Below, piece after piece: positions 1 through 64,000 of a stretch of 64,000 nt of DNA. The notes beneath the pieces were generated by a model. That model did no database searches, was not told the DNA's origin, and worked only from the letters and a program-made list of their open reading frames with translations. Location: contig NZ_CP036501.1 of the NCBI RefSeq assembly GCF_026230195.1, positions 496,001 to 560,000 on the forward strand. The letters are read 5' to 3'. The position numbers were made by a program, and so were the translations under genes. Source of the stretch: Candidatus Paraluminiphilus aquimaris (lineage in GTDB: Bacteria; Pseudomonadota; Gammaproteobacteria; Pseudomonadales; Halieaceae). The stretch's first letter is position 1, and each line of letters starts with the position of its first letter.

Positions 1-1
1 G

Positions 2-2083
2 GGTCAACCCGTAATTCGCGGAATGTCCGGAAACCGAGTCAAGGTTTTACAAAATGGCTTAGTGATTCGAGATGTTTCCGGCATCGGGCCTGACCACGCA
101 AACGATCTTGACTTAAATAACGTACAGCAAATTGAAGTGGTGCGCGGCGCATCAGCACTTCTTTATAGCAACGGTGCGAGTGGCGGCATTATTAACGTCG
201 TCGATAACACGATTGCGCGAAGTGATGTCGAGGAGCCAACTGCTTATATCTCGGGTGAGTCGCAATCTGTGAATGATGGACAGGGCTTTAGTGCTGGCGC
301 GCGCGGTAACGTAGCGGGTTTCAACCTAAGCTACGACTACAGCGAGTTCGATGCTGACAGCTATGATGTCCCTCGCGGGGCAATCCTCCATGACGAGGAG
401 CATGAAGACGAGCACGAAGGCGAGCACGAAGGCGAGCACGAAGATCATGATGAAGATATGACCACGCTTGCCAACTCGGACTATGAAACCGAGTCACAAC
501 GCATTGGTATATCGCGAACCGGCGATTGGGGCTACGTTGGTGCCTCCTATCAAGAGCTGAGCTCCACTTATGGGATCCCCTTTCATGGCGAGCACGCTGA
601 ACACGAAGGCGAAGATCATGACGACGATCACGAGGGCGAAGACCACGATGAGGATCACGATGAAGAAGGCCATGGCGATGAGCACGAGGAGCATGGGGAA
701 GAGCGCATTGTCTCTCGCACAGACTCGGAGATTTTATCGCTAGAAGGCCGATTAAACATCAATAGCGACCTGCTAAATAGCGTGCGATTCAGTGTTCGTG
801 ACACCGACTACCTCCTTGCCGAGGCACACGCGGAGGAAGAACATGAGGGCGAAGAGCACGAAGGTGAGGAACATGATGATCATGGGCACTCTGAAGAACC
901 TACTTTTTTCAGTAACGAGTCAACGGAAGTTCAACTCGTTTTTGAGTTAGGGACGGATGAAGCACCCCGTCGGGTCGTCGTCAATCGCGTCTCCGAGAAG
1001 CTCGCCGTAAAAGGTGAAGAAGCCTTCATGGAGCCCGTGAAATCCACCGAAACGACTATCGGCTTCTTTGCTGGCTTAGAGGCAGGTGGCTTTGATATCG
1101 ATATGGGTGTCCGCTGGGACGATATCGAGCGTGAAGGCAAGATTCGTGAAATGCATCACGAGGAAGACCATGACGAGGATCACGACGAGGACCATGACGA
1201 AGACCATGATGGACACGGTGAAGAAGGGTTTGAATTAGAGCCTTTCACCTACCGGGACTCATCCTTCAGCGGTGCACTTTCTCTGAGTCGACCCATTACC
1301 GATTCTCTCGAATTTTCATTCAATCTAGGTCTGGTCAATCGCACACCGTCTGCCATGGAGCTGTTTATGAATGGCGAGCACCTTGCAGTAGCGCGATACG
1401 AAGTGGGTGATGCCAATCTCGACAGAGAGCGTGCGAACAATATAGACATTGGCCTCGTCTATTCTTCAGATGAGTGGTTTGCGAACGCTTCCCTTTATCG
1501 AAACCGTGTAGATAACTATGTTTATCTGCGGGACGAAATGGAAGACGATCACGAGGAAGAACATGAGGAGGAGCATGACGAAGACCACGATTCCGACCAT
1601 GATGAGCATGATCATGAGGGCTTGATGATGTCTTCATATACTCAGCAAGACGCCACCTTCAGCGGCTATGAAATCGAGCTTGGCCGGCGCTTTACCCTCG
1701 CTGGTGGCGACCTCGAAATTCGGTTGCAGCGTGACGCTGTTAACGCCGAATTTGCGCGTGGTGGTGACGTGCCCAGGATCACGCCAGCAAGAAATGTTTT
1801 GGCATTTGATTACACTCGCGGCATGACCACTGCCTTACTGGAAATCCAAGACGTGAATCGTCAAACTGCCATCAGTGACTTCGAAACACCCACGAAGGGG
1901 TTTACCTTGGTTAACGCTCGCTTATCACACAGCGTAGAGCTGGGCGATCGAGCCGTACTCACGATCGGAGCCTACGGTCGAAACCTTACGGATGAAGTCG
2001 CGCGTAACCACACATCGTTCGTAAAAAATGAAGTTCCGCTTGCCGGCAGAAATATCGGTATCAGAGCGAGGTTGTCGTTCTAA
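2..2083 (+). CDS. ZnuD-like TonB-dependent outer-membrane receptor, 5' end outside window
   Basis: The reading frame is open from the first bases and starts inside the plug domain (GQPVIRG, then a segment with VLQNG and a later VRGASALLYS), so the N-terminus and TonB box lie upstream. About 693 residues are visible, ending in a typical barrel C-terminus (GIRARLSF). Five separate His/Asp/Glu-rich tracts interrupt the barrel at nucleotides 389-457, 584-703, 827-898, 1154-1225 and 1541-1618. They consist of repeats such as HEGEHEGEH and DHDEDHDED and probably sit in extracellular loops or the plug. Family knowledge: ZnuD-type receptors import zinc with the TonB system and carry His-rich loops. 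Zinc as the substrate is inferred from these tracts; nickel, cobalt or copper remain possible. No zinc-uptake operator can be judged because the promoter is outside the window. A TonB operon lies about 4 kb downstream. Confidence 0.9.
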   Translation, partial: GQPVIRGMSGNRVKVLQNGLVIRDVSGIGPDHANDLDLNNVQQIEVVRGASALLYSNGASGGIINVVDNTIARSDVEEPTAYISGESQSVNDGQGFSAGARGNVAGFNLSYDYSEFDADSYDVPRGAILHDEEHEDEHEGEHEGEHEDHDEDMTTLANSDYETESQRIGISRTGDWGYVGASYQELSSTYGIPFHGEHAEHEGEDHDDDHEGEDHDEDHDEEGHGDEHEEHGEERIVSRTDSEILSLEGRLNINSDLLNSVRFSVRDTDYLLAEAHAEEEHEGEEHEGEEHDDHGHSEEPTFFSNESTEVQLVFELGTDEAPRRVVVNRVSEKLAVKGEEAFMEPVKSTETTIGFFAGLEAGGFDIDMGVRWDDIEREGKIREMHHEEDHDEDHDEDHDEDHDGHGEEGFELEPFTYRDSSFSGALSLSRPITDSLEFSFNLGLVNRTPSAMELFMNGEHLAVARYEVGDANLDRERANNIDIGLVYSSDEWFANASLYRNRVDNYVYLRDEMEDDHEEEHEEEHDEDHDSDHDEHDHEGLMMSSYTQQDATFSGYEIELGRRFTLAGGDLEIRLQRDAVNAEFARGGDVPRITPARNVLAFDYTRGMTTALLEIQDVNRQTAISDFETPTKGFTLVNARLSHSVELGDRAVLTIGAYGRNLTDEVARNHTSFVKNEVPLAGRNIGIRARLSF

Positions 2084-2108
2084 ATAAGTCCTACAGGGCG
2101 ACCTACAA

Positions 2109-2143
2109 AAAAGGGCTACTGGTTTCAGTAGCCCTTTTTCTTT
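2109..2143. terminator. Bidirectional rho-independent terminator
   Basis: An 11-bp stem (AAGGGCTACTG, 2111-2121, pairing with 2126-2136) with a GTTT loop is followed by a T-rich run on the plus strand and is preceded by an A run that gives a U tract on the minus strand. It lies between the convergent receptor gene and SnoaL-like gene and can end both transcripts. Confidence 0.85.
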
Positions 2144-2168
2144 GCGTCTCATCATTATGAATGGGAAA

Positions 2169-2552
2169 TTATCCGTGCTTTTGACGCTCAAGCATTGCAC
2201 CCATTTGCTTCCAAACCGCGTTCACGGCCTTTAGAGGGCGAACCATAACCTTAAACTCGATAATCTGATCGTTCTCAAACGTAATCATATCGACCCCATT
2301 TACAAATATGCCGTCGACCATGACCGTGAACTCAAGAATCGCATGGTTATCCTGAACAACCTCTCGCACATACTGAAAGTCCTCGGATAAGGCCTTGTTA
2401 GCGGCCCGGAGGTACGCATAGGTAATGTCTCTTCCTTCCTGCGGCGTATGGACGACAGGCGATACAAAAACACAGTCCGGGTGTAAGAGATCAAAGAGCG
2501 CGTCCATATCGCCCTCTTCCATAACATGATGCCAACGTGCCAGCGCTTCCAT
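2169..2552 (-). CDS. SnoaL-like / NTF2-fold protein
   Basis: A 127-residue single-domain protein. The pattern ALARWHHVMEEGDMDALFDLLHPDCVFVSP followed in the middle by EGRDIT and a C-terminal sheet is typical of SnoaL-like NTF2-fold proteins, written here as short pieces: WHHVMEEGDMDAL, LLHPDCVFVSP, VVHTPQEGRD. Members range from polyketide cyclases and ketosteroid isomerases to proteins of unknown role, so no substrate is assigned. A ribosome binding site (AAAAGGGG) precedes the ATG. The gene is monocistronic and convergent with the TonB-dependent receptor, sharing its terminator. There is no signal peptide, so it is probably cytoplasmic. Confidence 0.75.
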   Translation of the reverse strand: MEALARWHHVMEEGDMDALFDLLHPDCVFVSPVVHTPQEGRDITYAYLRAANKALSEDFQYVREVVQDNHAILEFTVMVDGIFVNGVDMITFENDQIIEFKVMVRPLKAVNAVWKQMGAMLERQKHG

Positions 2553-2593
2553 GAACTACCCCTTTTCCCTTATTTTCAATTTAATAGGCCGCC

Positions 2594-2941
2594 CTAGATT
2601 TGAGACTGCGCCGTCTCGAAGTCTCGCTCCGCCGTTTTTCTTGCTTCGTAGGCCGCTTGTCCGCGCAGCCGATTCGACGATTTGACGCGGAGATCTCTGC
2701 GCCGCTTCTGTGCAGCGGCGAGCTGTTCAGAGAAGAAAGCCGGTTGATATTCTCCGGTAAGCAGCGATTCAATCAAAGCAATATCGATACCGAGTCGATA
2801 GGCAATTCGACTGGGCCGTATTCGATTCGCATGAAACTCGGCAACGAGACGAATCTGTTTTGCCTCCGTAAGCCGACACTCGCGGGAATAACCCAGAGGC
2901 GGATTCGGTGCTCGCTTTTGTTGTTCACGTGACATTTCCAC
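2594..2941 (-). CDS. Small protein with a helix-turn-helix-like segment, unknown function
   Basis: I do not recognise the family. The 115-residue product is basic and rich in Arg and Gln. A central segment (RIRPSRIAYRLGIDIALIE) resembles a helix-turn-helix as found in regulators or transposon-type DNA-binding proteins. It is followed by a charged helical region (EQLAAAQKRRRDLRVKS) with several Ala/Arg/Glu-rich turns. The start is GTG at 2941, seven bases after AGGA; an in-frame ATG at 2935 is an alternative. The opposite-strand open frame of similar size has no protein-like composition. The gene sits between the SnoaL-like gene and the divergent glpQ, whose promoter must lie within 2942-3070. 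Confidence 0.5.
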   Translation of the reverse strand: MEMSREQQKRAPNPPLGYSRECRLTEAKQIRLVAEFHANRIRPSRIAYRLGIDIALIESLLTGEYQPAFFSEQLAAAQKRRRDLRVKSSNRLRGQAAYEARKTAERDFETAQSQI

Positions 2942-3070
2942 GGACGCTTCCTGTGATATCGCTTAACCAGTGGGAGTATTGCAGACTGAGCATAATCGCC
3001 GAACAAAATTTAACAAGATTCTGCGACAATTATGGTCTCGCATAATAATTCTAAGCCAGAGGTTACAACA

Positions 3071-4018
3071 ATGTCGCCGTTACAGGCCAAACCAGCCATC
3101 ATTGCTCATCGTGGAGCATGCGGATATTTGCCTGAGCACACCCTTCAGGGAGTTGAACTCGCGCATCAACAAGGCGCGCATTTTATTGAGCAAGATGTGG
3201 TGCTCACTGGTGACGGCATCCCCATCGTGCTCCACGATATAACACTCGAGCTCACCACCAACGTTGCGGTGCTCTTCCCAGAACGTCAGCAGCACGATGG
3301 CAAGTTCTACTGTCATGACTTTACGCTGAAGGAGATCCAGTCAATGACGGCGCATGAGCGGACAGACAGTGAGGGAAGACGTGTTTTCCCGAGTAGGCAT
3401 GCAGGACCTTACGATGGGTTTAAGGTGCCTACGCTGGCAGAGGAGTTAAGCCTAATCGATAGCTTGAATGCCAAAGGTAATCATCAGGCAGGCGTCTACA
3501 TCGAACTAAAGCAACCGGAACATCACGAACGCCTCGGCGCTGATCTTTTTAAGGCTGTTTACGACGTGCTTGAAAGGTTTGATCGACTCAATGACCCACA
3601 GAGCACCGTGATTCAGTGTTTTGACCCAGAAACCCTTAAGCGATTCAAAAGCGACGAGCGATTTTCCAGCACACTCATTCAACTTATTTGCGAAGGAATG
3701 CCCGCTGATTTGCGGGGCGATTTCGATCGTATGCAAACCGCTCAAGGTATTGGCGAGATTCGCCAGTACGCCGACGGAATAGGCCCGCATATTCCTCTGC
3801 TATTTGATAAGAACGGCGGACCGAGCAAAATGGTCACGGCGGCTAAAAACTTAGGTCTTTTTTTGCACCCATTTACACTTCGTGCAGATTCAGCAAGCCT
3901 AGACGGTGTAAACTTCACCGAACTACATAAGAAACTTTTTGTCGACCTACAGGTTGATGGCGCATTCACAGACTTCTCAGATAAAACGCGTGATTTAATA
4001 CGACAGCTGGAGATCTAA
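3071..4018 (+). CDS. glpQ: Glycerophosphodiester phosphodiesterase (GlpQ type, no signal peptide)
   Basis: The enzyme hydrolyses glycerophosphodiesters, products of phospholipid turnover, to glycerol-3-phosphate and an alcohol. The GDPD signature is clear: AHRGACGYLPEHT near the N-terminus, then EQDVVLTGDGIPIVLHD, and an insertion containing ERQQHDGKFYCHDFTLKEI that marks the GlpQ subgroup. The start is ATG at 3071 (MSPLQAKPAIIAHRG) after AGAGG; a longer frame from 3032 adds 13 residues but still no hydrophobic segment. GlpQ homologues are usually periplasmic or lipoproteins, so a leaderless copy is unusual and is probably cytoplasmic. The pyruvate kinase start follows after five bases, which suggests co-transcription. 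Confidence 0.88.
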   Translation: MSPLQAKPAIIAHRGACGYLPEHTLQGVELAHQQGAHFIEQDVVLTGDGIPIVLHDITLELTTNVAVLFPERQQHDGKFYCHDFTLKEIQSMTAHERTDSEGRRVFPSRHAGPYDGFKVPTLAEELSLIDSLNAKGNHQAGVYIELKQPEHHERLGADLFKAVYDVLERFDRLNDPQSTVIQCFDPETLKRFKSDERFSSTLIQLICEGMPADLRGDFDRMQTAQGIGEIRQYADGIGPHIPLLFDKNGGPSKMVTAAKNLGLFLHPFTLRADSASLDGVNFTELHKKLFVDLQVDGAFTDFSDKTRDLIRQLEI

Positions 4019-4023
4019 AAACC

Positions 4024-5481
4024 GTGCCAAAAGACACCACCCGTGTGCATCGCAGAACAAAAATTGTCGCAACTGTCGGTCCAGGCAGTGACAGTGAGGA
4101 CATGATCAGCCGGCTCATCGCCGCCGGTGTGGATGTCTTTCGATTAAACTTTAGCCACGGTCTTGCTGACAACCATCAGCGGGTTGCGAGTCGTATACGT
4201 AAGCAAGCTAGACACCACAACCGATATGTTGGCGTATTAGCGGACCTCCAAGGCCCGAAAATCCGCATTGCCGGGTTCCGTGAGGGCTTTGTTAGGCTCA
4301 CCGCTGGAGATTCTTTCGATCTTTGCCTCGATAGGGGCTCCGACGAAGGCGATAGCTCTTGTGTGGGCATTGAGTATAAGGACCTGCCTAACAGCGTCGA
4401 AGTCGACGACATTCTGCTTTTGGACGATGGGAAGATGCGTCTTCGCGTTGATAGCGTGAGCGCGACAACCATCAGTTGCACGGTGGTCATCGGCGGAAAA
4501 CTTAGTTCACGAAAAGGCGTTAATAAGCTAGGGGGAGGCATTGCCGCCCCTGCACTCACCGAGAAAGACAAGAATGATATCAAGAGCATGGAGAGCATCC
4601 AGCCTGACTTCGTAGCCGTCTCTTTCGTGGCCTCCGTTGGTGACATTGAGGAGGCGAGGAGCCTTCTAAACGAAGTAGGGGTTAACGCCGGTATCATCGC
4701 AAAGATCGAACGCGCAGAGGTGGTTGCGGAAAGCGGCTTACTCGACGACATCATCGACGCCTGCGAGGGTGTAATGGTTGCGCGCGGCGATTTGGGTATT
4801 GAGGTTGGTGATGCGCAGCTAATCGGCATTCAGAAAGACCTCATTTCGCGTACGCGTAAACGAGACCGAATGGTCATCACAGCCACGCAAATGATGGAGT
4901 CGATGATTGAAAATTCGATGCCAACTCGTGCAGAGGTATTCGATGTCGCAAACGCGGTGCTCGACGGGACAGACGCAGTCATGCTTTCCGCAGAGACAGC
5001 CGTGGGGTCGTATCCAGTAGAGGTTGTTCGGTCTATGGCAAGCGCGGCACTGGGTGCCGAGCGCCACCCTGTTGCCCGCACGTCTCGGTACCGCCAGGAT
5101 CGGGAATTTCGTTCGCCGCAAGAGACCATTGCGCTGTCAGCCATGTACGGGGCCAATCACTTCCCCGGTGTCGCGGGCATCGCTTCTCACACAGAAACCG
5201 GTAGCACCGCGATGCTGATGTCACGATTGAGCTCAGGATTACCCATCTTTGCCTTAAGCCGAAATCCGGAAACGCTTCAGCGCCTTGCGCTATGCCGAGG
5301 CGTCATACCGCTTTATTTCGATGTCAGTGCCTTTGACAGCCGAGACGTTGAAGCTCGCACAATGGAATTCCTCAACGATGCGGGATTCATATCAAAGGGC
5401 GATTTTATACTCATGACAAACGGGACGCGTGTTGGGCAAGCCGGCGGAACCGACTCCATTAAGCTCCTTTCTGTTGGCTGA
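4024..5481 (+). CDS. pyk: Pyruvate kinase
   Basis: Converts phosphoenolpyruvate and ADP to pyruvate and ATP, the last step of glycolysis. The 485-residue protein has the N-terminal RRTKIVATVGP and FRLNFSHG motifs (Arg, Asn and Ser of the active site), a B domain, the catalytic lysine in IIAKIERAE, the metal site in VARGDLGIEV, and ATQMMESMI followed by TRAEVFDVANA. The C-terminal domain (NGTRVGQAGGTD near the end) is shorter and more divergent than in E. coli PykF. The start is GTG at 4024, only five bases after the glpQ stop, so the two are probably one transcript. It could be PykA or PykF type; the sequence alone does not settle its allosteric effectors. Confidence 0.95.
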   Translation: MPKDTTRVHRRTKIVATVGPGSDSEDMISRLIAAGVDVFRLNFSHGLADNHQRVASRIRKQARHHNRYVGVLADLQGPKIRIAGFREGFVRLTAGDSFDLCLDRGSDEGDSSCVGIEYKDLPNSVEVDDILLLDDGKMRLRVDSVSATTISCTVVIGGKLSSRKGVNKLGGGIAAPALTEKDKNDIKSMESIQPDFVAVSFVASVGDIEEARSLLNEVGVNAGIIAKIERAEVVAESGLLDDIIDACEGVMVARGDLGIEVGDAQLIGIQKDLISRTRKRDRMVITATQMMESMIENSMPTRAEVFDVANAVLDGTDAVMLSAETAVGSYPVEVVRSMASAALGAERHPVARTSRYRQDREFRSPQETIALSAMYGANHFPGVAGIASHTETGSTAMLMSRLSSGLPIFALSRNPETLQRLALCRGVIPLYFDVSAFDSRDVEARTMEFLNDAGFISKGDFILMTNGTRVGQAGGTDSIKLLSVG

Positions 5482-5636
5482 ATTGTCACCGACATGAAAT
5501 GTTCATTAGACTGTCGCGGGCGATGCGCCTATAGTGGGGCACGTTCGGGTGTGTCGACGTTGCGATAGCGGCTCAATCCACCTCGACGAACAAGCGTATT
5601 TGCGCAAAACATTTTTTAAGTAATAGGTAAAATAGT
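5482..5636 (+). promoter_or_regulatory. Leader region of the cold-shock gene
   Basis: This 155-bp gap between pyk and the cold-shock gene holds a -10-like TATAGT at 5530-5535 without a convincing -35 box. Starting there, the 5' UTR would be about 95 bases, in keeping with the long leaders of cspA-type messages, which control translation at low temperature. The ribosome binding site before the ATG is weak (ATAGG). No cold-box sequence is recognisable by eye. Confidence 0.35.
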
Positions 5637-5843
5637 ATGTCTACAGTTACAGGTACCGTTAAGTGGTTCAATGAAACCAAAGGATTCGGTTTTATTGAGC
5701 AAGAAGGCGGACCCGACGTGTTCGTTCATTTCAGTGCTATTCAAGGTGATGGCTTCAAGACTCTCGCCGATGGCCAGAAAGTTGAGTTCACCGTCACAGC
5801 TGGCCAAAAAGGACCACAAGCTGAGAACGTTGTTCCCGTCTAG
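5637..5843 (+). CDS. Cold-shock protein (CspA family)
   Basis: A 68-residue single-domain OB-fold RNA chaperone. It starts with the standard [15 protein letters not shown] segment containing RNP1 (KGFGFI), followed by RNP2 (VFVHFSAI), and ends in [10 protein letters not shown]. Proteins of this family melt RNA secondary structure and act as antiterminators in the cytoplasm. Many gammaproteobacteria have several paralogues, so no specific letter is assigned. The length is normal. The gene stands alone, with a long leader and its own terminator, as expected for a highly expressed cold-shock gene. Confidence 0.95.
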
Positions 5844-5859
5844 AATTCTCTTCCCGTAA

Positions 5860-5888
5860 AAAAAAAGCCGCCCAAGGGCGGCTTTTTC
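5860..5888. terminator. Bidirectional rho-independent terminator
   Basis: A GC-rich stem GCCGCCC (5867-5873) pairs with GGGCGGC (5876-5882), flanked by nine A on one side and five T on the other. It can end the cold-shock message on the plus strand and the TonB operon, which finishes at 5907, on the minus strand. Confidence 0.9.
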
Positions 5889-5906
5889 ACATCTACGATA
5901 AAAGGT

Positions 5907-7256
5907 TTAGCCGAGCTCTTTAGCGATCTCGTTGAGGCGCTTTTCCTCGCTGTTAATGTACTTCAGCCACTGCTGCGCGAATGATTTTGCTCGCTTGTCT
6001 TTAGCTGCCTCGCGGAACGCTTTTCGTGCCGCATTAAACTCACCCAGATTAAAATAAGCCATGCCGAGCGCGAGTCGTGCTTGATCTGCACGCTTAACAC
6101 CACCGCGTTTTAGGCCTTTGTTAAGGGCATCAACGGCCGCTTTATTCTTATCCACGTCGAGGTAAACACTGCCAAGACGCGCATACAGCTCGCCTTTTTC
6201 AGATTTTTCGGCAGCAAGCTCGAGCATTGGAAGGCTCTTCGTTACTTCCTGCGCCTGACGCCACGCGACACCGGCGAGCTCGTAATTCTTCGAGTCGTCC
6301 TCGACAATCTCGTCCTTAAAGCCCTTTTCCAGCGTCTTCGCCGCAGGATAAGGTACTTCCGCGTTCAAGTAGAGCTGCGAGAGTAAAACCAAGTCCTGGC
6401 TTTTATCGAGGAGATTCTGCTCATAAGTCGCTTCAAGGATAGCAAGCTGGCGGCCCTCATCTTTTTGCTCACCGTAAAGGTGAGAGGCCTGCACCCAATA
6501 TTGCTTCTTTGGGTAGTACATGATGAGAATTTCTAGGATATCGAGTGCTTCGGCAAAGTTATCGCGATCAAAATGAATAAAACGCGCCAAGTTATACCAC
6601 TGCTCCTTCGGGAGCTTACCGGCAGCCTCTTCACGATCAATAGCAATTTGAATATTCTCTAAGCTCTTGTCGTAATCCTTCAGCTGGAAATAACCATTCG
6701 CTAAGAGTACGTAAGCGTTTGTATTAGGAATCTCTGTAACGGCCATCCACTGATTCAGTGTATCGATACCCTTTTGCCAGTCTTCCTGAAGAAAATAGAG
6801 CTGCGCGATGGTGAAAAGGGTACCCACCTCTAACGCAATCGGAATCTGGGGCCGCTGATCAATGACTTTACGATAATAGTTCAGCGCGCCTTTGTAATCT
6901 TCAACCGCATAACGCAAGAACGCATACGTGTTGTAGACGTTGGCAAGCTCGTAGGCGTTTAGCTTCCGCTTCTTACTGGTCGCATCGAGCATCTCATTAA
7001 GAACCGCCTCTGCTGAAACGTAATCCTTGTTCTCAGCAAACGTCTGAGCTTCTGCGAGCTTCTCGTAAATGTTATTTCTCAGCGCAGGTGTCTTGCGTGT
7101 CTCTTGCTTCTTCTTGCCACTGCTGTCTTGCGCCGCGACGTCTGAAACAGCCGTTATGACGCCCGCGCGATCGAGAACAACCGATGCGCCGAGGACCACT
7201 GTGGCCATACACGTAGCCGAAAGTAGGCGCTTAATACCTGAGGTTACTCCGGTCAT
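5907..7256 (-). CDS. TPR-repeat protein of the TonB2-type operon
   Basis: A 449-residue, last-in-operon protein. An N-terminal hydrophobic segment (LLSATCMATVVLGASVVL) followed by SDVAAQ looks like a signal peptide or anchor, so the protein is probably periplasmic. The rest is a run of TPR-like helical pairs, for example YNTYAFLRYAVEDYKGALNY, ANGYFQLKDYDKSLENI and LGMAYFNLGEFNAARKAF. Its ATG overlaps the tonB stop by one base (TAATG). TPR genes are a regular last member of TonB2/TtpC operons in Vibrio- and Shewanella-like bacteria. Its exact role there is not established; a scaffold for the periplasmic complex is a reasonable inference. Confidence 0.8.
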   Translation of the reverse strand: MTGVTSGIKRLLSATCMATVVLGASVVLDRAGVITAVSDVAAQDSSGKKKQETRKTPALRNNIYEKLAEAQTFAENKDYVSAEAVLNEMLDATSKKRKLNAYELANVYNTYAFLRYAVEDYKGALNYYRKVIDQRPQIPIALEVGTLFTIAQLYFLQEDWQKGIDTLNQWMAVTEIPNTNAYVLLANGYFQLKDYDKSLENIQIAIDREEAAGKLPKEQWYNLARFIHFDRDNFAEALDILEILIMYYPKKQYWVQASHLYGEQKDEGRQLAILEATYEQNLLDKSQDLVLLSQLYLNAEVPYPAAKTLEKGFKDEIVEDDSKNYELAGVAWRQAQEVTKSLPMLELAAEKSEKGELYARLGSVYLDVDKNKAAVDALNKGLKRGGVKRADQARLALGMAYFNLGEFNAARKAFREAAKDKRAKSFAQQWLKYINSEEKRLNEIAKELG

Positions 7257-7876
7257 TATCGACGTCCTCCCTCGAGCTCATAAGTAAATTTGTTCTGCAC
7301 ACCCGCCACTTCAATGGCTTGACCATCAACAACCCGCGGCTTGTACTTAAACTTCATCGCCGCCTTGATGGACGCGCGCTCAAAAATCCCCTTGGGCGAG
7401 CAGTCAGTTTCACTTTCCACATAGGGATCGCGAATAGCACCAGTCGTTGTCACGGTGTAGGTCACAATGCAAAAGCCGGTAATACCTCGCGTCTGTGCTC
7501 GTCGAGGATAGATGGGCGCAACTTTAACGATAGGCAAGTATTCACCGTCGCCGGAAGACAGACCTGATGCATTAATACTCACGTTCATAGCCACAGTAGG
7601 GGCCATGTTGGCGGCGTTCATATCAACGTCCATATCGAAGTCTAGCGGCTCCATATCGGGCGGCGGCTCGTCGGGGTCCTCTACTTTTTCCGGTAAGACC
7701 TCTTTCAAATTAGTCTCGATAACTTTGTCAGGAACCACGATGTCCGCAATTTTTCGAGTCTTGACGTCCTCTTGCTCAAACTGAGTGTCAATGAGGCTCT
7801 GCATTAAATAAAACAGTCCTAAAGCGATGGGGACCGCTGCGACTGCTCCAATAATTGATCGTAATGTCGCTGGCAT
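7256..7876 (-). CDS. tonB: TonB energy transducer
   Basis: A 206-residue protein with one N-terminal membrane helix (IIGAVAAVPIALGLFYLMQSL), a short acidic, proline-containing spacer (EDPDEPPPDMEPLDFDMD) and a C-terminal TonB domain with YPRRAQTRGITGFCIV and KFKYKPRVVDGQ. This domain contacts the TonB box of outer-membrane receptors and transmits the proton-motive force. The spacer is much shorter than in E. coli TonB, as is common for TonB2-type transducers. It lies four bases after exbD and overlaps the TPR gene by one base, so it is translated as part of the operon. Confidence 0.92.
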   Translation of the reverse strand: MPATLRSIIGAVAAVPIALGLFYLMQSLIDTQFEQEDVKTRKIADIVVPDKVIETNLKEVLPEKVEDPDEPPPDMEPLDFDMDVDMNAANMAPTVAMNVSINASGLSSGDGEYLPIVKVAPIYPRRAQTRGITGFCIVTYTVTTTGAIRDPYVESETDCSPKGIFERASIKAAMKFKYKPRVVDGQAIEVAGVQNKFTYELEGGRR

Positions 7877-7880
7877 TTTA

Positions 7881-8300
7881 CTACTCGTCTATCGTAGAAA
7901 GGCATGGAGGAGCGGTGAAGGTTGATCGCAATGAATCAAATAGTTCCTCAACGACATACCCTGGACTGTCGTAGTCGGCCTGAATCACGATATTCGCTCG
8001 GGGCGTCTCATCCTTCGCCGCTTTAGCTAAAAAGCTAGCACGCTCAAGTTTAATTTGGTTTTTGTTGTAGTGGATTTTACCTTGGTCATCCACTGCAAAA
8101 ATAATCGTTCCATTAGGACAGGCCTCAGTTGTCGCCGCCCCTGGCTTATCGATCTCTACACCGGGCTCTTTAACGAACGAAGACGTCACAATGAAGAAGA
8201 TCAGCATGATGAACACAACATCAAGCATCGGTGTTAAATCAATTTGGCTTTCATCCTGCTGTGATGCCGCAGATGCGCCCGCCTGGTCTCGTAAACTCAT
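7881..8300 (-). CDS. exbD: ExbD/TolR biopolymer transport protein, second copy
   Basis: A 139-residue inner-membrane protein with the ExbD signature: IDLTPMLDVVFIMLIFFIVTSSF, in which the Asp of PMLDVVF is the proton-carrying residue of the single membrane helix, then a periplasmic domain. The N-terminal cytoplasmic tail (SLRDQAGASAASQQDESQ) is longer than in the neighbouring copy. Four bases separate its stop from tonB and three bases separate it from the first exbD. Tandem exbD genes with different periplasmic domains suggest a heterodimer or two alternative complexes; the sequence does not decide. Confidence 0.92.
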   Translation of the reverse strand: MSLRDQAGASAASQQDESQIDLTPMLDVVFIMLIFFIVTSSFVKEPGVEIDKPGAATTEACPNGTIIFAVDDQGKIHYNKNQIKLERASFLAKAAKDETPRANIVIQADYDSPGYVVEELFDSLRSTFTAPPCLSTIDE

Positions 8301-8303
8301 AAC

Positions 8304-8711
8304 TTAACCCTTGTCGGTGGCCCAACTAACGTTGTATTGACCCGCCTCTCTCGCCGCGTCGGCAACATCAGCAACAATCCCTGTGGTCGCGCCTTTCGCA
8401 ACCTTAATGGTTACGGGTGCTTCCGGATCCTCAGCAAGCAATCGCTGAATATTCGCGCGAACCGCTCTCACATCAACACGACGGTTTTCCATCCAAAGCT
8501 GATTATCAGATGCAATTTCGACAACGATACTTACCGAGTCATTAGGATCTTGGGGTTGATTGTCATCCGGACGATTAATTTCCAGTCCTGCTTCCTTCAA
8601 AAAGGAAGCCACCACGATGAAGAAGATGAGCATGATAAACACGACGTCCAGCATGGGCGTCAAATCAATCTCCGCACCTTCTTCCTCGCGTTGTTTAGCT
8701 ATTTTTCTCAC
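8304..8711 (-). CDS. exbD: ExbD/TolR biopolymer transport protein, first copy
   Basis: A 135-residue paralogue of the next gene, with the same membrane motif (DLTPMLDVVFIMLIFFIV) including the conserved Asp. Its periplasmic part differs (RPDDNQPQDPNDSVSIVVEI and VTIKVAKGATTGIVADVADAAREAG). It forms the proton channel with ExbB. The two copies are translationally close and probably arose by tandem duplication followed by divergence. The gene lies 22 bases after exbB. Confidence 0.93.
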   Translation of the reverse strand: MRKIAKQREEEGAEIDLTPMLDVVFIMLIFFIVVASFLKEAGLEINRPDDNQPQDPNDSVSIVVEIASDNQLWMENRRVDVRAVRANIQRLLAEDPEAPVTIKVAKGATTGIVADVADAAREAGQYNVSWATDKG

Positions 8712-8733
8712 TTCGAATTCCTCGGTTAGTCAA

Positions 8734-9252
8734 TCAGTGGTCAGAAGTCAGTTGATCTTCCAACAACTGCTGCTCACGCAACGCCATGCGCTGAAGCTGC
8801 GTATTCGCAAACAAGCCAGAAAGCGCCGCTACCATTCCCGCCATGGTGGGAATGGTGGACCGCTCTACGCCACCGGCCATTGACTTGGCATCACCACCAC
8901 CGGTTACCGCCATGACATTAAAGACCTCGATCATGCCGGTCACCGTGCCTAGCAGACCCAATAAAGGGCACAGAGCAACGCACGTAGCAATGAGGCTCAT
9001 ATTATCGTTGATGTAGCTTCTACTCTCAGACAGGAGCTTCACGCGAATTTGCTTCGCGTTCCATGACTTGCGCTCCGCTCGACCTTCCCAAACATCAACC
9101 GTCATCAAACGGTCAGCCTTCCAGCCACCTCCGAGAAAGTAGATAAAGCGCTCAATAATCAGAGTCCACATGAAGAAGACAAGGGTGGCAATGATCCATA
9201 GGACATTGCCGCCTTTATCCATGAACGCCAAGATGGTGTCGAACAATTCCAT
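8734..9252 (-). CDS. exbB: ExbB/TolQ-type proton channel protein
   Basis: A 172-residue MotA/TolQ/ExbB-family protein of the inner membrane. The first membrane helix is GNVLWIIATLVFFMWTLII. The channel helices appear as CVALCPLLGLLGTVTGMIEVF and MAGMVAALSGLFANTQL. The short length is typical of ExbB2-type proteins. With the ExbD pair it converts the proton gradient into movement of TonB. It follows the TtpC-like gene by 29 bases. Confidence 0.93.
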   Translation of the reverse strand: MELFDTILAFMDKGGNVLWIIATLVFFMWTLIIERFIYFLGGGWKADRLMTVDVWEGRAERKSWNAKQIRVKLLSESRSYINDNMSLIATCVALCPLLGLLGTVTGMIEVFNVMAVTGGGDAKSMAGGVERSTIPTMAGMVAALSGLFANTQLQRMALREQQLLEDQLTSDH

Positions 9253-9281
9253 CGCCTTCTACTCCGTACTTAGCTAGTCGC

Positions 9282-10700
9282 TTAGTTACCCGCCGCCTCA
9301 GCGCGCTCAGCGACAATGCCTGTCGCCTGCTCGTTGAGAATGTGGATGATCTTCTGCGCTCGGCCGTTTACTACGGTGTGAAGCAGTACAGTAGGAATCG
9401 CCACCAATAGACCCAGTACCGTAGTGATCAAGGCGCTAGAAATACCACCAGCCATTGCCTTGGGGTCACCCGCACCGAAGATCGTAATCGCCTGGAAGGT
9501 AATGATCATACCCGTCACCGTACCCAATAGACCCATCAGCGGCGCTACGGCAGCGATGATCTTAAGTAGCGTGAGGCCAGCTTCCAGTTTTGGTGTCTCA
9601 CGAAGCACCGCTTCCGCCATCTTGAGCTCAAGCGTCTCCGTGTCGATGTTTGGATTCTCTTGGCTTACCAAAAGAACGCGACCCAATGGGTTGTTCGTCT
9701 TCGCTTCGCCTGATTTGAGCTGGCTGTTAACGGCGGCACCCATCATGGTCAGCATGATGACCCGAGCAATGGCCAGCAAGAAAGCAAATACACCCACTGC
9801 AGTGATCGCGTAGCCGACATAACCACCTTGGTGCCAGCGCTCTTCCAATGTCGGCGTATCAATAATCGCCGCTAGGAACGAACCACCTGTAGGACCTGTT
9901 GGGTCAATACCAAACTGACTGAGACCACCTGTCGCATCGGCAAGCGACGCGGCGTTAGCGACGGCGTTGCCACTCGGCTGCCTAGGCAACTCAGCGAGCT
10001 TTTCATTGCCGTAGGTCAAGTAGTTTCCATCAACGTCGATAATGTTGAACGCACCAACACGAACCACTTCTCGCTGAGCGATTTCACCGGAGGGCGTCGC
10101 AACCTCTGCCGTGAAGCGCGACACAACACCTTGCTGGGTGATTTCGTTGAGCATTTCATACCAAACCTTCTCAATTTCCTCGATTTGGGGAAGCTGATCA
10201 GAGCCAGTCATTTTTGCGATTAGCCCCTGAAGAAAGCCTTCTCGACTCGGGTACTCAGAACTAACCAGTGAGACCTCGATGTTAGACGCTAAATCGCCCG
10301 AAGCCGCGGTGAGGTGGCCAAAGAGCTCCGACAGTGATCCCAGACGCTCTTTCAACTTCTCCTGTTTAGCGGCGATGAGGAGTTCGTTATCTTCGAACTT
10401 CTTTTCGAGCCGTGCCGAACGACGCTCTTCAGCAGCGCGCTCGCGCTCAGCGCGATTGAGCTCAGACTGCTGATTTGCCTTGTCTTGAGCAAAACGTTGC
10501 TCCCGCGCACGGTTTTCACCGGCGGCACGCGATCGGCCTTGCTTAACGAGGTCGAGGAGCTCGCTCATGTTCTCAGCGGCGACTTCCTGAGGCGTGGGGC
10601 CTGCAGGCACTTCTGGTGCCGCTGGATCTTGCGCCACGGCCACACCGGCAAACATACCCGCAACGACGAAGGTTGTTGCTTTCAAAAACTTAGCATTCAT
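9282..10700 (-). CDS. TtpC-like MotA/TolQ/ExbB-family protein with periplasmic coiled coil
   Basis: A 472-residue protein with an N-terminal signal segment (ATTFVVAGMFAGVAVAQ), a long charged coiled coil (RAREQRFAQDKANQQSEL and EERRSARLEKKFEDNELL), a periplasmic domain, then three membrane helices with the ExbB/TolQ core (AAVAPLMGLLGTVTGMI and GLLVAIPTVLLHTVVNG). This architecture matches TtpC, the fourth component required by the Vibrio TonB2 system; the name is given by analogy. Two bases separate it from the DUF3450 gene, with which the coiled-coil part may pair. It is not a second ordinary ExbB, which is under 250 residues. Confidence 0.85.
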   Translation of the reverse strand: MNAKFLKATTFVVAGMFAGVAVAQDPAAPEVPAGPTPQEVAAENMSELLDLVKQGRSRAAGENRAREQRFAQDKANQQSELNRAERERAAEERRSARLEKKFEDNELLIAAKQEKLKERLGSLSELFGHLTAASGDLASNIEVSLVSSEYPSREGFLQGLIAKMTGSDQLPQIEEIEKVWYEMLNEITQQGVVSRFTAEVATPSGEIAQREVVRVGAFNIIDVDGNYLTYGNEKLAELPRQPSGNAVANAASLADATGGLSQFGIDPTGPTGGSFLAAIIDTPTLEERWHQGGYVGYAITAVGVFAFLLAIARVIMLTMMGAAVNSQLKSGEAKTNNPLGRVLLVSQENPNIDTETLELKMAEAVLRETPKLEAGLTLLKIIAAVAPLMGLLGTVTGMIITFQAITIFGAGDPKAMAGGISSALITTVLGLLVAIPTVLLHTVVNGRAQKIIHILNEQATGIVAERAEAAGN

Positions 10701-10701
10701 C

Positions 10702-11484
10702 TTAGTTAGCCTCCGGTGCCGCGATAGGCATATTCAAGAGTTCAATAGTCGCCTGTTTCTTGGCGATGCGGACCGCTTTGCGAACGGCCGCTGAGTAGTC
10801 GGCAGACGAAAGCGTCTCCCAACTGCGATTAGTGTTATTCCATGCACGTGTCTCAGCACCATCGGTGGTCTGTGCAACGAGCGCAACGCGGCCGATTCGA
10901 AGAACGTCGACCTCTCGGGCGGCTCCATCAACCTCAATCGTGTCAGAGTAAGACTCAATGCCCCGTCCGTATTGCAGCTCAATAGAATAAAGCTCAAGGA
11001 CCTGCCGGAACGCCTCCGCTGACGTCACATCAGAGCGATCGAGGTTAGCGCGCACGGCTTCGATGTTTCCCTTACGGGTATCAAGGTCAAATGGCATATC
11101 CAAGTCGATGAACTGGCCTAAGCCATCGAGCATCCGTGTCACCAGTGGTGGGATCTGTCGCTGAATAATCGCAGCGTCCGAAATCGACTGATCAATATCA
11201 GCGATTCTTCGCTCTTGGTTGGCTATTTGACGGTCAAGGCGCGCGTTGTAGACCTTGAGGCCCTCAACTTGCTTCATAACCGTTTTGTAATCTGACAATA
11301 GATCGCGCGTTTCATCCGCGAGGCGATCTATTTTGCCTTGTGAAGATCGCGCTGCTGACGTGCGATCCTTACCAACCTGCATGATCGCTTCGAGTGAATC
11401 AGCATTAGCTACTGCTGCGCCACCCAAGAAACTGGCGGCGATGGTCGCAGCGCCTAAAAAAGTTTTAAGCCGAGTGATAGTCAT
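10702..11484 (-). CDS. DUF3450 periplasmic coiled-coil protein
   Basis: A 260-residue protein with a signal peptide (FLGAATIAASFLGGAAVANA, cleavage before DSLEA) and a long helical region (KIDRLADETRDLLSDYKTVM, then VYNARLDRQIANQERRIADI), followed by a small globular end. DUF3450 proteins regularly open TtpC-ExbB-ExbD-TonB operons, as here, and are thought to act in the periplasm with them; a direct function is not established. The 192 bp upstream (11485-11676) must hold the operon promoter. I see no clear Fur box there and only weak -10 candidates. Confidence 0.82.
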   Translation of the reverse strand: MTITRLKTFLGAATIAASFLGGAAVANADSLEAIMQVGKDRTSAARSSQGKIDRLADETRDLLSDYKTVMKQVEGLKVYNARLDRQIANQERRIADIDQSISDAAIIQRQIPPLVTRMLDGLGQFIDLDMPFDLDTRKGNIEAVRANLDRSDVTSAEAFRQVLELYSIELQYGRGIESYSDTIEVDGAAREVDVLRIGRVALVAQTTDGAETRAWNNTNRSWETLSSADYSAAVRKAVRIAKKQATIELLNMPIAAPEAN

Positions 11485-11676
11485 GGGATTTGTGTTTCCT
11501 CACGCAAAAGTGTTCGTGGTCCACAAGTGAACCGTTTGTCGTCGGTACGGTAATTGTTCGGCCGCAGATCTATTTATAGGTGCTATCGACCTGCCGACGC
11601 GTGACAGGAACTCTATAACCAAGATAGATACAGTGCAATGTTTCAGGTAGCGGAAATCCGCCAAAAACGAGAAATA

Positions 11677-12207
11677 TTAGACCCTTTGGGTATTTTCGAG
11701 CTCGATAACGCTAAAGTCATGACTGTTTCGAAGTCCACCCTCCGTAAAGGTGTTCGTCACTTCTCGCCAAGATGCGAATTCGGTTAGGTCGAAATAGGCA
11801 TCACCCGACACATTACCGTGGACACGCGTCAAAAATGCGCGACTCGCAAACGGCATCGCCTGACGGTAGACCTCAGCGCCACCTATTACCATCACACTGT
11901 CCGCACCATCGATTAGCGCCTGGCCTTCTGCGATATCAATCGCCTCTACCATGGAATGAGCGACTGTCACGCCATCCACTCGCCACGCTTCGTCTCGCGT
12001 AAGGATGATATTTAGCCGACCCGGTAATGGCCGACCGATTGATTCAAAAGTCTTTCTTCCCATGATGATAGGGCGTCCAAGTGTTGTCCGCTTGAAGTGC
12101 TGTAAATCATCTGGGAGCTGCCAAGGCAGGGTATTACCGCGACCAATAACGCCGTTATCGGCAACGGCGACCACTATCGCAACAGGGAGACTGTCATCGA
12201 CTCGCAT
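11677..12207 (-). CDS. folA: Dihydrofolate reductase
   Basis: Reduces dihydrofolate to tetrahydrofolate with NADPH. The 176-residue protein has AVADNGVIGRGNTLPWQLPDD, with the active-site acidic residue in the LPDDLQHFK segment, then PIIMGRKTFESIGRPLPGR and VMVIGGAEVYRQAMP. It lies two bases downstream of thyA, whose reaction produces dihydrofolate, so the pair forms a thymidylate cycle operon. The C-terminus (TEGGLRNSHDFSVIELE) is normal for the family. Confidence 0.96.
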   Translation of the reverse strand: MRVDDSLPVAIVVAVADNGVIGRGNTLPWQLPDDLQHFKRTTLGRPIIMGRKTFESIGRPLPGRLNIILTRDEAWRVDGVTVAHSMVEAIDIAEGQALIDGADSVMVIGGAEVYRQAMPFASRAFLTRVHGNVSGDAYFDLTEFASWREVTNTFTEGGLRNSHDFSVIELENTQRV

Positions 12208-12209
12208 GA

Positions 12210-13043
12210 TCAGATGGCGACCGGGGCCGAAATGTTGGGTTCGGGGTCATAGCCCCTAAGCGCGAAGTCCTCAAAGCTATAGTCGTAGATGCTGTTAGGC
12301 TTTCGCATAATCTCGAGCGTTGGTCTGCTCTTAGGCTGCCGTGAGAGCTGTGTTTCTACTTGCTCTGCATGGTTGCTATATAAGTGGCAGTCACCCATCG
12401 TCACGACCACTTCACCCGGCTCCAGCTCTACCTGCTGACACAGCATATGAACCAATAAAGACACCGACGCGATATTAAAAGGGAGGCCTAAGAAGGCATC
12501 ACTGGAGCGGATGTAAAGCATCGCAGATAACTTGCCGTTCGCGACATAGAACTGATAAAGCAAGTGACACGGCGGAAGCGCCATACGGCCAGCCTCAACG
12601 TTTTCTTGAGGGGACATCGTCTCGTCAGGAAGGTATTCCACATTCCACGCATGAAACAGGATGCGCCGACTCTCAGGGCGGTGGCGCAGGCAATCGATGA
12701 CGTAATCGATTTGGTTAATGCTGCCACCGTCTCGTGTTGGCCAATTAACCCATTGCGCACCGTAAAGCGGACCTAGCTCACCGGCTTCAGTAGCCCATTC
12801 GTCCCAGATTGATACGCCGTTTTCACGGAGCCATTGGGTATTGGTGTCACCATTAAGAAACCAGATAAGTTCGTTGACGACACTCTTAAAGTGCACTTTT
12901 TTCGTCGTCAGAATCGGAAAGCCTTCAGCTAGGTCAAAGCGAAGCTGACGACCAAAAACTGACCTAGTGCCCGTGCCCGTGCGATCTCCTCGGTCAACGC
13001 CGTTGTCACGAATATCTTTGAGCAAATTTAAATACTGTTGCAT
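12210..13043 (-). CDS. thyA: Thymidylate synthase
   Basis: Methylates dUMP to dTMP with methylenetetrahydrofolate. The catalytic cysteine lies in [14 protein letters not shown], and the phosphate- and dUMP-binding region is [17 protein letters not shown]. The N-terminal [15 protein letters not shown] and the C-terminal [13 protein letters not shown] are typical. At 277 residues it is slightly longer than the E. coli enzyme (264) because of an insertion around [15 protein letters not shown] and nearby. It is in an operon with lgt upstream (8 bp) and folA downstream (2 bp). Confidence 0.97.
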
Positions 13044-13051
13044 TTTACGTC

Positions 13052-13843
13052 CTACGACCTGGCATCGCGCCTATAAGCCCATATGATAATCGCCGCACCT
13101 ACAATAATCATGGGTAGCGATAATAATTGCCCTCGGGTGATCCAACCAAGTGCGTCAAATCCTATGTGAGCATCGGGCTCACGGAAGAGTTCTGCAGCTG
13201 AGCGAAGCACCCCATAGCCCAGCAAAAAGCAACCTGCCGCCGACCATCGAGGCCTGGGTCTTTGGGTGAACCAAAATAACAGCCCGAAGAGCAGCATGCC
13301 CTCCATGGCAAATTGATAAAGCTGGGATGGATGGCGCGCCAACCCACTCGGATCGTTGGGGAAAACCATTGCCCATGGCACGTCAGCGGGGCGCCCCCAC
13401 AACTCCTGATTAATAAAGTTCCCCAGTCGACCTAAAGCAAGACCGACGGGCGCAAGTGGTGCAATGAAATCAACCAACGCCCCGAACTCAATTTTGTGAT
13501 GTCGGCATAAGAACCACATCGCTACAACGACGCCTAGGAACCCACCATGGAAGGACATGCCGCCCTCCCAAATACGAACGATTCTGAGGGGGTCGTCCAC
13601 AAGCGAACCCGACCCATAAAAAAGCGCATAGCCGATGCGCCCACCGGCAATAATGCCAAGCGCTGCGTAAAAAATCAGGTCGTCAATTTGGTCTACTTTG
13701 ATCGGGGAACCCGCTAGCTGCGCTCGGTGCCTTCCGAGCCACCAAGCGAAGATCAGCCCACCGACGTAGGTTAGCCCGTACCAATAGATTGAGACGGGAC
13801 CCACGGAGAGTGCAATCGGGTCGATATTGGGATACTGGATCAT
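13052..13843 (-). CDS. lgt: Prolipoprotein diacylglyceryl transferase
   Basis: An inner-membrane enzyme that transfers diacylglycerol from phosphatidylglycerol to the lipobox cysteine of prolipoproteins. The 263-residue protein has about seven membrane segments and the Lgt signature [15 protein letters not shown], with the conserved [19 protein letters not shown] and RHPSQLYQF motifs. The start ATG gives [16 protein letters not shown], normal for the family. The lgt-thyA-folA order is common in gammaproteobacteria. rppH lies upstream with a 33-bp gap. Confidence 0.96.
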
Positions 13844-13876
13844 TATCTACCTTAAACTTTCCCTGGCTTTTTGGCG

Positions 13877-14428
13877 CTATCGCTTTCGCCGGCGGCGCCG
13901 CGAATTGGATTTTTGTTTTGCTGTCGGGCCGGGCAGGGTGAGCCCAGATAATTCGGACAACGCTGAACGATAGACCTGCTGCTTGAAATCGACGACCGAC
14001 GAAATCGGATACCAGTAACTCACCCACTCCCAGTCTTTAAACTCTGGGGTCTCATCGCAATCGAGTCGAACAGCGTCATCCGGCGCATCAAGCCTCAACA
14101 AAAACCACTTCTGCTTCTGTCCAATACAAATGGGCGTTTCATGCTTACGAATATATTTAGAGGGCAATCGATATCTCAACCACCCATTGGTAACGCCCAA
14201 CAGGGTGACGTGCTCTGGAAGCAGCCCTATTTCTTCTTGCAACTCACGGTACATTGCCTGCTCGGGACTCTCGCCCGAGTTGATTCCGCCCTGAGGAAAC
14301 TGCCACGAATCTCGGCCCTTTACCCGCTTACCCCATAGCACTTGCCCACTATGGTTAGTCACGACGATACCGACATTGGGTCGAAAGCCCGCCTCATCAA
14401 TTACCCGATCTTTTTCTGATGTACTCAC
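13877..14428 (-). CDS. rppH: RNA pyrophosphohydrolase (Nudix)
   Basis: Removes pyrophosphate from the 5' end of mRNA to start RNase E-dependent decay. The Nudix box spans [11 protein letters not shown] to REIQEEIGL-like REL-QEEIGL, with the catalytic glutamates in RELQEEIGL. The N-terminal [10 protein letters not shown] and the later [14 protein letters not shown] are typical RppH features. The chosen start is GTG at 14428, five bases after AAAGGA, giving 183 residues; the longer frame to 14530 adds 34 residues that do not resemble the family. The C-terminal tail ([13 protein letters not shown]) is strongly basic and may contact RNA. Confidence 0.93.
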
Positions 14429-14563
14429 AGAAGTCCTTTTCGATGCATTTCTCAACCGACAAAACACATATGTACTAAACTCTCCCATGCGTAGTGTCCC
14501 ACATCGTAGGCCGCCGCGCTTACACGTCATTTATTTAGCGTCACGTTAAACCAAGGAACTTAC

Positions 14564-15220
14564 ATGGGGCTTGCGCTCTTCGATCTCGACAACACACTCA
14601 TCGCTGGCGACTCGGACCATCTGTGGGGTGACTTTTTAGTCAGCCAAGGGCGCGTTGATGCCATCGAGCATAAAGCGCTGAATGCGCATTTTTATGATCA
14701 GTATAAAAATGGTGAGCTCAATATCGACGAGTATCTAACCTTCGCTTTGGGCCCAATGACCGGGATGACAAAAGAGACGCTCGCACCCCTTCAGCGACAA
14801 TTCGTCCGGGATCATATCGAGCCTATTTTACTGGACGCTGCGTTTGCGCTTTTAGAGCAGCATCGAGCGCTCGGCGATACGCTCGTCATCATTACGGCGA
14901 CTAACACCCTCGTCACTCAGCCCATTGCAGACCGCCTGGGTGTGGAGCATTTAATAGGCTGTGAAGCCGAGATCATAGAGGGGTATTACACGGGGAAGCC
15001 TACGGGCGTGCCGTCGTTTGCAAAAGGCAAAGTGGCGCGCATGCAAACGTGGTGTGAAGAAAACAAAAAGTCTATGGAAAATGCGGTCTTTTACAGCGAC
15101 TCTCACAACGACCTTCCGCTCCTTAGGGCCGTAGATCGGGCTGTTGCTGTAGACCCAGACGACCGGCTCCGCGAGGAAGCCGTGCGCAAGGGCTGGGACG
15201 TTATTTCGTTGCGAGGCTAA
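14564..15220 (+). CDS. HAD-superfamily phosphatase, subfamily IB
   Basis: A 218-residue cytoplasmic phosphatase. Motif I is [14 protein letters not shown] (nucleophile and general-acid Asp), motif II Thr lies in [10 protein letters not shown], and motif III is [12 protein letters not shown]. It belongs to the HAD-IB group near SerB and carries the expected cap region. In Pseudomonas the homologue next to rppH has been linked to histidinol phosphate hydrolysis; I have not verified that here, and phosphoserine is another possible substrate. It is divergent from rppH and its stop overlaps the gcvH stop by four bases on the opposite strand. Confidence 0.85.
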
Positions 15221-15609
15221 TCTTCTTCATCGCAAAGCTGCTCATACTCTTCGGCAGACATCAATGCATCGAGCTCACTGATATCTTGGGGTTGTAGCTT
15301 AAAGAACCAACCGTCATTGAACGCGTCTGAATTGACTGTCTCGGGTGCATCCTCGAGCCCTTCGTTTGTCGCAACAACCTCACCGGTCAAAGGCGCATAG
15401 ATATCCGACGCGGCTTTTACTGACTCAACCACGCCAGCCTGATCACCAGCCGCTATCGAGTCACCTACCTCTGGCGTTTCGACATACACGACATCACCCA
15501 GCGCGTCTTGAGCGTGCTCGGTAATACCAACGGTTACCGTTCCGTCTTCTTCACGACGAACCCACTCGTGGGTCTTTGCGTAATAAAGTTCAGGTGGATT
15601 CTGGCTCAT
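15217..15609 (-). CDS. gcvH: Glycine cleavage system H protein
   Basis: A 130-residue lipoyl carrier protein that shuttles the aminomethyl group between GcvP, GcvT and the lipoamide dehydrogenase. The lipoylated lysine is in [32 protein letters not shown] and [13 protein letters not shown] are conserved. The start is ATG at 15609 after GAGGAAA; an upstream in-frame ATG at 15630 has no supporting site. No gcvT or gcvP is in the window, so this is an orphan copy relative to its usual partners. On the minus strand ubiI lies upstream with a repeat array between. Confidence 0.94.
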
Positions 15610-15885
15610 GAACGCTTTCCTCGATATCAATTAAACAAACAATCGTCATATTGTAGTCCGACACGCGGGGAATTAGCAGGCTCAGGATTACCAATCCGTA
15701 GGGGTTTTCCGAAATTTCGGTACTCTTTTTAAAAGCGGGTTTTAAAAGCGGGTTTTAAAATGCAGAGCTTAACGTCGAGGTGTAACGACAGGGTCTAACA
15801 GCAGGGTTTGAAGGCGGGGTGTATTAGTGAGATGGAACACCTACCCCGTGTAGCAAATCTCGCTTTCTCGCGAGCCTTTTTGCAC
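15610..15885. other. Intergenic region between ubiI and gcvH
   Basis: This 276-bp gap has no credible gene. On the minus strand a -10-like TACAAT lies about 30 bases before the gcvH start. The half nearest ubiI holds the 13-bp repeat array described separately. A small inverted repeat (CTCGC/GCGAG, near 15860-15875) next to five T on the plus strand is not placed to end the minus-strand ubiI transcript. I see no glycine riboswitch. Confidence 0.4.
15730..15821. repeat. Degenerate 13-bp direct repeat array, about seven units
   Basis: Reading from 15730, seven units of 13 bp (one of 14) follow head to tail. Units 1 and 2 are identical: TAAAAGCGGGTTT. Later units are TAAAATGCAGAGCT, TAACGTCGAGGTG, TAACGACAGGGTC, TAACAGCAGGGTT and TGAAGGCGGGGTG, with a weak eighth at 15822-15834. 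The common pattern is TAA at positions 1-3, C or G at 6-7 and GGGT near the end. The decay along the array suggests an old tandem duplication or a set of related binding sites. Confidence 0.7.
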
Positions 15886-17088
15886 TTAACCCTCTCCCAC
15901 CGCCTGCTTAATAAACCAGCGCTTTGCTAAGGGCATGGCATCCACCGCAGTCAACCCGGCATTACGCAGCATGGTCGCCGCGGGGTGGCGACTGCCAAAC
16001 CCCCATTTAAAGGCTTGCATGGCAGCCATCATGGCTAGATTATCCCCTTTACGCTGACGCTCGTAACGCTTCAAAACAGTGGGGCTCCACCATTCTGTAT
16101 TACGCTTGTGTGCCAGCAGCACCTCAGCAGCAAGCGCCTTTGCATCTGACAAGCCCAGGTTTATTCCCTGACCTGCAAGAGGGTGTATGGCATGCGCGGC
16201 ATCTCCAACCAATACGAAACGGTCACGCAAATAATCAATCGCATGACATTGCACAAGAGGGAAAAGCTGGCGCTCACTTACGTCAATCACCTGCGGGCCT
16301 CTACCGCCTAAAGCCAGATTTAACCCCTTCAAAAAGGCGCCGTCATCGGCCTCTATCCAGGATTCGGCCTCCTGATCATCAAGCGACCAAACTATGGAGC
16401 ACAGGTCTGTCTCCGACAGGGGGAGAAGCGCGAGTGGGCCGGTCGGCAAGAACGCCTGCCAGCATGCTGATGCGTGTCCCGGTGCCACGCGCACAGTAGC
16501 CACAATCGCTTTTTGACCATAAGACCACTGACGGGTGCGAATGCCTGCCAGTTCACGACTCACTGATCGCCCGCCATCGGCGCCAATGACCAATTGCGCA
16601 CGAATGTTTGTCCCAGCACGAGTGACCACAGTCGCTTGGTGATCATCGAAATCTAATTGCGCCAACCACGTGTCCCACTCGATTGTGATATTGGCGGTTT
16701 GATTGGCCAGATTAACGAGCGCATCAGTGGTTATCGGGGCCTCAACGATGTAACCCAGTGCATCGAGTGAAAGCGATTTAGCATCGAACTCTACAAGCCC
16801 GGTCCCCTCAGAGTCCCACACCACCATATCGGTATACGGTCCGACACGACCACCCTCCCAAATCGCTTGCCAAGCCCCCAGTTCAGACAGGAACTTAGTT
16901 GATGCCGGTGTCAGCGCGGTGACTCGAGGTGCCCAGTCCGATAAAGCGCGTTGGGTTGGAGGGGGGCGATGTGATGGCTGAGCGTCAAGCACCACAATAT
17001 TGAGCTTGGTCGGTGCGAGCGCCAAGGCTGCAGAAAGTCCTATGACACCTGCGCCAACAATGACGATATCGACTTGATAATCAGCCAC
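15886..17088 (-). CDS. ubiI: UbiI/VisC-type FAD-dependent ubiquinone hydroxylase
   Basis: A 400-residue flavin monooxygenase of the UbiH/UbiF/UbiI family, which adds ring hydroxyl groups during ubiquinone synthesis. The N-terminal dinucleotide-binding motif is IVIVGAGVIGLSAALAL, the second is LVIGADGGRSVSRELAG, and the FAD ribityl site is LVGDAAHAIHPLAGQGINLG. It lies two bases after ubiH, in the position of visC/ubiI in E. coli. Position and the aspartate in GDAAHAIHP support UbiI over UbiH; UbiF specificity cannot be excluded. Confidence 0.85.
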   Translation of the reverse strand: MADYQVDIVIVGAGVIGLSAALALAPTKLNIVVLDAQPSHRPPPTQRALSDWAPRVTALTPASTKFLSELGAWQAIWEGGRVGPYTDMVVWDSEGTGLVEFDAKSLSLDALGYIVEAPITTDALVNLANQTANITIEWDTWLAQLDFDDHQATVVTRAGTNIRAQLVIGADGGRSVSRELAGIRTRQWSYGQKAIVATVRVAPGHASACWQAFLPTGPLALLPLSETDLCSIVWSLDDQEAESWIEADDGAFLKGLNLALGGRGPQVIDVSERQLFPLVQCHAIDYLRDRFVLVGDAAHAIHPLAGQGINLGLSDAKALAAEVLLAHKRNTEWWSPTVLKRYERQRKGDNLAMMAAMQAFKWGFGSRHPAATMLRNAGLTAVDAMPLAKRWFIKQAVGEG

Positions 17089-17090
17089 CC

Positions 17091-18284
17091 TTAGCGCCTA
17101 CCCATTCCAAATTCTGCGACGTTACGTTTGATAGGCCCAGTCAAATCCAAGGTCGACAACGCAAGGCTCGCTAGACCATCCACAAAAGGCGAGGGTGAAT
17201 CGAGCATCTCAGCCAGCTGTGAAGTGGCGCCCATAGTTTGCTCGTGATCTTTCCGACTCATGTCGGTAAAAACACTAAGGCGCTCAACTGACGAGAACGG
17301 CGCGTCCTGCCCAGCTTCAGTGGCAATGACCGTTGCCAGCCGCTCCACATCTCGAAGCGATAGATTAAAGCCCTGTCCGGCAACCGGGTGAAGCGTGTGT
17401 GCAGCGTTACCAAATAGAACACAGCGGGCCCGAACGAGCTCACGCGCCGCAATTTTTCCAAGTGGCCACCCTGTTCGCCGGCCAACGCGCAAAATCTTTC
17501 CTGCTCTCCAGCCAAATTCCGCCTGCAATGCGCCAATAAAATCGTCGTCACTCAGCTTCAGTAAAGCCGCTTGCTTCACTTTGTGCGCACACCAAATGAC
17601 GTTGTAGCGCGCGCGCGATGAAGACCCGTTGGGAATAGGGAGTAAGGCCAGAGGCCCCTCAGACGTGAAGCGCTCATAAGCGACACCACAATCAGCACCG
17701 TCAGTCTCACAATTGACCGCAATCGCGAACTGCGATGGCGAGTGGCGTATCGCCCCAATTCCGATCGATTCACGCAAAGCCGACTGAGCACCATCGGCAA
17801 TAACCACGAGATCGGCGTCGATGACCTCCTCATTGTTGAGGGTCAGTTTGGGATTTTCTTGTGTGGCACAAAAATCGACCACCTCCCGGCCCTCAAGGAG
17901 CGCTACCCCTTCTGCCTCACACCGAGCCACCAACACCTGTTGTAACAACACATTTTCAACAACCCAGCCCATGGGCTCCCTTGCATCCTGAGCGTCTCGC
18001 AGCATTGCGCTGCCGAAGCGGGCAGCACGCGAGACATGGATATCCTCTATTGGCTTGGCCTCATTCGATACAGCCTCCCAAAGCATCCAATGATCAAGTA
18101 GTGCTTTAGATCCTCGGCTTATAGCGGTCGCACGGGTATCAAGCGATTCCTCTGGCGCCTCCGGCAAAGCGCGCTCGATAAGCGTTACTGACAATCGATC
18201 CCTGCAGGTTGTCGCAACAACGCAACCGAGGAGCAGACCCGCAAGACCCCCTCCAACGATCACTACGTGTGCTTTATCCGTCAT
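17091..18284 (-). CDS. ubiH: UbiH-type 2-octaprenyl-6-methoxyphenol hydroxylase
   Basis: A 397-residue FAD monooxygenase of the ubiquinone pathway. Motifs are VVIVGGGLAGLLLGCVV, LVVIADGAQSALRESIG and LFGNAAHTLHPVAGQGFNLS. The Asn instead of Asp in GNAAHTLHP is also found in E. coli UbiH and distinguishes it from the adjacent UbiI-type paralogue. The ATG overlaps the pepP stop by one base, and ubiI follows after two bases, giving the conserved ygfB-pepP-ubiH-ubiI operon. Confidence 0.9.
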   Translation of the reverse strand: MTDKAHVVIVGGGLAGLLLGCVVATTCRDRLSVTLIERALPEAPEESLDTRATAISRGSKALLDHWMLWEAVSNEAKPIEDIHVSRAARFGSAMLRDAQDAREPMGWVVENVLLQQVLVARCEAEGVALLEGREVVDFCATQENPKLTLNNEEVIDADLVVIADGAQSALRESIGIGAIRHSPSQFAIAVNCETDGADCGVAYERFTSEGPLALLPIPNGSSSRARYNVIWCAHKVKQAALLKLSDDDFIGALQAEFGWRAGKILRVGRRTGWPLGKIAARELVRARCVLFGNAAHTLHPVAGQGFNLSLRDVERLATVIATEAGQDAPFSSVERLSVFTDMSRKDHEQTMGATSQLAEMLDSPSPFVDGLASLALSTLDLTGPIKRNVAEFGMGRR

Positions 18285-19600
18285 TAAGCAGCGGCCATCA
18301 GCATTTCGATTTCATCCGCGTCTTTCGGTACGCCAGAAGTAAGGACATGGCATCCTTTTTCAGTGACAACAACGTCGTCCTCAATACGGACACCAATACC
18401 GCGCCACTTCTCATCGACGTTCATATTATCGGCAGCGACGTAGATGCCCGGCTCGATGGTTAGCACCATGCCTGGCTCAAGGGGCCGCCATTTCCCGTCA
18501 ATCCGATACTCACCCACATCATGCACATCTAGACCTAGCCAGTGCCCGGCTCTGTGCATGTAGAAATCCGTATAAGCGCCATCCTTTATTAGCGCATCAA
18601 CATCGCCCGACAATAACCCCAGCTCTACAAGCCCCTCTGTGATGACTTTGACTGTCACGTCGTGAGGATGATTCCATTTTTTTCCGGGCTTGGTTGCCGC
18701 TATGGCCGCGAGTTGCGACTTTAAAACGACGTCATAAATTGCTCGCTGCTCTTTGGTAAAACGCCCGCCTACCGGAAAAGTACGCGTGATATCAGCCGCA
18801 TAGCCCTCGTACTCACAGCCAGCGTCTATCAGAACCAGATCACCCGCGGACATTTTGCAATTATTTTCCGTGTAATGAAGGCAGCAAGCGTTCTTCCCGC
18901 TTCCAACAATTGAGTTATAAGCCGGAAACCGCGCCCCATGTTCTGCGAAGGTATGTTGAATAGCCGACTCTAGGTGGTACTCGTAACGTCCGGGGGTGGA
19001 TTCGCGCATTGCGCGGCTATGGGCTTCGGAACTAATGTCTGCCGCACGCTGCATCACGCGTATTTCTGCGTCTGACTTAATCAGCCTATGCTCGTGGAGT
19101 AGGAAAGACAGATCTGAGATATCACCAGGCGGCTTTGCACCGGTTCGGACCTTGGCTCGGATACTGTTGACCCAACCCAGTACTTGTCGATCGAACGCAT
19201 CATCATGCCCCATTGAGAAGTAGATTGTGGAGCGCCCCTCGATCAAACCCGGGACGATGTCATCAACGTCGCTAATCGGGAAGGCGTCATTCATGCCGAG
19301 GTTTTTCACTACGCCCTCTGGGCCCTGACGATAGCCGTCCCACAGCTCGCGCTCGGGGTCCCTGTCTCGACAGAACATGATTACCTGGCCCTGCCGACGG
19401 CCGGGTATAAGAACCAAAATGCCATCGGGTTCTTGAAAGCCCGTTAGATAAAAGAAATCGCTGTTCTGACGAAACGGATATTCCGTATCTCTGCTGCGGG
19501 TGACTTCTCGCGCTGCAGGGATAATGGCCACACTATTAGGCGCCATTTCAGACATCAGTCGCTTTCGCCGTGCTGCAAACTCAGACTTACTAATCTTCAC
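18284..19600 (-). CDS. pepP: Xaa-Pro aminopeptidase P
   Basis: A 438-residue metallopeptidase that removes N-terminal residues preceding proline. It has the pita-bread fold ligands: Asp in LVLIDAGCEYEGYAADITRTFP (two Asp), His in HRAGHWLGLDVHDVG, Glu in LTIEPGIYV and Glu in GVRIEDDVVV, so two metal ions can bind. The N-terminal AMP_N domain includes YLTGFQEPDGILVL. It overlaps ygfB by four bases (ATGA) and ubiH by one base, so it is translationally coupled inside the operon. The length matches E. coli PepP. Confidence 0.96.
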   Translation of the reverse strand: MKISKSEFAARRKRLMSEMAPNSVAIIPAAREVTRSRDTEYPFRQNSDFFYLTGFQEPDGILVLIPGRRQGQVIMFCRDRDPERELWDGYRQGPEGVVKNLGMNDAFPISDVDDIVPGLIEGRSTIYFSMGHDDAFDRQVLGWVNSIRAKVRTGAKPPGDISDLSFLLHEHRLIKSDAEIRVMQRAADISSEAHSRAMRESTPGRYEYHLESAIQHTFAEHGARFPAYNSIVGSGKNACCLHYTENNCKMSAGDLVLIDAGCEYEGYAADITRTFPVGGRFTKEQRAIYDVVLKSQLAAIAATKPGKKWNHPHDVTVKVITEGLVELGLLSGDVDALIKDGAYTDFYMHRAGHWLGLDVHDVGEYRIDGKWRPLEPGMVLTIEPGIYVAADNMNVDEKWRGIGVRIEDDVVVTEKGCHVLTSGVPKDADEIEMLMAAA

Positions 19601-20181
19601 GCTTCTAACTCCTTTGAATTCATGGCGTCTTGCACAAGACTGATCGCGGCGAGTCGCGCGTAGTCTACCAACTCCTCAAGCTGACGCTCTGCGTCTTCAG
19701 ACTCCGCTTGGTCGGTATCGACCTGTGCTATCGCCGCAAAGTCTTTCAATACCTCTGCCACCTCGGGCTGAATCGTAGCCCCTATCGCCTTTCTTGCGGT
19801 CATGCCCTCGGTAAAACCAGAGATAAATCCAGTGACCCAATTAGAAAATGATCGCAACCGCTGTTCTATTGGGTCATCGTCATCGGGCATCACCATGCGA
19901 AACGCGTAATCGGTATCCACGATAGCCGACAACGTCGCCAGATTGAGCCTTGAGACCATCTCGACCAATTCACCCTGCAACTGCACGCCGGCCGCCTTCT
20001 CCACCGAAACCAGCGTTTGCTCTAAATGATGTTTATCGTCGGGACTAAAGCCCGCCCCCATCAATCCGACGAGCACACCGTGCAATTCAGAGGGGTTAAG
20101 CGTCAATCCCGCATTGAAAAGCAGGTCTGCAACTTCATCCCACTCCGGCATTTCCTCAAACGCACCCAATAAATCCAGCAT
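19597..20181 (-). CDS. ygfB: YgfB/YecA family protein (UPF0149)
   Basis: A 194-residue helical protein of the UPF0149 family. The segments LTLNPSELHGVLVGLMGAG, FSNWVTGFISGFTEGM and EDAERQLEELVDYARLAAI are diagnostic. It is the first gene of the ubiH operon and diverges from the zapA operon, the same position as in E. coli. In Pseudomonas the homologue has been linked to regulation of a beta-lactam resistance gene; that role is not inferable here. The C-terminus has no zinc-binding SEC-C motif, unlike YecA. Confidence 0.92.
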   Translation of the reverse strand: MLDLLGAFEEMPEWDEVADLLFNAGLTLNPSELHGVLVGLMGAGFSPDDKHHLEQTLVSVEKAAGVQLQGELVEMVSRLNLATLSAIVDTDYAFRMVMPDDDDPIEQRLRSFSNWVTGFISGFTEGMTARKAIGATIQPEVAEVLKDFAAIAQVDTDQAESEDAERQLEELVDYARLAAISLVQDAMNSKELEA

Positions 20182-20234
20182 GATATTTTTACTCTCGAGA
20201 GACCCTCAATGTGAGGGCGACATTTTGCATGAGA

Positions 20235-20263
20235 TTGACCCGTTTGGGTCGCTTACCTATAGT
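20235..20263 (+). promoter_or_regulatory. Sigma-70 promoter of the zapA operon
   Basis: TTGACC at 20235-20240 and TATAGT at 20258-20263 are separated by 17 bp, one of the best matches to consensus in the window. Transcription would start near 20270. This rules out the upstream in-frame ATG at 20211 as start of the next gene. Confidence 0.75.
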
Positions 20264-20294
20264 GAAGCCCAATAGCGCAGAGGGTGCAATCGAA

Positions 20295-20504
20295 GTGTCA
20301 GAGAAGCTTGTAAAATCGCTCGAAACTAAGGTCGACAACCTTATTGATTTGAGCACAGAGCTCAAGCTAGAGAATCAGGCGCTAAAAAAACGACTGTCCG
20401 ACCTGCAACATGACAAGCGAGATCTTCTCGAGCGGCACAGGCAAGCGGGCGATTTAATTGATCAGTCGATTAACCGATTAAAGACTTTAGAGAATAATTC
20501 GTAA
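20295..20504 (+). CDS. ZapB-like coiled-coil protein (TIGR02449 type)
   Basis: A 69-residue coiled-coil protein starting at GTG 20295 (VSEKLVKSLETKVDNL, then LSTELKLENQALKKRL and LLERHRQAGDLIDQSI). It has heptads throughout and no membrane segment. It immediately precedes zapA, with the stop and the zapA ATG overlapping (TAATG). In many gammaproteobacteria such a small coiled coil precedes zapA and is compared with the division factor ZapB; a role in cell division is inferred from this position. The start is chosen because it lies about 25 bases downstream of the predicted transcription start. Confidence 0.8.
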   Translation: MSEKLVKSLETKVDNLIDLSTELKLENQALKKRLSDLQHDKRDLLERHRQAGDLIDQSINRLKTLENNS

Positions 20505-20812
20505 TGCGCCAGCATACCGTTAGCATCGATATCCTCGACAAAAGCTACCAAGTTGCCTGTGAGCCGGAGCAAGAGGCCGAACTCAAACAAGCCGCCAACG
20601 ATCTTGACGACCAAATGCGCGCTATCCGCTCTACGGGTAAAGTCATTGGTCTGGAGCGCGTGGCCATCATGGCAGCACTGAATCTGAGTCATCAGGTGCT
20701 CGTAATGAAGTCTGGCGGGCAACCCGAAGACCCCTTGGAAGAACAGCTAAAAACCATCACTAGCCGAATTGATGAAGCGCTTTTTCAGTTGAGACAATTC
20801 GAAATTTCTTAA
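20504..20812 (+). CDS. zapA: Cell division protein ZapA
   Basis: A 102-residue protein that crosslinks FtsZ filaments at the division ring. The N-terminal half (TVSIDILDKSYQVACEPEQE) forms the globular head and is followed by EAELKQAANDLDDQMRAIR, VIGLERVAIMAALNLSHQ and a C-terminal coiled coil (LEEQLKTITSRIDEALFQL). The length is normal. It is translationally coupled to the coiled-coil gene and followed by 6S RNA and ygfA, an order conserved across gammaproteobacteria. Confidence 0.95.
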   Translation: MRQHTVSIDILDKSYQVACEPEQEAELKQAANDLDDQMRAIRSTGKVIGLERVAIMAALNLSHQVLVMKSGGQPEDPLEEQLKTITSRIDEALFQLRQFEIS

Positions 20813-20842
20813 TTCCGTCATCTCGCATCGGCTATACTTACC

Positions 20843-21024
20843 TGTGACCTGGTGTATTTGCTAGACCGTCAGTCCTCGAGCCGATAATGCACCACCCGGA
20901 GATTTCCACTTCTGGCTGTTGTGCAAGCCCGGCGCGACCGGGACGCCTGATGCCGAATGGGGATCACCACCTTGAACCGCTACGGTTCAAGGGCGACACC
21001 GTCGGCGGTACTCTGGGTCACACC
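20843..21024 (+). ncRNA. ssrS: 6S RNA
   Basis: The roughly 182-base region between zapA and ygfA fits 6S RNA in place, size and structure. The ends pair (TGTGACC at 20843-20849 with GGTCACA at 21016-21022). The conserved hairpin CCTTGAACCG/CGGTTCAAGG is at 20970-20992, and the segment GAGCCGATAATGCA near the 5' side is a family hallmark. A -10-like TATACT lies just upstream at 20833-20838. 6S RNA mimics an open promoter and inhibits RNA polymerase with the housekeeping sigma factor in stationary phase. Exact ends are estimates. Confidence 0.9.
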
Positions 21025-21046
21025 TAATTCCTAATCGGCTCACGCT

Positions 21047-21607
21047 ATGTCATCAGTGAAGGATAACCTGCGCCGAGCAGCGCTTGAGCGTCGCGCGGCT
21101 CTTACACAAGCGGAGCAGGCGCAAAAGAGCGAAATGGCGGTGGCACACCTGCTAGAGATGCCCGTTTTTCAGGAATCAGAAATAGTCGCGATCTATCTTC
21201 CTCTTAAAAATGAACTCTCGCTTACTCGCCTTTTAAAGACGGCCTTTGATCGCCCATATAGATTTGTAGCCCCAAGAACATTGCCCGACGCCCAGATGCG
21301 CTTTCATGACGTCACGTGTGACAGTATTTTAGAGCGGGGCTTTGGCAAGATCGAGCAACCGCTGGAGACCGAGCCGCAGGTGAAGCTGAGCGATATCGAC
21401 TTATTTTTAGTGCCTTTAGCTGCCTGTGATCTCCGTGGAAATCGTCTCGGCTTTGGCGGTGGTTTTTACGATCGCGCTCTGGTGCATCAGAGGGGCTTCA
21501 AGCTGGGAGTTGGCTACTCAGTGCAACGGGTTACAAAAATTGAAACCGAGCCCCACGATGTCAGACTTGACGGTTTCATCAGCGAAGACGGCATCGCGTA
21601 CTTCTAA
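21047..21607 (+). CDS. ygfA: 5-formyltetrahydrofolate cyclo-ligase
   Basis: A 186-residue ATP-dependent enzyme that converts 5-formyl-tetrahydrofolate to methenyl-tetrahydrofolate. The diagnostic NRLGFGGGFYDRAL motif binds phosphate. IYLPLKNELSL and LVPLAACDLRGNRLG are typical. The gene follows 6S RNA directly, as in E. coli, where they share a transcript. The start is ATG at 21047. Confidence 0.94.
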   Translation: MSSVKDNLRRAALERRAALTQAEQAQKSEMAVAHLLEMPVFQESEIVAIYLPLKNELSLTRLLKTAFDRPYRFVAPRTLPDAQMRFHDVTCDSILERGFGKIEQPLETEPQVKLSDIDLFLVPLAACDLRGNRLGFGGGFYDRALVHQRGFKLGVGYSVQRVTKIETEPHDVRLDGFISEDGIAYF

Positions 21608-21902
21608 CGACCGATGTGACGGGTTCCCACTGGGTCAGTGCGCTTGCGCTCTGACTTATTGGGACGATGCTTGGGCGGCACGGCCCTCGACCATTGATGT
21701 ATTACTTTGTGCCGTTATGGCACTCGCAGCAATGAGTAGCGCTAGACCCAAAGTCAGGGCGCTAAACAAGCCCGGTTTTCGCTTCCCCACGGTTTCCCCA
21801 TCTTTTCGAACGTTGGTTCTTGTTTCGTTTTTGTTCTGAGTAACAGGGCCCAGTCCCCATCAGCTGATGATCATAATGGTAATTTGTCACATTTCAAGTG
21901 CG
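21608..21902. other. Intergenic region between ygfA and ilvA
   Basis: A 295-bp gap between convergent genes. It holds a possible 44-residue minus-strand gene, listed separately. It also holds a perfect 12-bp palindrome (CATCAGCTGATG, 21858-21869) next to an overlapping ATGATCAT palindrome. I see no U-tract terminator for either neighbour, so the transcripts may run into each other. Confidence 0.35.
21656..21790 (-). CDS. Possible small membrane protein, 44 residues
   Basis: A short frame starting with GTG at 21790 (VGKRKPGLFSALTLGLALLI) has a basic N-terminus, one hydrophobic helix and a polar tail ending in AAQASSQ. A GGGG run lies five bases before the GTG. This is the layout of a small single-pass membrane protein or a signal-peptide-like microprotein. 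The gene lies about 110 bases downstream of ilvA on the same strand. No family is recognised, and chance cannot be excluded at this length. Confidence 0.35.
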   Translation of the reverse strand: MGKRKPGLFSALTLGLALLIAASAITAQSNTSMVEGRAAQASSQ

Positions 21903-23420
21903 CTATTGAAGGTAGGCGCGATACGCGGGGTTGTCCGACTCCTCCCAATAACGAAAGCCGACCCTATCGAGCGTTTCGAGCAGCGCGGCCGAGTAGGCGG
22001 CACTTCCGGTAAAACCCACCAGGATCCGTCCATAAGCGGCTCCATGATTACGGTAATGGAACATCGAAATATTAAAACCGTCACCCAAGGCATCGAGGAA
22101 CTTCATCAATGCACCGGGACGTTCAGGAAACTCGACGCGGAAAACGCGTTCGTCTGATCCAGAGCCGGGCTGCGAGCCACCGATCATGTACCTTACATGG
22201 AGTTTGGCCATTTCATTGTCCGTCAAATCAAGGGCTTGGTAACCGCTCTGGGACAACTTTTGAGTCAACTCCGCAACATCATTACTCGAAGGCGTTACCG
22301 TTAATCCAACAAATACATTGGCAGAACTATTGTCTGTACCCCGATAGTTGAACTCTGTGATATTGCGCTTACCTATCGCGCCACAAAACGCGCGAAACGC
22401 ACCGGGCATTTCGGGAATCTTGACGCTCAAAATAGCCTCGCGCCGCTCACCGAGGTCTGTCCGCTCAGAGATATATCGCAGCCTATCGAAATTCGTATTA
22501 GCGCCGCTCAAAACAGCGATCACGGATTTGCCTTGCAGCTTATTTTCACTCAGGTAGGACTTCATGCCTGCTATGGCAAGCGCGCCGGCCGGCTCTGCAA
22601 TGGCGCGTGTATCATCGAAAATATCTTTGACCGCAGCGCACATCTCATCGGTCGTAGCCGTAATAATCTCATCCACATACTGGCTAATGACACGGTGAGT
22701 TTCTTCACCAACACGCGCAACCGCGCAACCATCGGCGAAGAGGCCCACCTCATCAAGGGTCACCCGACTACCGTTCTTTCGTGCTGCAAGCGCACAGGCC
22801 GCGTCTGCGGGCTCAACGCCTATGACTTTGACGTCTGGCCAAACGTGCTTGAGGTATACCGCCATACCCGACAGCAAGCCACCACCACCGCAGGGGATGA
22901 AAACATAGTCGGCGGGCGCCACCGCTTGTCGCGCGACCTCAACACCCACTGTTCCTTGACCCGCGATTACACAAGGGTCATCGAAAGGGTGAAGGTAAGT
23001 AGCGCCGCGCTTCTCCACAAGGGTATTCGCGTATTCCGAGGCCTGATCAAAAGCATCCCCCTGCAGGACAACATTGGCCCCTCTTCGACGGACTGCATCG
23101 ACCTTAATAGATGGGGTTGTGACCGGCATCACAATGGTTGCGTCAACACCTAGCTTTTGAGCCGCTAAGGCCACACCTTGCGCGTGATTGCCTGCAGATG
23201 CTGCAACGACACCCCTCGCGCGCTGCTCATCTGACAGCGATGCCATCTTGTTGTACGCACCGCGGCACTTAAAGCTAAAAATAGGCTGAAGATCTTCACG
23301 TTTAAAATAAACGTCACACTGCACCCGCTCGGACAGTGACGGCGCCTGAGTGAGCGGCGTCTCCTGCGCGACCTCGTAAACGTCAGCGCTCAGAATTTTG
23401 TCGATGTAAGGATCTGTCAT
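21903..23420 (-). CDS. ilvA: Threonine ammonia-lyase, biosynthetic
   Basis: A 505-residue PLP enzyme that deaminates threonine to 2-oxobutanoate, the first step of isoleucine synthesis. The PLP lysine is in FSFKCRGAYNKM, and the phosphate loop is FIPCGGGGLLSGMAV. Two ACT-like regulatory domains follow (VKIPEMPGAFRAFCGAIG and VEFPERPGALMKFLDALG), which bind isoleucine as feedback inhibitor; this long form is biosynthetic, not catabolic. The start is ATG at 23420; an in-frame TTG at 23432 is less likely. No attenuator leader is evident. Confidence 0.96.
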   Translation of the reverse strand: MTDPYIDKILSADVYEVAQETPLTQAPSLSERVQCDVYFKREDLQPIFSFKCRGAYNKMASLSDEQRARGVVAASAGNHAQGVALAAQKLGVDATIVMPVTTPSIKVDAVRRRGANVVLQGDAFDQASEYANTLVEKRGATYLHPFDDPCVIAGQGTVGVEVARQAVAPADYVFIPCGGGGLLSGMAVYLKHVWPDVKVIGVEPADAACALAARKNGSRVTLDEVGLFADGCAVARVGEETHRVISQYVDEIITATTDEMCAAVKDIFDDTRAIAEPAGALAIAGMKSYLSENKLQGKSVIAVLSGANTNFDRLRYISERTDLGERREAILSVKIPEMPGAFRAFCGAIGKRNITEFNYRGTDNSSANVFVGLTVTPSSNDVAELTQKLSQSGYQALDLTDNEMAKLHVRYMIGGSQPGSGSDERVFRVEFPERPGALMKFLDALGDGFNISMFHYRNHGAAYGRILVGFTGSAAYSAALLETLDRVGFRYWEESDNPAYRAYLQ

Positions 23421-23603
23421 GGTTCTGCGCAAACAAAAAACCGTGAGTCTACGTGATTGCGCAAGCCTTCGCCGCTATTTGTCGAGCGCTGTGCGCCAAA
23501 GCGGCCTTTAAAACCGTCTACCTGTGCCGGCTTGAGGTCGCCGAACACTTGAACTCACCGCTTGATACCGCCCTGCCGAATACGCAGGGCCCAAAAGCAA
23601 TAA

Positions 23604-24653
23604 TCAGAGCGTTCCCTCGCTGTAACGCGCCTGCATTTGTGAGAGTGAAAGCGGCGTTATATTCGATGCATGACCCGCACAACCGAATGCCTCAAACCGA
23701 GCACTACAAATATCACGCATTGCCACGAGGCTCTCTTTAAAGTACTTGCGTGGATCAAATTCAGCAGGGTTTTCGGCCAAAAAGCGACGGATAGCGCCTG
23801 TTGATGCCAATCGCAAATCAGTATCAATATTGACTTTCCTTACACCGTGCTTAATGCCCTCGACAACTTGCTCAACAGGTACACCGTAAGTCTCAGGGAT
23901 AGAGCCACCAAACTCATTAATGACACTCAACCACTCCTGTGGCACCGCAGAAGACCCATGCATAACCAGGTGCGTGTTGGGTATGTTCGCGTGAATTGCC
24001 TTGATTCGGTCAATCGCTAAGATGTCCCCCGTTGGCGGCCGCGTAAACTTGTAGGCGCCGTGACTGGTACCGCAGGCAATCGCAAGCGCGTCGACCTGCG
24101 TGTCGGCGACGAACTGTTTCGCTTCGTCAGGGTCTGTCAGCATCTGATCGTGGGTAAGTTTTCCTGCCGCACCAACACCGTCTTCCTCTCCAGCCTCGCC
24201 GGTTTCAAGAGAGCCTAAACAGCCCAGTTCTCCCTCGACGGAGACACCACACGCATGGGACATTTCGACAACTTGACGGGTCACGCCGGCGTTGTAGTCG
24301 TAATCCATCGGGGTTTTCCCGTCGGTTCCCAAAGAGCCGTCCATCATGACCGACGTAAACCCCAATTGAATTGACTGCTGACACACGGCAGCCGAGGTGC
24401 CGTGATCTTGGTGGACAACGATCGGTATATGGGGAAACTCTGTCGCAGCGGCATCCATCAGAGCCCTTAAAAAAGGCGCCCCCGCATATTTTCTTGCCCC
24501 CGCACTGGCCTGCATGATCACCGGTGAATCACACCGGTCTGCGGCCTCCATGATGGCGCGAGTTTGCTCCAAGTTATTCACATTGAACGCCGGGATACCA
24601 AACTGATGCTCCGCCGCGTAATCAAGTAACTGCCGCATGCTAATAAGAGCCAT
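23604..24653 (-). CDS. fba: Fructose-bisphosphate aldolase, class II
   Basis: A zinc-dependent aldolase of 349 residues that cleaves or forms fructose-1,6-bisphosphate in glycolysis and gluconeogenesis. The metal and catalytic segment is IVVHQDHGT, followed by [22 protein letters not shown] and, at the C-terminal side, [18 protein letters not shown]. It is a class IIB (CbbA/Fba) enzyme. It ends the tkt-epd-pgk-fba operon and lies 38 bp after pgk. A 7-bp hairpin at 23570-23590 beyond its end has no U tract. Confidence 0.96.
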
Positions 24654-24691
24654 AACTGCCTCCTCCTAGGGTCATATCCTTAAATACGGAA

Positions 24692-25846
24692 TTAACTGTC
24701 TGTTTGGTCTTCAAGTATTTCAACAGCCGGCAAAGTCTTCCCCTCAACAAACTCTAAAAAAGCGCCGCCACCGGTAGATATGTAAGACACCTGATCTGCG
24801 ATCTCAAATTGATCTATCGCCGCCAGTGTGTCACCGCCGCCAGCCACAGAGAATGCCTTGCTCTGTGCCACAGCATTGGACAGGGCTCGCGTACCGCCTG
24901 AAAACGCATCAAACTCGAAGACACCAACAGGGCCGTTCCACAAAATCGTGCCCGCGGCCAACAGCACCTCCGCCATGCGGGCCTGCGACAGCGGCCCCAC
25001 ATCTAAAATCATGTCGTCATCAGCCACATCAGCGGCAAGCTTCACAGTCGCCTCAGCAGACTCGGAAAACGCTTTGGCCACAACAACGTCGATTGGCAGG
25101 GGAATCTGAGTCTTGCTCATTAGCGCCTTCGCCGTGGGAATAAGCTCTACCTCACACAGCGACTTACCCACTGGGTAACCGGCCGCCGCCAGAAAGGTAT
25201 TGGCGATGCCACCGCCCACAACGAGCTGATTGCAGGTCTGAGAGAGCTGCTCCAGCACGGCCAATTTTGTTGACACCTTTGACCCTCCAACAACAGCCAC
25301 CATGGGAGTCGCCGGGGCGCTCAATGCTCTCGACAAAGCGTCCAGTTCGCCAGCGAGTAGTGGCCCAGCACAGGACTGAGGTGCAAATTTAGCCACACCG
25401 TGTGTAGACGCTTGCGCACGATGCGCCGTACCGAACGCATCCATAACGAACACATCACACAGCGCCGCATATTGACGTGCCAGCGCATCGGCATTCACCT
25501 TTTCGCCCTCGTTAAAACGGACGTTTTCGAGTAGCCACACCTCGCCAGGTTGCGGCGCGTCAGACGGCCAATCTGACTTGAAAGCGACAGGCATGCCCAT
25601 CAACGCTGACAGTGCCTCAGCAACTGGGGCCATCGAATACTGTGGATCAAACTCACCCTCGCTGGGTCGACCCAAATGCGACATCAGTATGACCCGCGCT
25701 TGCGCATTAACAGCCGCTTGGATTGATGGCACAGCCGCACGCAACCGCGCATCATTCGCCACACGACCATCTCTAATCGGCACATTAAGATCCTCTCGGA
25801 TCAAAACTCGCTTATTAGAGAGCGATAGCTGATTCATGGTCCGCAT
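24692..25846 (-). CDS. pgk: Phosphoglycerate kinase
   Basis: Transfers phosphate between 1,3-bisphosphoglycerate and ADP. The 384-residue two-domain protein has [41 protein letters not shown] and the nucleotide-site [10 protein letters not shown] near the C-terminus. The start is ATG at 25846, six bases after GGAG; a TTG at 25858 would overlap this site. It lies 27 bp after epd, in the conserved epd-pgk-fba order. Confidence 0.96.
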
Positions 25847-25873
25847 AAAAAACTCCAAAACTGTTTGTAGACG

Positions 25874-26923
25874 TCAATTCGCACTAGTTTGCTTAATAGA
25901 TGCCTGATCATCGCTAAATTTCGACATAGCGATGGCGATATCTACCATTCGATTTGCAAATGCCCACTCATTATCGAACCAGAGCATTAATTTGATGAGC
26001 TGCCCCCCACTGACCTGTGTCTGAGTCGTGTCTACAACACAAGAAGCATCCATGCCGAGGAAATCACAAGAGGCCAGCGGCTCTTCATTCACAGATAAGA
26101 CGCCTGAAAACGACTGACTCGCTTCCTTTATTATCCGATTGACGTCAGCGGCACTTGTGGCCGTATCAACCGCCAGCACAACGTCCAGCGAGGAAACATT
26201 GAGTGTCGGCACGCGTAGCGCACGCGCCTGTATTTTTTCACCAAGGTGCGGCAAAAAACGCTCTACGCCTTGAGCCAGCCCTGTTTCGACTGGAATCACT
26301 GAATTGAAGGCGGCGCGCGTTTTTCTTAAGTCCGTGTGATGGTAAGCATCGATCACCGGCTGGTCGTTCATCGCTGAGTGGATCGTCGTAACAATGCCCG
26401 CGTTAATCCCCAGCGCATCATCCATAATGGAAAGAATCGGCATCAGCGCATTGCTCGTACACGATCCGGCCGACACAACGGTCATACTCGGCCTTAAAAC
26501 ATGCTGATTAAGCCCCCATATAATGGTGGCATCGACGTCTGAGCTTCCCGGCTGTGAAAGGAGCACCCGCTTAACCGAACCGCCAAGGTGCTGAGAAGCC
26601 GCCACTCTATCAAGCTCCCCTCCCGTGCAGTCAATAACAAGATCAACATCCTGAGCACGCCAGAAATCGTGCTCTGAAGATGAGTAATTCATGAGCGGTA
26701 TGGCGCGACCATCAATTTTGATGGCACCGTGATCTACATCCACCTTTAAACCAAAGCGCCCATGCGTTGAGTCATATTTGAGAAGGTGCGCAACAGTTTG
26801 AGGATCGGCAAGCTCATTCGCTGCCGCGATCGTTAGGACTTCTCGGGTGTCCAGGCGTTCAGAAATACGGCGCGCTAACAGACGCCCGATTCTTCCGAGT
26901 CCATTAATCCCAACGCGCGTCAT
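25874..26923 (-). CDS. epd: Erythrose-4-phosphate / glyceraldehyde-3-phosphate dehydrogenase, Epd-like
   Basis: A 349-residue NAD-dependent phosphate dehydrogenase with the Rossmann start VGINGLGRIGRLLAR. Beyond the catalytic Cys it has TTIHSAMNDQPVIDAYHHTD, the Epd type, where GAPDH has HAYTNDQ. The C-terminal WFDNEWAFANRM is shared by both. The Cys motif reads SAGSCTSNA instead of the usual SNASCTTN, with Cys retained. Epd oxidises erythrose-4-phosphate for pyridoxal phosphate synthesis; family and position (tkt-epd-pgk-fba) favour it, but GAPDH activity is possible. The ATG overlaps the tkt stop by one base. Confidence 0.85.
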   Translation of the reverse strand: MTRVGINGLGRIGRLLARRISERLDTREVLTIAAANELADPQTVAHLLKYDSTHGRFGLKVDVDHGAIKIDGRAIPLMNYSSSEHDFWRAQDVDLVIDCTGGELDRVAASQHLGGSVKRVLLSQPGSSDVDATIIWGLNQHVLRPSMTVVSAGSCTSNALMPILSIMDDALGINAGIVTTIHSAMNDQPVIDAYHHTDLRKTRAAFNSVIPVETGLAQGVERFLPHLGEKIQARALRVPTLNVSSLDVVLAVDTATSAADVNRIIKEASQSFSGVLSVNEEPLASCDFLGMDASCVVDTTQTQVSGGQLIKLMLWFDNEWAFANRMVDIAIAMSKFSDDQASIKQTSAN

Positions 26924-28944
26924 TAGCTGAGGATTACGTCCTCAATCGCATCGACGACGTTCTCAACCGTGAATCCAAACTCCTTCATTAACTGCGGGCC
27001 CGGAGCTGACTCACCGAATGAGCTCATACCGACAACGCGACCATCGAGTCCTACATATTTGTACCACCAGTCCATGTGCGAGGCCTCAACGGCTACACGC
27101 GCCAGAATATGGCTTGGTAAAACAGACTCTCGATAAACGGCATCTTGACGCTCAAAAACATCCGCACAAGGCATGGAGACAACACGAACCCCGCGCCCAG
27201 CGGCCGACAGCTTCTCTGCAGCCTCGATCGCGAGAGCAACTTCGGAACCGGTCGCAATCACAATAGCTTCAAGCTCGCCCTGCTCTTCACGAAGGATATA
27301 TCCGCCTCGCCCTACATCAGACACGCGTTCTGCGGCACCCACCTGGTGCGGTAATGTCTGCCGCGAGAAAACGAGTGCCGAAGGACCATCCTCGCGAATA
27401 ATGGCCTGCTTCCAAGCGATGGCTGACTCCACAGCATCGCAGGGGCGCCACGTATCGAGGTTAGGTGTTGAACGCATAGACGCCAACTGCTCCACGGGTT
27501 GGTGAGTGGGGCCGTCCTCTCCCAGGCCAACCGAGTCATGTGTGAACACATAAATAGCACGCTGACGCATCAGTGATGCCATTCGCACGGCATTACGCGC
27601 ATATTCCATGAAGATGAGGAATGTGCCACCGAACGGAATAAAGCCACCGTGAAGTGAAATCCCGTTCATCATCGCTGCCATAGCGAACTCGCGCACACCG
27701 TAATAGATATAATTGCCTTCAGCGTCCGATGCATCCGCGCCCTGAGCCTCAGGCCATAGCGTGAGGTTGGAGCCCGCCAAGTCAGCACTGCCTCCCAACA
27801 ACTCAGGGAGTGTCGGTGCAAGTGCTGCAATCGCCTGCTGAGAGGCTTTTCGAGACGCAACATCGGACTCATTGGCCACACATTGGGCAATAAAATCGTC
27901 TACGCCTCGCATAAATTCTGCTGGCAGCTCACCCTTCATGCGGCGCTCGAATTCACCAGCCAACTCTGGATGTTCTCCACGATATTCTTCTAAGACCGCA
28001 GTCCACGTAGCTTCTGCGCTCACACCTGTGTCGCGAGCATCCCAATGCGCGTAAACATCCTCCGGGATCACAAACGGCTCATGCGGCCAGGCAAGTGCTT
28101 CGCGGGTCAAGCCAATCTCCCCTTCACCCAGCGGCGCTCCATGACATGACTCGGTGCCCTGCTTATTAGGACTTCCCTTACCAATCGTGGTCTTACAACA
28201 AATAATGGTTGGACGAGAGGTCTCCGCAATGGCTGCGTCGATAGCCTGCTCTACCGCCTCTGAGCTATGGCCATCCACATTGGGGATAACATGCCAGCCG
28301 TAGGCTGCGAAGCGCGCAGGTGTGTCATCGGTGAACCAGCCTTCAATCTCTCCGTCAATCGAAATACCGTTGTCATCATAAATGACTGTCAGCTTGCCTA
28401 GACCCAACGTTCCCGCGAGCGAGCAGGCCTCATGGCTAACGCCTTCCATAAGACAGCCATCGCCGACGAAGCACCATGTTCTGTGATCAACGAGAGTGTG
28501 ATCACCTTTATTAAATCTCGCAGCCATGAGCTTCTCAGCCACTGCCATGCCCACAGCATTCGCCAAGCCCTGTCCGAGGGGGCCTGTGGTTGTCTCTACA
28601 CCGGGCGTATAACCGTACTCGGGGTGACCAGGCGTTTTACTGTGAAGCTGTCGAAAATCCTTGATGTCGTCAATGGACAGATCGTAGCCCGTTAAATGCA
28701 ACAGCGAATAAATCAGCATAGAGCCGTGACCATTGGAGAGCACAAAGCGGTCCCGGTCTGCCCAATTTGGATTTTTAGGATTGTGCTTTAGGTACTTCGT
28801 CCACAAAACTTCGGCGATATCGGCCATGCCCATGGGTGCTCCGGGGTGACCGGAATTCGCCTTTTGAACCGCATCCATCGACAGGGCGCGGATGGCGTTA
28901 GCGGCTTGCTGTTGCGTTACGGGTGTGGCGGAGTCTTGTTGCAA
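26923..28944 (-). CDS. tkt: Transketolase
   Basis: A thiamine-diphosphate enzyme of the pentose phosphate pathway, 673 residues. Thiamine-binding segment [18 protein letters not shown]-terminal [15 protein letters not shown] and the central [19 protein letters not shown] are typical. The favoured start is TTG at 28944, seven bases after AAAGAGGA (28952-28959). The longer ATG start at 28986 has no ribosome binding site and would lie almost on the transcription start, because a TATGAT -10-like box (minus strand) is at 28998-29003. It begins the operon that supplies Epd with erythrose-4-phosphate. Confidence 0.95.
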
Positions 28945-28986
28945 AACGAAGTCCTCTTTAAGGCGTGACAGTTGGGGCGCAATCAT

Positions 28987-29348
28987 CGCACGGATTGATC
29001 ATAAATTCGTGTGTTGTAATGCATTTTGTATTACCTACTTTGTAGTAGCTCGCGACGTCATTGGATTAACCCGTGGCGTTCTAGCCGAGGCCTAATGGGC
29101 TGTTTTCTAAGATTGCTTTTTGGGACTGCTTGTTTTGACTGCGCAGCTACCACCAAGCACGACCTGCCAGCCCATGCACTTAAATAGCAGTACCCCGCTA
29201 ACGGGATGGTGGGTACCAAAGTCGCAAATGCGACGAACAAAGTGCCTTATTTGTTTCATTTTGCGTTGAGTTTTGTTAAAAGCGATGTTGGAAAACCAGA
29301 GTGGGGACTATCGCCTCCGCTCTCCATAAAAAAAGGAGTCGAACTGAG
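28987..29348. other. Divergent intergenic region between tkt and a TonB-dependent receptor
   Basis: About 360 bp with no gene. The tkt side has a possible -10 box at 28998-29003. The receptor side, on the plus strand, has two hairpins: GTACCC (29190-29195) pairing with GGGTAC (29211-29216), with a nested CCCG/CGGG, and GTCGC AAAT GCGAC (29221-29234). A GGAG site before the receptor start and several TTG-rich, TAAAAG-like stretches near 29270-29285 are only weak promoter candidates. Confidence 0.4.
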
Positions 29349-32300
29349 ATGTTCAGATTAAAGCCATTAGCGGCCGCGACTCTTCTGGGGACTTTGTTTT
29401 CAGCGTCTGCTGCGCTAGCCCAAGAAGAGCAACTAGAGTCGTCAACAATAGAAGCTGTTGCGGAAGAGTCCGCCACAGCCGACACAGGATCAGTGGAAGA
29501 AGTCGTAGTAACGGGTTCACGTCTGAGAAGCTCTACGTATTCGAGCGTTTCGCCACTGCAAATTATCGACGCAGAATTCCAGCGTGAGGTCGGTCTGATC
29601 GACGCAACGGATATTCTTCAGAACTCTACGAGTGCTGGTGGTCAGCAAATTGATCTGACCTTTAACGGCTTCGTTTTGGACAACGGTCCAGGTTCGACCA
29701 CCATCAGCCTTCGTGGCCTCGGTGCAAACCGAACGTTAGTTCTTATGAACGGCCGCCGTCTTGCGCCAAGTGGTGTGGAAGGCGCGCCCTCTGCTCCCAA
29801 CATCTCGCTGGTTCCCCAGCTGATGGTTGCTCGCTATGAAAACTTGCTTGACGCAGGTTCTTCGATCTACGGATCTGATGCGATTGCAGGTGCAAGTAAC
29901 ATCATTACCCGTAAAGATTTCGATGGCCTTGAGGTCCAGGTGTTCACAGACACGCCAGACCGAAACGGCGGCGACAGCAGCACAATCGCCGCAGCGTGGG
30001 GCTTCAATACCGATAAAAGCGTATTCGGTATTGGTATCGAGTACGCGGAACAAGACCGTGTCTTGATGTCCGATCGGCCCTGGACCAACCAGTGCACAGG
30101 AAACGTAGAAGTAACTGAAAGCGGCGAGATTCGTCGCCAAGACCAGTACTATGCCAACCTCGGATACCCTGATGTAGGTCAGTGCTCGTCACTGTCACTT
30201 GCAGCACGAACATTCGTTCCAGGAACACCCTTTGGCTCAATTTACTACACTCCCGGAGCCTCTAACGGTGGCTGGGGTAACTTCACTGAGTCAGGCGATC
30301 CCTACACGGGTTTAGCCGCAGACGGTGACGGTGACGGCATTGGTGATATCAACTTCCTGAACTACAACCTCAATGGTGCCCCAAGTGATTTGGCATCGGA
30401 CCTACTTCCCAAGTCCGAGTCAATGAACATTCTGGCCTACGGTGAGACAACGCTCGATGGGGATATGAACATCACCCCTTATTTCGAAGCGATGTACAAC
30501 ACCTATGAGGTAAACCAGAACAGTGGAGAAGGCCAGCTCTTCCCAGAAGTACCTGCGCTGAACCCCTATAACCTTTGTAACCCAAACGCTGAAAATGGCG
30601 TGGATTGCGGTTTAGCATACGATGCTTACCTGACTAACCCAAACATCGTGCAGAACTTCGCAAACTACTACTTAGACGCAGCGAACTGCTTCGGCGTTCC
30701 GGCTCCTTTCTGCTCGCCCGCAACCTTCGGTCTGTTGACCGGCGGCTATGGCGCGGTACCAACGTTGCCGATTGTCTCTGTTAGAGGCGACCGAAACTTG
30801 GTTGATGTGGAGATGGAACAGATGCGCCTCGTAGTGGGTGCTTCAATGGATCTTCCTTTCCTTGACATGGGTTCATTGAGCAACTGGCGTGGTGATTTCT
30901 CAATTGCTTACAACCGCTCTGAAGGTGATTCCGCACGATATGGTGTTCGTGAAGACCGCTTGGAGCTCGCTTTGGGCTATTACTCATCAACCAGCACACC
31001 GTGTGAAAACGACCTGGGCGCAACCCTAGCGTCAGACACTGCAGGCTGTGTTCCAGTCAATATGTACGCGCCATCGCTTTACCCCGTAGGCACCGTTACA
31101 GGTGACTTTGCAACACAGGCTGAGCGTGACTACCTGTTTGACTCTCGTGATTTCAACACGGTTTATGAGCAAACGCTGGTGAGCTTGGTTCTAGATGGTG
31201 ACATCTTCGAAATGCCTGGCGGTGAAATGGCCAAGATGGCTATTGGTTACGAATATCGCAACGACGATATTCAATCCAACCCCGATGCAGTTGCTCGCGA
31301 CGGTCTTTTCTGGGGCTTCTTCTCAGATAAAGGCGCCTTTGGTGATGTCTCCCTCAACGAGGTGTTCGGTGAAATTGAACTCCCGCTGCGCGCTGACATG
31401 CCTCTGCTCAAAGAGCTGACACTTAACGTATCAGGGCGTTTGACTGACCACGACTACTATGGCGAGAACGAGACGGCATCCGTAAAACTAGGCTATCGTC
31501 CAACCGAGCCCTTCTTGCTTCGCGCAACTTGGGGAACGGCCTTCCGTGCACCTAACAACCGCGAACTATTCCTCTTGGGTTCAACAGGCTTTACCAATGT
31601 GAGCGACCCTTGCTACGTGCCTGAATCTGCTATTGGCGGAATTGGTGACGGCGCCGGCGAAGGTGCCTACATTCCTGAGCGAGATCAACGTGATCCGGAG
31701 CTCTTGGCTAACTGCCGTGCAACAGGCGTTGATCCCACTCTGGCAAATAACGGTGGCTTTAACACCTTCAGCACTGAAGTTCAGACGGGCGGAAGCCTGA
31801 CGCTGGATCCAGAGGAATCTGAGTCTTACACATATGGTTTCGCCTACGAGCAAGACTTCAGTAACAAGTTCGACCTCTCGCTGGGTATGACTTACTACTC
31901 TGTGAAGGTAGAAAACACTGTTATTGAGCCTTCTACTAGCTTCATTATCTCCGACTGTCTCTTTGACGAAGCGGGAACGGGTGCTTCGGTCTTCTGTGAG
32001 CGCATTCAGCGTGACCTCTCAGACCCTACCGACCCTCGTATTCAGCTGATGGACCTCGGCTTTATTAACCGTGACTTAGAGCGCGCGCGTGGTATCGACT
32101 ACAACCTCACATACCGTGATGTAATCGATCTAGGTGTACCGGTCGACCTGTCGGTTAACTTGACAGCAAACCGTAACCTCGAGCGTTCACTGACCTACAC
32201 AAATGCTGACGGTTCCATTGATTTTGAGGACTACTCGGGTGAGTGGGGTCTCTCTGAGTGGCGTGCACTGGGTCAAGTTCGTTTGAGCTGGGATCGCTGG

Positions 32301-32654
32301 ACATTCAACTGGCAAACACGCTACCTGGGCGCGGTTTCTCAGGATGTCGATGCCATTGATGCGTTCTCTGACGCGTTTACGGCTTCAGACACTTGCTTGG
32401 GACCACCCGATGATGAGCTTTGCCGTGACTACGGTGAAACTGGAAGCTACATGGTCCACAACGTTTCCATGTTCTACCGTGCGGACAGCTGGACACTCGG
32501 TATGGGCGTAAGAAACCTTGAAGACAAAGCACCACCACTGGCTGACCCCAGTGAAGTAACCGGTGTTAAGTCGAATCCAATTGGCTACGGCTACGACGTC
32601 TTTGGGCGTACGTTCTTCCTGAACGCATCGTACAATTTCGATCTCGGCTTCTAA
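29349..32654 (+). CDS. Large TonB-dependent outer-membrane receptor
   Basis: A 1101-residue receptor with a signal peptide (MFRLKPLAAATLLGTLFSA, then SAALAQ), a TonB-box-like EEVVVTGSRL, a plug domain (ISLRGLGANRTLVLMNGRRLA, then YGSDAIAGASNIITRKDF) and a barrel whose last strand ends in FFLNASYNFDLGF. Substrate classes of such large receptors include peptides, glycans and siderophores. Many Cys pairs occur in the barrel (for example DNDLG-neighbouring PCEND, AGCVP and NLCNPN), which is unusual and may form disulfides in loops. Start is ATG at 29349; a GTG upstream at 29301 is rejected. The next gene is a secreted peptidase. Confidence 0.93.
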   Translation: MFRLKPLAAATLLGTLFSASAALAQEEQLESSTIEAVAEESATADTGSVEEVVVTGSRLRSSTYSSVSPLQIIDAEFQREVGLIDATDILQNSTSAGGQQIDLTFNGFVLDNGPGSTTISLRGLGANRTLVLMNGRRLAPSGVEGAPSAPNISLVPQLMVARYENLLDAGSSIYGSDAIAGASNIITRKDFDGLEVQVFTDTPDRNGGDSSTIAAAWGFNTDKSVFGIGIEYAEQDRVLMSDRPWTNQCTGNVEVTESGEIRRQDQYYANLGYPDVGQCSSLSLAARTFVPGTPFGSIYYTPGASNGGWGNFTESGDPYTGLAADGDGDGIGDINFLNYNLNGAPSDLASDLLPKSESMNILAYGETTLDGDMNITPYFEAMYNTYEVNQNSGEGQLFPEVPALNPYNLCNPNAENGVDCGLAYDAYLTNPNIVQNFANYYLDAANCFGVPAPFCSPATFGLLTGGYGAVPTLPIVSVRGDRNLVDVEMEQMRLVVGASMDLPFLDMGSLSNWRGDFSIAYNRSEGDSARYGVREDRLELALGYYSSTSTPCENDLGATLASDTAGCVPVNMYAPSLYPVGTVTGDFATQAERDYLFDSRDFNTVYEQTLVSLVLDGDIFEMPGGEMAKMAIGYEYRNDDIQSNPDAVARDGLFWGFFSDKGAFGDVSLNEVFGEIELPLRADMPLLKELTLNVSGRLTDHDYYGENETASVKLGYRPTEPFLLRATWGTAFRAPNNRELFLLGSTGFTNVSDPCYVPESAIGGIGDGAGEGAYIPERDQRDPELLANCRATGVDPTLANNGGFNTFSTEVQTGGSLTLDPEESESYTYGFAYEQDFSNKFDLSLGMTYYSVKVENTVIEPSTSFIISDCLFDEAGTGASVFCERIQRDLSDPTDPRIQLMDLGFINRDLERARGIDYNLTYRDVIDLGVPVDLSVNLTANRNLERSLTYTNADGSIDFEDYSGEWGLSEWRALGQVRLSWDRWTFNWQTRYLGAVSQDVDAIDAFSDAFTASDTCLGPPDDELCRDYGETGSYMVHNVSMFYRADSWTLGMGVRNLEDKAPPLADPSEVTGVKSNPIGYGYDVFGRTFFLNASYNFDLGF

Positions 32655-32675
32655 AACCAGGTTAATTGTGACAAA

Positions 32676-32701
32676 AGCGCACTTAGGTGCGCTTTTTTTT
32701 T
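32676..32701 (+). terminator. Rho-independent terminator after the receptor gene
   Basis: A 7-bp stem AGCGCAC/GTGCGCT (32676-32682 with 32687-32693), loop TTAG, followed by a run of nine T. It lies between the receptor and the S9 peptidase, so full read-through into the peptidase is limited and the peptidase may depend partly on a promoter of its own. Confidence 0.92.
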
Positions 32702-32746
32702 GTCAAATCGGCTAGCATGTCTCCTATCAGAAAAAGGAGACGTTCT

Positions 32747-34723
32747 ATGTACCGCGCTGGAGGCATCGCCTTACTCTTGTGCCTGCTTGTTACCGAGGTA
32801 ACCGCAGAGCCTTACCCATTAGATTATTGGGCGCGACGTTCCGCCGTCACGGGTGTCTCATTGTCACCTGACGGCTCTAAATTCGCGCTTACGCGAATTC
32901 TCGAGCGTGGTGGCGACCCCATCATCGAGCTCTACGATTCCGACGACCTCTCTAAAAAACCGGTTCGCATTGATTCAAGCCCGTCGGAAATTATGCCCGG
33001 CGTGAGTTGGATCGATGATGACGTATTCTTATTCAGTACGCGCCAGCAAGTGCGCGACATTATTGAAGGCTTTAATCAAGGTGTATACGAATATCAAAAC
33101 GTCAAATACGACAGCTCAAAGAAAAATCCGTTGGGGCGGATTCGCCAAGACTTTTTCAGTGTTGAAGAAGTACTACCGCAAAAGAAAAACAAAATAATTA
33201 TTTCTAGTTCGGAGGATGTATCTGACCGAGCCGGCACCAACACAACGAGATTTAGACCACGTTCCTACTGGGAATACGACCTAAAAACGAATCGTCGCAA
33301 GATGCTCATGCGCGGTAAACTTTCGATGGGTAGAGTGTCATTTAATAGTGATGGCGTAGCCACCCATGCTTCGGGTTTTGATTTCAGAACACGAGATCAA
33401 ACATTCTACTGGCGCCCGAAAGGCACCACAGAGTGGCGAGAGATGTATCGCCTTTCAGACGATAGTTTCGAGCGATTCATACCAATAGTCCCGGACCCTG
33501 TCGCGGAAAATCATTTTTTAGTCTTGGCCCATAATGGGTATGACACGCTAGGCCTTTGGTCTTTCAACGCGGACACTAAAGCGTTTTCTGAAGTGGTTTA
33601 TCGTCGCAATGACGTAGATGTTGCCTTTCCGTTCGCCCACAGTAACCGGCTATCGAATCCCGATGAAGTGGCGGGTATCTCTTGGTGTAAGGACAAATGC
33701 CACCGTGAATTTTTCGACGGGCAGGAGGCCGCGCTTCACCGGCAGCTTGAAACGCTTATACCAAACGCAGATCAAGTACGAATATCCGGGCGCTCACGGG
33801 ACGGCAATACGCTCGTTGTCAGTAATTCAGGCCCTCAGGATCCCGGCACGTATTACCTCATCCGCAATGGACGCGTTTCGAAAATCAGTGGCGCTAAGCC
33901 TTATCTAGAGCATGACCAACTTGCGAAAGTGGAGTACGTGACTTACAAAGCGCGAGATGGCGTGGAGATCAACGGTTACGTGACGGTCCCTAATGGGGAA
34001 GGGCCTTTCCCACTGGTCGTCATGCCCCACGGTGGGCCCTATGTATCAGAGACCGTTGATCGATTTGACGAGTGGTCGCAATTGCTGGCCAACAACGGAT
34101 ACATGGTGCTACAGCCTCAATATCGCGGCTCACAAAAGTACGGTTTGGACTTCTATAAGTCTGCGTTCATCAAGGGCTCTGAGGCGGGCCGTGCGATGCA
34201 AGACGATAAGGACGATGGGGCGCTTTACCTTGTGAAGCAAGGACTCGTGGATCCTAATCGTATGGCAATGTTTGGCTGGTCCTATGGTGGGTATGCGGCG
34301 CTCATTGCCGCCTCGCGTGAAGACCAGATTTACCAATGTGTTATTGCCGGCGCCGCGGTAACAGACCCCGACATGCAACTGGACTACTACCGGTATCGTA
34401 TGGAAGGTGCGCAGAAACTCGAGCAGTTAACGACGTGGGACGGTGCCATATCACCCATGAAAGAAGTGCCGAAAATCAACGTGCCCATGCTGGTTGTGCA
34501 TGGAAGTAATGACCAACGGGTACCACCTGAGCACTTTGACAAGTACGTGGCTGAGCTTGACCGCGCAGGTATTGATTACCAAAAGCTGATCCTAGAGGGC
34601 GCTGATCACTTCTCAAATACGTTGTTTTATAACCACAAAATTGCGCTTTACGAGAAAATGCTCGACTTCTTTAAAAACGATTGCGGGTCTATGTCTGCGG
34701 GTACATCTCTCGCTAACCGTTAA
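32747..34723 (+). CDS. Secreted prolyl-oligopeptidase-family (S9) peptidase
   Basis: A 658-residue enzyme with a signal peptide (MYRAGGIALLLCLLVTEVTA, then EPYPLDYW), a beta-propeller domain, and a C-terminal alpha/beta-hydrolase domain. The triad is visible: Ser in MFGWSYGGYAALI, Asp in LVVHGSNDQRVPPEH and His in EGADHFSN. The start is ATG at 32747, eight bases after AGGAG; upstream in-frame starts fall in the terminator and have no site. Family members cleave short peptides, often after proline or hydrophobic residues. Its place after a receptor suggests it processes imported or exported peptides; the substrate is not known. Confidence 0.88.
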   Translation: MYRAGGIALLLCLLVTEVTAEPYPLDYWARRSAVTGVSLSPDGSKFALTRILERGGDPIIELYDSDDLSKKPVRIDSSPSEIMPGVSWIDDDVFLFSTRQQVRDIIEGFNQGVYEYQNVKYDSSKKNPLGRIRQDFFSVEEVLPQKKNKIIISSSEDVSDRAGTNTTRFRPRSYWEYDLKTNRRKMLMRGKLSMGRVSFNSDGVATHASGFDFRTRDQTFYWRPKGTTEWREMYRLSDDSFERFIPIVPDPVAENHFLVLAHNGYDTLGLWSFNADTKAFSEVVYRRNDVDVAFPFAHSNRLSNPDEVAGISWCKDKCHREFFDGQEAALHRQLETLIPNADQVRISGRSRDGNTLVVSNSGPQDPGTYYLIRNGRVSKISGAKPYLEHDQLAKVEYVTYKARDGVEINGYVTVPNGEGPFPLVVMPHGGPYVSETVDRFDEWSQLLANNGYMVLQPQYRGSQKYGLDFYKSAFIKGSEAGRAMQDDKDDGALYLVKQGLVDPNRMAMFGWSYGGYAALIAASREDQIYQCVIAGAAVTDPDMQLDYYRYRMEGAQKLEQLTTWDGAISPMKEVPKINVPMLVVHGSNDQRVPPEHFDKYVAELDRAGIDYQKLILEGADHFSNTLFYNHKIALYEKMLDFFKNDCGSMSAGTSLANR

Positions 34724-34734
34724 ACCCAAAAAAA

Positions 34735-34814
34735 AGCTCTCAGGTAATAGTTAGAAATGGCCTGCTCGCTCTTATAGAACCGAACTTCAAAGCCCTCTAC
34801 CTGAGGGCTTTTTA
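34735..34814. terminator. Overlapping bidirectional terminator structures
   Basis: On the plus strand AAAGCCCTC (34789-34797) pairs with GAGGGCTTT (34803-34811) and is followed by TTATT, ending the peptidase transcript. A second pairing links AGCTCTCAGGTA (34735-34746) to TACCTGAGGGCT (34798-34809), with one G-U pair. Read on the minus strand that longer arm is followed by an eight-U tract and can terminate serA. The two pairings exclude each other. Confidence 0.75.
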
Positions 34815-34897
34815 TTGTCTACACTTCTCTTATCGATGCTCCCTAAAGCCTGCACTCGACAATCGAAAGCGCAAAAAACGTGGGCGTTCAGTCTCAG

Positions 34898-36127
34898 TTA
34901 GAACAACACCCGTGTGCGCAGTGTGCCTTCGATTCCAGACAGCTGACTAATTAGCGTTTTTGAGTAGTCGCTCTCAATATCAATCACGACATAGCCCGTA
35001 TCGCCCATGGTCTGTAAATACTGACCACTCACGTTGACAGCACTCTCGCTGAAGACTTGGTTAATAGCGCTCATAATGCCTGGAATATTTTGATGCACAT
35101 GAAGTAATCGGTGCTTACCCTCGTGCTCCGGCAGGGCCACTTCCGGAAAATTCACGGCGGATGTTGTCGTACCGTTATCACTGTAGCGCGTGAGCTTCTC
35201 AGCCACTTCAACACCAATATTCTCCTGGGCCTCCTGGGTAGAGCCGCCAATATGAGGGGTTAAAATGCACTGATCGAGACCTCTGAGCGGTGAAATAAAT
35301 TCATCATTATTTGAACGAGGCTCAACAGGAAATACATCGATTGCCGCGCCACCAATATGGTTACCGTTCAGTGCCTCGGCCAAAGCATCAAGGTCTACAA
35401 CATTACCCCGTGACGCATTAATTAAAATGGACCCCGAACGCATCGCGGCGATCTCGCGTTGCCCAATGAGTAGCTCAGTACTCGCGTGCTGAGGCACATG
35501 CAAACTCACCACGTGCGCCTCTTTCAGTAATGCAGACAGTGTCGCCTTGGGCTGAGCATTCCCCAGCGGGAGCTTGGACTCGACATCAAAATAAACAACC
35601 TTCATACCCAGGCTCTCGGCAATGACCCCTAGCTGCATACCGATGTTGCCATAACCAATAATTCCGAGTGTCTTTCCGCGGCACTCAAACGCACCTGTTG
35701 CGCTTTTTTGCCACTCGCCTCGATGCGCCGCCGCGCTTCGCTGTGGTACGCCTCGAAGTAACAAAATGATCTCAGCCATAACCAGCTCAGCGACACTGCG
35801 CGTGTTTGAAAAAGGCGCGTTAAAAACCGGAATCCCTCGCTTCGCAGCGGCTTCCAAATCGACCTGATTTGTCCCGATGCAGAAACAACCAATTGCCACT
35901 AAGCGATCAGCCGCTTCAAATATCTCGGCAGACAGTTGGGTACGAGACCGAATGCCTACAAAATGAGCGTCCTTTATTTCTTTCTTCAAATCATCGGAGG
36001 GAAGGGCCTTCGGGTAGGTCACAACGTTTGTGTAGCCGGCCTTCGCAAGCGCATCGATGGCGCTTTGGTGAACACCCTCTAATAAAAGGAACTTAATCTT
36101 CGATTTTTGGAGTGACTGCTGTTTCAT
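34898..36127 (-). CDS. serA: D-3-phosphoglycerate dehydrogenase
   Basis: First step of serine synthesis, oxidation of 3-phosphoglycerate with NAD. The 409-residue protein matches the E. coli SerA type in length. It has VGIRSRTQLSAEIFE, the Rossmann segment LGIIGYGNIGMQLGVIAES, the active-site strand ILINASRGNVVDLDAL, LTPHIGGSTQEAQENIG with the catalytic His, and a C-terminal ACT domain (HVHQNIPGIMSAINQVF) that binds serine for feedback. It faces the D-2-hydroxyglutarate dehydrogenase gene head to head, separated by a short gap. Confidence 0.95.
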   Translation of the reverse strand: MKQQSLQKSKIKFLLLEGVHQSAIDALAKAGYTNVVTYPKALPSDDLKKEIKDAHFVGIRSRTQLSAEIFEAADRLVAIGCFCIGTNQVDLEAAAKRGIPVFNAPFSNTRSVAELVMAEIILLLRGVPQRSAAAHRGEWQKSATGAFECRGKTLGIIGYGNIGMQLGVIAESLGMKVVYFDVESKLPLGNAQPKATLSALLKEAHVVSLHVPQHASTELLIGQREIAAMRSGSILINASRGNVVDLDALAEALNGNHIGGAAIDVFPVEPRSNNDEFISPLRGLDQCILTPHIGGSTQEAQENIGVEVAEKLTRYSDNGTTTSAVNFPEVALPEHEGKHRLLHVHQNIPGIMSAINQVFSESAVNVSGQYLQTMGDTGYVVIDIESDYSKTLISQLSGIEGTLRTRVLF

Positions 36128-36199
36128 AACCTACTTCTGAAGGTGAGTGCGCGGGGCGTGGATGATAACATTACGGGCATCACCGCTTTGGAGTTCAAT

Positions 36200-37603
36200 G
36201 TGCAACGCTCGTCAATAGACGTTATTCACTCCCTTGAGACCCTGCTGTCTAAGGATCAAGTCTCAACTGAGGCTTCAGTCCTCGAAAGCTACGGTCAAGA
36301 CTGGACACGCTTTACACAGCCCGCCCCGCTCGCAATTGTTTTTCCTCGGTCGACAAACGAGGTGGCAGATATCGTCAAATGCGCACGCACCCATAAATTT
36401 GCGCTGGTGCCCTCCGGTGGTCGGACGGGATTAAGCGGTGGTGCTGTTGCGGCGAACGGTGAGGTCGTGGTCTCTCTCGATAAACTGAACACCATTGAGG
36501 CCGTCAACAAGACGGATCGCACCATCGCTGTCGGTGCAGGTGCAATCACACAGGCTATTCAAGCGGCCGCCCGAGAAGCAGACCTCTTTTATCCCGTCGA
36601 TTTCGCGTCAAGTGGCTCGAGTCAGATTGGCGGCAACATTGCCACTAACGCAGGTGGCATCAATGTCATTCGCTATGGCATGACGCGGGAATGGGTAGCC
36701 GGCCTCACGGTGGTTACCGGTACCGGCGAAATTCTAGAGCTCAATCGCGGCCTCATGAAGAACAATACAGGCCTTGATTTTCGGCACCTCTTTATCGGTT
36801 CTGAGGGTGTGTTGGGCTTTATTACCGAAGCGACCTTACGACTCTGCTCGCCGCCTAAAGACCCAACCGTACTGGTACTGGGCCTTAGCGATATGGATGC
36901 CATCATGCTGGTGCTCGAGCGCATCCAAGGAACCACACCACTTTTGGCCTACGAATTCTTTTCTGAACTTGCAGCATCAAAAGTTGTGGAGCACGCGGGT
37001 GTCGCCAGACCCTTTGACACCAAAACACCGTTCTACGCGCTAATCGAATTCGAGCGCGACAGCGAAGAGACCGAAGCTGCCGTCTTTGAAGCCGTCGAAG
37101 CCTGTATGGAGTCAGGCTGGGTATTGGACGCTGTCATGAGCCAAAGCGTTGCACAAGCACGCGCGCTGTGGCGCCTCCGAGAGGATATCTCAGAGACGAT
37201 TACGCGATGGACCCCTTACAAAAATGATATTTCTTCGACAGTTTCCAAAGTGCCTCAGCTGTTATCCGCAGTGGATACTGTGGTTCACAATCACTATCCA
37301 GACTGGGAAGTCTGCTGGTACGGACACATCGGTGATGGCAATCTGCATCTCAATATTTTAAAACCAGAAAATCTTGATATCAGCGACTTCAAAGCCCGAT
37401 GCGGTGATGTCTCAGTTGATATTTTTGAAGCCATCAGGGGTTTGGGTGGAAGCATCTCCGCGGAGCATGGTGTTGGAACACTTAAAGCACCCTTCCTCGA
37501 GTACACCCGTACAGAAAGCGAAATAGCGTCGATGCGAGCCATAAAGGCTATTTTTGATCCCGACGAGATCATGAACCCAGGGAAAATCTTTCTCGCTAAC
37601 TAG
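36200..37603 (+). CDS. FAD-linked D-2-hydroxyglutarate dehydrogenase
   Basis: A 467-residue FAD oxidase of the GlcD/D-lactate dehydrogenase family. The PP-loop-like region is ALVPSGGRTGLSGGAVAANG, followed by SSGSSQIGGNIATNAGG and, near the end, HIGDGNLHLNIL and SAEHGVGTLKAPF. The start is GTG at 36200, six bases after GGAG; earlier frames from 36143 lie too close to serA. The head-to-head serA neighbour fits the known coupling in which SerA reduces 2-oxoglutarate to D-2-hydroxyglutarate to regenerate NAD and this enzyme reoxidises it. The assignment rests on family and context. Confidence 0.85.
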   Translation: MQRSSIDVIHSLETLLSKDQVSTEASVLESYGQDWTRFTQPAPLAIVFPRSTNEVADIVKCARTHKFALVPSGGRTGLSGGAVAANGEVVVSLDKLNTIEAVNKTDRTIAVGAGAITQAIQAAAREADLFYPVDFASSGSSQIGGNIATNAGGINVIRYGMTREWVAGLTVVTGTGEILELNRGLMKNNTGLDFRHLFIGSEGVLGFITEATLRLCSPPKDPTVLVLGLSDMDAIMLVLERIQGTTPLLAYEFFSELAASKVVEHAGVARPFDTKTPFYALIEFERDSEETEAAVFEAVEACMESGWVLDAVMSQSVAQARALWRLREDISETITRWTPYKNDISSTVSKVPQLLSAVDTVVHNHYPDWEVCWYGHIGDGNLHLNILKPENLDISDFKARCGDVSVDIFEAIRGLGGSISAEHGVGTLKAPFLEYTRTESEIASMRAIKAIFDPDEIMNPGKIFLAN

Positions 37604-37625
37604 AATGACACAATAAGGAGATCCT

Positions 37626-38294
37626 ATGGACGCAAAGACGCTGAAACAGATGGTGGCGCGCGAAGCGATCGAGAGCGTAATGCGTACAGATGACAGTGAC
37701 CTGGTTGTTGGTATTGGCACAGGCAGCACAGCAGAGTGCTTCATTGCCGAATTACCCCGTCTGCGAGACCGGATTCAAACGACCGTATCCAGTTCTGAGC
37801 GATCGTCTGAGTTGCTGCGGCAACTGGGTTTTGACGTACAAGATCTCAACAATGTTGACCGAGTTGACGTCTATGTCGATGGCGCCGATGAGGCAACTGA
37901 AGAAGGGTTTTTGATAAAAGGGGGCGGTGCCGCTTTAACACGCGAAAAGATTGCGGCAGCGAAAGCTAAAGCGTTCATTTGCATCGCCGACAACAGCAAA
38001 ATGGTTCCCCAATTAGGCACTTTCCCGCTCCCGGTCGAGGTAATTCCCATGGCGCGAACGCTTGTTCAGGCCGAGCTCAATAAACTCGGTGGTAATGCAG
38101 TTTGGCGAGAGGGCGTCATCACAGACAACGGCAATATCATTCTCGACGTCCACTCATTGGAAATAACTAATCCCAAAGCGCTTGAAAGCGAAATAAATAA
38201 TATGACGGGCGTTGTCTGTAACGGCATCTTCGCTCACAGACCTGCTGACGTTTTACTTATCAGCACGCCGAGCGGTGTTGTCCGCATTTTGTGA
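37626..38294 (+). CDS. rpiA: Ribose-5-phosphate isomerase A
   Basis: Interconverts ribose-5-phosphate and ribulose-5-phosphate. The 222-residue protein has [45 protein letters not shown] with the catalytic Asp and Lys region, and [22 protein letters not shown]. The start ATG follows AAGGAGAT. The gene lies 23 bp after the FAD dehydrogenase. The length is normal for RpiA. Confidence 0.96.
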
Positions 38295-38314
38295 CAGCTT
38301 ACCGACAATCAACA

Positions 38315-38342
38315 TTGACACATAAGGATATCTTTATATAGT
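38315..38342 (+). promoter_or_regulatory. Sigma-70 promoter of metK
   Basis: TTGACA at 38315-38320, a perfect -35 box, and TATAGT at 38337-38342 with a 16-bp spacer. Transcription would start near 38349, leaving a leader of about 23 bases, too short for a classical SAM riboswitch. The leader carries a strong GGGGGAG ribosome binding site six bases before the GTG. Confidence 0.75.
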
Positions 38343-38371
38343 TACCCCATAACAAATAGGGGGAGCGTCCT

Positions 38372-39544
38372 GTGAGTTCTTACACACTTTTTACGTCAGA
38401 ATCCGTATCAGAAGGCCATCCGGACAAAGTGGCTGATCAAGTCTCTGATGCGATCTTAGATCTCTACCTATCCAAAGATGTCAATGCGCGTGTCGCGGTA
38501 GAAACACTGGTGAAAACCGGGATGGCCGTGTTGGCCGGAGAAGTCACGTCATCCGCCGCGATTACACCAGGCGAGATTGAAAGCACCGTCAGAAAGGTGA
38601 TTTGTGATATCGGTTATGACAGTTCTGACGTCTGCTTTGACGGCAATACCTGCGCTGTTATCAATGCTATTGGTTTGCAGTCACCCGACATTGCCATGGG
38701 AACGCTTGAAGCGGATGAGGCCAATCAGGGTGCCGGTGATCAGGGCCTTATGTTTGGCTACGCGGCAGATGAGACGGCAACGTTGATGCCAGCGCCGATT
38801 TTTTACTCGCATCGACTCGTAGAGCGGCAAGCTGAGCTTCGCCGATCAGGCCAAGCGGATTTTCTGGGCCCGGATGCGAAAAGCCAAATCTCACTGCGCT
38901 ATGACGAAGACGGCAAGCCACTAGCCATCGATGCTGTGGTGTTATCGACCCAGCATTCCACTGACATTGACCAAGACACACTGCGTGAATTCGTCAAACG
39001 AGAAATCATCGAGGCCGTTTTGCCCGCTGACTGGCTTACCCCAGATACGCAATACCACATAAACCCAACCGGACAGTTCATCATTGGTGGCCCAATGGGC
39101 GATTGTGGCCTTACGGGTCGTAAAATCATTGTTGATACCTACGGCGGTATGGCCCGACACGGTGGCGGTGCCTTTTCAGGCAAAGATCCGTCGAAGGTGG
39201 ATCGTTCTGCTGCCTATGCTGGCCGGTATGTTGCGAAGAATATCGTTGCAGCAGGGCTTGCGAGCCGCTGCGAGATTCAGGTTTCGTATGCCATCGGAGT
39301 GGCGGAACCGACATCGATTTCAATCGATACCTTTGGAACCGCCAATGTTTCAGAGACTCGTATTATTGAGCTGGTAAGAGAGCACTTTGATCTTCGCCCC
39401 AAAGGCCTTATCAATATGCTCAATCTCAAGCGGCCCATTTACCAACCCACCGCGGCTTACGGCCATTTTGGACGCGAGCAAGAAAGCTTTACGTGGGAAA
39501 AAACCGATAAAGCCGATGCGCTACGCGCTGCGGCAGGACTTTAA
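38372..39544 (+). CDS. metK: S-adenosylmethionine synthetase
   Basis: Makes S-adenosylmethionine from methionine and ATP. The 390-residue protein begins with [17 protein letters not shown] (ATP site) and contains [43 protein letters not shown] and the C-terminal [19 protein letters not shown]. The start is GTG at 38372, supported by a strong ribosome binding site and a promoter just upstream. It is followed by ahcY after 24 bp, so the activated-methyl cycle genes are co-transcribed. Confidence 0.97.
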
Positions 39545-39568
39545 GTTAACTAAACACCAGGAGCTGTC

Positions 39569-40960
39569 ATGACAACGGCCATCGACTCAGCAACATTTTC
39601 AGATTACAAAGTAGCGGATATTACCCTGGCCGAGTGGGGTCGCCGCGAACTCGCTATTGCGGAAACCGAGATGCCCGCACTCATGACATTGCGAGACCGC
39701 TACAGAGAAGAGCAGCCTTTGGCTGGCGCCAAAATTCTGGGCTGCATCCACATGACGATTCAAACAGGCGTGCTTATCGAGACGCTCATTGACCTTGGCG
39801 CTGAGGTGCGCTGGTCCAGCTGCAATATCTTCTCTACACAAGACCATGCAGCGGCCGCTATCGCCGCCCGCGGCATTCCTGTCTTCGCCTGGAAGGGCGA
39901 GACTGAGCCTGAGTATGAGTGGTGTATCGAGCAAACCATTTTACAAGACGGCAAACCCTGGGAAGCTAACATGATCCTGGACGACGGTGGCGATCTCACT
40001 GCGATGCTCCATGAAAAATACCCAGAGATGCTCGAGCGCATTCATGGCATTACAGAGGAAACGACGACAGGGGTGCACCGCCTCTATGAAATGTTGGACG
40101 AAGGATCTCTCAAAGTGCCCGCCATTAATGTAAATGATGCGGTCACCAAGTCTAAAAATGACAACAAGTATGGATGTCGCCACAGCCTTAACGACGCTAT
40201 CAAGCGAGGACTCGATCACTTATTGGCTGGAAAGCGCGCGCTCGTCCTTGGCTATGGTGACGTGGGTAAGGGCTCGGCTCAGTCACTGCGCCAAGAAGGT
40301 ATGATTGTTCGCGTCACCGAATGCGATCCTATTTGTGCCATGCAGGCGTGCATGGACGGCTACGAAGTCGTCTCACCGTTTGTCGATGGTGTGAATGATG
40401 GGACCGACGCCTCGATCAATACCGACCTTCTCGGTCAAACCGATTTACTGTGCTCGGCAACAGGGAATGTGGATGTCTGTAATGCGGCTATGCTCCGAGC
40501 ACTCAAGCCGGGTGCCGTAGTTTGTAATATTGGCCACTTTGACAACGAGATCGACACCGCCTACATGCGTGAGAACTGGGAGTGGGAAGAGATCAAACCC
40601 CAAGTACACAAGGTTTATCGAGACCGCACAACAAACGACCACTTGTTACTTCTCGCGGAGGGACGTCTGGTAAACCTTGGAAATGCCACGGGTCATCCAT
40701 CTCGAATAATGGACGGCTCCTTTGCAAACCAGGTTCTGGCGCAGATTCACTTGTATGCACAGCGCTTTGCCGACCTGCCCACGGCAGAGAAGTCTGGCGC
40801 TATCAGCGTTGAAGTGTTGCCAAAGCACCTTGATGAGCAAGTAGCCGCGCTCATGGTACAAGGATTTGGTGGTGTGATGACCAAACTGACCCAGCAACAG
40901 GGCGATTACATTGGCGTCAGTGTTGAAGGTCCTTATAAAAACGACAGCTACAAGTACTAA
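39569..40960 (+). CDS. ahcY: Adenosylhomocysteinase
   Basis: Hydrolyses S-adenosylhomocysteine to homocysteine and adenosine with bound NAD. The 463-residue protein has [43 protein letters not shown], the NAD motif [19 protein letters not shown], and the C-terminal NDSYKY. It contains the roughly 40-residue insertion typical of the proteobacterial long form. The upstream gap of 24 bp is too short for a S-adenosylhomocysteine riboswitch. It pairs with metK. Confidence 0.97.
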
Positions 40961-40987
40961 ATAGCGCTCAAATGATAAACTGCGTTC

Positions 40988-41719
40988 ATGCGCAGTTATC
41001 GAGTTCATTCACATTCTGATCTTGTCGTTGGACAGTCGGCCGCTCTTGATGAGCGGTCGAGTCACCATTTAGCGCGCGTTCTCAGGGTAAAGGTGGGTGA
41101 TGCGGTCACCGTGTTTAATGGTGACGGCAATAACTACTTTTCTCACGTATCCGCGCTCTCAAAAACCTGCGTTACTGTAGATCTCTTATCCAGCGAGCAC
41201 CCTGCCAATGAGTCGCCACTAACGACTCACTTGGGCCTCGCTGTATCAAAAGGGGATCGCTTTGATTGGGCAATAAAGAAGGCGACAGAGCTTGGGGTAT
41301 CGTCAATCTCCCCGATATTGAGCCAGCGTGTGGATGTCCGATTATCACCCGATCGTTGGAGAAAAAAGCAAGATCACTGGCAGCAGATTGTGATCAGTGC
41401 CTGCGAACAGAGCGGGCGTGCTGTTGTCCCCCAGGTGGAGGCACCAACGCCCCTTGCGGATTGGGTCGCCATGACGGAGGCCGATTATAAGTTTTGTCTT
41501 CACCCTGGCTTAAAGAGTGTGCTCCCAGCAACGACGCCCAATAGTGTTGCGCTGCTCATTGGTCCCGAAGGGGGATTGAGCGATGACGAGGTGGCCGTTG
41601 CCACCGATTATGCGTTTTTAGGCCTCAATGTGGGGCCACGCATTTTACGCACTGAAACAGCGCCACTCGTCGCCCTCTCCGTTATAGGCACTCAATGGGG
41701 TGACTTAAGAGCGATATAA
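40988..41719 (+). CDS. rsmE: 16S rRNA (uracil-1498-N3) methyltransferase
   Basis: A 243-residue SPOUT-fold methyltransferase for 16S rRNA U1498. Characteristic segments are SSHHLARVLRVKVGDAVTVFNG at the N-terminal PUA-like domain, ALLIGPEGGLSDDEVAVA and LNVGPRILRTETAPLVALSVI at the knot. It uses S-adenosylmethionine, and its position after metK-ahcY is consistent. The 27-bp gap to ahcY suggests co-transcription. Confidence 0.95.
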   Translation: MRSYRVHSHSDLVVGQSAALDERSSHHLARVLRVKVGDAVTVFNGDGNNYFSHVSALSKTCVTVDLLSSEHPANESPLTTHLGLAVSKGDRFDWAIKKATELGVSSISPILSQRVDVRLSPDRWRKKQDHWQQIVISACEQSGRAVVPQVEAPTPLADWVAMTEADYKFCLHPGLKSVLPATTPNSVALLIGPEGGLSDDEVAVATDYAFLGLNVGPRILRTETAPLVALSVIGTQWGDLRAI

Positions 41720-41785
41720 ACGCTTGAACCCACCGTGGCGGGGACTCAAACTTAATAATGTTAAAGCGGCGTTGAGCAAGTAACT

Positions 41786-42748
41786 ATGGGATTGCGTATC
41801 GGGGTACTAATGGACCCCATCTCTGGCATCAATACAAAGAAAGACACAACCTTGGGTATGCTTCGTGCAGGCGTAAAAGCAGGCCACCAACTTGTTTACT
41901 TGGAGCAAAGCGACCTCTTCATCAGAGAAGGCGAAACGTTTGCCAGCTTGAGACCTCTCGAGGTTTTCGAGAGTGATGATCACTGGTACTCGTTGGGTGA
42001 TGCCTACACGGCCTCACTTTCCTCGCTCGATGTTGTACTGATGCGAAAAGACCCACCGTTCGATATGGAGTTTTTCTACACCACACAGCTACTCGAAGAT
42101 GCAGAACGCCGTGGCACCCTCATTGTTAACCGCTGCGAGAGCCTTCGAAACTGCAACGAAAAGTTGTTCGCTGCACAATTCCCCCAATGCTGCCCTCCGC
42201 TTTTGGTGTCACGCGACCCCGACGCGCTGAAAACATTCCACAAGGAATACGGAGACGTCATATTCAAACCGCTCGATGGGATGGGTGGTCAATCGATATT
42301 TCGAGTTAGCGAAAATGATCCCAATCTGAACGTTATCCTTGAAACACTGACACGAAAGGGTGCCGAAACGATTATGGCTCAACGCTATCTACCCGAAATA
42401 AAGGCGGGTGATAAACGCATCCTCATGGTGAATGGCGAGGCCGTACCCTTTTGTTTAGCCAGGCTACCTATGGCGGGCGAAAATCGAGGGAACTTGGCGG
42501 CCGGGGGTTCAGGTGTGGTACAGCCTTTATCGGAGCGAGATCAATGGATCGCAGCACAAGTAGGACCCACCCTGCGCGAAAAAGGACTACTGTTCGTCGG
42601 ACTTGATGTGATTGGTGACTATCTTACCGAGATCAATGTGACGAGCCCTACCTGTATGCGAGAGATTGATCGCGCTGAAAATACGCAAATCGCCGAGGCG
42701 CTTATCGCCAGTATCGAAGGCGCTTTGGTGGAGCACCGTGCAAGCTGA
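41786..42748 (+). CDS. gshB: Glutathione synthetase
   Basis: A 320-residue ATP-grasp ligase that joins gamma-glutamylcysteine and glycine. RIGVLMDPISGINTKKDTTL, RKDPPFDMEFFYTTQLLE, KPLDGMGGQSIFRV and the C-terminal EINVTSPTCMREIDR are diagnostic. It lies 66 bp after rsmE, as in many gammaproteobacteria. The next gene starts inside it, overlapping by 11 bases. Confidence 0.96.
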   Translation: MGLRIGVLMDPISGINTKKDTTLGMLRAGVKAGHQLVYLEQSDLFIREGETFASLRPLEVFESDDHWYSLGDAYTASLSSLDVVLMRKDPPFDMEFFYTTQLLEDAERRGTLIVNRCESLRNCNEKLFAAQFPQCCPPLLVSRDPDALKTFHKEYGDVIFKPLDGMGGQSIFRVSENDPNLNVILETLTRKGAETIMAQRYLPEIKAGDKRILMVNGEAVPFCLARLPMAGENRGNLAAGGSGVVQPLSERDQWIAAQVGPTLREKGLLFVGLDVIGDYLTEINVTSPTCMREIDRAENTQIAEALIASIEGALVEHRAS

Positions 42749-43430
42749 ATACGACGTATCGGGGCATATGCCAGCGGCCACCGTTGTCTCAGTTGCACTG
42801 CACGCATTTATTGCCATTTTAATATCCAGCTCTGTGCTGTCTTCGGTAGCAACTTATCGCTCAAACGCCGTCACCGTAGTGCTCACGCCAAGTAAACAAG
42901 CACCATCCGACGCGACACACATGGCAAGTCAGCATCAGGTTGCAAGTATTGACGATGGGCAAAGACCTCTCACCGACCCATCACCCTCAACAAAACTAGC
43001 CATTTTGGAGGCGTTTTCCGATCAGGTTGCCGACCCTTCAGATTTGGCTGCCGAAGTAGAAAAACTCCAAGGTGAACTGACGCAGATGCAGGAGACGCAG
43101 GCGCAAAATACACGCCTTGGCAGCGTCGCTGCGCGCAGAGCACTGGATGCCGACTATCTTCAGCGTTGGGTAAGTCGCGTTGAAAACTTTGGTAATGCTG
43201 CACTGGCAAATGTAGGCAGTGCGAGGGGCGACGTGCGCTTATTGGTTGTCGTGAATAAATTAGGCATTCTTCTTGATGTTAGGCTGCTTGAGCCATCGGG
43301 CTTTCCCCACCTAGATCGCGCAGCGATCAAAACCGTGCAAGATGCGGCACCTTACCCTGCATTTCCTCCCGCATTGGGTTCACAAGTCGATAAACTAGAG
43401 ATTGTGAGAACCTGGCAATTTCGTCCATAG
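42738..43430 (+). CDS. TonB3-like energy-transducer protein
   Basis: A 230-residue protein with one N-terminal membrane helix (VVSVALHAFIAILISSSVL), a middle region with a coiled coil (LAAEVEKLQGELTQMQETQ) and a C-terminal TonB domain (RLLVVVNKLGILLDVRLLEPSG, then LDRAAIKTVQDAAPYP). The chosen start is GTG at 42738 after GGAG, overlapping gshB. In Pseudomonas aeruginosa the gene between gshB and yqgE is tonB3, needed for twitching motility; position and the nearby pilT/pilU fit that role. No ExbB/ExbD partner is adjacent, so it must use another pair. Confidence 0.8.
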   Translation: MQAEYDVSGHMPAATVVSVALHAFIAILISSSVLSSVATYRSNAVTVVLTPSKQAPSDATHMASQHQVASIDDGQRPLTDPSPSTKLAILEAFSDQVADPSDLAAEVEKLQGELTQMQETQAQNTRLGSVAARRALDADYLQRWVSRVENFGNAALANVGSARGDVRLLVVVNKLGILLDVRLLEPSGFPHLDRAAIKTVQDAAPYPAFPPALGSQVDKLEIVRTWQFRP

Positions 43431-43487
43431 ATGAACGTTATAGCTCTCCCTTGAAAACTGAAAGCGATCACTGATGAAGAAAATCTG

Positions 43488-44057
43488 ATGAAAATGCAGA
43501 GAACCACCGACAGTTTAAGGGGCCATTTTTTGATTGCGACACCCGCAATTGAATCTGGATTTTTTAAGCAAACCGTTACCTACATTTGTGAGCACGGCGA
43601 AACAGGTGCCATGGGGGTGGTCATCAATAAGCCCCTGGACCTGCAACTTGCCGATATTTTTGAGCACCTCAACATACAGCCCCTTTTAAGCCACGATGAA
43701 GTGTCCGTTATGGCCGGCGGCCCAGTAAAAGTAGACCGTGGATTCGTCCTGCACTCTCCCGATAAAACATTCGACGCCACACTGAAAGTCAACGCGGATG
43801 TGTGGCTAACAACGTCAAAGGATGTGCTTGCAGAGATTGCAGCCGGATCCGGTCCCGAGAGGCACCTCGTTGCACTCGGTTATGCGGGATGGTCCGCCGG
43901 ACAGCTCGAGCAAGAAATTGCCGCCAACAGCTGGCTGACCGTCGCCGCTGATGACAAAGTACTTTTCGAGACCCACGTTCAGCAAAAATTTGAGTCGGCG
44001 GGAAGTCTTTTAGGCATCGATATCCGGCTACTCTCACAGCACGCAGGCCACAGCTAA
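43488..44057 (+). CDS. yqgE: YqgE/AlgH family protein
   Basis: A 189-residue protein of the UPF0301 family. GHFLIATPAIESGFFKQTVTYI, GAMGVVINKPLDLQLADIFE and VALGYAGWSAGQLEQEI are diagnostic. The biochemical role is unknown; AlgH was linked to alginate regulation in Pseudomonas, but it is not proven to be a regulator. It directly precedes ruvX, whose ATG follows its stop without a gap, an arrangement conserved in most gammaproteobacteria. Confidence 0.94.
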   Translation: MKMQRTTDSLRGHFLIATPAIESGFFKQTVTYICEHGETGAMGVVINKPLDLQLADIFEHLNIQPLLSHDEVSVMAGGPVKVDRGFVLHSPDKTFDATLKVNADVWLTTSKDVLAEIAAGSGPERHLVALGYAGWSAGQLEQEIAANSWLTVAADDKVLFETHVQQKFESAGSLLGIDIRLLSQHAGHS

Positions 44058-44483
44058 ATGTCGGGTGTTCGTTCCTACCTTTGCTTTGACTTTGGACTCA
44101 AAAATATCGGCGTCGCCTTGGGCAACACCTTGACGAATGAAGCGAGACCTTTACTCATTTTAGCGGCCGTCAATGGAAAGCCTCGGTGGGAACAGGTTGA
44201 AGCCCTGATAAAAGAGTGGCAACCGAGCGCTATCATCGTTGGGAACCCGATTGATGAGAACGGCGATGCAACTGAGCTCTCCGAGAGAGCATCAAAATTT
44301 GCCCGTCAGCTGCACGGACGTCTGGGCTTGAGCACCATCCTCCACGATGAGCGGTTTAGCTCTAAAGAGGCCAAGCTAAGAGCAAAGGAGTCGGGGCACA
44401 ACGGTGACTTTTTAAAGAAGCCTATCGATGACCTTGCGGCGGCCATCATTCTTGAGAGTTGGCTTAACCTCGCGCGCGATTAG
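44058..44483 (+). CDS. ruvX: Holliday junction resolvase-like / pre-16S rRNA nuclease YqgF
   Basis: A 141-residue RNase H-fold nuclease. CFDFGLKNIGVALGN carries the first catalytic Asp, IIVGNPIDENGDATE the middle segment, and KKPIDDLAAAIILESWL the last Asp-rich part. It matures the 5' end of 16S rRNA in E. coli. It starts immediately after yqgE. It converges with pilU, with only ten bases between the stops. Confidence 0.94.
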   Translation: MSGVRSYLCFDFGLKNIGVALGNTLTNEARPLLILAAVNGKPRWEQVEALIKEWQPSAIIVGNPIDENGDATELSERASKFARQLHGRLGLSTILHDERFSSKEAKLRAKESGHNGDFLKKPIDDLAAAIILESWLNLARD

Positions 44484-44493
44484 ATTAATAGCG

Positions 44494-45627
44494 CTACCAT
44501 CTATCGACATCCATGCCAGAGGGTCCCTCTACACCAAATGATGCCCGATCGCCTGATCGGCCAAGGGGTGTATCGAGTTTTATCGCAAGTCGGACATCAT
44601 TTTCCGACTCAGCCGCTTTCAGTGCTTGCTCCGCGGTTATGACCCCCTGCTTAAATAATGCAATGAGCGCCTGATCAAACGTTTGCATGCCGTATTCAGA
44701 TGAGCGTTTTATGAGCTCCGTGATCTTTTCGACATTGCCCGCGCGGATATGTTCCTGCATCAAAAGAGTAGACAACATCAGCTCTACGGCAACGACCCGA
44801 CCACGTCCGTCACGTTTTGGTAGGAGTTGTTGGGCGACAATTGCGCGTAAATTAATGGATAGATCCATCCACAAACGACGCACATGCTCCTCAGGGAAAA
44901 AGCTTTGAATACGCTCAATTGCTTGTTTCGAACCTCCAGCGTGGAGCGTACACAAGCACAAGTGCCCCGTTTCGGCATAGGACAGTGCAATCCGCATTGT
45001 TTCCACGTCCCGAACCTCACCAATCATCACAACATTGGGGGCTTGGCGCAGTGCCGTTTTCAGTGCCACCTCAAATGACTGGGTATCAGCACCCACCTCA
45101 CGCTGACTGATAATGGACTGCTTATGGCTGTGAACAAACTCGATGGGGTCCTCAACAGTAATAATATGATCGCGTCGATTTTGGTTTCGATAATCAACCA
45201 TGGATGCGAGCGTGGATGACTTCCCCGCGCCTGTTGCACCAACGATAATGACAAGACCTTGCTTGAGCAGGCTCAATTCCTTCAATTGCGAAGGTAAGCC
45301 CAACTGCTCAAAAGTCGGTATCTCGTGGTGAATTCGACGAAGCACTAAAGCAGGCTGCTCACGCTGCACATAGGCGCTTGCACGAAAGCGCCCAAGTTCT
45401 GGGTGCTCAATGGCATAGTTAGCATCATGGTTGAGCGTGTAATCTTCAAATTGCTGCTGGGTCATACTGTCTTGAATCAGTGAGGAGACATCATCGGGCC
45501 CTAAAACTTGATCCCCGTACCCAAGTAATTCGCCATCTACCTTAAAAATGGGTAACGCACCCACAGCCGCGAAACCGTCAGACGCCTCTTTTTCGACAAT
45601 CTGCTTAAGAAATTCAGTCAGCTTCAC
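44494..45627 (-). CDS. pilU: Type IV pilus twitching ATPase PilU
   Basis: A 377-residue hexameric ATPase paralogous to PilT that assists pilus retraction. The Walker A motif is VGATGAGKSSTLASMVDYRN, Asp box TVEDPIEFVHSHKQ, Walker B VVMIGEVRDVETM, followed by a His motif LHAGGSKQAIERIQSFFP. The start is GTG at 45627 (KLTEFLKQIVEKEASDG), ten bases after the pilT stop. An ATG at 45705 would overlap pilT and adds residues not typical of the family. It follows pilT in the usual order. Confidence 0.93.
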   Translation of the reverse strand: MKLTEFLKQIVEKEASDGFAAVGALPIFKVDGELLGYGDQVLGPDDVSSLIQDSMTQQQFEDYTLNHDANYAIEHPELGRFRASAYVQREQPALVLRRIHHEIPTFEQLGLPSQLKELSLLKQGLVIIVGATGAGKSSTLASMVDYRNQNRRDHIITVEDPIEFVHSHKQSIISQREVGADTQSFEVALKTALRQAPNVVMIGEVRDVETMRIALSYAETGHLCLCTLHAGGSKQAIERIQSFFPEEHVRRLWMDLSINLRAIVAQQLLPKRDGRGRVVAVELMLSTLLMQEHIRAGNVEKITELIKRSSEYGMQTFDQALIALFKQGVITAEQALKAAESENDVRLAIKLDTPLGRSGDRASFGVEGPSGMDVDRW

Positions 45628-45637
45628 TGGCGCGGCC

Positions 45638-46675
45638 TCATACAATATTGTCAGGTTGTCGCGCTTTGCTTCGTGCAATTGCCACGTCGATGAGTCGCTT
45701 ATCAACCAGCTGCTGCAAACCTTGATCCATCGTCTGCATGCCTACTGATTGCCCGGTTTGAATCGCGGAGTACATCTGCGCGACTTTATCTTCTCTGATT
45801 AGATTGCGAACAGCGGGTGTACCTCTGAGTATTTCCAATGCGGCCACCCGACCGCCGCCATTTCGCTTGAGCAGCGTTTGCGACACAACTGCCATCAATG
45901 ATTCAGACAGCATCGACCGAACCATTCCCTTTTCCTCGGCAGGAAACACGTCAATGATCCGATCGACTGTCTTTGCCGCCGAGGTCGTATGAAGCGTTCC
46001 AAACACCAAATGCCCCGTCTCGGCTGCTGTGAGGGCCAGCCTTATGGTCTCTAGATCACGCATTTCCCCCACCATAATGATGTCAGGATCTTCTCTAAGT
46101 GCGGAACGCAGGGCTGTCGCAAAGCTATTCGTGTCGCGGTTAACTTGCCGCTGATTGACCAGACACTTTTTGCTCTCATGAAGAAATTCAATCGGGTCCT
46201 CAATCGTGAGAATGTGATCGAATCGCTTCTCGTTAATAAAATCGACCATGCCAGCGAGTGTCGTTGACTTACCTGAACCGGTTGGTCCGGTTACCAAAAC
46301 AAGGCCTCGAGGCATCATTGCAAACTCTTTGAGCACCTCAGGCATGCCCAGATCGTCCAGTGAGAGAATCGCTGATGGAATGGTGCGAAATACAGCCCCA
46401 GCTCCCCGATTTTGGTTGAACGCATTTACCCTAAAACGCGCGATGCCCGGCACTTCAAAAGAGAAATCGGTTTCGAGTTGATCCTCATAATCTCGACGTT
46501 GCCGGTCATTCATAATGTCGTAGATCAGACTCTGGACTTGAGCATGATCCATAGGTGGCACGTTTATTCTACGAATGTCGCCATCAACACGAATCATGGG
46601 TGGCAAACCGGCAGACAAATGGAGATCCGATGCACTTTGCTGCGCGGTGAAAGCCAGTAATTCGGTAATGTCCAT
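45638..46675 (-). CDS. pilT: Type IV pilus retraction ATPase PilT
   Basis: A 345-residue ATPase that depolymerises type IV pili and drives twitching. The start is ATG at 46675 (MDITELLAFTAQQSASDLHL). Walker A is TGPTGSGKSTTLAGMVDFIN, Walker B IMVGEMRDLETIRLAL, and the C-terminal AVRNLIREDK matches the AIRNLIRE retraction motif. It is divergent from yggS, the conserved arrangement in Pseudomonas-like bacteria. The rest of the pilus genes are not in the window. Confidence 0.96.
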   Translation of the reverse strand: MDITELLAFTAQQSASDLHLSAGLPPMIRVDGDIRRINVPPMDHAQVQSLIYDIMNDRQRRDYEDQLETDFSFEVPGIARFRVNAFNQNRGAGAVFRTIPSAILSLDDLGMPEVLKEFAMMPRGLVLVTGPTGSGKSTTLAGMVDFINEKRFDHILTIEDPIEFLHESKKCLVNQRQVNRDTNSFATALRSALREDPDIIMVGEMRDLETIRLALTAAETGHLVFGTLHTTSAAKTVDRIIDVFPAEEKGMVRSMLSESLMAVVSQTLLKRNGGGRVAALEILRGTPAVRNLIREDKVAQMYSAIQTGQSVGMQTMDQGLQQLVDKRLIDVAIARSKARQPDNIV

Positions 46676-46731
46676 GAAACTCACCCTCTCCATAAGTACC
46701 GGATAGGGGCCATCGGGCGTACCATACCGGC

Positions 46732-47424
46732 ATGAGCATCTCTAACCTACATCAAAACATATCTCAGATCAGAAGCCGACTCTCCGAAGCCGCCGATAGG
46801 GTCCAGAGAAGCCGAGATAGTGTGAAGCTGATCGCAGTTAGCAAAACCAAACCCGTAGCGGCGATTAAACGCGTTTATGAAACGGGACAACGCGACTTTG
46901 GAGAAAACTATGTCGCCGAAGCGATCGATAAAATCACGGCCTGTGAATCCTTGGACATTTGCTGGCACTTCTTAGGTCCACTTCAGTCAAACAAGACACG
47001 ACTTGTTGCAGCGCATTTTGACTGGATTCACAGTGTCGATCGTATAAAGGTTGCGCAGCGGTTAAACGATCAGCGTCCCGCTACACTGCCGCCTTTAAAT
47101 GTGTGTCTTCAGGTCAATATACCGGCCGAGGCAACCAAGTCAGGCGTGTCGTCAGAAACTGCATTACTCGAATTGGCGCTCGCGGTCGATAAAATGGACC
47201 GACTAAAGCTGAGAGGTATTATGGCGATTCCTGCGCCAACGAAGGATCCTTTGGAACAACGAGAGCAGTTCAACCGCATCGCGGGACTTCTCAACATCCC
47301 TGGGCTGCCAGCGGGAATGACAGAACTATCGATGGGCATGTCTTCTGACATGGAGGCCGCCATTGCAGAGGGCGCAACCATGGTCAGAATTGGCACAGAT
47401 ATTTTTGGCGCACGGTATACTTAG
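46732..47424 (+). CDS. yggS: Pyridoxal-phosphate homeostasis protein YggS
   Basis: A 230-residue single-domain TIM-barrel PLP-binding protein. The PLP lysine is in VKLIAVSKTKPVAAIKRV, and GQRDFGENYVAEAIDKI, WHFLGPLQSNKTRL, LSMGMSSDMEAAIAEGATMV are conserved. It buffers free PLP and influences amino acid pools. It begins a long plus-strand operon continuing through proC to hemW, as in Pseudomonas, and diverges from pilT. Confidence 0.95.
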   Translation: MSISNLHQNISQIRSRLSEAADRVQRSRDSVKLIAVSKTKPVAAIKRVYETGQRDFGENYVAEAIDKITACESLDICWHFLGPLQSNKTRLVAAHFDWIHSVDRIKVAQRLNDQRPATLPPLNVCLQVNIPAEATKSGVSSETALLELALAVDKMDRLKLRGIMAIPAPTKDPLEQREQFNRIAGLLNIPGLPAGMTELSMGMSSDMEAAIAEGATMVRIGTDIFGARYT

Positions 47425-47449
47425 CGGTCAAAAACAGAGGTATGAACGA

Positions 47450-48274
47450 GTGAGTCATTCAACGATTACATTTCTTGGCGGTGGCAATATGGCCGGCGCC
47501 ATTTATGGCGGTTTAGTAGATAACGGATTTACCGAGACTCAAATTACCGTGATTGACCCCTCAGAGTCGGCACAACAACAGGCACGGAATGTGGGCCTCA
47601 GTTGTGTTTTAAGCGCTGCACCAGAAACCATCGACGATGATTTACTTGTTCTCGCGGTAAAACCCCAAATTGCAGCGACAGTGCTTGCATCACTCAAGGG
47701 CAAACTCTCGGCATCGACCACGGTGCTCTCTATTATCGCCGGGATCGACTCGAGTTCATTAGCGGCAATGCTGGGCCTCACAAATACATCAACCATTATT
47801 CGCTGCATGCCCAACACTCCCTCGATGGTGAATGAGGGTATGACAGCCTTACTTGCCAATGATCAGTGCAGCGAGAGCGGTCGCATGCTCGCTGAACAAG
47901 TCATGGCGGCGGTGGGTAAAACACTGTGGGTGCAAGAGGAATCAGACCTCGATATTGTTACCGCCATCTCAGGGAGCGGTCCGGCCTACTTTTTTCTCTT
48001 TATGGAGAGTCTTACTGAGGCTGCCATAAAACTGGGTATGTCATTACCAGAAGCTCGATTACTCGCTGTTCAGACGGCCGTAGGCTCCGCCAAGCTCGCA
48101 TCAGTGAGCGACGAAGACCTCGCAAAACTGCGAAACAATGTAACGAGCCCTGGCGGGACCACCCAGCAAGCGATACTGTCGTTCGAGCAGGCGGGACTTC
48201 GTAGCGTCGTTGATGACGCCGTTTCAGCGGCAAGAAAGCGGTCCCTTGAATTGAGCGAGGAATTTGGCGCATGA
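47450..48274 (+). CDS. proC: Pyrroline-5-carboxylate reductase
   Basis: The last step of proline synthesis with NAD(P)H. The 274-residue product begins ITFLGGGNMAGAIYGGLVD and contains IIRCMPNTPSMVNEGMTALL, AISGSGPAYFFLFMESLTEAA and NNVTSPGGTTQQAILSFE. The chosen start is GTG at 47450 after GAGG; the longer frame from 47363 overlaps yggS and is not family-like. It is 25 bp downstream of yggS and overlaps yggT by four bases (ATGA). Confidence 0.95.
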   Translation: MSHSTITFLGGGNMAGAIYGGLVDNGFTETQITVIDPSESAQQQARNVGLSCVLSAAPETIDDDLLVLAVKPQIAATVLASLKGKLSASTTVLSIIAGIDSSSLAAMLGLTNTSTIIRCMPNTPSMVNEGMTALLANDQCSESGRMLAEQVMAAVGKTLWVQEESDLDIVTAISGSGPAYFFLFMESLTEAAIKLGMSLPEARLLAVQTAVGSAKLASVSDEDLAKLRNNVTSPGGTTQQAILSFEQAGLRSVVDDAVSAARKRSLELSEEFGA

Positions 48275-48861
48275 ACAGTGCTTTGTCTGACATTGCCGTA
48301 ACCATAGCTTCTCCACTCTTCAGCTTGGCTCTATTTTTAATCGCGATGCGTTTCCTCGCTCAGCTTTGTGGTGTGAGTCCTTACAACCCTATTTCGACAG
48401 GCCTTCGCAGCATTACCGATCCCATCGTTGCGCCAATAAACAGGCTGGTTCCAGCCGGTAGGCGACTAAACATAGGGGCCATTATTGCCCTCATTGTCTG
48501 CCAAGTAATCTACATTGCAGTGATGCTGGCGCTTATTAGCCGCTTCGACGCGTTCAACGTCCTCCAGTCCCTTATCTGGAGCACGCTGGGGGCGGCCGGC
48601 TTACTGATCAATATTGTTTTCTACAGCGTGCTTGCAATGATAATTGTGAGCTTTATCGCCCCCCAGAGTAATCACCCGGCCGTCGAGTTTGTTTGGCAAC
48701 TCACTGAGCCCGTCATGGCGCCACTGCGAAATTTTATTCCTTCAATGGGTGGACTCGACTTTTCTCCCATCGTGCTTTTTATCGGTATCAACGTCATAAG
48801 AGTCTCTTTGGGCCATATGGCCGTCGCTGTCGGGATGCCCGCGTTTATTATTGGAATTTAA
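48271..48861 (+). CDS. yggT: YggT family membrane protein
   Basis: A 196-residue inner-membrane protein with two YGGT repeats, each with about two hydrophobic helices ([57 protein letters not shown]). [25 protein letters not shown] and [19 protein letters not shown] are the repeat hallmarks. The function is not firmly known; a link to osmotic stress and ion homeostasis has been suggested for E. coli YggT. Its start overlaps proC and its end abuts metX. Confidence 0.92.
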
Positions 48862-48865
48862 TCAG

Positions 48866-50005
48866 GTGAATAACGCGTACGCACAATCGAGCGTCGGCAT
48901 TGTTGAGCCCAAAACGGCATTTTTCGATGAACCGTTGTTCCTCAAGTCAGGCGAGGTACTCAAAGAGTACAGCCTCGCCTACGAGACTTACGGTGTCTTA
49001 AACGCAAAGGGCAGTAACGCCGTTCTTATTTGCCATGCACTCTCGGGCAGTCATCATGCGGCGGGATATTACAGCGAGACTGATACAAAGCCAGGCTGGT
49101 GGGACACAATGATCGGTCCGGGCAAGCCCATCGATACAAACCGCTTGTTTGTCGTCTCTTCGAATAATATTGGCGGCTGCGATGGCTCAACAGGCCCCTC
49201 GAGTGTCAGTCAAAGCTCTGGCAAGCCATGGGGAAGTCTCTTTCCTCAAGTGACGGTTGAGGACTGGGTAGAGACACAAAAGCGGCTTGCCGAGTCTTTG
49301 GGTATCGCTCACTGGGCGGCAGTCATTGGCGGCAGTTTGGGGGGGATGCAAGCCTTGGAGTGGTCTGTTCGCTACCCCAGCTGGCTGAGTCACTGCGTTG
49401 TGCTCGCTGCCGCACCTGGACTCACCGCGCAGAACATCGCCTTTAACGAAATAGCCCGACAAGCCATTTTTTCTGACCCCCAATGGCTGCAGGGAGACTA
49501 TGCATTGTCCGAGACGGTCCCAGAGAAAGGTATGGCACTGGCGCGTATGGTGGGTCATTTAACCTACATGTCTGCGGATAAAATGTCCGACAGATTCGGC
49601 CGTGAACTTCGCCAAGGCAGCTTCGAACCCGATGACGACGAGCCGATCTTCCAGGTCGAGAGCTACCTGAGATACCAAGGGTCACAATTCGCTGGACGCT
49701 TCGATGCCAATACCTATGTCATCATGACGCGCGCACTGGATCGGTTCGATCTGGCATCTCACGGAAAGGGAGACTTATCCGAAGCACTTGCTCGAGCAAC
49801 AGCAGAGTTTTTAGTGGTCTCCTTTAGCTCTGACTGGCGTTTTGCACCAAGCCGCTCGCAAGAAATTGCCAATGCTCTATTAGCATCCGGCAAGCGGGTC
49901 ACCTATGCGGACATCGAATCTGATGCAGGACACGACGGCTTTCTTCTCGAGGATAAAGATTACATGGCCTTGGTCGGCGCGTGGATGAAGCGGGTTGCGC
50001 CATGA
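48866..50005 (+). CDS. metX: Homoserine O-acyltransferase MetX
   Basis: An alpha/beta-hydrolase enzyme of methionine synthesis, 379 residues. The nucleophile Ser is in [14 protein letters not shown], Asp in [12 protein letters not shown] and His in [27 protein letters not shown] is typical of the family. The adjacent metW and the gammaproteobacterial context suggest the succinyl-transferring subtype, but donor specificity is not determinable by eye. The start is GTG at 48866; a TTG at 48851 lies inside yggT. It overlaps metW by four bases (ATGA). Confidence 0.93.
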
Positions 50006-50592
50006 TGTTGCGCAGTGACATCGACACCATTCTTGACTGGGTCATGCAGGGTAGTCGTGTACTCGACCTAGGTTGCGGCGATGGTGAGCTGCTAGCCGCA
50101 CTCACCAAGCAAAAAGCCATTTCGGGACTCGGGGTCGACATTGATGCCGGAAATCTCATTGCAGCAGTCGACAAAGGTTTGTGTGTCGTCCAACAAAATA
50201 TGGAAGATGGACTATCGAACTTTAACTCCAAAAGCTTTGACGTTGTGATTATCGCCTTTTCGCTACAAGTGCTTACACGCCCACACACTGTGCTTGAGCG
50301 GGTTGTCGACATTGGCAATGAGGCGATCGTGAGTTTCCCTAACTTCGGTCACTGGCGATCTCGCCTATCGCTTTTGTTTTCAGGCCGGATGCCAAAAACG
50401 AAAGCCCTACCTTATAGCTGGTTTGATACCCCAAATATTCATTTCTGTACCGTGAACGACTTTGAGCAACTTTGTGACCAACTTCAGATCGAAATTATCG
50501 AGCGTAAGACATCCGAAGGCGGGCATATATTGGCTAAGCTCTGGCCAAATTTATTTGCTAAGTCAGCGAGCTACAGGATTCAACGGACGTGA
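50002..50592 (+). CDS. metW: Methionine biosynthesis protein MetW
   Basis: A 196-residue methyltransferase-fold protein that accompanies met[19 protein letters not shown] is the S-adenosylmethionine-binding motif I, and [18 protein letters not shown] and [18 protein letters not shown] are MetW hallmarks. The biochemical role with MetX is unsettled; it is required for MetX activity in some bacteria. The ATG at 50002 overlaps the metX stop and the stop overlaps the next gene's GTG, so translation is coupled. Confidence 0.93.
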
Positions 50593-51017
50593 AGTATTTA
50601 CTTACCCTGCTTATTTCCCTATGGGCATGTCAGTCGCAGGCGCAGCAGTCTGAGCGCTTCGATCAATTCGAGCTTCATTACAGCATTGTCTACACAACGT
50701 TTCTCACGGCTGAGATCGCGGCTAAATTCGGCATCCCCAGAGGAAAGGATAAAGCGATGCTGACATTATCAGTCCGCGACGCAGAGGCCGGTGATATCGA
50801 AGGTCGCCCAATGGAAATCGAAGGCAGAACCTGGGACTTAATTACCGGTGGCAATATGAAGGTAAAAGAGGTGAAAGAAGGCCGCGCAACCTACTACCTT
50901 GTGCCTTTTGAGTTCCTCGACAGGGAATACCGATTTTTCGAATTCACCTTCACGCCCGAGGGCGCGAATAAGGCCTATAAATATAAGTTCCAAACACAGC
51001 TTTGGCGCCAGGAGTAG
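50589..51017 (+). CDS. DUF4426 periplasmic protein
   Basis: A 142-residue protein with a signal peptide ([19 protein letters not shown]) and a single mature domain (LHYSIVYTTFLTAEIAAKFGI, ATYYLVPFEFLDREYRFFEF). DUF4426 proteins sit between metW and rdgB in many gammaproteobacteria, and this one has the same place. The function is unknown. The start is GTG at 50589, overlapping the metW stop by four bases, so it is translationally coupled. Confidence 0.88.
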   Translation: MKYLLTLLISLWACQSQAQQSERFDQFELHYSIVYTTFLTAEIAAKFGIPRGKDKAMLTLSVRDAEAGDIEGRPMEIEGRTWDLITGGNMKVKEVKEGRATYYLVPFEFLDREYRFFEFTFTPEGANKAYKYKFQTQLWRQE

Positions 51018-51023
51018 CCTCAG

Positions 51024-51611
51024 ATGGCGTTTGTCTTAGCTAGCAATAACCCGGGGAAACTCAGGGAATTTGAACAGCTGTTCACAAAGCTGGGTTTCGA
51101 AGTCGTACCGCAGGCCCAATTTGGGGTGGAAGATGCGGATGAAACCGGCTTGTCGTTCATTGAAAATGCGCTGATAAAAGCGCGCCATGCGTCAGAACGA
51201 ACAAACCAACCCGCTATGGCAGATGACTCTGGAATTGTTGTTCCGGCCCTCAAAGGAGCGCCCGGCATCTACTCTGCGCGCTATTCAGGTAAAGGCGACG
51301 CAGCTAACAATGAAAAACTGCTCAGGGCACTCGAGGGTATAGAGGGAGCGGGGCGAAGTGCTTTCTACGTTGCGGTTATCGCGCTGGTAAAGCACGCGAA
51401 TGACCCGATGCCTGTCATTGCTGAAGGGCGCTGGCATGGTCGAATTGCAAAAAGCCAAGTAGGCGAGGGTGGCTTCGGCTATGACCCCTTATTCATTCCA
51501 GATGGCTTTAAGATTACGGCAGCTCAGATGACACCGGATGATAAACAGGCTCTGAGTCATCGAGCACAAGCACTTAAAGCGCTCGCGCCCAAACTTAACG
51601 GCCTTCAGTGA
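51024..51611 (+). CDS. rdgB: dITP/XTP pyrophosphatase
   Basis: A 195-residue house-cleaning nucleotidase that removes non-canonical purine triphosphates (dITP, XTP) before they enter DNA. LASNNPGKLREFEQLFTKLG, MADDSGIVVPALKGAPGIY, SARYSGKGDA, and GFGYDPLFIPDG are the family motifs. It overlaps hemW by four bases and lies seven bases after DUF4426. Confidence 0.96.
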   Translation: MAFVLASNNPGKLREFEQLFTKLGFEVVPQAQFGVEDADETGLSFIENALIKARHASERTNQPAMADDSGIVVPALKGAPGIYSARYSGKGDAANNEKLLRALEGIEGAGRSAFYVAVIALVKHANDPMPVIAEGRWHGRIAKSQVGEGGFGYDPLFIPDGFKITAAQMTPDDKQALSHRAQALKALAPKLNGLQ

Positions 51612-52756
51612 AACAAAAGATCCCTCTCGCTTTGTATATCCACATCCCGTGGTGCGAGCGAAAGTGCCCCTACTGCGACTTCAACTCGCATGAAAATTAC
51701 AGTCCGGACATTGAACCTCTGTATGTTTCAGCACTTCTCAATGATCTTGACCAACAACTCGAGTTCGTCGATGGACGACAGGTGTCTTCCATCTTTTTTG
51801 GCGGGGGGACACCCAGCCTTTTTTCGGGCCCAGCAATTGACCAAATCTTGAGTGGTGTTCGGTCGAAAGTTTTATTAACTGACGATTGTGAAATTACGCT
51901 TGAGAGCAATCCGGGGAGTGCCGAAGCGGCAAAGTACCGGTCCTATAGGGAGGCTGGAGTCAATCGCCTGAGTATTGGTGTGCAAAGTTTCGCCGAAGAT
52001 AAGTTGCGTGCGCTTGGCAGGATTCATACGGGCGACGAGGCCAGGGCGGCTATCGATATGGCTTTTTCCTCAGGGTTTAGCCGACTTAATGTTGATCTGA
52101 TGTATGGATTAGAAGGCCAGACCCAAGTCGAGGCAATCAGCGATATCAAGACCGCTATGAGTTATGGCATCTCTCACCTGTCCTGGTATCAGCTAACGAT
52201 TGAACGAAATACAGCATTTTGGTCAGCACCGCCTACGCTGCCTGAGACGGACATAATTGAGCCTTGGCAGAGTAAGGTTAGCCGCTTACTTGGTGAGTTT
52301 GGTATTTACCAATACGAAGTATCGGCATGGAGCAAAAAGGGAGAGGAGTCGAGGCATAACCTAAATTACTGGCTCTTTGGCGACTATCTAGCGATTGGCG
52401 CAGGTGCCCACGGTAAAGTCACCATAGGCGATTCGGTTTACCGACTCCAAAGAACACGACATCCCTCTCACTATCTTGAGGAGTTTGAGGAAGCCCAGGC
52501 AAACACCGGTATCAAAGCGCTAAAGGCGATACCCGATGACGATAGGGTGGGTGAGTTCATGATGAATGCGTTGAGACTCCGTAATGGCGCGCCGCGGGAT
52601 TATTTACAAGCGCGAACAGGAAAAAAGTTTGGTGCCATCAAGAAAACGCTTGAGTCGTTAAGCGCTCGGGGACTCATCAGCGACGACCCAGAGCGACTGG
52701 TCACCACAGAGCTCGGATACCGCCACTTAGATTCGGTCATCGAGGCATTTTTTTGA
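51608..52756 (+). CDS. hemW: Radical SAM heme chaperone HemW
   Basis: A 382-residue radical S-adenosylmethionine protein of the HemN-like group. The iron-sulfur motif CERKCPYCDFNSH follows YIHIPW, and IFFGGGTPSLFSGPAI and ESNPGSAE are typical. HemW binds heme and inserts it into proteins and lacks coproporphyrinogen oxidase activity, unlike HemN. The start is GTG at 51608, overlapping rdgB. It ends immediately next to the convergent trmB stop. Confidence 0.94.
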   Translation: MKQKIPLALYIHIPWCERKCPYCDFNSHENYSPDIEPLYVSALLNDLDQQLEFVDGRQVSSIFFGGGTPSLFSGPAIDQILSGVRSKVLLTDDCEITLESNPGSAEAAKYRSYREAGVNRLSIGVQSFAEDKLRALGRIHTGDEARAAIDMAFSSGFSRLNVDLMYGLEGQTQVEAISDIKTAMSYGISHLSWYQLTIERNTAFWSAPPTLPETDIIEPWQSKVSRLLGEFGIYQYEVSAWSKKGEESRHNLNYWLFGDYLAIGAGAHGKVTIGDSVYRLQRTRHPSHYLEEFEEAQANTGIKALKAIPDDDRVGEFMMNALRLRNGAPRDYLQARTGKKFGAIKKTLESLSARGLISDDPERLVTTELGYRHLDSVIEAFF

Positions 52757-53467
52757 TCAGCTGACCAGACGGCTAGCGTCGTGTGATTTTTTTTCAAACA
52801 GCAAATCCCACACCCCATGGCCCAATCGATGGCCTCTTCGCTCAAACTTTGTCTCGGGACGGGATTCAGGGCGCGCTATATAGTTGTTTTGACCGGCGGT
52901 ATTGAGAAGCAACGCGTTCGCTGAGAGAACGTCCATCATATGTGCCGCATAGGGCTGCCAATCAGTGGCCAAGTGCAAATGCCCCGAAGGTGATAGCCGA
53001 CTGACAAGAAGTTCGACGAAATCAGGCTGTATTAAGCGACGCTTGTGATGCCGCTTCTTGTGCCAAGGATCAGGGAAAAAGATCTGTAGCAAATCGATCG
53101 ACTCTTGAGGTATGGCCTCCTCGAGCACCTGAACCGCATCCTCGGCGAAAACCTTCAGGTTTTTGATGCCCCGCTTATCGACCTCGGACAACAACTTACC
53201 GACACCAGGCCTGTGCACTTCAATGCCTAAATATCTGTCCTGTGGATTTTGATCGGCCATCGCCACAAGGCTATCGCCCATACCAAAGCCAATTTCTAAA
53301 ACACGACGACCCGCCACGGCGAACGAGCGATCCCAGTCGAAGCGTTTTTCACTCAACGTAAATCCATGCGCAGGAAATACGGAACTCCAGCCCTTTTGCT
53401 GACTTTCAGTCATTCTACCTGCACGAATAACGAAACTTTTTATTCGATAATTCGACTGCTCACTCAT
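52757..53467 (-). CDS. trmB: tRNA (guanine-46-N7) methyltransferase
   Basis: A 236-residue methyltransferase. The S-adenosylmethionine site is VLEIGFGMGDSLVAMAD, followed by YLGIEVHRPGVGKLL and the catalytic LQIFFPDPWHKKRHHKRR. The C-terminal TKFERRGHRLGHGVWDLLF is a family hallmark. It is in an operon with DUF423 upstream, overlapping by eight bases, and its stop abuts hemW. Confidence 0.95.
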   Translation of the reverse strand: MSEQSNYRIKSFVIRAGRMTESQQKGWSSVFPAHGFTLSEKRFDWDRSFAVAGRRVLEIGFGMGDSLVAMADQNPQDRYLGIEVHRPGVGKLLSEVDKRGIKNLKVFAEDAVQVLEEAIPQESIDLLQIFFPDPWHKKRHHKRRLIQPDFVELLVSRLSPSGHLHLATDWQPYAAHMMDVLSANALLLNTAGQNNYIARPESRPETKFERRGHRLGHGVWDLLFEKKSHDASRLVS

Positions 53468-53840
53468 TGACCGCGCGCTCTCGTGCCGCCATTAAAGAGC
53501 AAAACCAACCCGCCAGAAAAAGGAGGCCACCAAGGGGTGTGATGGCACCCAGAATAGCGATATCTGTGAGAACAAGGGCATACAAGCTCCCAGAAAAAAT
53601 GACAATGCCGGCAACAAAAGTACGCAAGGCGCGAGTAAGCCAAACGTTAGGTTCATCTTTGAATAGGCCCAACAGCGCCAGAATCACCAACGTGTGGAAC
53701 ATGTGATAGTCAATCGCGGTTGCCCACGTCGCTAAACGGGGAGGTGTCACCACGCTGGCAAGCGCGTGTGCCCCAAAGGCACCTAAAGCAACCCCTGCGA
53801 ACCCGAGAGCGCAAGCGACAGACAGATAAAATGATTTCAT
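53460..53840 (-). CDS. DUF423 family membrane protein
   Basis: A 126-residue integral membrane protein with four hydrophobic helices (YLSVACALGFAGVALGAFGAH, MFHTLVILALLGLFK, TFVAGIVIFSGSLYALVL and ITPLGGLLFLAGWFCSL). FGAHAL near the N-terminus and ITPLGGLLFLAGW near the C-terminus are characteristic of the YgdD group. The function is unknown. It overlaps trmB and lies 14 bp after rpoH. Confidence 0.92.
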   Translation of the reverse strand: MKSFYLSVACALGFAGVALGAFGAHALASVVTPPRLATWATAIDYHMFHTLVILALLGLFKDEPNVWLTRALRTFVAGIVIFSGSLYALVLTDIAILGAITPLGGLLFLAGWFCSLMAARERAVNE

Positions 53841-53854
53841 AAACCGGTGGTTAG

Positions 53855-54730
53855 TTAGGCGAGCATTCCCGTTCGCAGCTTTTTCATAGCGTTGCTCTCG
53901 AGCTGGCGAATGCGCTCTGCCGATACACCATACTCGTCAGCCAACTCGTGCAGTGTCGCCTTAGGCTCTGATAACCAGCGTCGAGCGACAATATCCCGGC
54001 TCCGAGCGTCAAGGGCAGACATCGCGTCTGATAGCTGGCTCTCCTCATGCGCAACATGATTAGCCGACTCGACCAACATAGCAGGATCCATCGACTGATC
54101 CTCAAGGTACTGCTGAGGCGCCTGCCATGCGGACTCTTCGTCGGCATCGACCGGCATATCAAAAGCCACATCACGGCCGGATAAGCGGCTTTCCATACGC
54201 GTCACTTCCGCAGGGTCCACACCGAGATCCTCGGCAATTGCGAGCGTCTCTGCCTCAGTCAGCCAATGTGTCCCTTTTTTCTGGCTTCGAAGATTGAAGA
54301 ATAACTTGCGTTGCGCCTTCGTCGTCGCGACTTTAACGATGCGCCAATTCTTGAGGATGTACTCGTGCATTTCCGCTTTTATCCAATGCACAGCAAAAGA
54401 CACCAAGCGAACACCCTTAGTGGGGTCGAAACGCTTTACTGCCTTCATCAAACCAACGTTGCCTTCTTGGATAAGGTCAGCTTCTTGCAGGCCGTAACCA
54501 GAATATGAACGAGCCACGTGAACGACAAATCGTAGGTGTGCAAGTACTAACTCACGCGCAGAATCAACGCAGTTGTCATAAAAAAGCCGCTCAGCGAGCT
54601 CTTTCTCTCTATCGACTGAAAGAATTTGGATAGCGCTGACTGTCTGTACATACGCGCCGAGGTTGGCCCCAGGCGCCATACTAAGAATGGCACTTGGTGA
54701 CAATGCGACTGCTGTATTGGTCTCGGACAT
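53855..54730 (-). CDS. rpoH: RNA polymerase sigma factor RpoH (sigma-32)
   Basis: A 291-residue heat-shock sigma factor. Region 2 includes [37 protein letters not shown] and [20 protein letters not shown]. The RpoH box [14 protein letters not shown] is clear and distinguishes it from other sigma factors. Region 4 ends in [24 protein letters not shown]. The start is ATG at 54730, seven bases after GGAGG. It directs transcription of chaperone and protease genes. A perfect CIRCE operator lies about 30 bases upstream, described separately. The ftsY-ftsE-ftsX-rpoH order is conserved. Confidence 0.96.
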
Positions 54731-54758
54731 ACGCAAACCTCCTAACTGGATGAGAATA

Positions 54759-54785
54759 TTAGCACTCTTGCCTTGAGAGTGCTAA
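54759..54785. promoter_or_regulatory. CIRCE operator (HrcA binding site) upstream of rpoH
   Basis: TTAGCACTC (54759-54767), nine spacer bases, then GAGTGCTAA (54777-54785): an exact match to the CIRCE consensus, with an inverted repeat of nine bases per arm. It lies in the 79-bp gap between ftsX and rpoH. Read on the minus strand, a TTAGCA and a TAATAT 18 bp apart embed it as possible -35 and -10 boxes. HrcA represses from such sites until heat shock. Confidence 0.9.
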
Positions 54786-54809
54786 CTCCAGAAAAAGTTC
54801 CGCGTCGGC

Positions 54810-55769
54810 TTAACGAGGTTGGATGCGCGCTAAATGAAGCTGAACGGAATAACACGCGCTTATCCAGCCAAGCGTCGCGCCCACCGCAAGAAGACCGAAC
54901 ACGTTCAACAAACCAAATACTGAGACAGCAGCAGAGCGGTCGTAAAGCTCAAATAGTTGAGATATGGGTACCGTCAGTGTCTCCAGTGCAAGCAAGATCA
55001 ACACTGCAGCAACAAGCCCTCCCAGCGCACCGATCAAAACCCCAGTGTATAAGAACGGACGGCGAGCAAACGCGTTGCCCCCGCCGATTAATTTAATAAC
55101 AACAATTTCTTCTCTGCGTGACTCAATGCCCAGTCGTAGGGTGTTTCCCAGTGTCAGCACCACCCCCAACGCCATTGCAACGCCAAGCGCGATAGCCACA
55201 GAGCGCGCTAACGCAATAAATGCCTCGAGACGCTCAAGCCAGCGACTGTCCAAAATGACTTCTGACACCCCGGGTAAGGCGGTCAAATCCTGACTTAGTT
55301 GTTCAAGACCCGCGGCGCGGATATTGGAAGAAGGATAGAGCCATAGGGTGTGCGGGAGGGGATTGCTTGCCAGCCTGCTAGAGAGTGCATCCAAACCCGT
55401 TGCGTTAATAAACTCTTTTAACGCTGTATCCCGATCAATGATTTTTACCGAGGCAACACCAGGCTGTCGCTCAATTTTCTCAGCCAATACCTCCGCATCA
55501 CCGTAGGTTAATGCCGGATCGGTCAGCACCGAGAGTTGTGGGGGCGCATCTAACTGGTTGATTTCCTGCGTCACGGCGTTGGCTAAGGTGAGCGCAAATG
55601 TCGGCAGGGCCAGAGCAATGGCGATAACCAGCACCGTGAGTGCATTTGATACAGGCTCTCGAATCAGCTTATCAACGCTCGCCTCAGCAGCTTGCCGGTG
55701 GTGGTGTGCCCAGGCTAAAACCCGAGGTCGCGGTCCCGAACCAACCCCCGCCGGAGACTGAATTGCCAT
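54810..55769 (-). CDS. ftsX: Cell division ABC transporter permease FtsX
   Basis: A 319-residue inner-membrane protein with four membrane helices (NALTVLVIAIALALPTFALTL, VAIALGVAMALGVVLTLGN, YTGVLIGALGGLVAAVLIL and VFGLLNVFGLLAVGATLGW) and a large periplasmic loop (LPHTLWLYPSSNIRAAGLEQL). With FtsE it controls septal cell-wall hydrolases during division. The ATG overlaps the ftsE stop by one base. A basic N-terminal extension precedes the first helix. The CIRCE site lies beyond its stop. Confidence 0.93.
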   Translation of the reverse strand: MAIQSPAGVGSGPRPRVLAWAHHHRQAAEASVDKLIREPVSNALTVLVIAIALALPTFALTLANAVTQEINQLDAPPQLSVLTDPALTYGDAEVLAEKIERQPGVASVKIIDRDTALKEFINATGLDALSSRLASNPLPHTLWLYPSSNIRAAGLEQLSQDLTALPGVSEVILDSRWLERLEAFIALARSVAIALGVAMALGVVLTLGNTLRLGIESRREEIVVIKLIGGGNAFARRPFLYTGVLIGALGGLVAAVLILLALETLTVPISQLFELYDRSAAVSVFGLLNVFGLLAVGATLGWISACYSVQLHLARIQPR

Positions 55770-56449
55770 TAACTGTCACCTCGCAACGAATTACCAAGCG
55801 TAATCAACCGCCCTTCTTGCAACGTGAGAATGCGCTGCGACATGCGTGAAATCAGTGCCAAGTCATGACTTGCAACGATGACAGTCACGCCCACACTATT
55901 GAACGCCGCGAAGAGCCCCATAATTTCCGCGGATAACTGTGGGTCCAAGTTACCGGTAGGTTCATCCGCAATTAGAATTTTAGGTCGTGCGACGACGGCG
56001 CGCGCTATACCAACACGCTGTTGCTCTCCGCCGGACAGCATCTCTGGCGACGCTCGTTCTCTATCTAGGAGTCCAACTTTATCGAGCGCTGCTCGCACAC
56101 GGCGATCAATATCACGTTTTGTAAATCCCGCTATTTCCAGCGGCAGTGCCACATTGTGAAAGACTGAGCGATCAAAGAGCAGCTTGTGATCTTGAAAAAC
56201 CACACCAAAATCACGTCGATAAGCCGCAATACCCGATTCACGAATTTTTGCTAACGGGCGACCATTTACTCTGACGTCGCCAGCAGAGGCGCGATCAAGT
56301 AAAAGAAGTAACCTTAAAAGCGTACTTTTCCCTGCGCCGGAATGCCCCGTTAGAAACGCCATCTCTCCACTGGCCATGCTGAAAGACAAGTCAATAAGCG
56401 CATCGCGCTGATCGAATCTTTTACCTACACGATCGAAGACAATATCCAC
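55769..56449 (-). CDS. ftsE: Cell division ATP-binding protein FtsE
   Basis: A 226-residue ABC ATPase. Walker A is LTGHSGAGKSTLLRLLL, the signature is EMLSGGEQQRVGIARAVV, and Walker B is PKILIADEPTGNLDPQLS. FDRVGKRF at the start and VIVASHDLALISRM complete the domain. It forms a complex with FtsX, which is translationally coupled. It lies six bp after ftsY. Confidence 0.95.
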   Translation of the reverse strand: MDIVFDRVGKRFDQRDALIDLSFSMASGEMAFLTGHSGAGKSTLLRLLLLLDRASAGDVRVNGRPLAKIRESGIAAYRRDFGVVFQDHKLLFDRSVFHNVALPLEIAGFTKRDIDRRVRAALDKVGLLDRERASPEMLSGGEQQRVGIARAVVARPKILIADEPTGNLDPQLSAEIMGLFAAFNSVGVTVIVASHDLALISRMSQRILTLQEGRLITLGNSLRGDS

Positions 56450-56455
56450 TGTTAG

Positions 56456-57472
56456 CTACTCAACAGGGCTGAATAAGGCATCAACGAATTCACCGGCATT
56501 AAATGGACGCAAGTCCCCAACGCCTTCCCCAATACCAATAAAGCGTATGGGGCGTTTGATCTGTTCACCAATGGCGAAAACAACCCCGCCCTTCGCGGTG
56601 CCATCAAGTTTCGTCAATGCAATGCCTGTCACCCCGACACACGCATCAAACTCTTTCGCCTGCGCGACGGCGTTCTGACCCGTACCCGCGTCCAATACCA
56701 ACAATGTCTCATGGGGCGCGGTCTCATCGGCTTTCTTAATGACCCGAACAATCTTTTCTAGCTCGGTCATTAGATGCGCTTTATTGTTCAACCTTCCCGC
56801 TGTATCCGCGAGCAACACGTCGATGTTTCGGGCTTGAGCTGCGTTTAAGGCATCGAATAAAACGGATGCGCTGTCGGCACCGGTATGCTGGGCAATTACG
56901 GGCACATTATTGCGCTCACCCCATGTCTGGAGCTGCTCAACCGCGGCGGCTCTAAACGTATCACCCGCCGCCAACATGACCGACTTTCCTTCTGACTGGT
57001 AGCGATGTGCCAGCTTACCGATTGTCGTTGTCTTCCCCGCACCATTAACACCAACGACCAAGATGACAAACGGCCCCTGTTTTGGCTCGTTAACCGCGAC
57101 GTCCTGCGCGACCAGCGTCTCTTCTAACAGCCGCTTCAATGTCGTCATAACAGCCTCGGCATCGACAGAGGAGTTCCGAGGATATGTCGCAATAAGTCGA
57201 TCCATGATGACTTGAGTGGTTGCGACGCCGACGTCTGCCATCAACAACTCGGTTTCTAGGGCCTCTATCACGTCATCGTTAATGGTGGCCCGAACACCGA
57301 GTGCCGACTCCAAGCCAGACATTAACGACTGACTTGTCCGACCTAAACCTGCGGTCAATCGGCCAAACCATGAGGCGTCCTCGGCCTGCGCCTCTTCTTT
57401 CGACTCGTCTTTGACAGTCAGATCAGCGGATGCTTGGTCCACCTCTTTCTGCTTGCGCCCAAACCACTTCAT
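56456..57472 (-). CDS. ftsY: Signal recognition particle receptor FtsY
   Basis: A 338-residue GTPase that docks SRP-ribosome complexes at the membrane. An acidic N-terminal A domain (EVDQASADLTVKDESKEEAQ, short compared with E. coli) precedes the NG domain with GVNGAGKTTTIGKLAHRYQ, VMLAAGDTFRAAAVEQL, VLLADTAGRLNNKAHL and TKLDGTAKGGVVFAI. It heads the ftsY-ftsE-ftsX-rpoH operon and is divergent from rsmD with a short gap for the promoters. Confidence 0.95.
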   Translation of the reverse strand: MKWFGRKQKEVDQASADLTVKDESKEEAQAEDASWFGRLTAGLGRTSQSLMSGLESALGVRATINDDVIEALETELLMADVGVATTQVIMDRLIATYPRNSSVDAEAVMTTLKRLLEETLVAQDVAVNEPKQGPFVILVVGVNGAGKTTTIGKLAHRYQSEGKSVMLAAGDTFRAAAVEQLQTWGERNNVPVIAQHTGADSASVLFDALNAAQARNIDVLLADTAGRLNNKAHLMTELEKIVRVIKKADETAPHETLLVLDAGTGQNAVAQAKEFDACVGVTGIALTKLDGTAKGGVVFAIGEQIKRPIRFIGIGEGVGDLRPFNAGEFVDALFSPVE

Positions 57473-57549
57473 TTTATTTCAGGTTCCTTTACTGGCCACG
57501 CGCACGATCAGCGCTATGCTATGCGAGTCTAACATCAGGTGCTTGCATC

Positions 57550-58119
57550 ATGAGTAAAAGTCGAACGCGGCAGCCCGCAAATCAAATCCGCATGATCGGC
57601 GGGCAGTGGCGTGGCAGAAAACTAAGCTTCCCGGACGCAGAGGGACTTCGCCCAACCGCCGACAGAGTCCGAGAAACCGTCTTCAACTGGCTAGCAGATC
57701 ACGTCAGCGGATCGAGGTGCCTCGATATGTTTGCAGGCTCAGGCGCACTGGGGTTTGAGGCTCTGTCACGGGGCGCGCGTCATTGCTGCTTTGTTGAAAA
57801 GAATCCAGCGGTATTTCGTCAGATTCAAGCAAACTGTGAGCTGCTTAACGCAACCAGTCAGAGCGAAGTGGTGCTCGCCGACGCAAACATTCCGCTGCAC
57901 ACGAGCGAGCCTTTCGATATCGTATTTTTAGATCCGCCCTTCAAGAGTGCCTCGCTTCAGCGCTGTCTCAATTGGCTTATTAACAGCGCAACACTAACGC
58001 CCGGCGCGTTGATCTATATAGAAACCGCTAAAGACGAGCCATGGCGCAATGATTCACTCAACATTTTAAAAGAGAAATACGCCGGGGAAGTCTGCTTTCG
58101 ACTCACTGAACTTAAATAG
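57550..58119 (+). CDS. rsmD: 16S rRNA (guanine-966-N2) methyltransferase
   Basis: A 189-residue methyltransferase of 16S rRNA G966. RMIGGQWRGRKLSFPDAEGL and RPTADRVRETVFNWL open the protein, MFAGSGALGFEALSRGA is the cofactor motif and VFLDPPF the catalytic DPPF motif. The start is ATG at 57550; a longer frame from 57430 would run into the ftsY promoter. It is divergent from ftsY, as in many gammaproteobacteria, and precedes coaD by 63 bp. Confidence 0.94.
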   Translation: MSKSRTRQPANQIRMIGGQWRGRKLSFPDAEGLRPTADRVRETVFNWLADHVSGSRCLDMFAGSGALGFEALSRGARHCCFVEKNPAVFRQIQANCELLNATSQSEVVLADANIPLHTSEPFDIVFLDPPFKSASLQRCLNWLINSATLTPGALIYIETAKDEPWRNDSLNILKEKYAGEVCFRLTELK

Positions 58120-58182
58120 CAGGATTTGTCCTCGACATTGGGGTTGTGTAGTCTCGGATCGAAGAGATAAAGAGCTGTTTTT

Positions 58183-58680
58183 ATGCGTAACCACACGATC
58201 GTTTATCCTGGAACGTTTGACCCCATTCACAACGGACACGTCGATCTCGTTGAACGCGCCGCAAACCTGTTTGACAAGGTGGTTATTGGGGTCGCAGACA
58301 GCGCCAGAAAACAACCCCTTTTCTCAACCCAAGAGCGGATTGATCTCGTAAGACAATCGCTAGCTCACCTGGATAATATTGAAGTGAAAGGCTTTTCTGG
58401 TCTATCGATTCGTTTCGTAGAGGATCAAGGGTCTCAGTGCGTGCTTCGCGGCATTCGGACAACCGCCGATTTCGAATTCGAGTACCAGCTCGCCAATATG
58501 AATCGCGCAATGAATCCGGTGTTTGAAAGTATCTTCTTAACACCGACCAATGACTTCTCTTACATTTCGTCGACTCTTGTTCGCGAGATAGCCTCAATGA
58601 AGGGTGATGTCGAGGACTTCGTACCCCCCGTGGTATTGGCCGCCTTGAAGGCTAAGTTCATGGTTAGCGCTGGCAGTTAG
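58183..58680 (+). CDS. coaD: Phosphopantetheine adenylyltransferase
   Basis: A 165-residue enzyme of coenzyme A synthesis that adenylates phosphopantetheine. The nucleotidyltransferase HxGH motif is in [15 protein letters not shown], and [15 protein letters not shown] and [14 protein letters not shown] are typical. The length is normal. The last 17 bases overlap the convergent end of mutM. Confidence 0.96.
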
Positions 58681-59476
58681 GGCAAAATACCGTCGAGCGA
58701 TTGGACTGCCGGATTTCTTTCAGCGTTTGACCCTTACAGCGCTTACATAACTCGCCCGCTCGCCCGTAAACCTGCAAGCTCTGTGCGAAGTAGCCGGCTT
58801 TACCATCACCACCTACGAAATCGCGCAGCGTTGTGCCGCCCACTTCTATCGCGGTCGCTAAGACTTCCTGAATCGTCTCGGCAAGGCGGACATAGCGCAC
58901 TTTGCTCACTTTATTCGCGGCCCGATCAGGTCTAATGCCTGCCATGAACAACGCTTCATTTGCATAAATATTGCCCACGCCCACGACCACCTTCGCATCC
59001 ATAATGAAATGCTTCACAGGTGCCGCTCGCGTCCGCGAAACCCGGTATAGGTAGTCGCCAGAAAAGTCAGTCGATAGCGGCTCGGGGCCCAGATGATCGA
59101 GCAGGGAATGCGAGGTGCCCTCCACCCAATGCATGCTGCCAAATCGGCGAGGATCGTGATAACGAAGCAAAAACCCAGTATCGAGCGCTATATCGACATG
59201 ATCATGTTTGCGCGGTTGTTCCTTGTTGTTAACCAAACGAAGGGAGCCGGACATGCCCAGATGGACCAAAAGACTGCCGTTATCAAAATCAATCAGCAGA
59301 TACTTAGCGCGACGCCGGGCCGCTAACACCCGACCACCTTCTAATCGTTGCTCTAAATCATCGCTGATCGGCCATCGGAGCCGGCGATCACGTATCGTTA
59401 CGCTTGATACCTTGCGCCCAACAACGTGTGGCTCTATTCCTCTTCGCGTTGTTTCTACTTCGGGTAGCTCCGGCAC
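58664..59476 (-). CDS. mutM: Formamidopyrimidine-DNA glycosylase
   Basis: A 270-residue DNA repair enzyme that removes 8-oxoguanine. The start is GTG at 59476 so that the catalytic N-terminal Pro follows Met directly ([12 protein letters not shown]); GGAGAGG lies six bases upstream, and a longer frame from 59488 would block the Pro nucleophile. [19 protein letters not shown] is the H2TH region, and the C-terminal zinc finger is CKRCKGQTL and VFCPNCQR. It lies downstream of rpmG with a terminator between. Confidence 0.96.
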
Positions 59477-59506
59477 CTGCCTCTCCAAAAACCTTAGCTA
59501 ATAAGC

Positions 59507-59531
59507 AAAAAAAACCCCGGCAATGCCGGGG
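59507..59531 (-). terminator. Rho-independent terminator after rpmG
   Basis: CCCCGGC (59515-59521) pairs with GCCGGGG (59525-59531) around an AAT loop. On the minus strand the stem is followed by an eight-U tract (A run at 59507-59514). It separates the rpmB-rpmG operon from mutM. Confidence 0.93.
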
Positions 59532-59550
59532 TCTTCGAACTGCTTTGCAC

Positions 59551-59706
59551 TTACTTGATCTTACCTTCTTTGTAGACCACGTGCTTACGTGCGACGGGGT
59601 CGTACTTCTTCATCTCTAACTTGTCAGGCGTCGTACGCTTGTTCTTGTCAGTTGTGTAGAAGTGGCCTGTGCCCGCTGACGAATTCATCCGAACTTTTTC
59701 TCGCAT
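59551..59706 (-). CDS. rpmG: Ribosomal protein bL33
   Basis: A 51-residue protein of the large ribosomal subunit ([19 protein letters not shown], then [18 protein letters not shown], and [14 protein letters not shown]). It has no Cys, so it is the zinc-independent form. It follows rpmB by 13 bp. It is shorter than the usual cut-off for gene prediction but matches the family over its full length. Confidence 0.97.
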
Positions 59707-59719
59707 CGTTATCTACTCC

Positions 59720-59956
59720 TTAAACCTTTTCGCCGCGTGCACGCAGCTCTGAAAGAACTGTTTCGATTCCACGCTTATCAATAACTCTCATACCTTTGGG
59801 AGACACTCGAAGAGAAACGAACCGCTTCTCTGACTCTACCCAAAACCGGTGATTGTGAAGGTTAGGCAGGAAGCGTCTGCGAGTGCGATTCTTCGCATGC
59901 GAGACATTGTTGCCCGTCATTGGACGCTTACCTGTAACTTGACATACTCGCGACAT
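59720..59956 (-). CDS. rpmB: Ribosomal protein bL28
   Basis: A 78-residue large-subunit protein starting with [20 protein letters not shown] and ending in [20 protein letters not shown], equal in length to E. coli L28. The ATG at 59956 is preferred over 59986, which adds ten residues foreign to the family. The single Cys in the N-terminal part is not part of a zinc motif. Confidence 0.97.
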
Positions 59957-60022
59957 CTGTCTGTCCACCAAAAAAAGGAGCGGCAAGATACCAAAGGCCT
60001 AGGCCTTAAGCAACATGCAGAG

Positions 60023-60631
60023 TTACACAAATCCTAAGTTTCTTAGGCTTTCACAACGACCAGCAGCAACGATGACATGATCCACCAGGTCGATATCAAC
60101 GATGTTCAAACACTTTGCTAACTTTCGGGTCGTATCGATATCGGCCTGACTTGGTACCGGCGAGCCTGACGGGTGGTTGTGTGCGACGATAATCGACGAC
60201 GCATGATGCGACAGGGCGCTCATCATAACGACTCGGTGATAAACGCAGGCGCTGTCGATCGAGCCCACGAACAAAATCTCACTCGCAATAAGTTGGTATT
60301 GACCATCCAGAAAAACTGCAACGAACGTCTCGCGCACTCGTCCATCCAACATTTCAACCAAATATTGCTCCAGACTTCTCGCATCGATTCTCTCTTTTTG
60401 AGCGCTCAAACACTCCTCAGACATCAATGTTTGTAAAACAAACATCGCTTTAAGGCGCGCGCGAACAACGTGATTAGCCACCGGATGACTGAAGGCGCCG
60501 TCAGCCAATCCTCGCGAAAAAGCGCGCAATGAAACGAAGGGTGGACAACTAGCCAACAGTGCATCAGCGGCAGAAATCGAGATGTCGAGCACCTCTGCCA
60601 TAAGGACGATGCGATTACGGTGAGCGTACAT
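60023..60631 (-). CDS. radC: RadC-like JAB-domain protein
   Basis: A 202-residue protein with the JAMM metal motif (VAHNHPSGSPVPSQAD) and upstream Glu in RETFVAVFLDGQYQ. The N-terminal part is divergent: it does not show the usual ALSDAELLA-type segment or the helix-hairpin-helix GIGVAKFAQL-type sequence of RadC. The position between rpmB and coaBC is that of E. coli radC. The molecular role is not established in any species, and the old link to DNA repair is disputed. Start ATG at 60631. Confidence 0.85.
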   Translation of the reverse strand: MYAHRNRIVLMAEVLDISISAADALLASCPPFVSLRAFSRGLADGAFSHPVANHVVRARLKAMFVLQTLMSEECLSAQKERIDARSLEQYLVEMLDGRVRETFVAVFLDGQYQLIASEILFVGSIDSACVYHRVVMMSALSHHASSIIVAHNHPSGSPVPSQADIDTTRKLAKCLNIVDIDLVDHVIVAAGRCESLRNLGFV

Positions 60632-60917
60632 AGTTAACCCGCCTGAGATTTACCATTGCAGGGCCACTCCTGTGTCGTTTTCAATCAATGTGGCTATCGC
60701 TACTGCACCCTTTGGCCGCAACGCGTTAACCACGCATTCATTCGACAGCCACAAGACAGACTTAAAATGTATCCAGCAAATGGGTCATTCCCCCGTTTCA
60801 AGCACCCTCAAACTCCCTGTGGCTCGTCGTGTGGGGAGTACTACCAGTCAAGACCAGTAGGATTCATCACGCGTGGATGCTACCTTTGACATCAACTTTC
60901 CCGGTTGCATTGGGCAA
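60632..60917. other. Divergent region between radC and coaBC
   Basis: About 286 bp. The promoters of radC (minus) and coaBC (plus) must lie here, but I find no convincing pair of -35 and -10 boxes. A plus-strand frame of about 77 codons in it lacks family resemblance. An in-frame GTG at 60873 could start coaBC with 15 extra residues. Confidence 0.35.
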
Positions 60918-62123
60918 ATGGCACGACTTTTAAATCGCAATTTCATCATTGGCGTCACAGGAAGCATCGCCGCGTACAAGGCGGCGGAAATCACACGTGA
61001 ACTGAAACGTGAGGGCGCCAATGTGCGCGTGATCATGACGGACGGCGCCTGCGAGTTCATTACGCCGCTGACGTTGCAGGCACTCTCGGGTAATCCAGTC
61101 CACACCGGCCTCCTCGATACCGACGCGGAAGCGGCGATGGGCCACATAGAACTGGCACGCTGGGCAGATGCATTGGTTATCGCTCCCGCTAGTGCCGATT
61201 CCATTGCGCGTCTCGTTCAAGGCAGAGCGGATGACCTCCTCGGCGCCTGCGCACTTGCAACGCCAGCCCCCGTTTTTGTTGCCCCTGCTATGAATCAGGA
61301 AATGTGGGCGAAAGCCGCGACCCAAGAAAATATCCATGTCCTTCAAAACCGAGGGATTACAATATTAGGGCCCGACTCAGGAAGCCAAGCCTGCGGTGAT
61401 ATCGGTGCAGGGCGGTTGCTCGACCCACGTGAAATCATCGAGTCACTCGTCGCCACCTTTTTGACAGGTCAACTCGCAGGCAAGCACGTTGTTATTACGG
61501 CAGGCCCCACCCGAGAACCACTTTGTCCAGTGCGCTACCTCAGCAACCGAAGCTCCGGAAAAATGGGCTACGCGCTCGCCGAGGCCTGCATAAATGCGGG
61601 CGCACGAACGACACTCATCTCAGGTCCAGTTCACTGTGAAGCGCCTCCCGGTGTGGTACTGGTCCCCGTGGAGACCACACAGGAAATGCTTGACGCCAGC
61701 ATGGCAGCGTCAGATGACGCAGATATTTTTATTGGCGCCGCCGCGGTTGTGGACTTCCGGCCCGAATCAGTGGCAACACAAAAAATAAAGCGTGAAGGGT
61801 CGACAACCATGGACCTTAAGCTGGTTTCCAACCCTGACATCATTGCCAGCATCGCAGCGCGCCAAGTGCGACCAAGCCTAGTCGTTGGCTTTGCCGCAGA
61901 GACAAATGATGTCACTACTTATGCGCGGAACAAGCTGAAAAAGAAGCGCTTAGATTTCATTTTTGCAAACGACGTCAGTGATTCTGCAATAGGGTTTAAC
62001 AGCGACAGCAATGCTGGGACGCTCATCAGCGCGGACAATGACATTACAATGGCATTGTCATCCAAGCGCGTACTCGCAGAAACCATGATTGCTGAGCTCG
62101 CGAAACACCTGCCAGAGACATGA
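60918..62123 (+). CDS. coaBC: Bifunctional phosphopantothenoylcysteine decarboxylase/synthetase
   Basis: Two steps of coenzyme A synthesis in 401 residues. The CoaC half has IIGVTGSIAAYKAAEITREL, IELARWADALVIAPASADS and VAPAMNQEMW (the FMN enzyme's active site). The CoaB half starts at VITAGPTREPLCPVRYLSNRSSG and contains AAVVDFRPESVATQKIKR. The start ATG at 60918 (MARLLNRNFIIGV) is favoured; the GTG at 60873 adds 15 residues. Its stop overlaps the next gene's ATG (ATGA). In Pseudomonas the neighbour would be dut, which is absent here. Confidence 0.94.
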   Translation: MARLLNRNFIIGVTGSIAAYKAAEITRELKREGANVRVIMTDGACEFITPLTLQALSGNPVHTGLLDTDAEAAMGHIELARWADALVIAPASADSIARLVQGRADDLLGACALATPAPVFVAPAMNQEMWAKAATQENIHVLQNRGITILGPDSGSQACGDIGAGRLLDPREIIESLVATFLTGQLAGKHVVITAGPTREPLCPVRYLSNRSSGKMGYALAEACINAGARTTLISGPVHCEAPPGVVLVPVETTQEMLDASMAASDDADIFIGAAAVVDFRPESVATQKIKREGSTTMDLKLVSNPDIIASIAARQVRPSLVVGFAAETNDVTTYARNKLKKKRLDFIFANDVSDSAIGFNSDSNAGTLISADNDITMALSSKRVLAETMIAELAKHLPET

Positions 62124-64000
62124 GTGCATCACGTCCGCCAGAAGGACATATTTCAGCCGAAGAGAGACGTAAGTTACTTATTGCGATTGGCGGCATTGCG
62201 CTCGCTGTTGTCCCTACCCTTGCGGCCGCTCTGTACTTAGTCGTCGGCCTATCATTTTCCGAGCAAAGTGCACTCTATAAAGCACAAGTAGATAACGCGC
62301 TTTACCAGCGTGCAGACCTGATCAAATCGGATATTGCCGCCATCAAAGATGGCTTGCAGCAAAGTCTATCTGATCGCTCTTTTGAGCAAAACCCAACATC
62401 GGCACTGCAATTGATCCCAGGTGGTCGTCAATTCCGCATTATTCCGCTGAGTGATATGGGCGTTGCGAGCCTAGACCCTGAAGACTACGGACTCAGTTCC
62501 TTGGTTTTGCTCGACAGAGTGCGCAAGACATTCGAGACCGGCGCCATAGGATTCGAGATTATTAAGCGTGAAGAAACATCTCAACTCGTTGCGGTTGGTC
62601 GATTCGAAACGCCCACACAGCGTGGTGTAGCCATTGCAACGCTGCACAGCCATATTCTTGCACGGTGGATGAGTGAGGCCCCCATTGGGCAGTTCAATCT
62701 CTGGCAGACCTTTGACGATGCACCCAGCATACAAATATCCGAGTCAGCTGAGTTTCTACCTACGGGATCGGGCGGCCCCATAAAACGAACGATCGAGGGA
62801 ACACCCTATATTTTAGGGCTGGATGTCGACCCCTCGATGATGCCATCAACACCGGCATTACCCTTCCTTTTTTGGCCTCTCATTTTAATAGGGCTCTTGG
62901 CCAGTTATTGGGTTCTCATCCTTAAGCGCCGCGCTGACTTAGAGGGTGACGTCAAACTCATTCTCGATACTGCCGACTCACGCGACCCCATAAGGTTGCA
63001 GCACTCGGAACTGTCACCTCTCGCCCTCACTGTAAGACAGCTCGCCTCAAATAATAGAAGTCGAATGCGACGCTCGGGCGCAGCCGCCATCCAGCCAGAG
63101 CAGGGTCAGGACATCGCAGCGCGAGAGCCACAAACGCCTCAATTAATTGCCAGCGAATGGACGACAGGGATTGGGGCATGGGTAAGGCTTGCCGAGTCTG
63201 AAACAGAAGCCGTGGAGCAAAATGCTTTAAAGAAGCTGGCGGTAGGTGTTGCAGGTCTTGCCGTGCGATCATCGGCACAATCGTTTGTGGTCTCTTGTCT
63301 GGGCGGAGACAGAGAAATCCGCGCCAAAACTTGTTTCATAAAAGCACTTCTCTCAGAAGGTGTTGACGTGATTGACGTGGGACACGTGCCCACTCCCATA
63401 GCACACATGGCAACCCACAATGGCACCTCATCGGGTGCCGCGTTGGTCCTTCAACGCGATACCAAGGACCGGTTGACGCTTGGCGCGCTCTACAACCGTC
63501 AGTGGGTAGAAGAAGGCTTCTGGCAGAAAATCACCGCGCTCTCTTATGAGCACGTTGCTACATCCTCCAATGGTCGGAGTATCAAGCTCAAGCTAGATGA
63601 TGATTACTGCGACCGCCTTTCGGCCGATATGGCCATGGCGGAAAATCTGCGCATAACCGTTGTCTGCGATAGCCCAATAACACTGTCCATAGCTGAGCAG
63701 AGCTTGCAAAAAGCATCGTGTGACGTACGCAGTGTTTGCCTTGAGCGAGGCTTCTCAGAAAGTGAGGCGCAGGCGCACTTTAGTGGCCATGAGGCAGACC
63801 TCCATTTTGTTTTGAACAGTTGCGCCTCGCGGTTAACCGTCTTTGATGCGCACGGCAATCGGGTTCGCGACGACCATATCTTCATGCTAATTAGCCGAGA
63901 TGCGCTAGCGAGACACCCGGGAAGCGATGTCATTATTGGCTATAAAGGCTCGCGGATCCTCTCGTCATTTGTCACTTCATGCGGAGGAGCCTCAAAAATG
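62120..64000 (+). CDS. AlgC-like membrane-anchored phosphomutase homologue, catalytic motifs lost, 3' end outside window
   Basis: 627 residues are visible. Two membrane helices (about residues 20-41 and 249-270) enclose a periplasmic domain, as in the long form of Pseudomonas AlgC. A phosphohexomutase-type domain then starts near residue 345. It is aligned by SGAALVL, ALLSEGVDVIDVGHVPTPI and ADLHFVLNS with AlgC. The phosphoserine loop (TGSHNPP in AlgC) reads LQRDTKD at 444-450, with Gln at the serine position. The metal loop DGDGDR reads NSCASR at 566-571. The YDIRG region reads EWTTGI at 346-351. The family is thus clear but catalysis is very unlikely; a binding or scaffolding role is inferred. 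The ATG overlaps the coaBC stop. Confidence 0.85.
   Translation, partial: MSASRPPEGHISAEERRKLLIAIGGIALAVVPTLAAALYLVVGLSFSEQSALYKAQVDNALYQRADLIKSDIAAIKDGLQQSLSDRSFEQNPTSALQLIPGGRQFRIIPLSDMGVASLDPEDYGLSSLVLLDRVRKTFETGAIGFEIIKREETSQLVAVGRFETPTQRGVAIATLHSHILARWMSEAPIGQFNLWQTFDDAPSIQISESAEFLPTGSGGPIKRTIEGTPYILGLDVDPSMMPSTPALPFLFWPLILIGLLASYWVLILKRRADLEGDVKLILDTADSRDPIRLQHSELSPLALTVRQLASNNRSRMRRSGAAAIQPEQGQDIAAREPQTPQLIASEWTTGIGAWVRLAESETEAVEQNALKKLAVGVAGLAVRSSAQSFVVSCLGGDREIRAKTCFIKALLSEGVDVIDVGHVPTPIAHMATHNGTSSGAALVLQRDTKDRLTLGALYNRQWVEEGFWQKITALSYEHVATSSNGRSIKLKLDDDYCDRLSADMAMAENLRITVVCDSPITLSIAEQSLQKASCDVRSVCLERGFSESEAQAHFSGHEADLHFVLNSCASRLTVFDAHGNRVRDDHIFMLISRDALARHPGSDVIIGYKGSRILSSFVTSCGGASKM

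Follow-up and report, generated by a model that had tools for sequence, protein, structure and literature searches.

The 64,000-nucleotide stretch of DNA analysed here (the window) covers bases 496001-560000 of a single 2,724,358-base contig of Candidatus Paraluminiphilus aquimaris, and ends inside a gene that lies between coaBC and argB. A sequence-only reading of the window had assigned this gene to the AlgC position, coupled to coaBC, and both points are borne out by its place and by the overlap of its start with its upstream neighbour (Table 1). The open frame of 627 codons given in that reading, however, is only the visible part of the gene, which leaves the window and comprises 795 codons when read from the genome (C1:558120-560504 plus stop). 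The argB gene starts 3 bp after the stop and is followed by pyrE, an exonuclease III/Crc-like gene, rph, a YicC-like gene, gmk and a spoT-like gene. The order coaBC-algC-argB with such downstream genes is that of the Pseudomonas algC locus. Its place between coaBC and argB, together with its N-terminal membrane module, identifies the gene as the AlgC orthologue of its marine Halieaceae (OM60/NOR5) host, and the genome contains no second AlgC-type match besides it.

Table 1. Features of the pseudo-AlgC locus, in window coordinates.
Feature	Position	Strand	Basis or remark
coaBC	60873..62123	+	Upstream neighbour; stop overlaps the pseudo-AlgC start (ATGA)
Pseudo-AlgC gene	62120..64000	+	First 627 of 795 codons; remainder and stop outside the window, genome C1:560001-560507
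N-terminal transmembrane helix, ~aa 16-46	62165..62257	+	Predicted; model of the N-terminal part of the window protein, helix 16-84
Periplasmic double-Cache-like sensor domain, ~aa 47-245	62258..62854	+	Predicted; structure matches to dCache domains; Pfam dCache_1 in 10/46 homologous N-termini
Second transmembrane helix and juxtamembrane helix-strand-helix, ~aa 248-323	62861..63088	+	Predicted; model; HAMP-linker-like arrangement that Pfam does not recognise as HAMP
Pseudo-phosphohexomutase domain, aa 346-785	63155..64000, running past the window edge	+	Pfam, phmmer, orthologue model
Former YDIRG loop, now EWTTGI	63155..63172	+	Alignment
Former catalytic serine codon (S108), now Gln445; loop LVLQRDTKD, canonical MITGSHNPP	63452..63454	+	Alignment
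Former metal-binding loop DGDGDR, now NSCASR	63815..63832	+	Alignment

The C-terminal domain of the protein is predicted to retain the four-domain fold of the alpha-D-phosphohexomutase superfamily. A phmmer comparison of the P. aquimaris protein (P0001) with Pseudomonas aeruginosa PMM/PGM (4il8) returned an E value of 1.3e-31, and the Pfam family PGM_PMM_III matched the domain above cut-off. In an AlphaFold2 model of the full-length orthologue from genome G006 (pLDDT 85.7), which stands in for the P. aquimaris mutase domain, the PMM domain matched P. aeruginosa PMM/PGM (1k35 and relatives) with a Z score of 41 and an rmsd of 2.4-2.5 over ~440 residues, at an identity of 21-22%. The active site was assessed at 19 positions, selected on established knowledge of PMM/PGM, which were read on an alignment with the P. 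aeruginosa enzyme and are given in its numbering. These positions are invariant across 38 AlgCs from other Halieaceae genera, save for one Y17N and one N110C; the P. aquimaris protein keeps two of the 19, R247 and K285. The catalytic phosphoserine loop T(G/A)SHNP is absent, S108 (Ser in 38/38 canonical copies) being replaced by Gln, and all three Asp residues of the metal loop DGDGDR are substituted. These two changes and that of the YDIRG loop, from which the sequence-only reading had concluded that all visible catalytic motifs were lost, are real, and the loss continues beyond the window edge, where the sugar-binding loop GEFSGH has become GDCDGA and the phosphate-binding loop RASNT has become IDDALAN. 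Judged from these residues, the protein is expected to lack mutase activity. The orthologue of genome G003, 64% identical to the P. aquimaris protein from end to end, is equally dead, and with four more genomes the fully dead state is found in six.

In the family as a whole, represented by 115 genomes from 27 genera, AlgC-type proteins are almost universal. About 40 copies were read from other genera, with those of G094 and G085 left out of the canonical set; every usable copy (38) was canonical, and no dead AlgC was found among these 38. In the host genus (57 genomes) none of the 18 AlgC copies read has the catalytic serine, and all 18 are free of internal stops and frameshifts despite the saturation of synonymous sites between most of them. 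The sequence-only reading had singled out relatives with intact TGSHNPP and DGDGDR loops at this locus as one observation that would speak against it. TGSHNPP is kept in no host-genus homologue, whereas the metal-binding aspartates persist in the clade of HTCC2080. HTCC2080 itself, which has lost the serine, retains 10 of the 19 site residues, and the residues intact in this form include the three metal-binding Asp, R247, H109, K118 and H329; the clade is altered at S108, N110, K285, H308, E325 and R421 (the last mostly to His). Outside the family, six unusual loci (L151, L153, L156, L158, L176 and L194) all encode the catalytic Ser. Only L158 (724-3240) among the six shows further changes, its loops reading SHNA, DGDGNR and GGLSGH, which possibly reflect early independent decay or assembly noise.

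The suggestion that a genuine AlgC might lie just downstream did not hold, as argB occupies that position; the canonical mutase of the genome is of the CpsG type and lies ~495 kb away. Its motifs are canonical, its gene adjoins those for a ManC-type enzyme and GalU, and CpsG is present in 17/17 high-quality genomes of the host genus. CpsG most likely supplies both mannose-1-phosphate and glucose-1-phosphate, and such cover of sugar-1-phosphate supply would leave AlgC free to lose catalysis.

The N-terminal membrane module, of the two-helix type, is newly assigned here, on the strength of structural modelling, as a double-Cache sensor resembling those of chemoreceptors. In a model of P. aquimaris residues 1-333 (pLDDT 88.8), the region between the membrane helices matched the dCache ligand-binding domains of PctA, Mlp24, CtaA and KinD with Z scores of 11-13, and nearly all of the 50 structure matches listed were dCache ligand-binding domains of chemoreceptors or sensor kinases. 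The best Pfam dCache_1 match among the homologous N-termini (Table 1) was 3.3e-7; the P. aquimaris protein itself gave none. The model places a helix-strand-helix after the second membrane helix, and HAMP was not among the Pfam families listed. The sensor module is common to AlgC orthologues generally and is not confined to the dead ones. At AlgC loci outside the genus (L137, L139-L202 and others, from many gammaproteobacteria) the PMM/PGM is apparently active and carries a fused, membrane-anchored double-Cache domain. Such coupling of AlgC to a sensor seems to have been little described: a search of the open-access literature for phosphomannomutase jointly with dCache found no paper. A search of the same literature for a bacterial pseudo-phosphomannomutase found nothing relevant.

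Selection on the gene was estimated as pairwise Nei-Gojobori dN/dS with a codon bootstrap. Only the dead pair G006/G027a and the serine-less pair HTCC2080 (G002)/G032 fall within the usable dS range, most other pairs being saturated; this applies to the sole pair for the P. aquimaris lineage itself, P. aquimaris/G003 (dN/dS 0.095 at a saturated dS of 2.9). In the dead pair (dS 0.27) dN/dS was 0.174 (0.129-0.237), compared with 0.075 for coaBC and 0.027 for argB. In the serine-less pair it was 0.074 (0.053-0.100), which does not exceed the coaBC value of the same genomes (0.098; argB 0.063). Analysis by region revealed that the dead mutase domain is the most constrained part of the protein. In HTCC2080/G032 the mutase domains had dN/dS values of 0.03-0.04 versus 0.155 for the periplasmic domain, while in G006/G027a D2-D4 had values of 0.07-0.14 versus 0.22, the figure of 0.32 for D1 resting on few changes. 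The sequence-only proposal of an intact, selected and membrane-anchored pseudo-phosphomutase is supported by these values, which lie far below 1.

Where in the domain selection acts is evident from the former active site. In a canonical sample (n=5) the site was 100% identical compared with 64% for the rest of the domain, whereas the corresponding identities were 0.84 and 0.82 in the HTCC2080 clade, and 34% and 44% in the dead group. As the site is of average or below-average conservation while the fold is constrained, selection has abandoned the site but still maintains the fold; such purifying selection on the fold after site loss is expected of a functional pseudoenzyme. Rates differ between the two forms. 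Relative to ArgB, mutase-domain dN had a median of 2.07 in canonical pairs, ranged from 0.64 to 1.87 in HTCC2080-clade pairs and came to 5.05 in the fully dead group, which evolves ~2.4 times faster than canonical AlgC on this scale. The HTCC2080 form is constrained as strongly as active AlgC, and the P. aquimaris form is constrained yet clearly relaxed.

The gene has also been lost repeatedly. It is absent from 32 host-genus genomes and from the second contig of the mixed metagenome-assembled genome (MAG) G027; in these coaBC almost abuts argB, the gap being ~115-370 bp compared with 2.4-2.6 kb where the gene is present. As absence was read from synteny, it is true absence and does not reflect missing contigs. 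On a tree of coaBC and ArgB, on which the long branches G007, G046 and G056 are less certainly placed, absence requires six changes (bootstrap range 6-6). C-terminal remnants of the gene persist in G011, G008 and G042, and such deletion scars identify the changes as losses, so that the host genus has seen at least six losses of the gene. One loss apparently occurred within the species itself. In G001, labelled as the same species, amino acids 1-46 are fused in frame to amino acids 720-795, leaving 46 + 76 residues. In the remnant 14 codons have changed nonsynonymously and 11 synonymously, versus 5 and 39 for coaBC plus argB (Fisher p 1.5e-4), as expected for a genuine deletion followed by drift of the remnant; the G001 assembly is fragmented (about 110 contigs, 80% complete). 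The description of the pseudo-phosphomutase as conserved is thus apt for the retained copies, which are under selection, but not for the genus, where losses reach apparently even into the species. MAG G027 has two coaBC-argB loci (L045/L048, on C252 and C170), the dead gene being present in the first of these states and deleted in the other, indicating that two related strains were mixed in one metagenome assembly.

Because selection maintains both the fold and the sensor in many lineages, the protein is most simply read as a membrane receptor whose pseudo-mutase output domain regulates a partner by binding, and on balance we hold this to be probable. AlgC, of which the gene encodes the orthologue, consists of a membrane helix, a periplasmic double-Cache sensor, a second membrane helix and a cytoplasmic phosphohexomutase. 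In the host genus the phosphoserine would have disappeared first, most likely in a single early event, and the other site residues later, with CpsG, present throughout the family, taking over sugar-1-phosphate supply. The remaining product would be a phosphohexomutase fold without catalysis, tethered to the membrane beneath a ligand-binding domain, the latter sensing a small solute in the periplasm. Through contact with a partner protein or binding of a sugar phosphate, the dead cytoplasmic domain may then relay the signal, most likely to envelope-polysaccharide or nucleotide-sugar supply. The double-Cache fold lends support to the sensor role proposed from the sequence. The dead AlgC, which selection preserves in many species while others have deleted it, probably now serves regulation and no longer catalysis. 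More tentatively, it may represent a type of transmembrane receptor in which a double-Cache sensor acts through a catalytically dead sugar-phosphate mutase, an already sensor-coupled AlgC having had its catalytic half converted into a pure binding output. Counted against the receptor reading are the six or more losses, the in-frame deletion in G001, the faster evolution of the dead group and the saturated dS of the G003 comparison.

The main rival is slow decay, according to which the gene became dispensable once CpsG covered the reaction and is on its way out through stepwise erosion of the site and lineage-by-lineage deletion, any leftover constraint serving merely to avoid a misfolded membrane protein or to keep a weak residual role. 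Repeated independent losses with deletion scars, one apparently within the species, the graded loss of the active site and the faster dead group all fit such decay, as do the small genomes of the host clade (PMC10100682). It is nevertheless rather unlikely given the 18 copies free of internal stops and frameshifts despite synonymous saturation between most of them, the dN/dS values of 0.07-0.17 with constraint strongest in the dead domain, and the HTCC2080 clade, which is constrained like active enzymes. A useful but dispensable regulator and a long-lived relic can be separated only in part, since either would be expected to vanish from some lineages; for the HTCC2080 clade, its strong constraint favours the dispensable regulator.

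That same constraint, together with the retention of 10 of the 19 site residues by HTCC2080, would also be compatible with changed catalysis, in which the HTCC2080 form, if no other, still acts on sugar phosphates but by a different route, such as one using bisphosphates. The six altered positions of that clade, the additional lack of all three metal ligands in P. aquimaris and a site no more conserved than the remaining domain render this improbable. Still less credence attaches to the view that the frame is kept open mainly as a bridge carrying translation from coaBC on to argB while the protein itself does little: the overlapping start and the 3-bp gap to argB suit a bridge, but many genomes have coaBC-argB without the gene, and a bridge would not be expected to select on amino-acid identity, contrary to dN/dS values well below 1 and domain-specific constraint. 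A sequencing, assembly or frame artefact was rejected as having a negligible probability, since full-length dead orthologues, G003 among them, occur in independent assemblies of five further genomes and nothing was found in its favour.

AlgC is known mainly as a soluble enzyme that makes precursors of alginate and LPS. The P. aeruginosa enzyme (PMM/PGM, PDB 1k35) derives from the orthologous locus and has the same four-domain fold (Z 41), but the P. aquimaris protein lacks all four of its active-site loops, and the crystallised P. aeruginosa chain is without the membrane and sensor part. The receptors and sensor kinases PctA, Mlp24, CtaA and KinD share the succession of membrane helix, double-Cache fold and membrane helix; their cytoplasmic output is a signalling or kinase domain, in contrast to the pseudo-mutase found here. 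That the phosphohexomutase superfamily can give rise to pseudoenzymes has a precedent in vertebrate PGM5 (aciculin), for which crystal structures are available (6y8x-6y8z; PMC7761743). Unlike pseudo-AlgC, PGM5 is eukaryotic and retains a substrate-binding site, with glucose-1-phosphate as a ligand; it has no membrane sensor and is not orthologous. A parallel for the proposed output is provided by GlmM, which inhibits the membrane cyclase CdaA/DacA by direct binding (PMC8573169, PMC6368335). GlmM is likewise a bacterial member of the phosphohexomutases, and its control of a membrane enzyme works by contact; in contrast to pseudo-AlgC it is catalytically active and forms a soluble chain of its own.

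The host genus and its sister genera form a natural series, from active AlgC through a serine-less and strongly conserved form and a fully dead but still selected form to deletion, in which it can be tested how an enzyme turns into a pseudoenzyme and when it becomes dispensable. The pairing of AlgC with a chemoreceptor-like double-Cache sensor in many gammaproteobacteria likewise suggests, as a testable idea, that the mutase step is under direct periplasmic sensing.

A 23-bp element, TGCGGCAT(C/T)(T/C)TCACATTGC(C/G)TTT, occurs in the coaBC-argB gap of 23 host-genus genomes, for example at L066 (G004:C32:17245-17267) and L067 (G030:C49:112424-112446). There is exactly one copy per genome, always shortly upstream of argB, and genomes that retain the algC-type gene never have it. 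In those gaps that were read, TTGC(C/G)T precedes CAT(G/T)CT by ~17 bp, a promoter-like arrangement that may have been acquired or exposed once the gene was lost.
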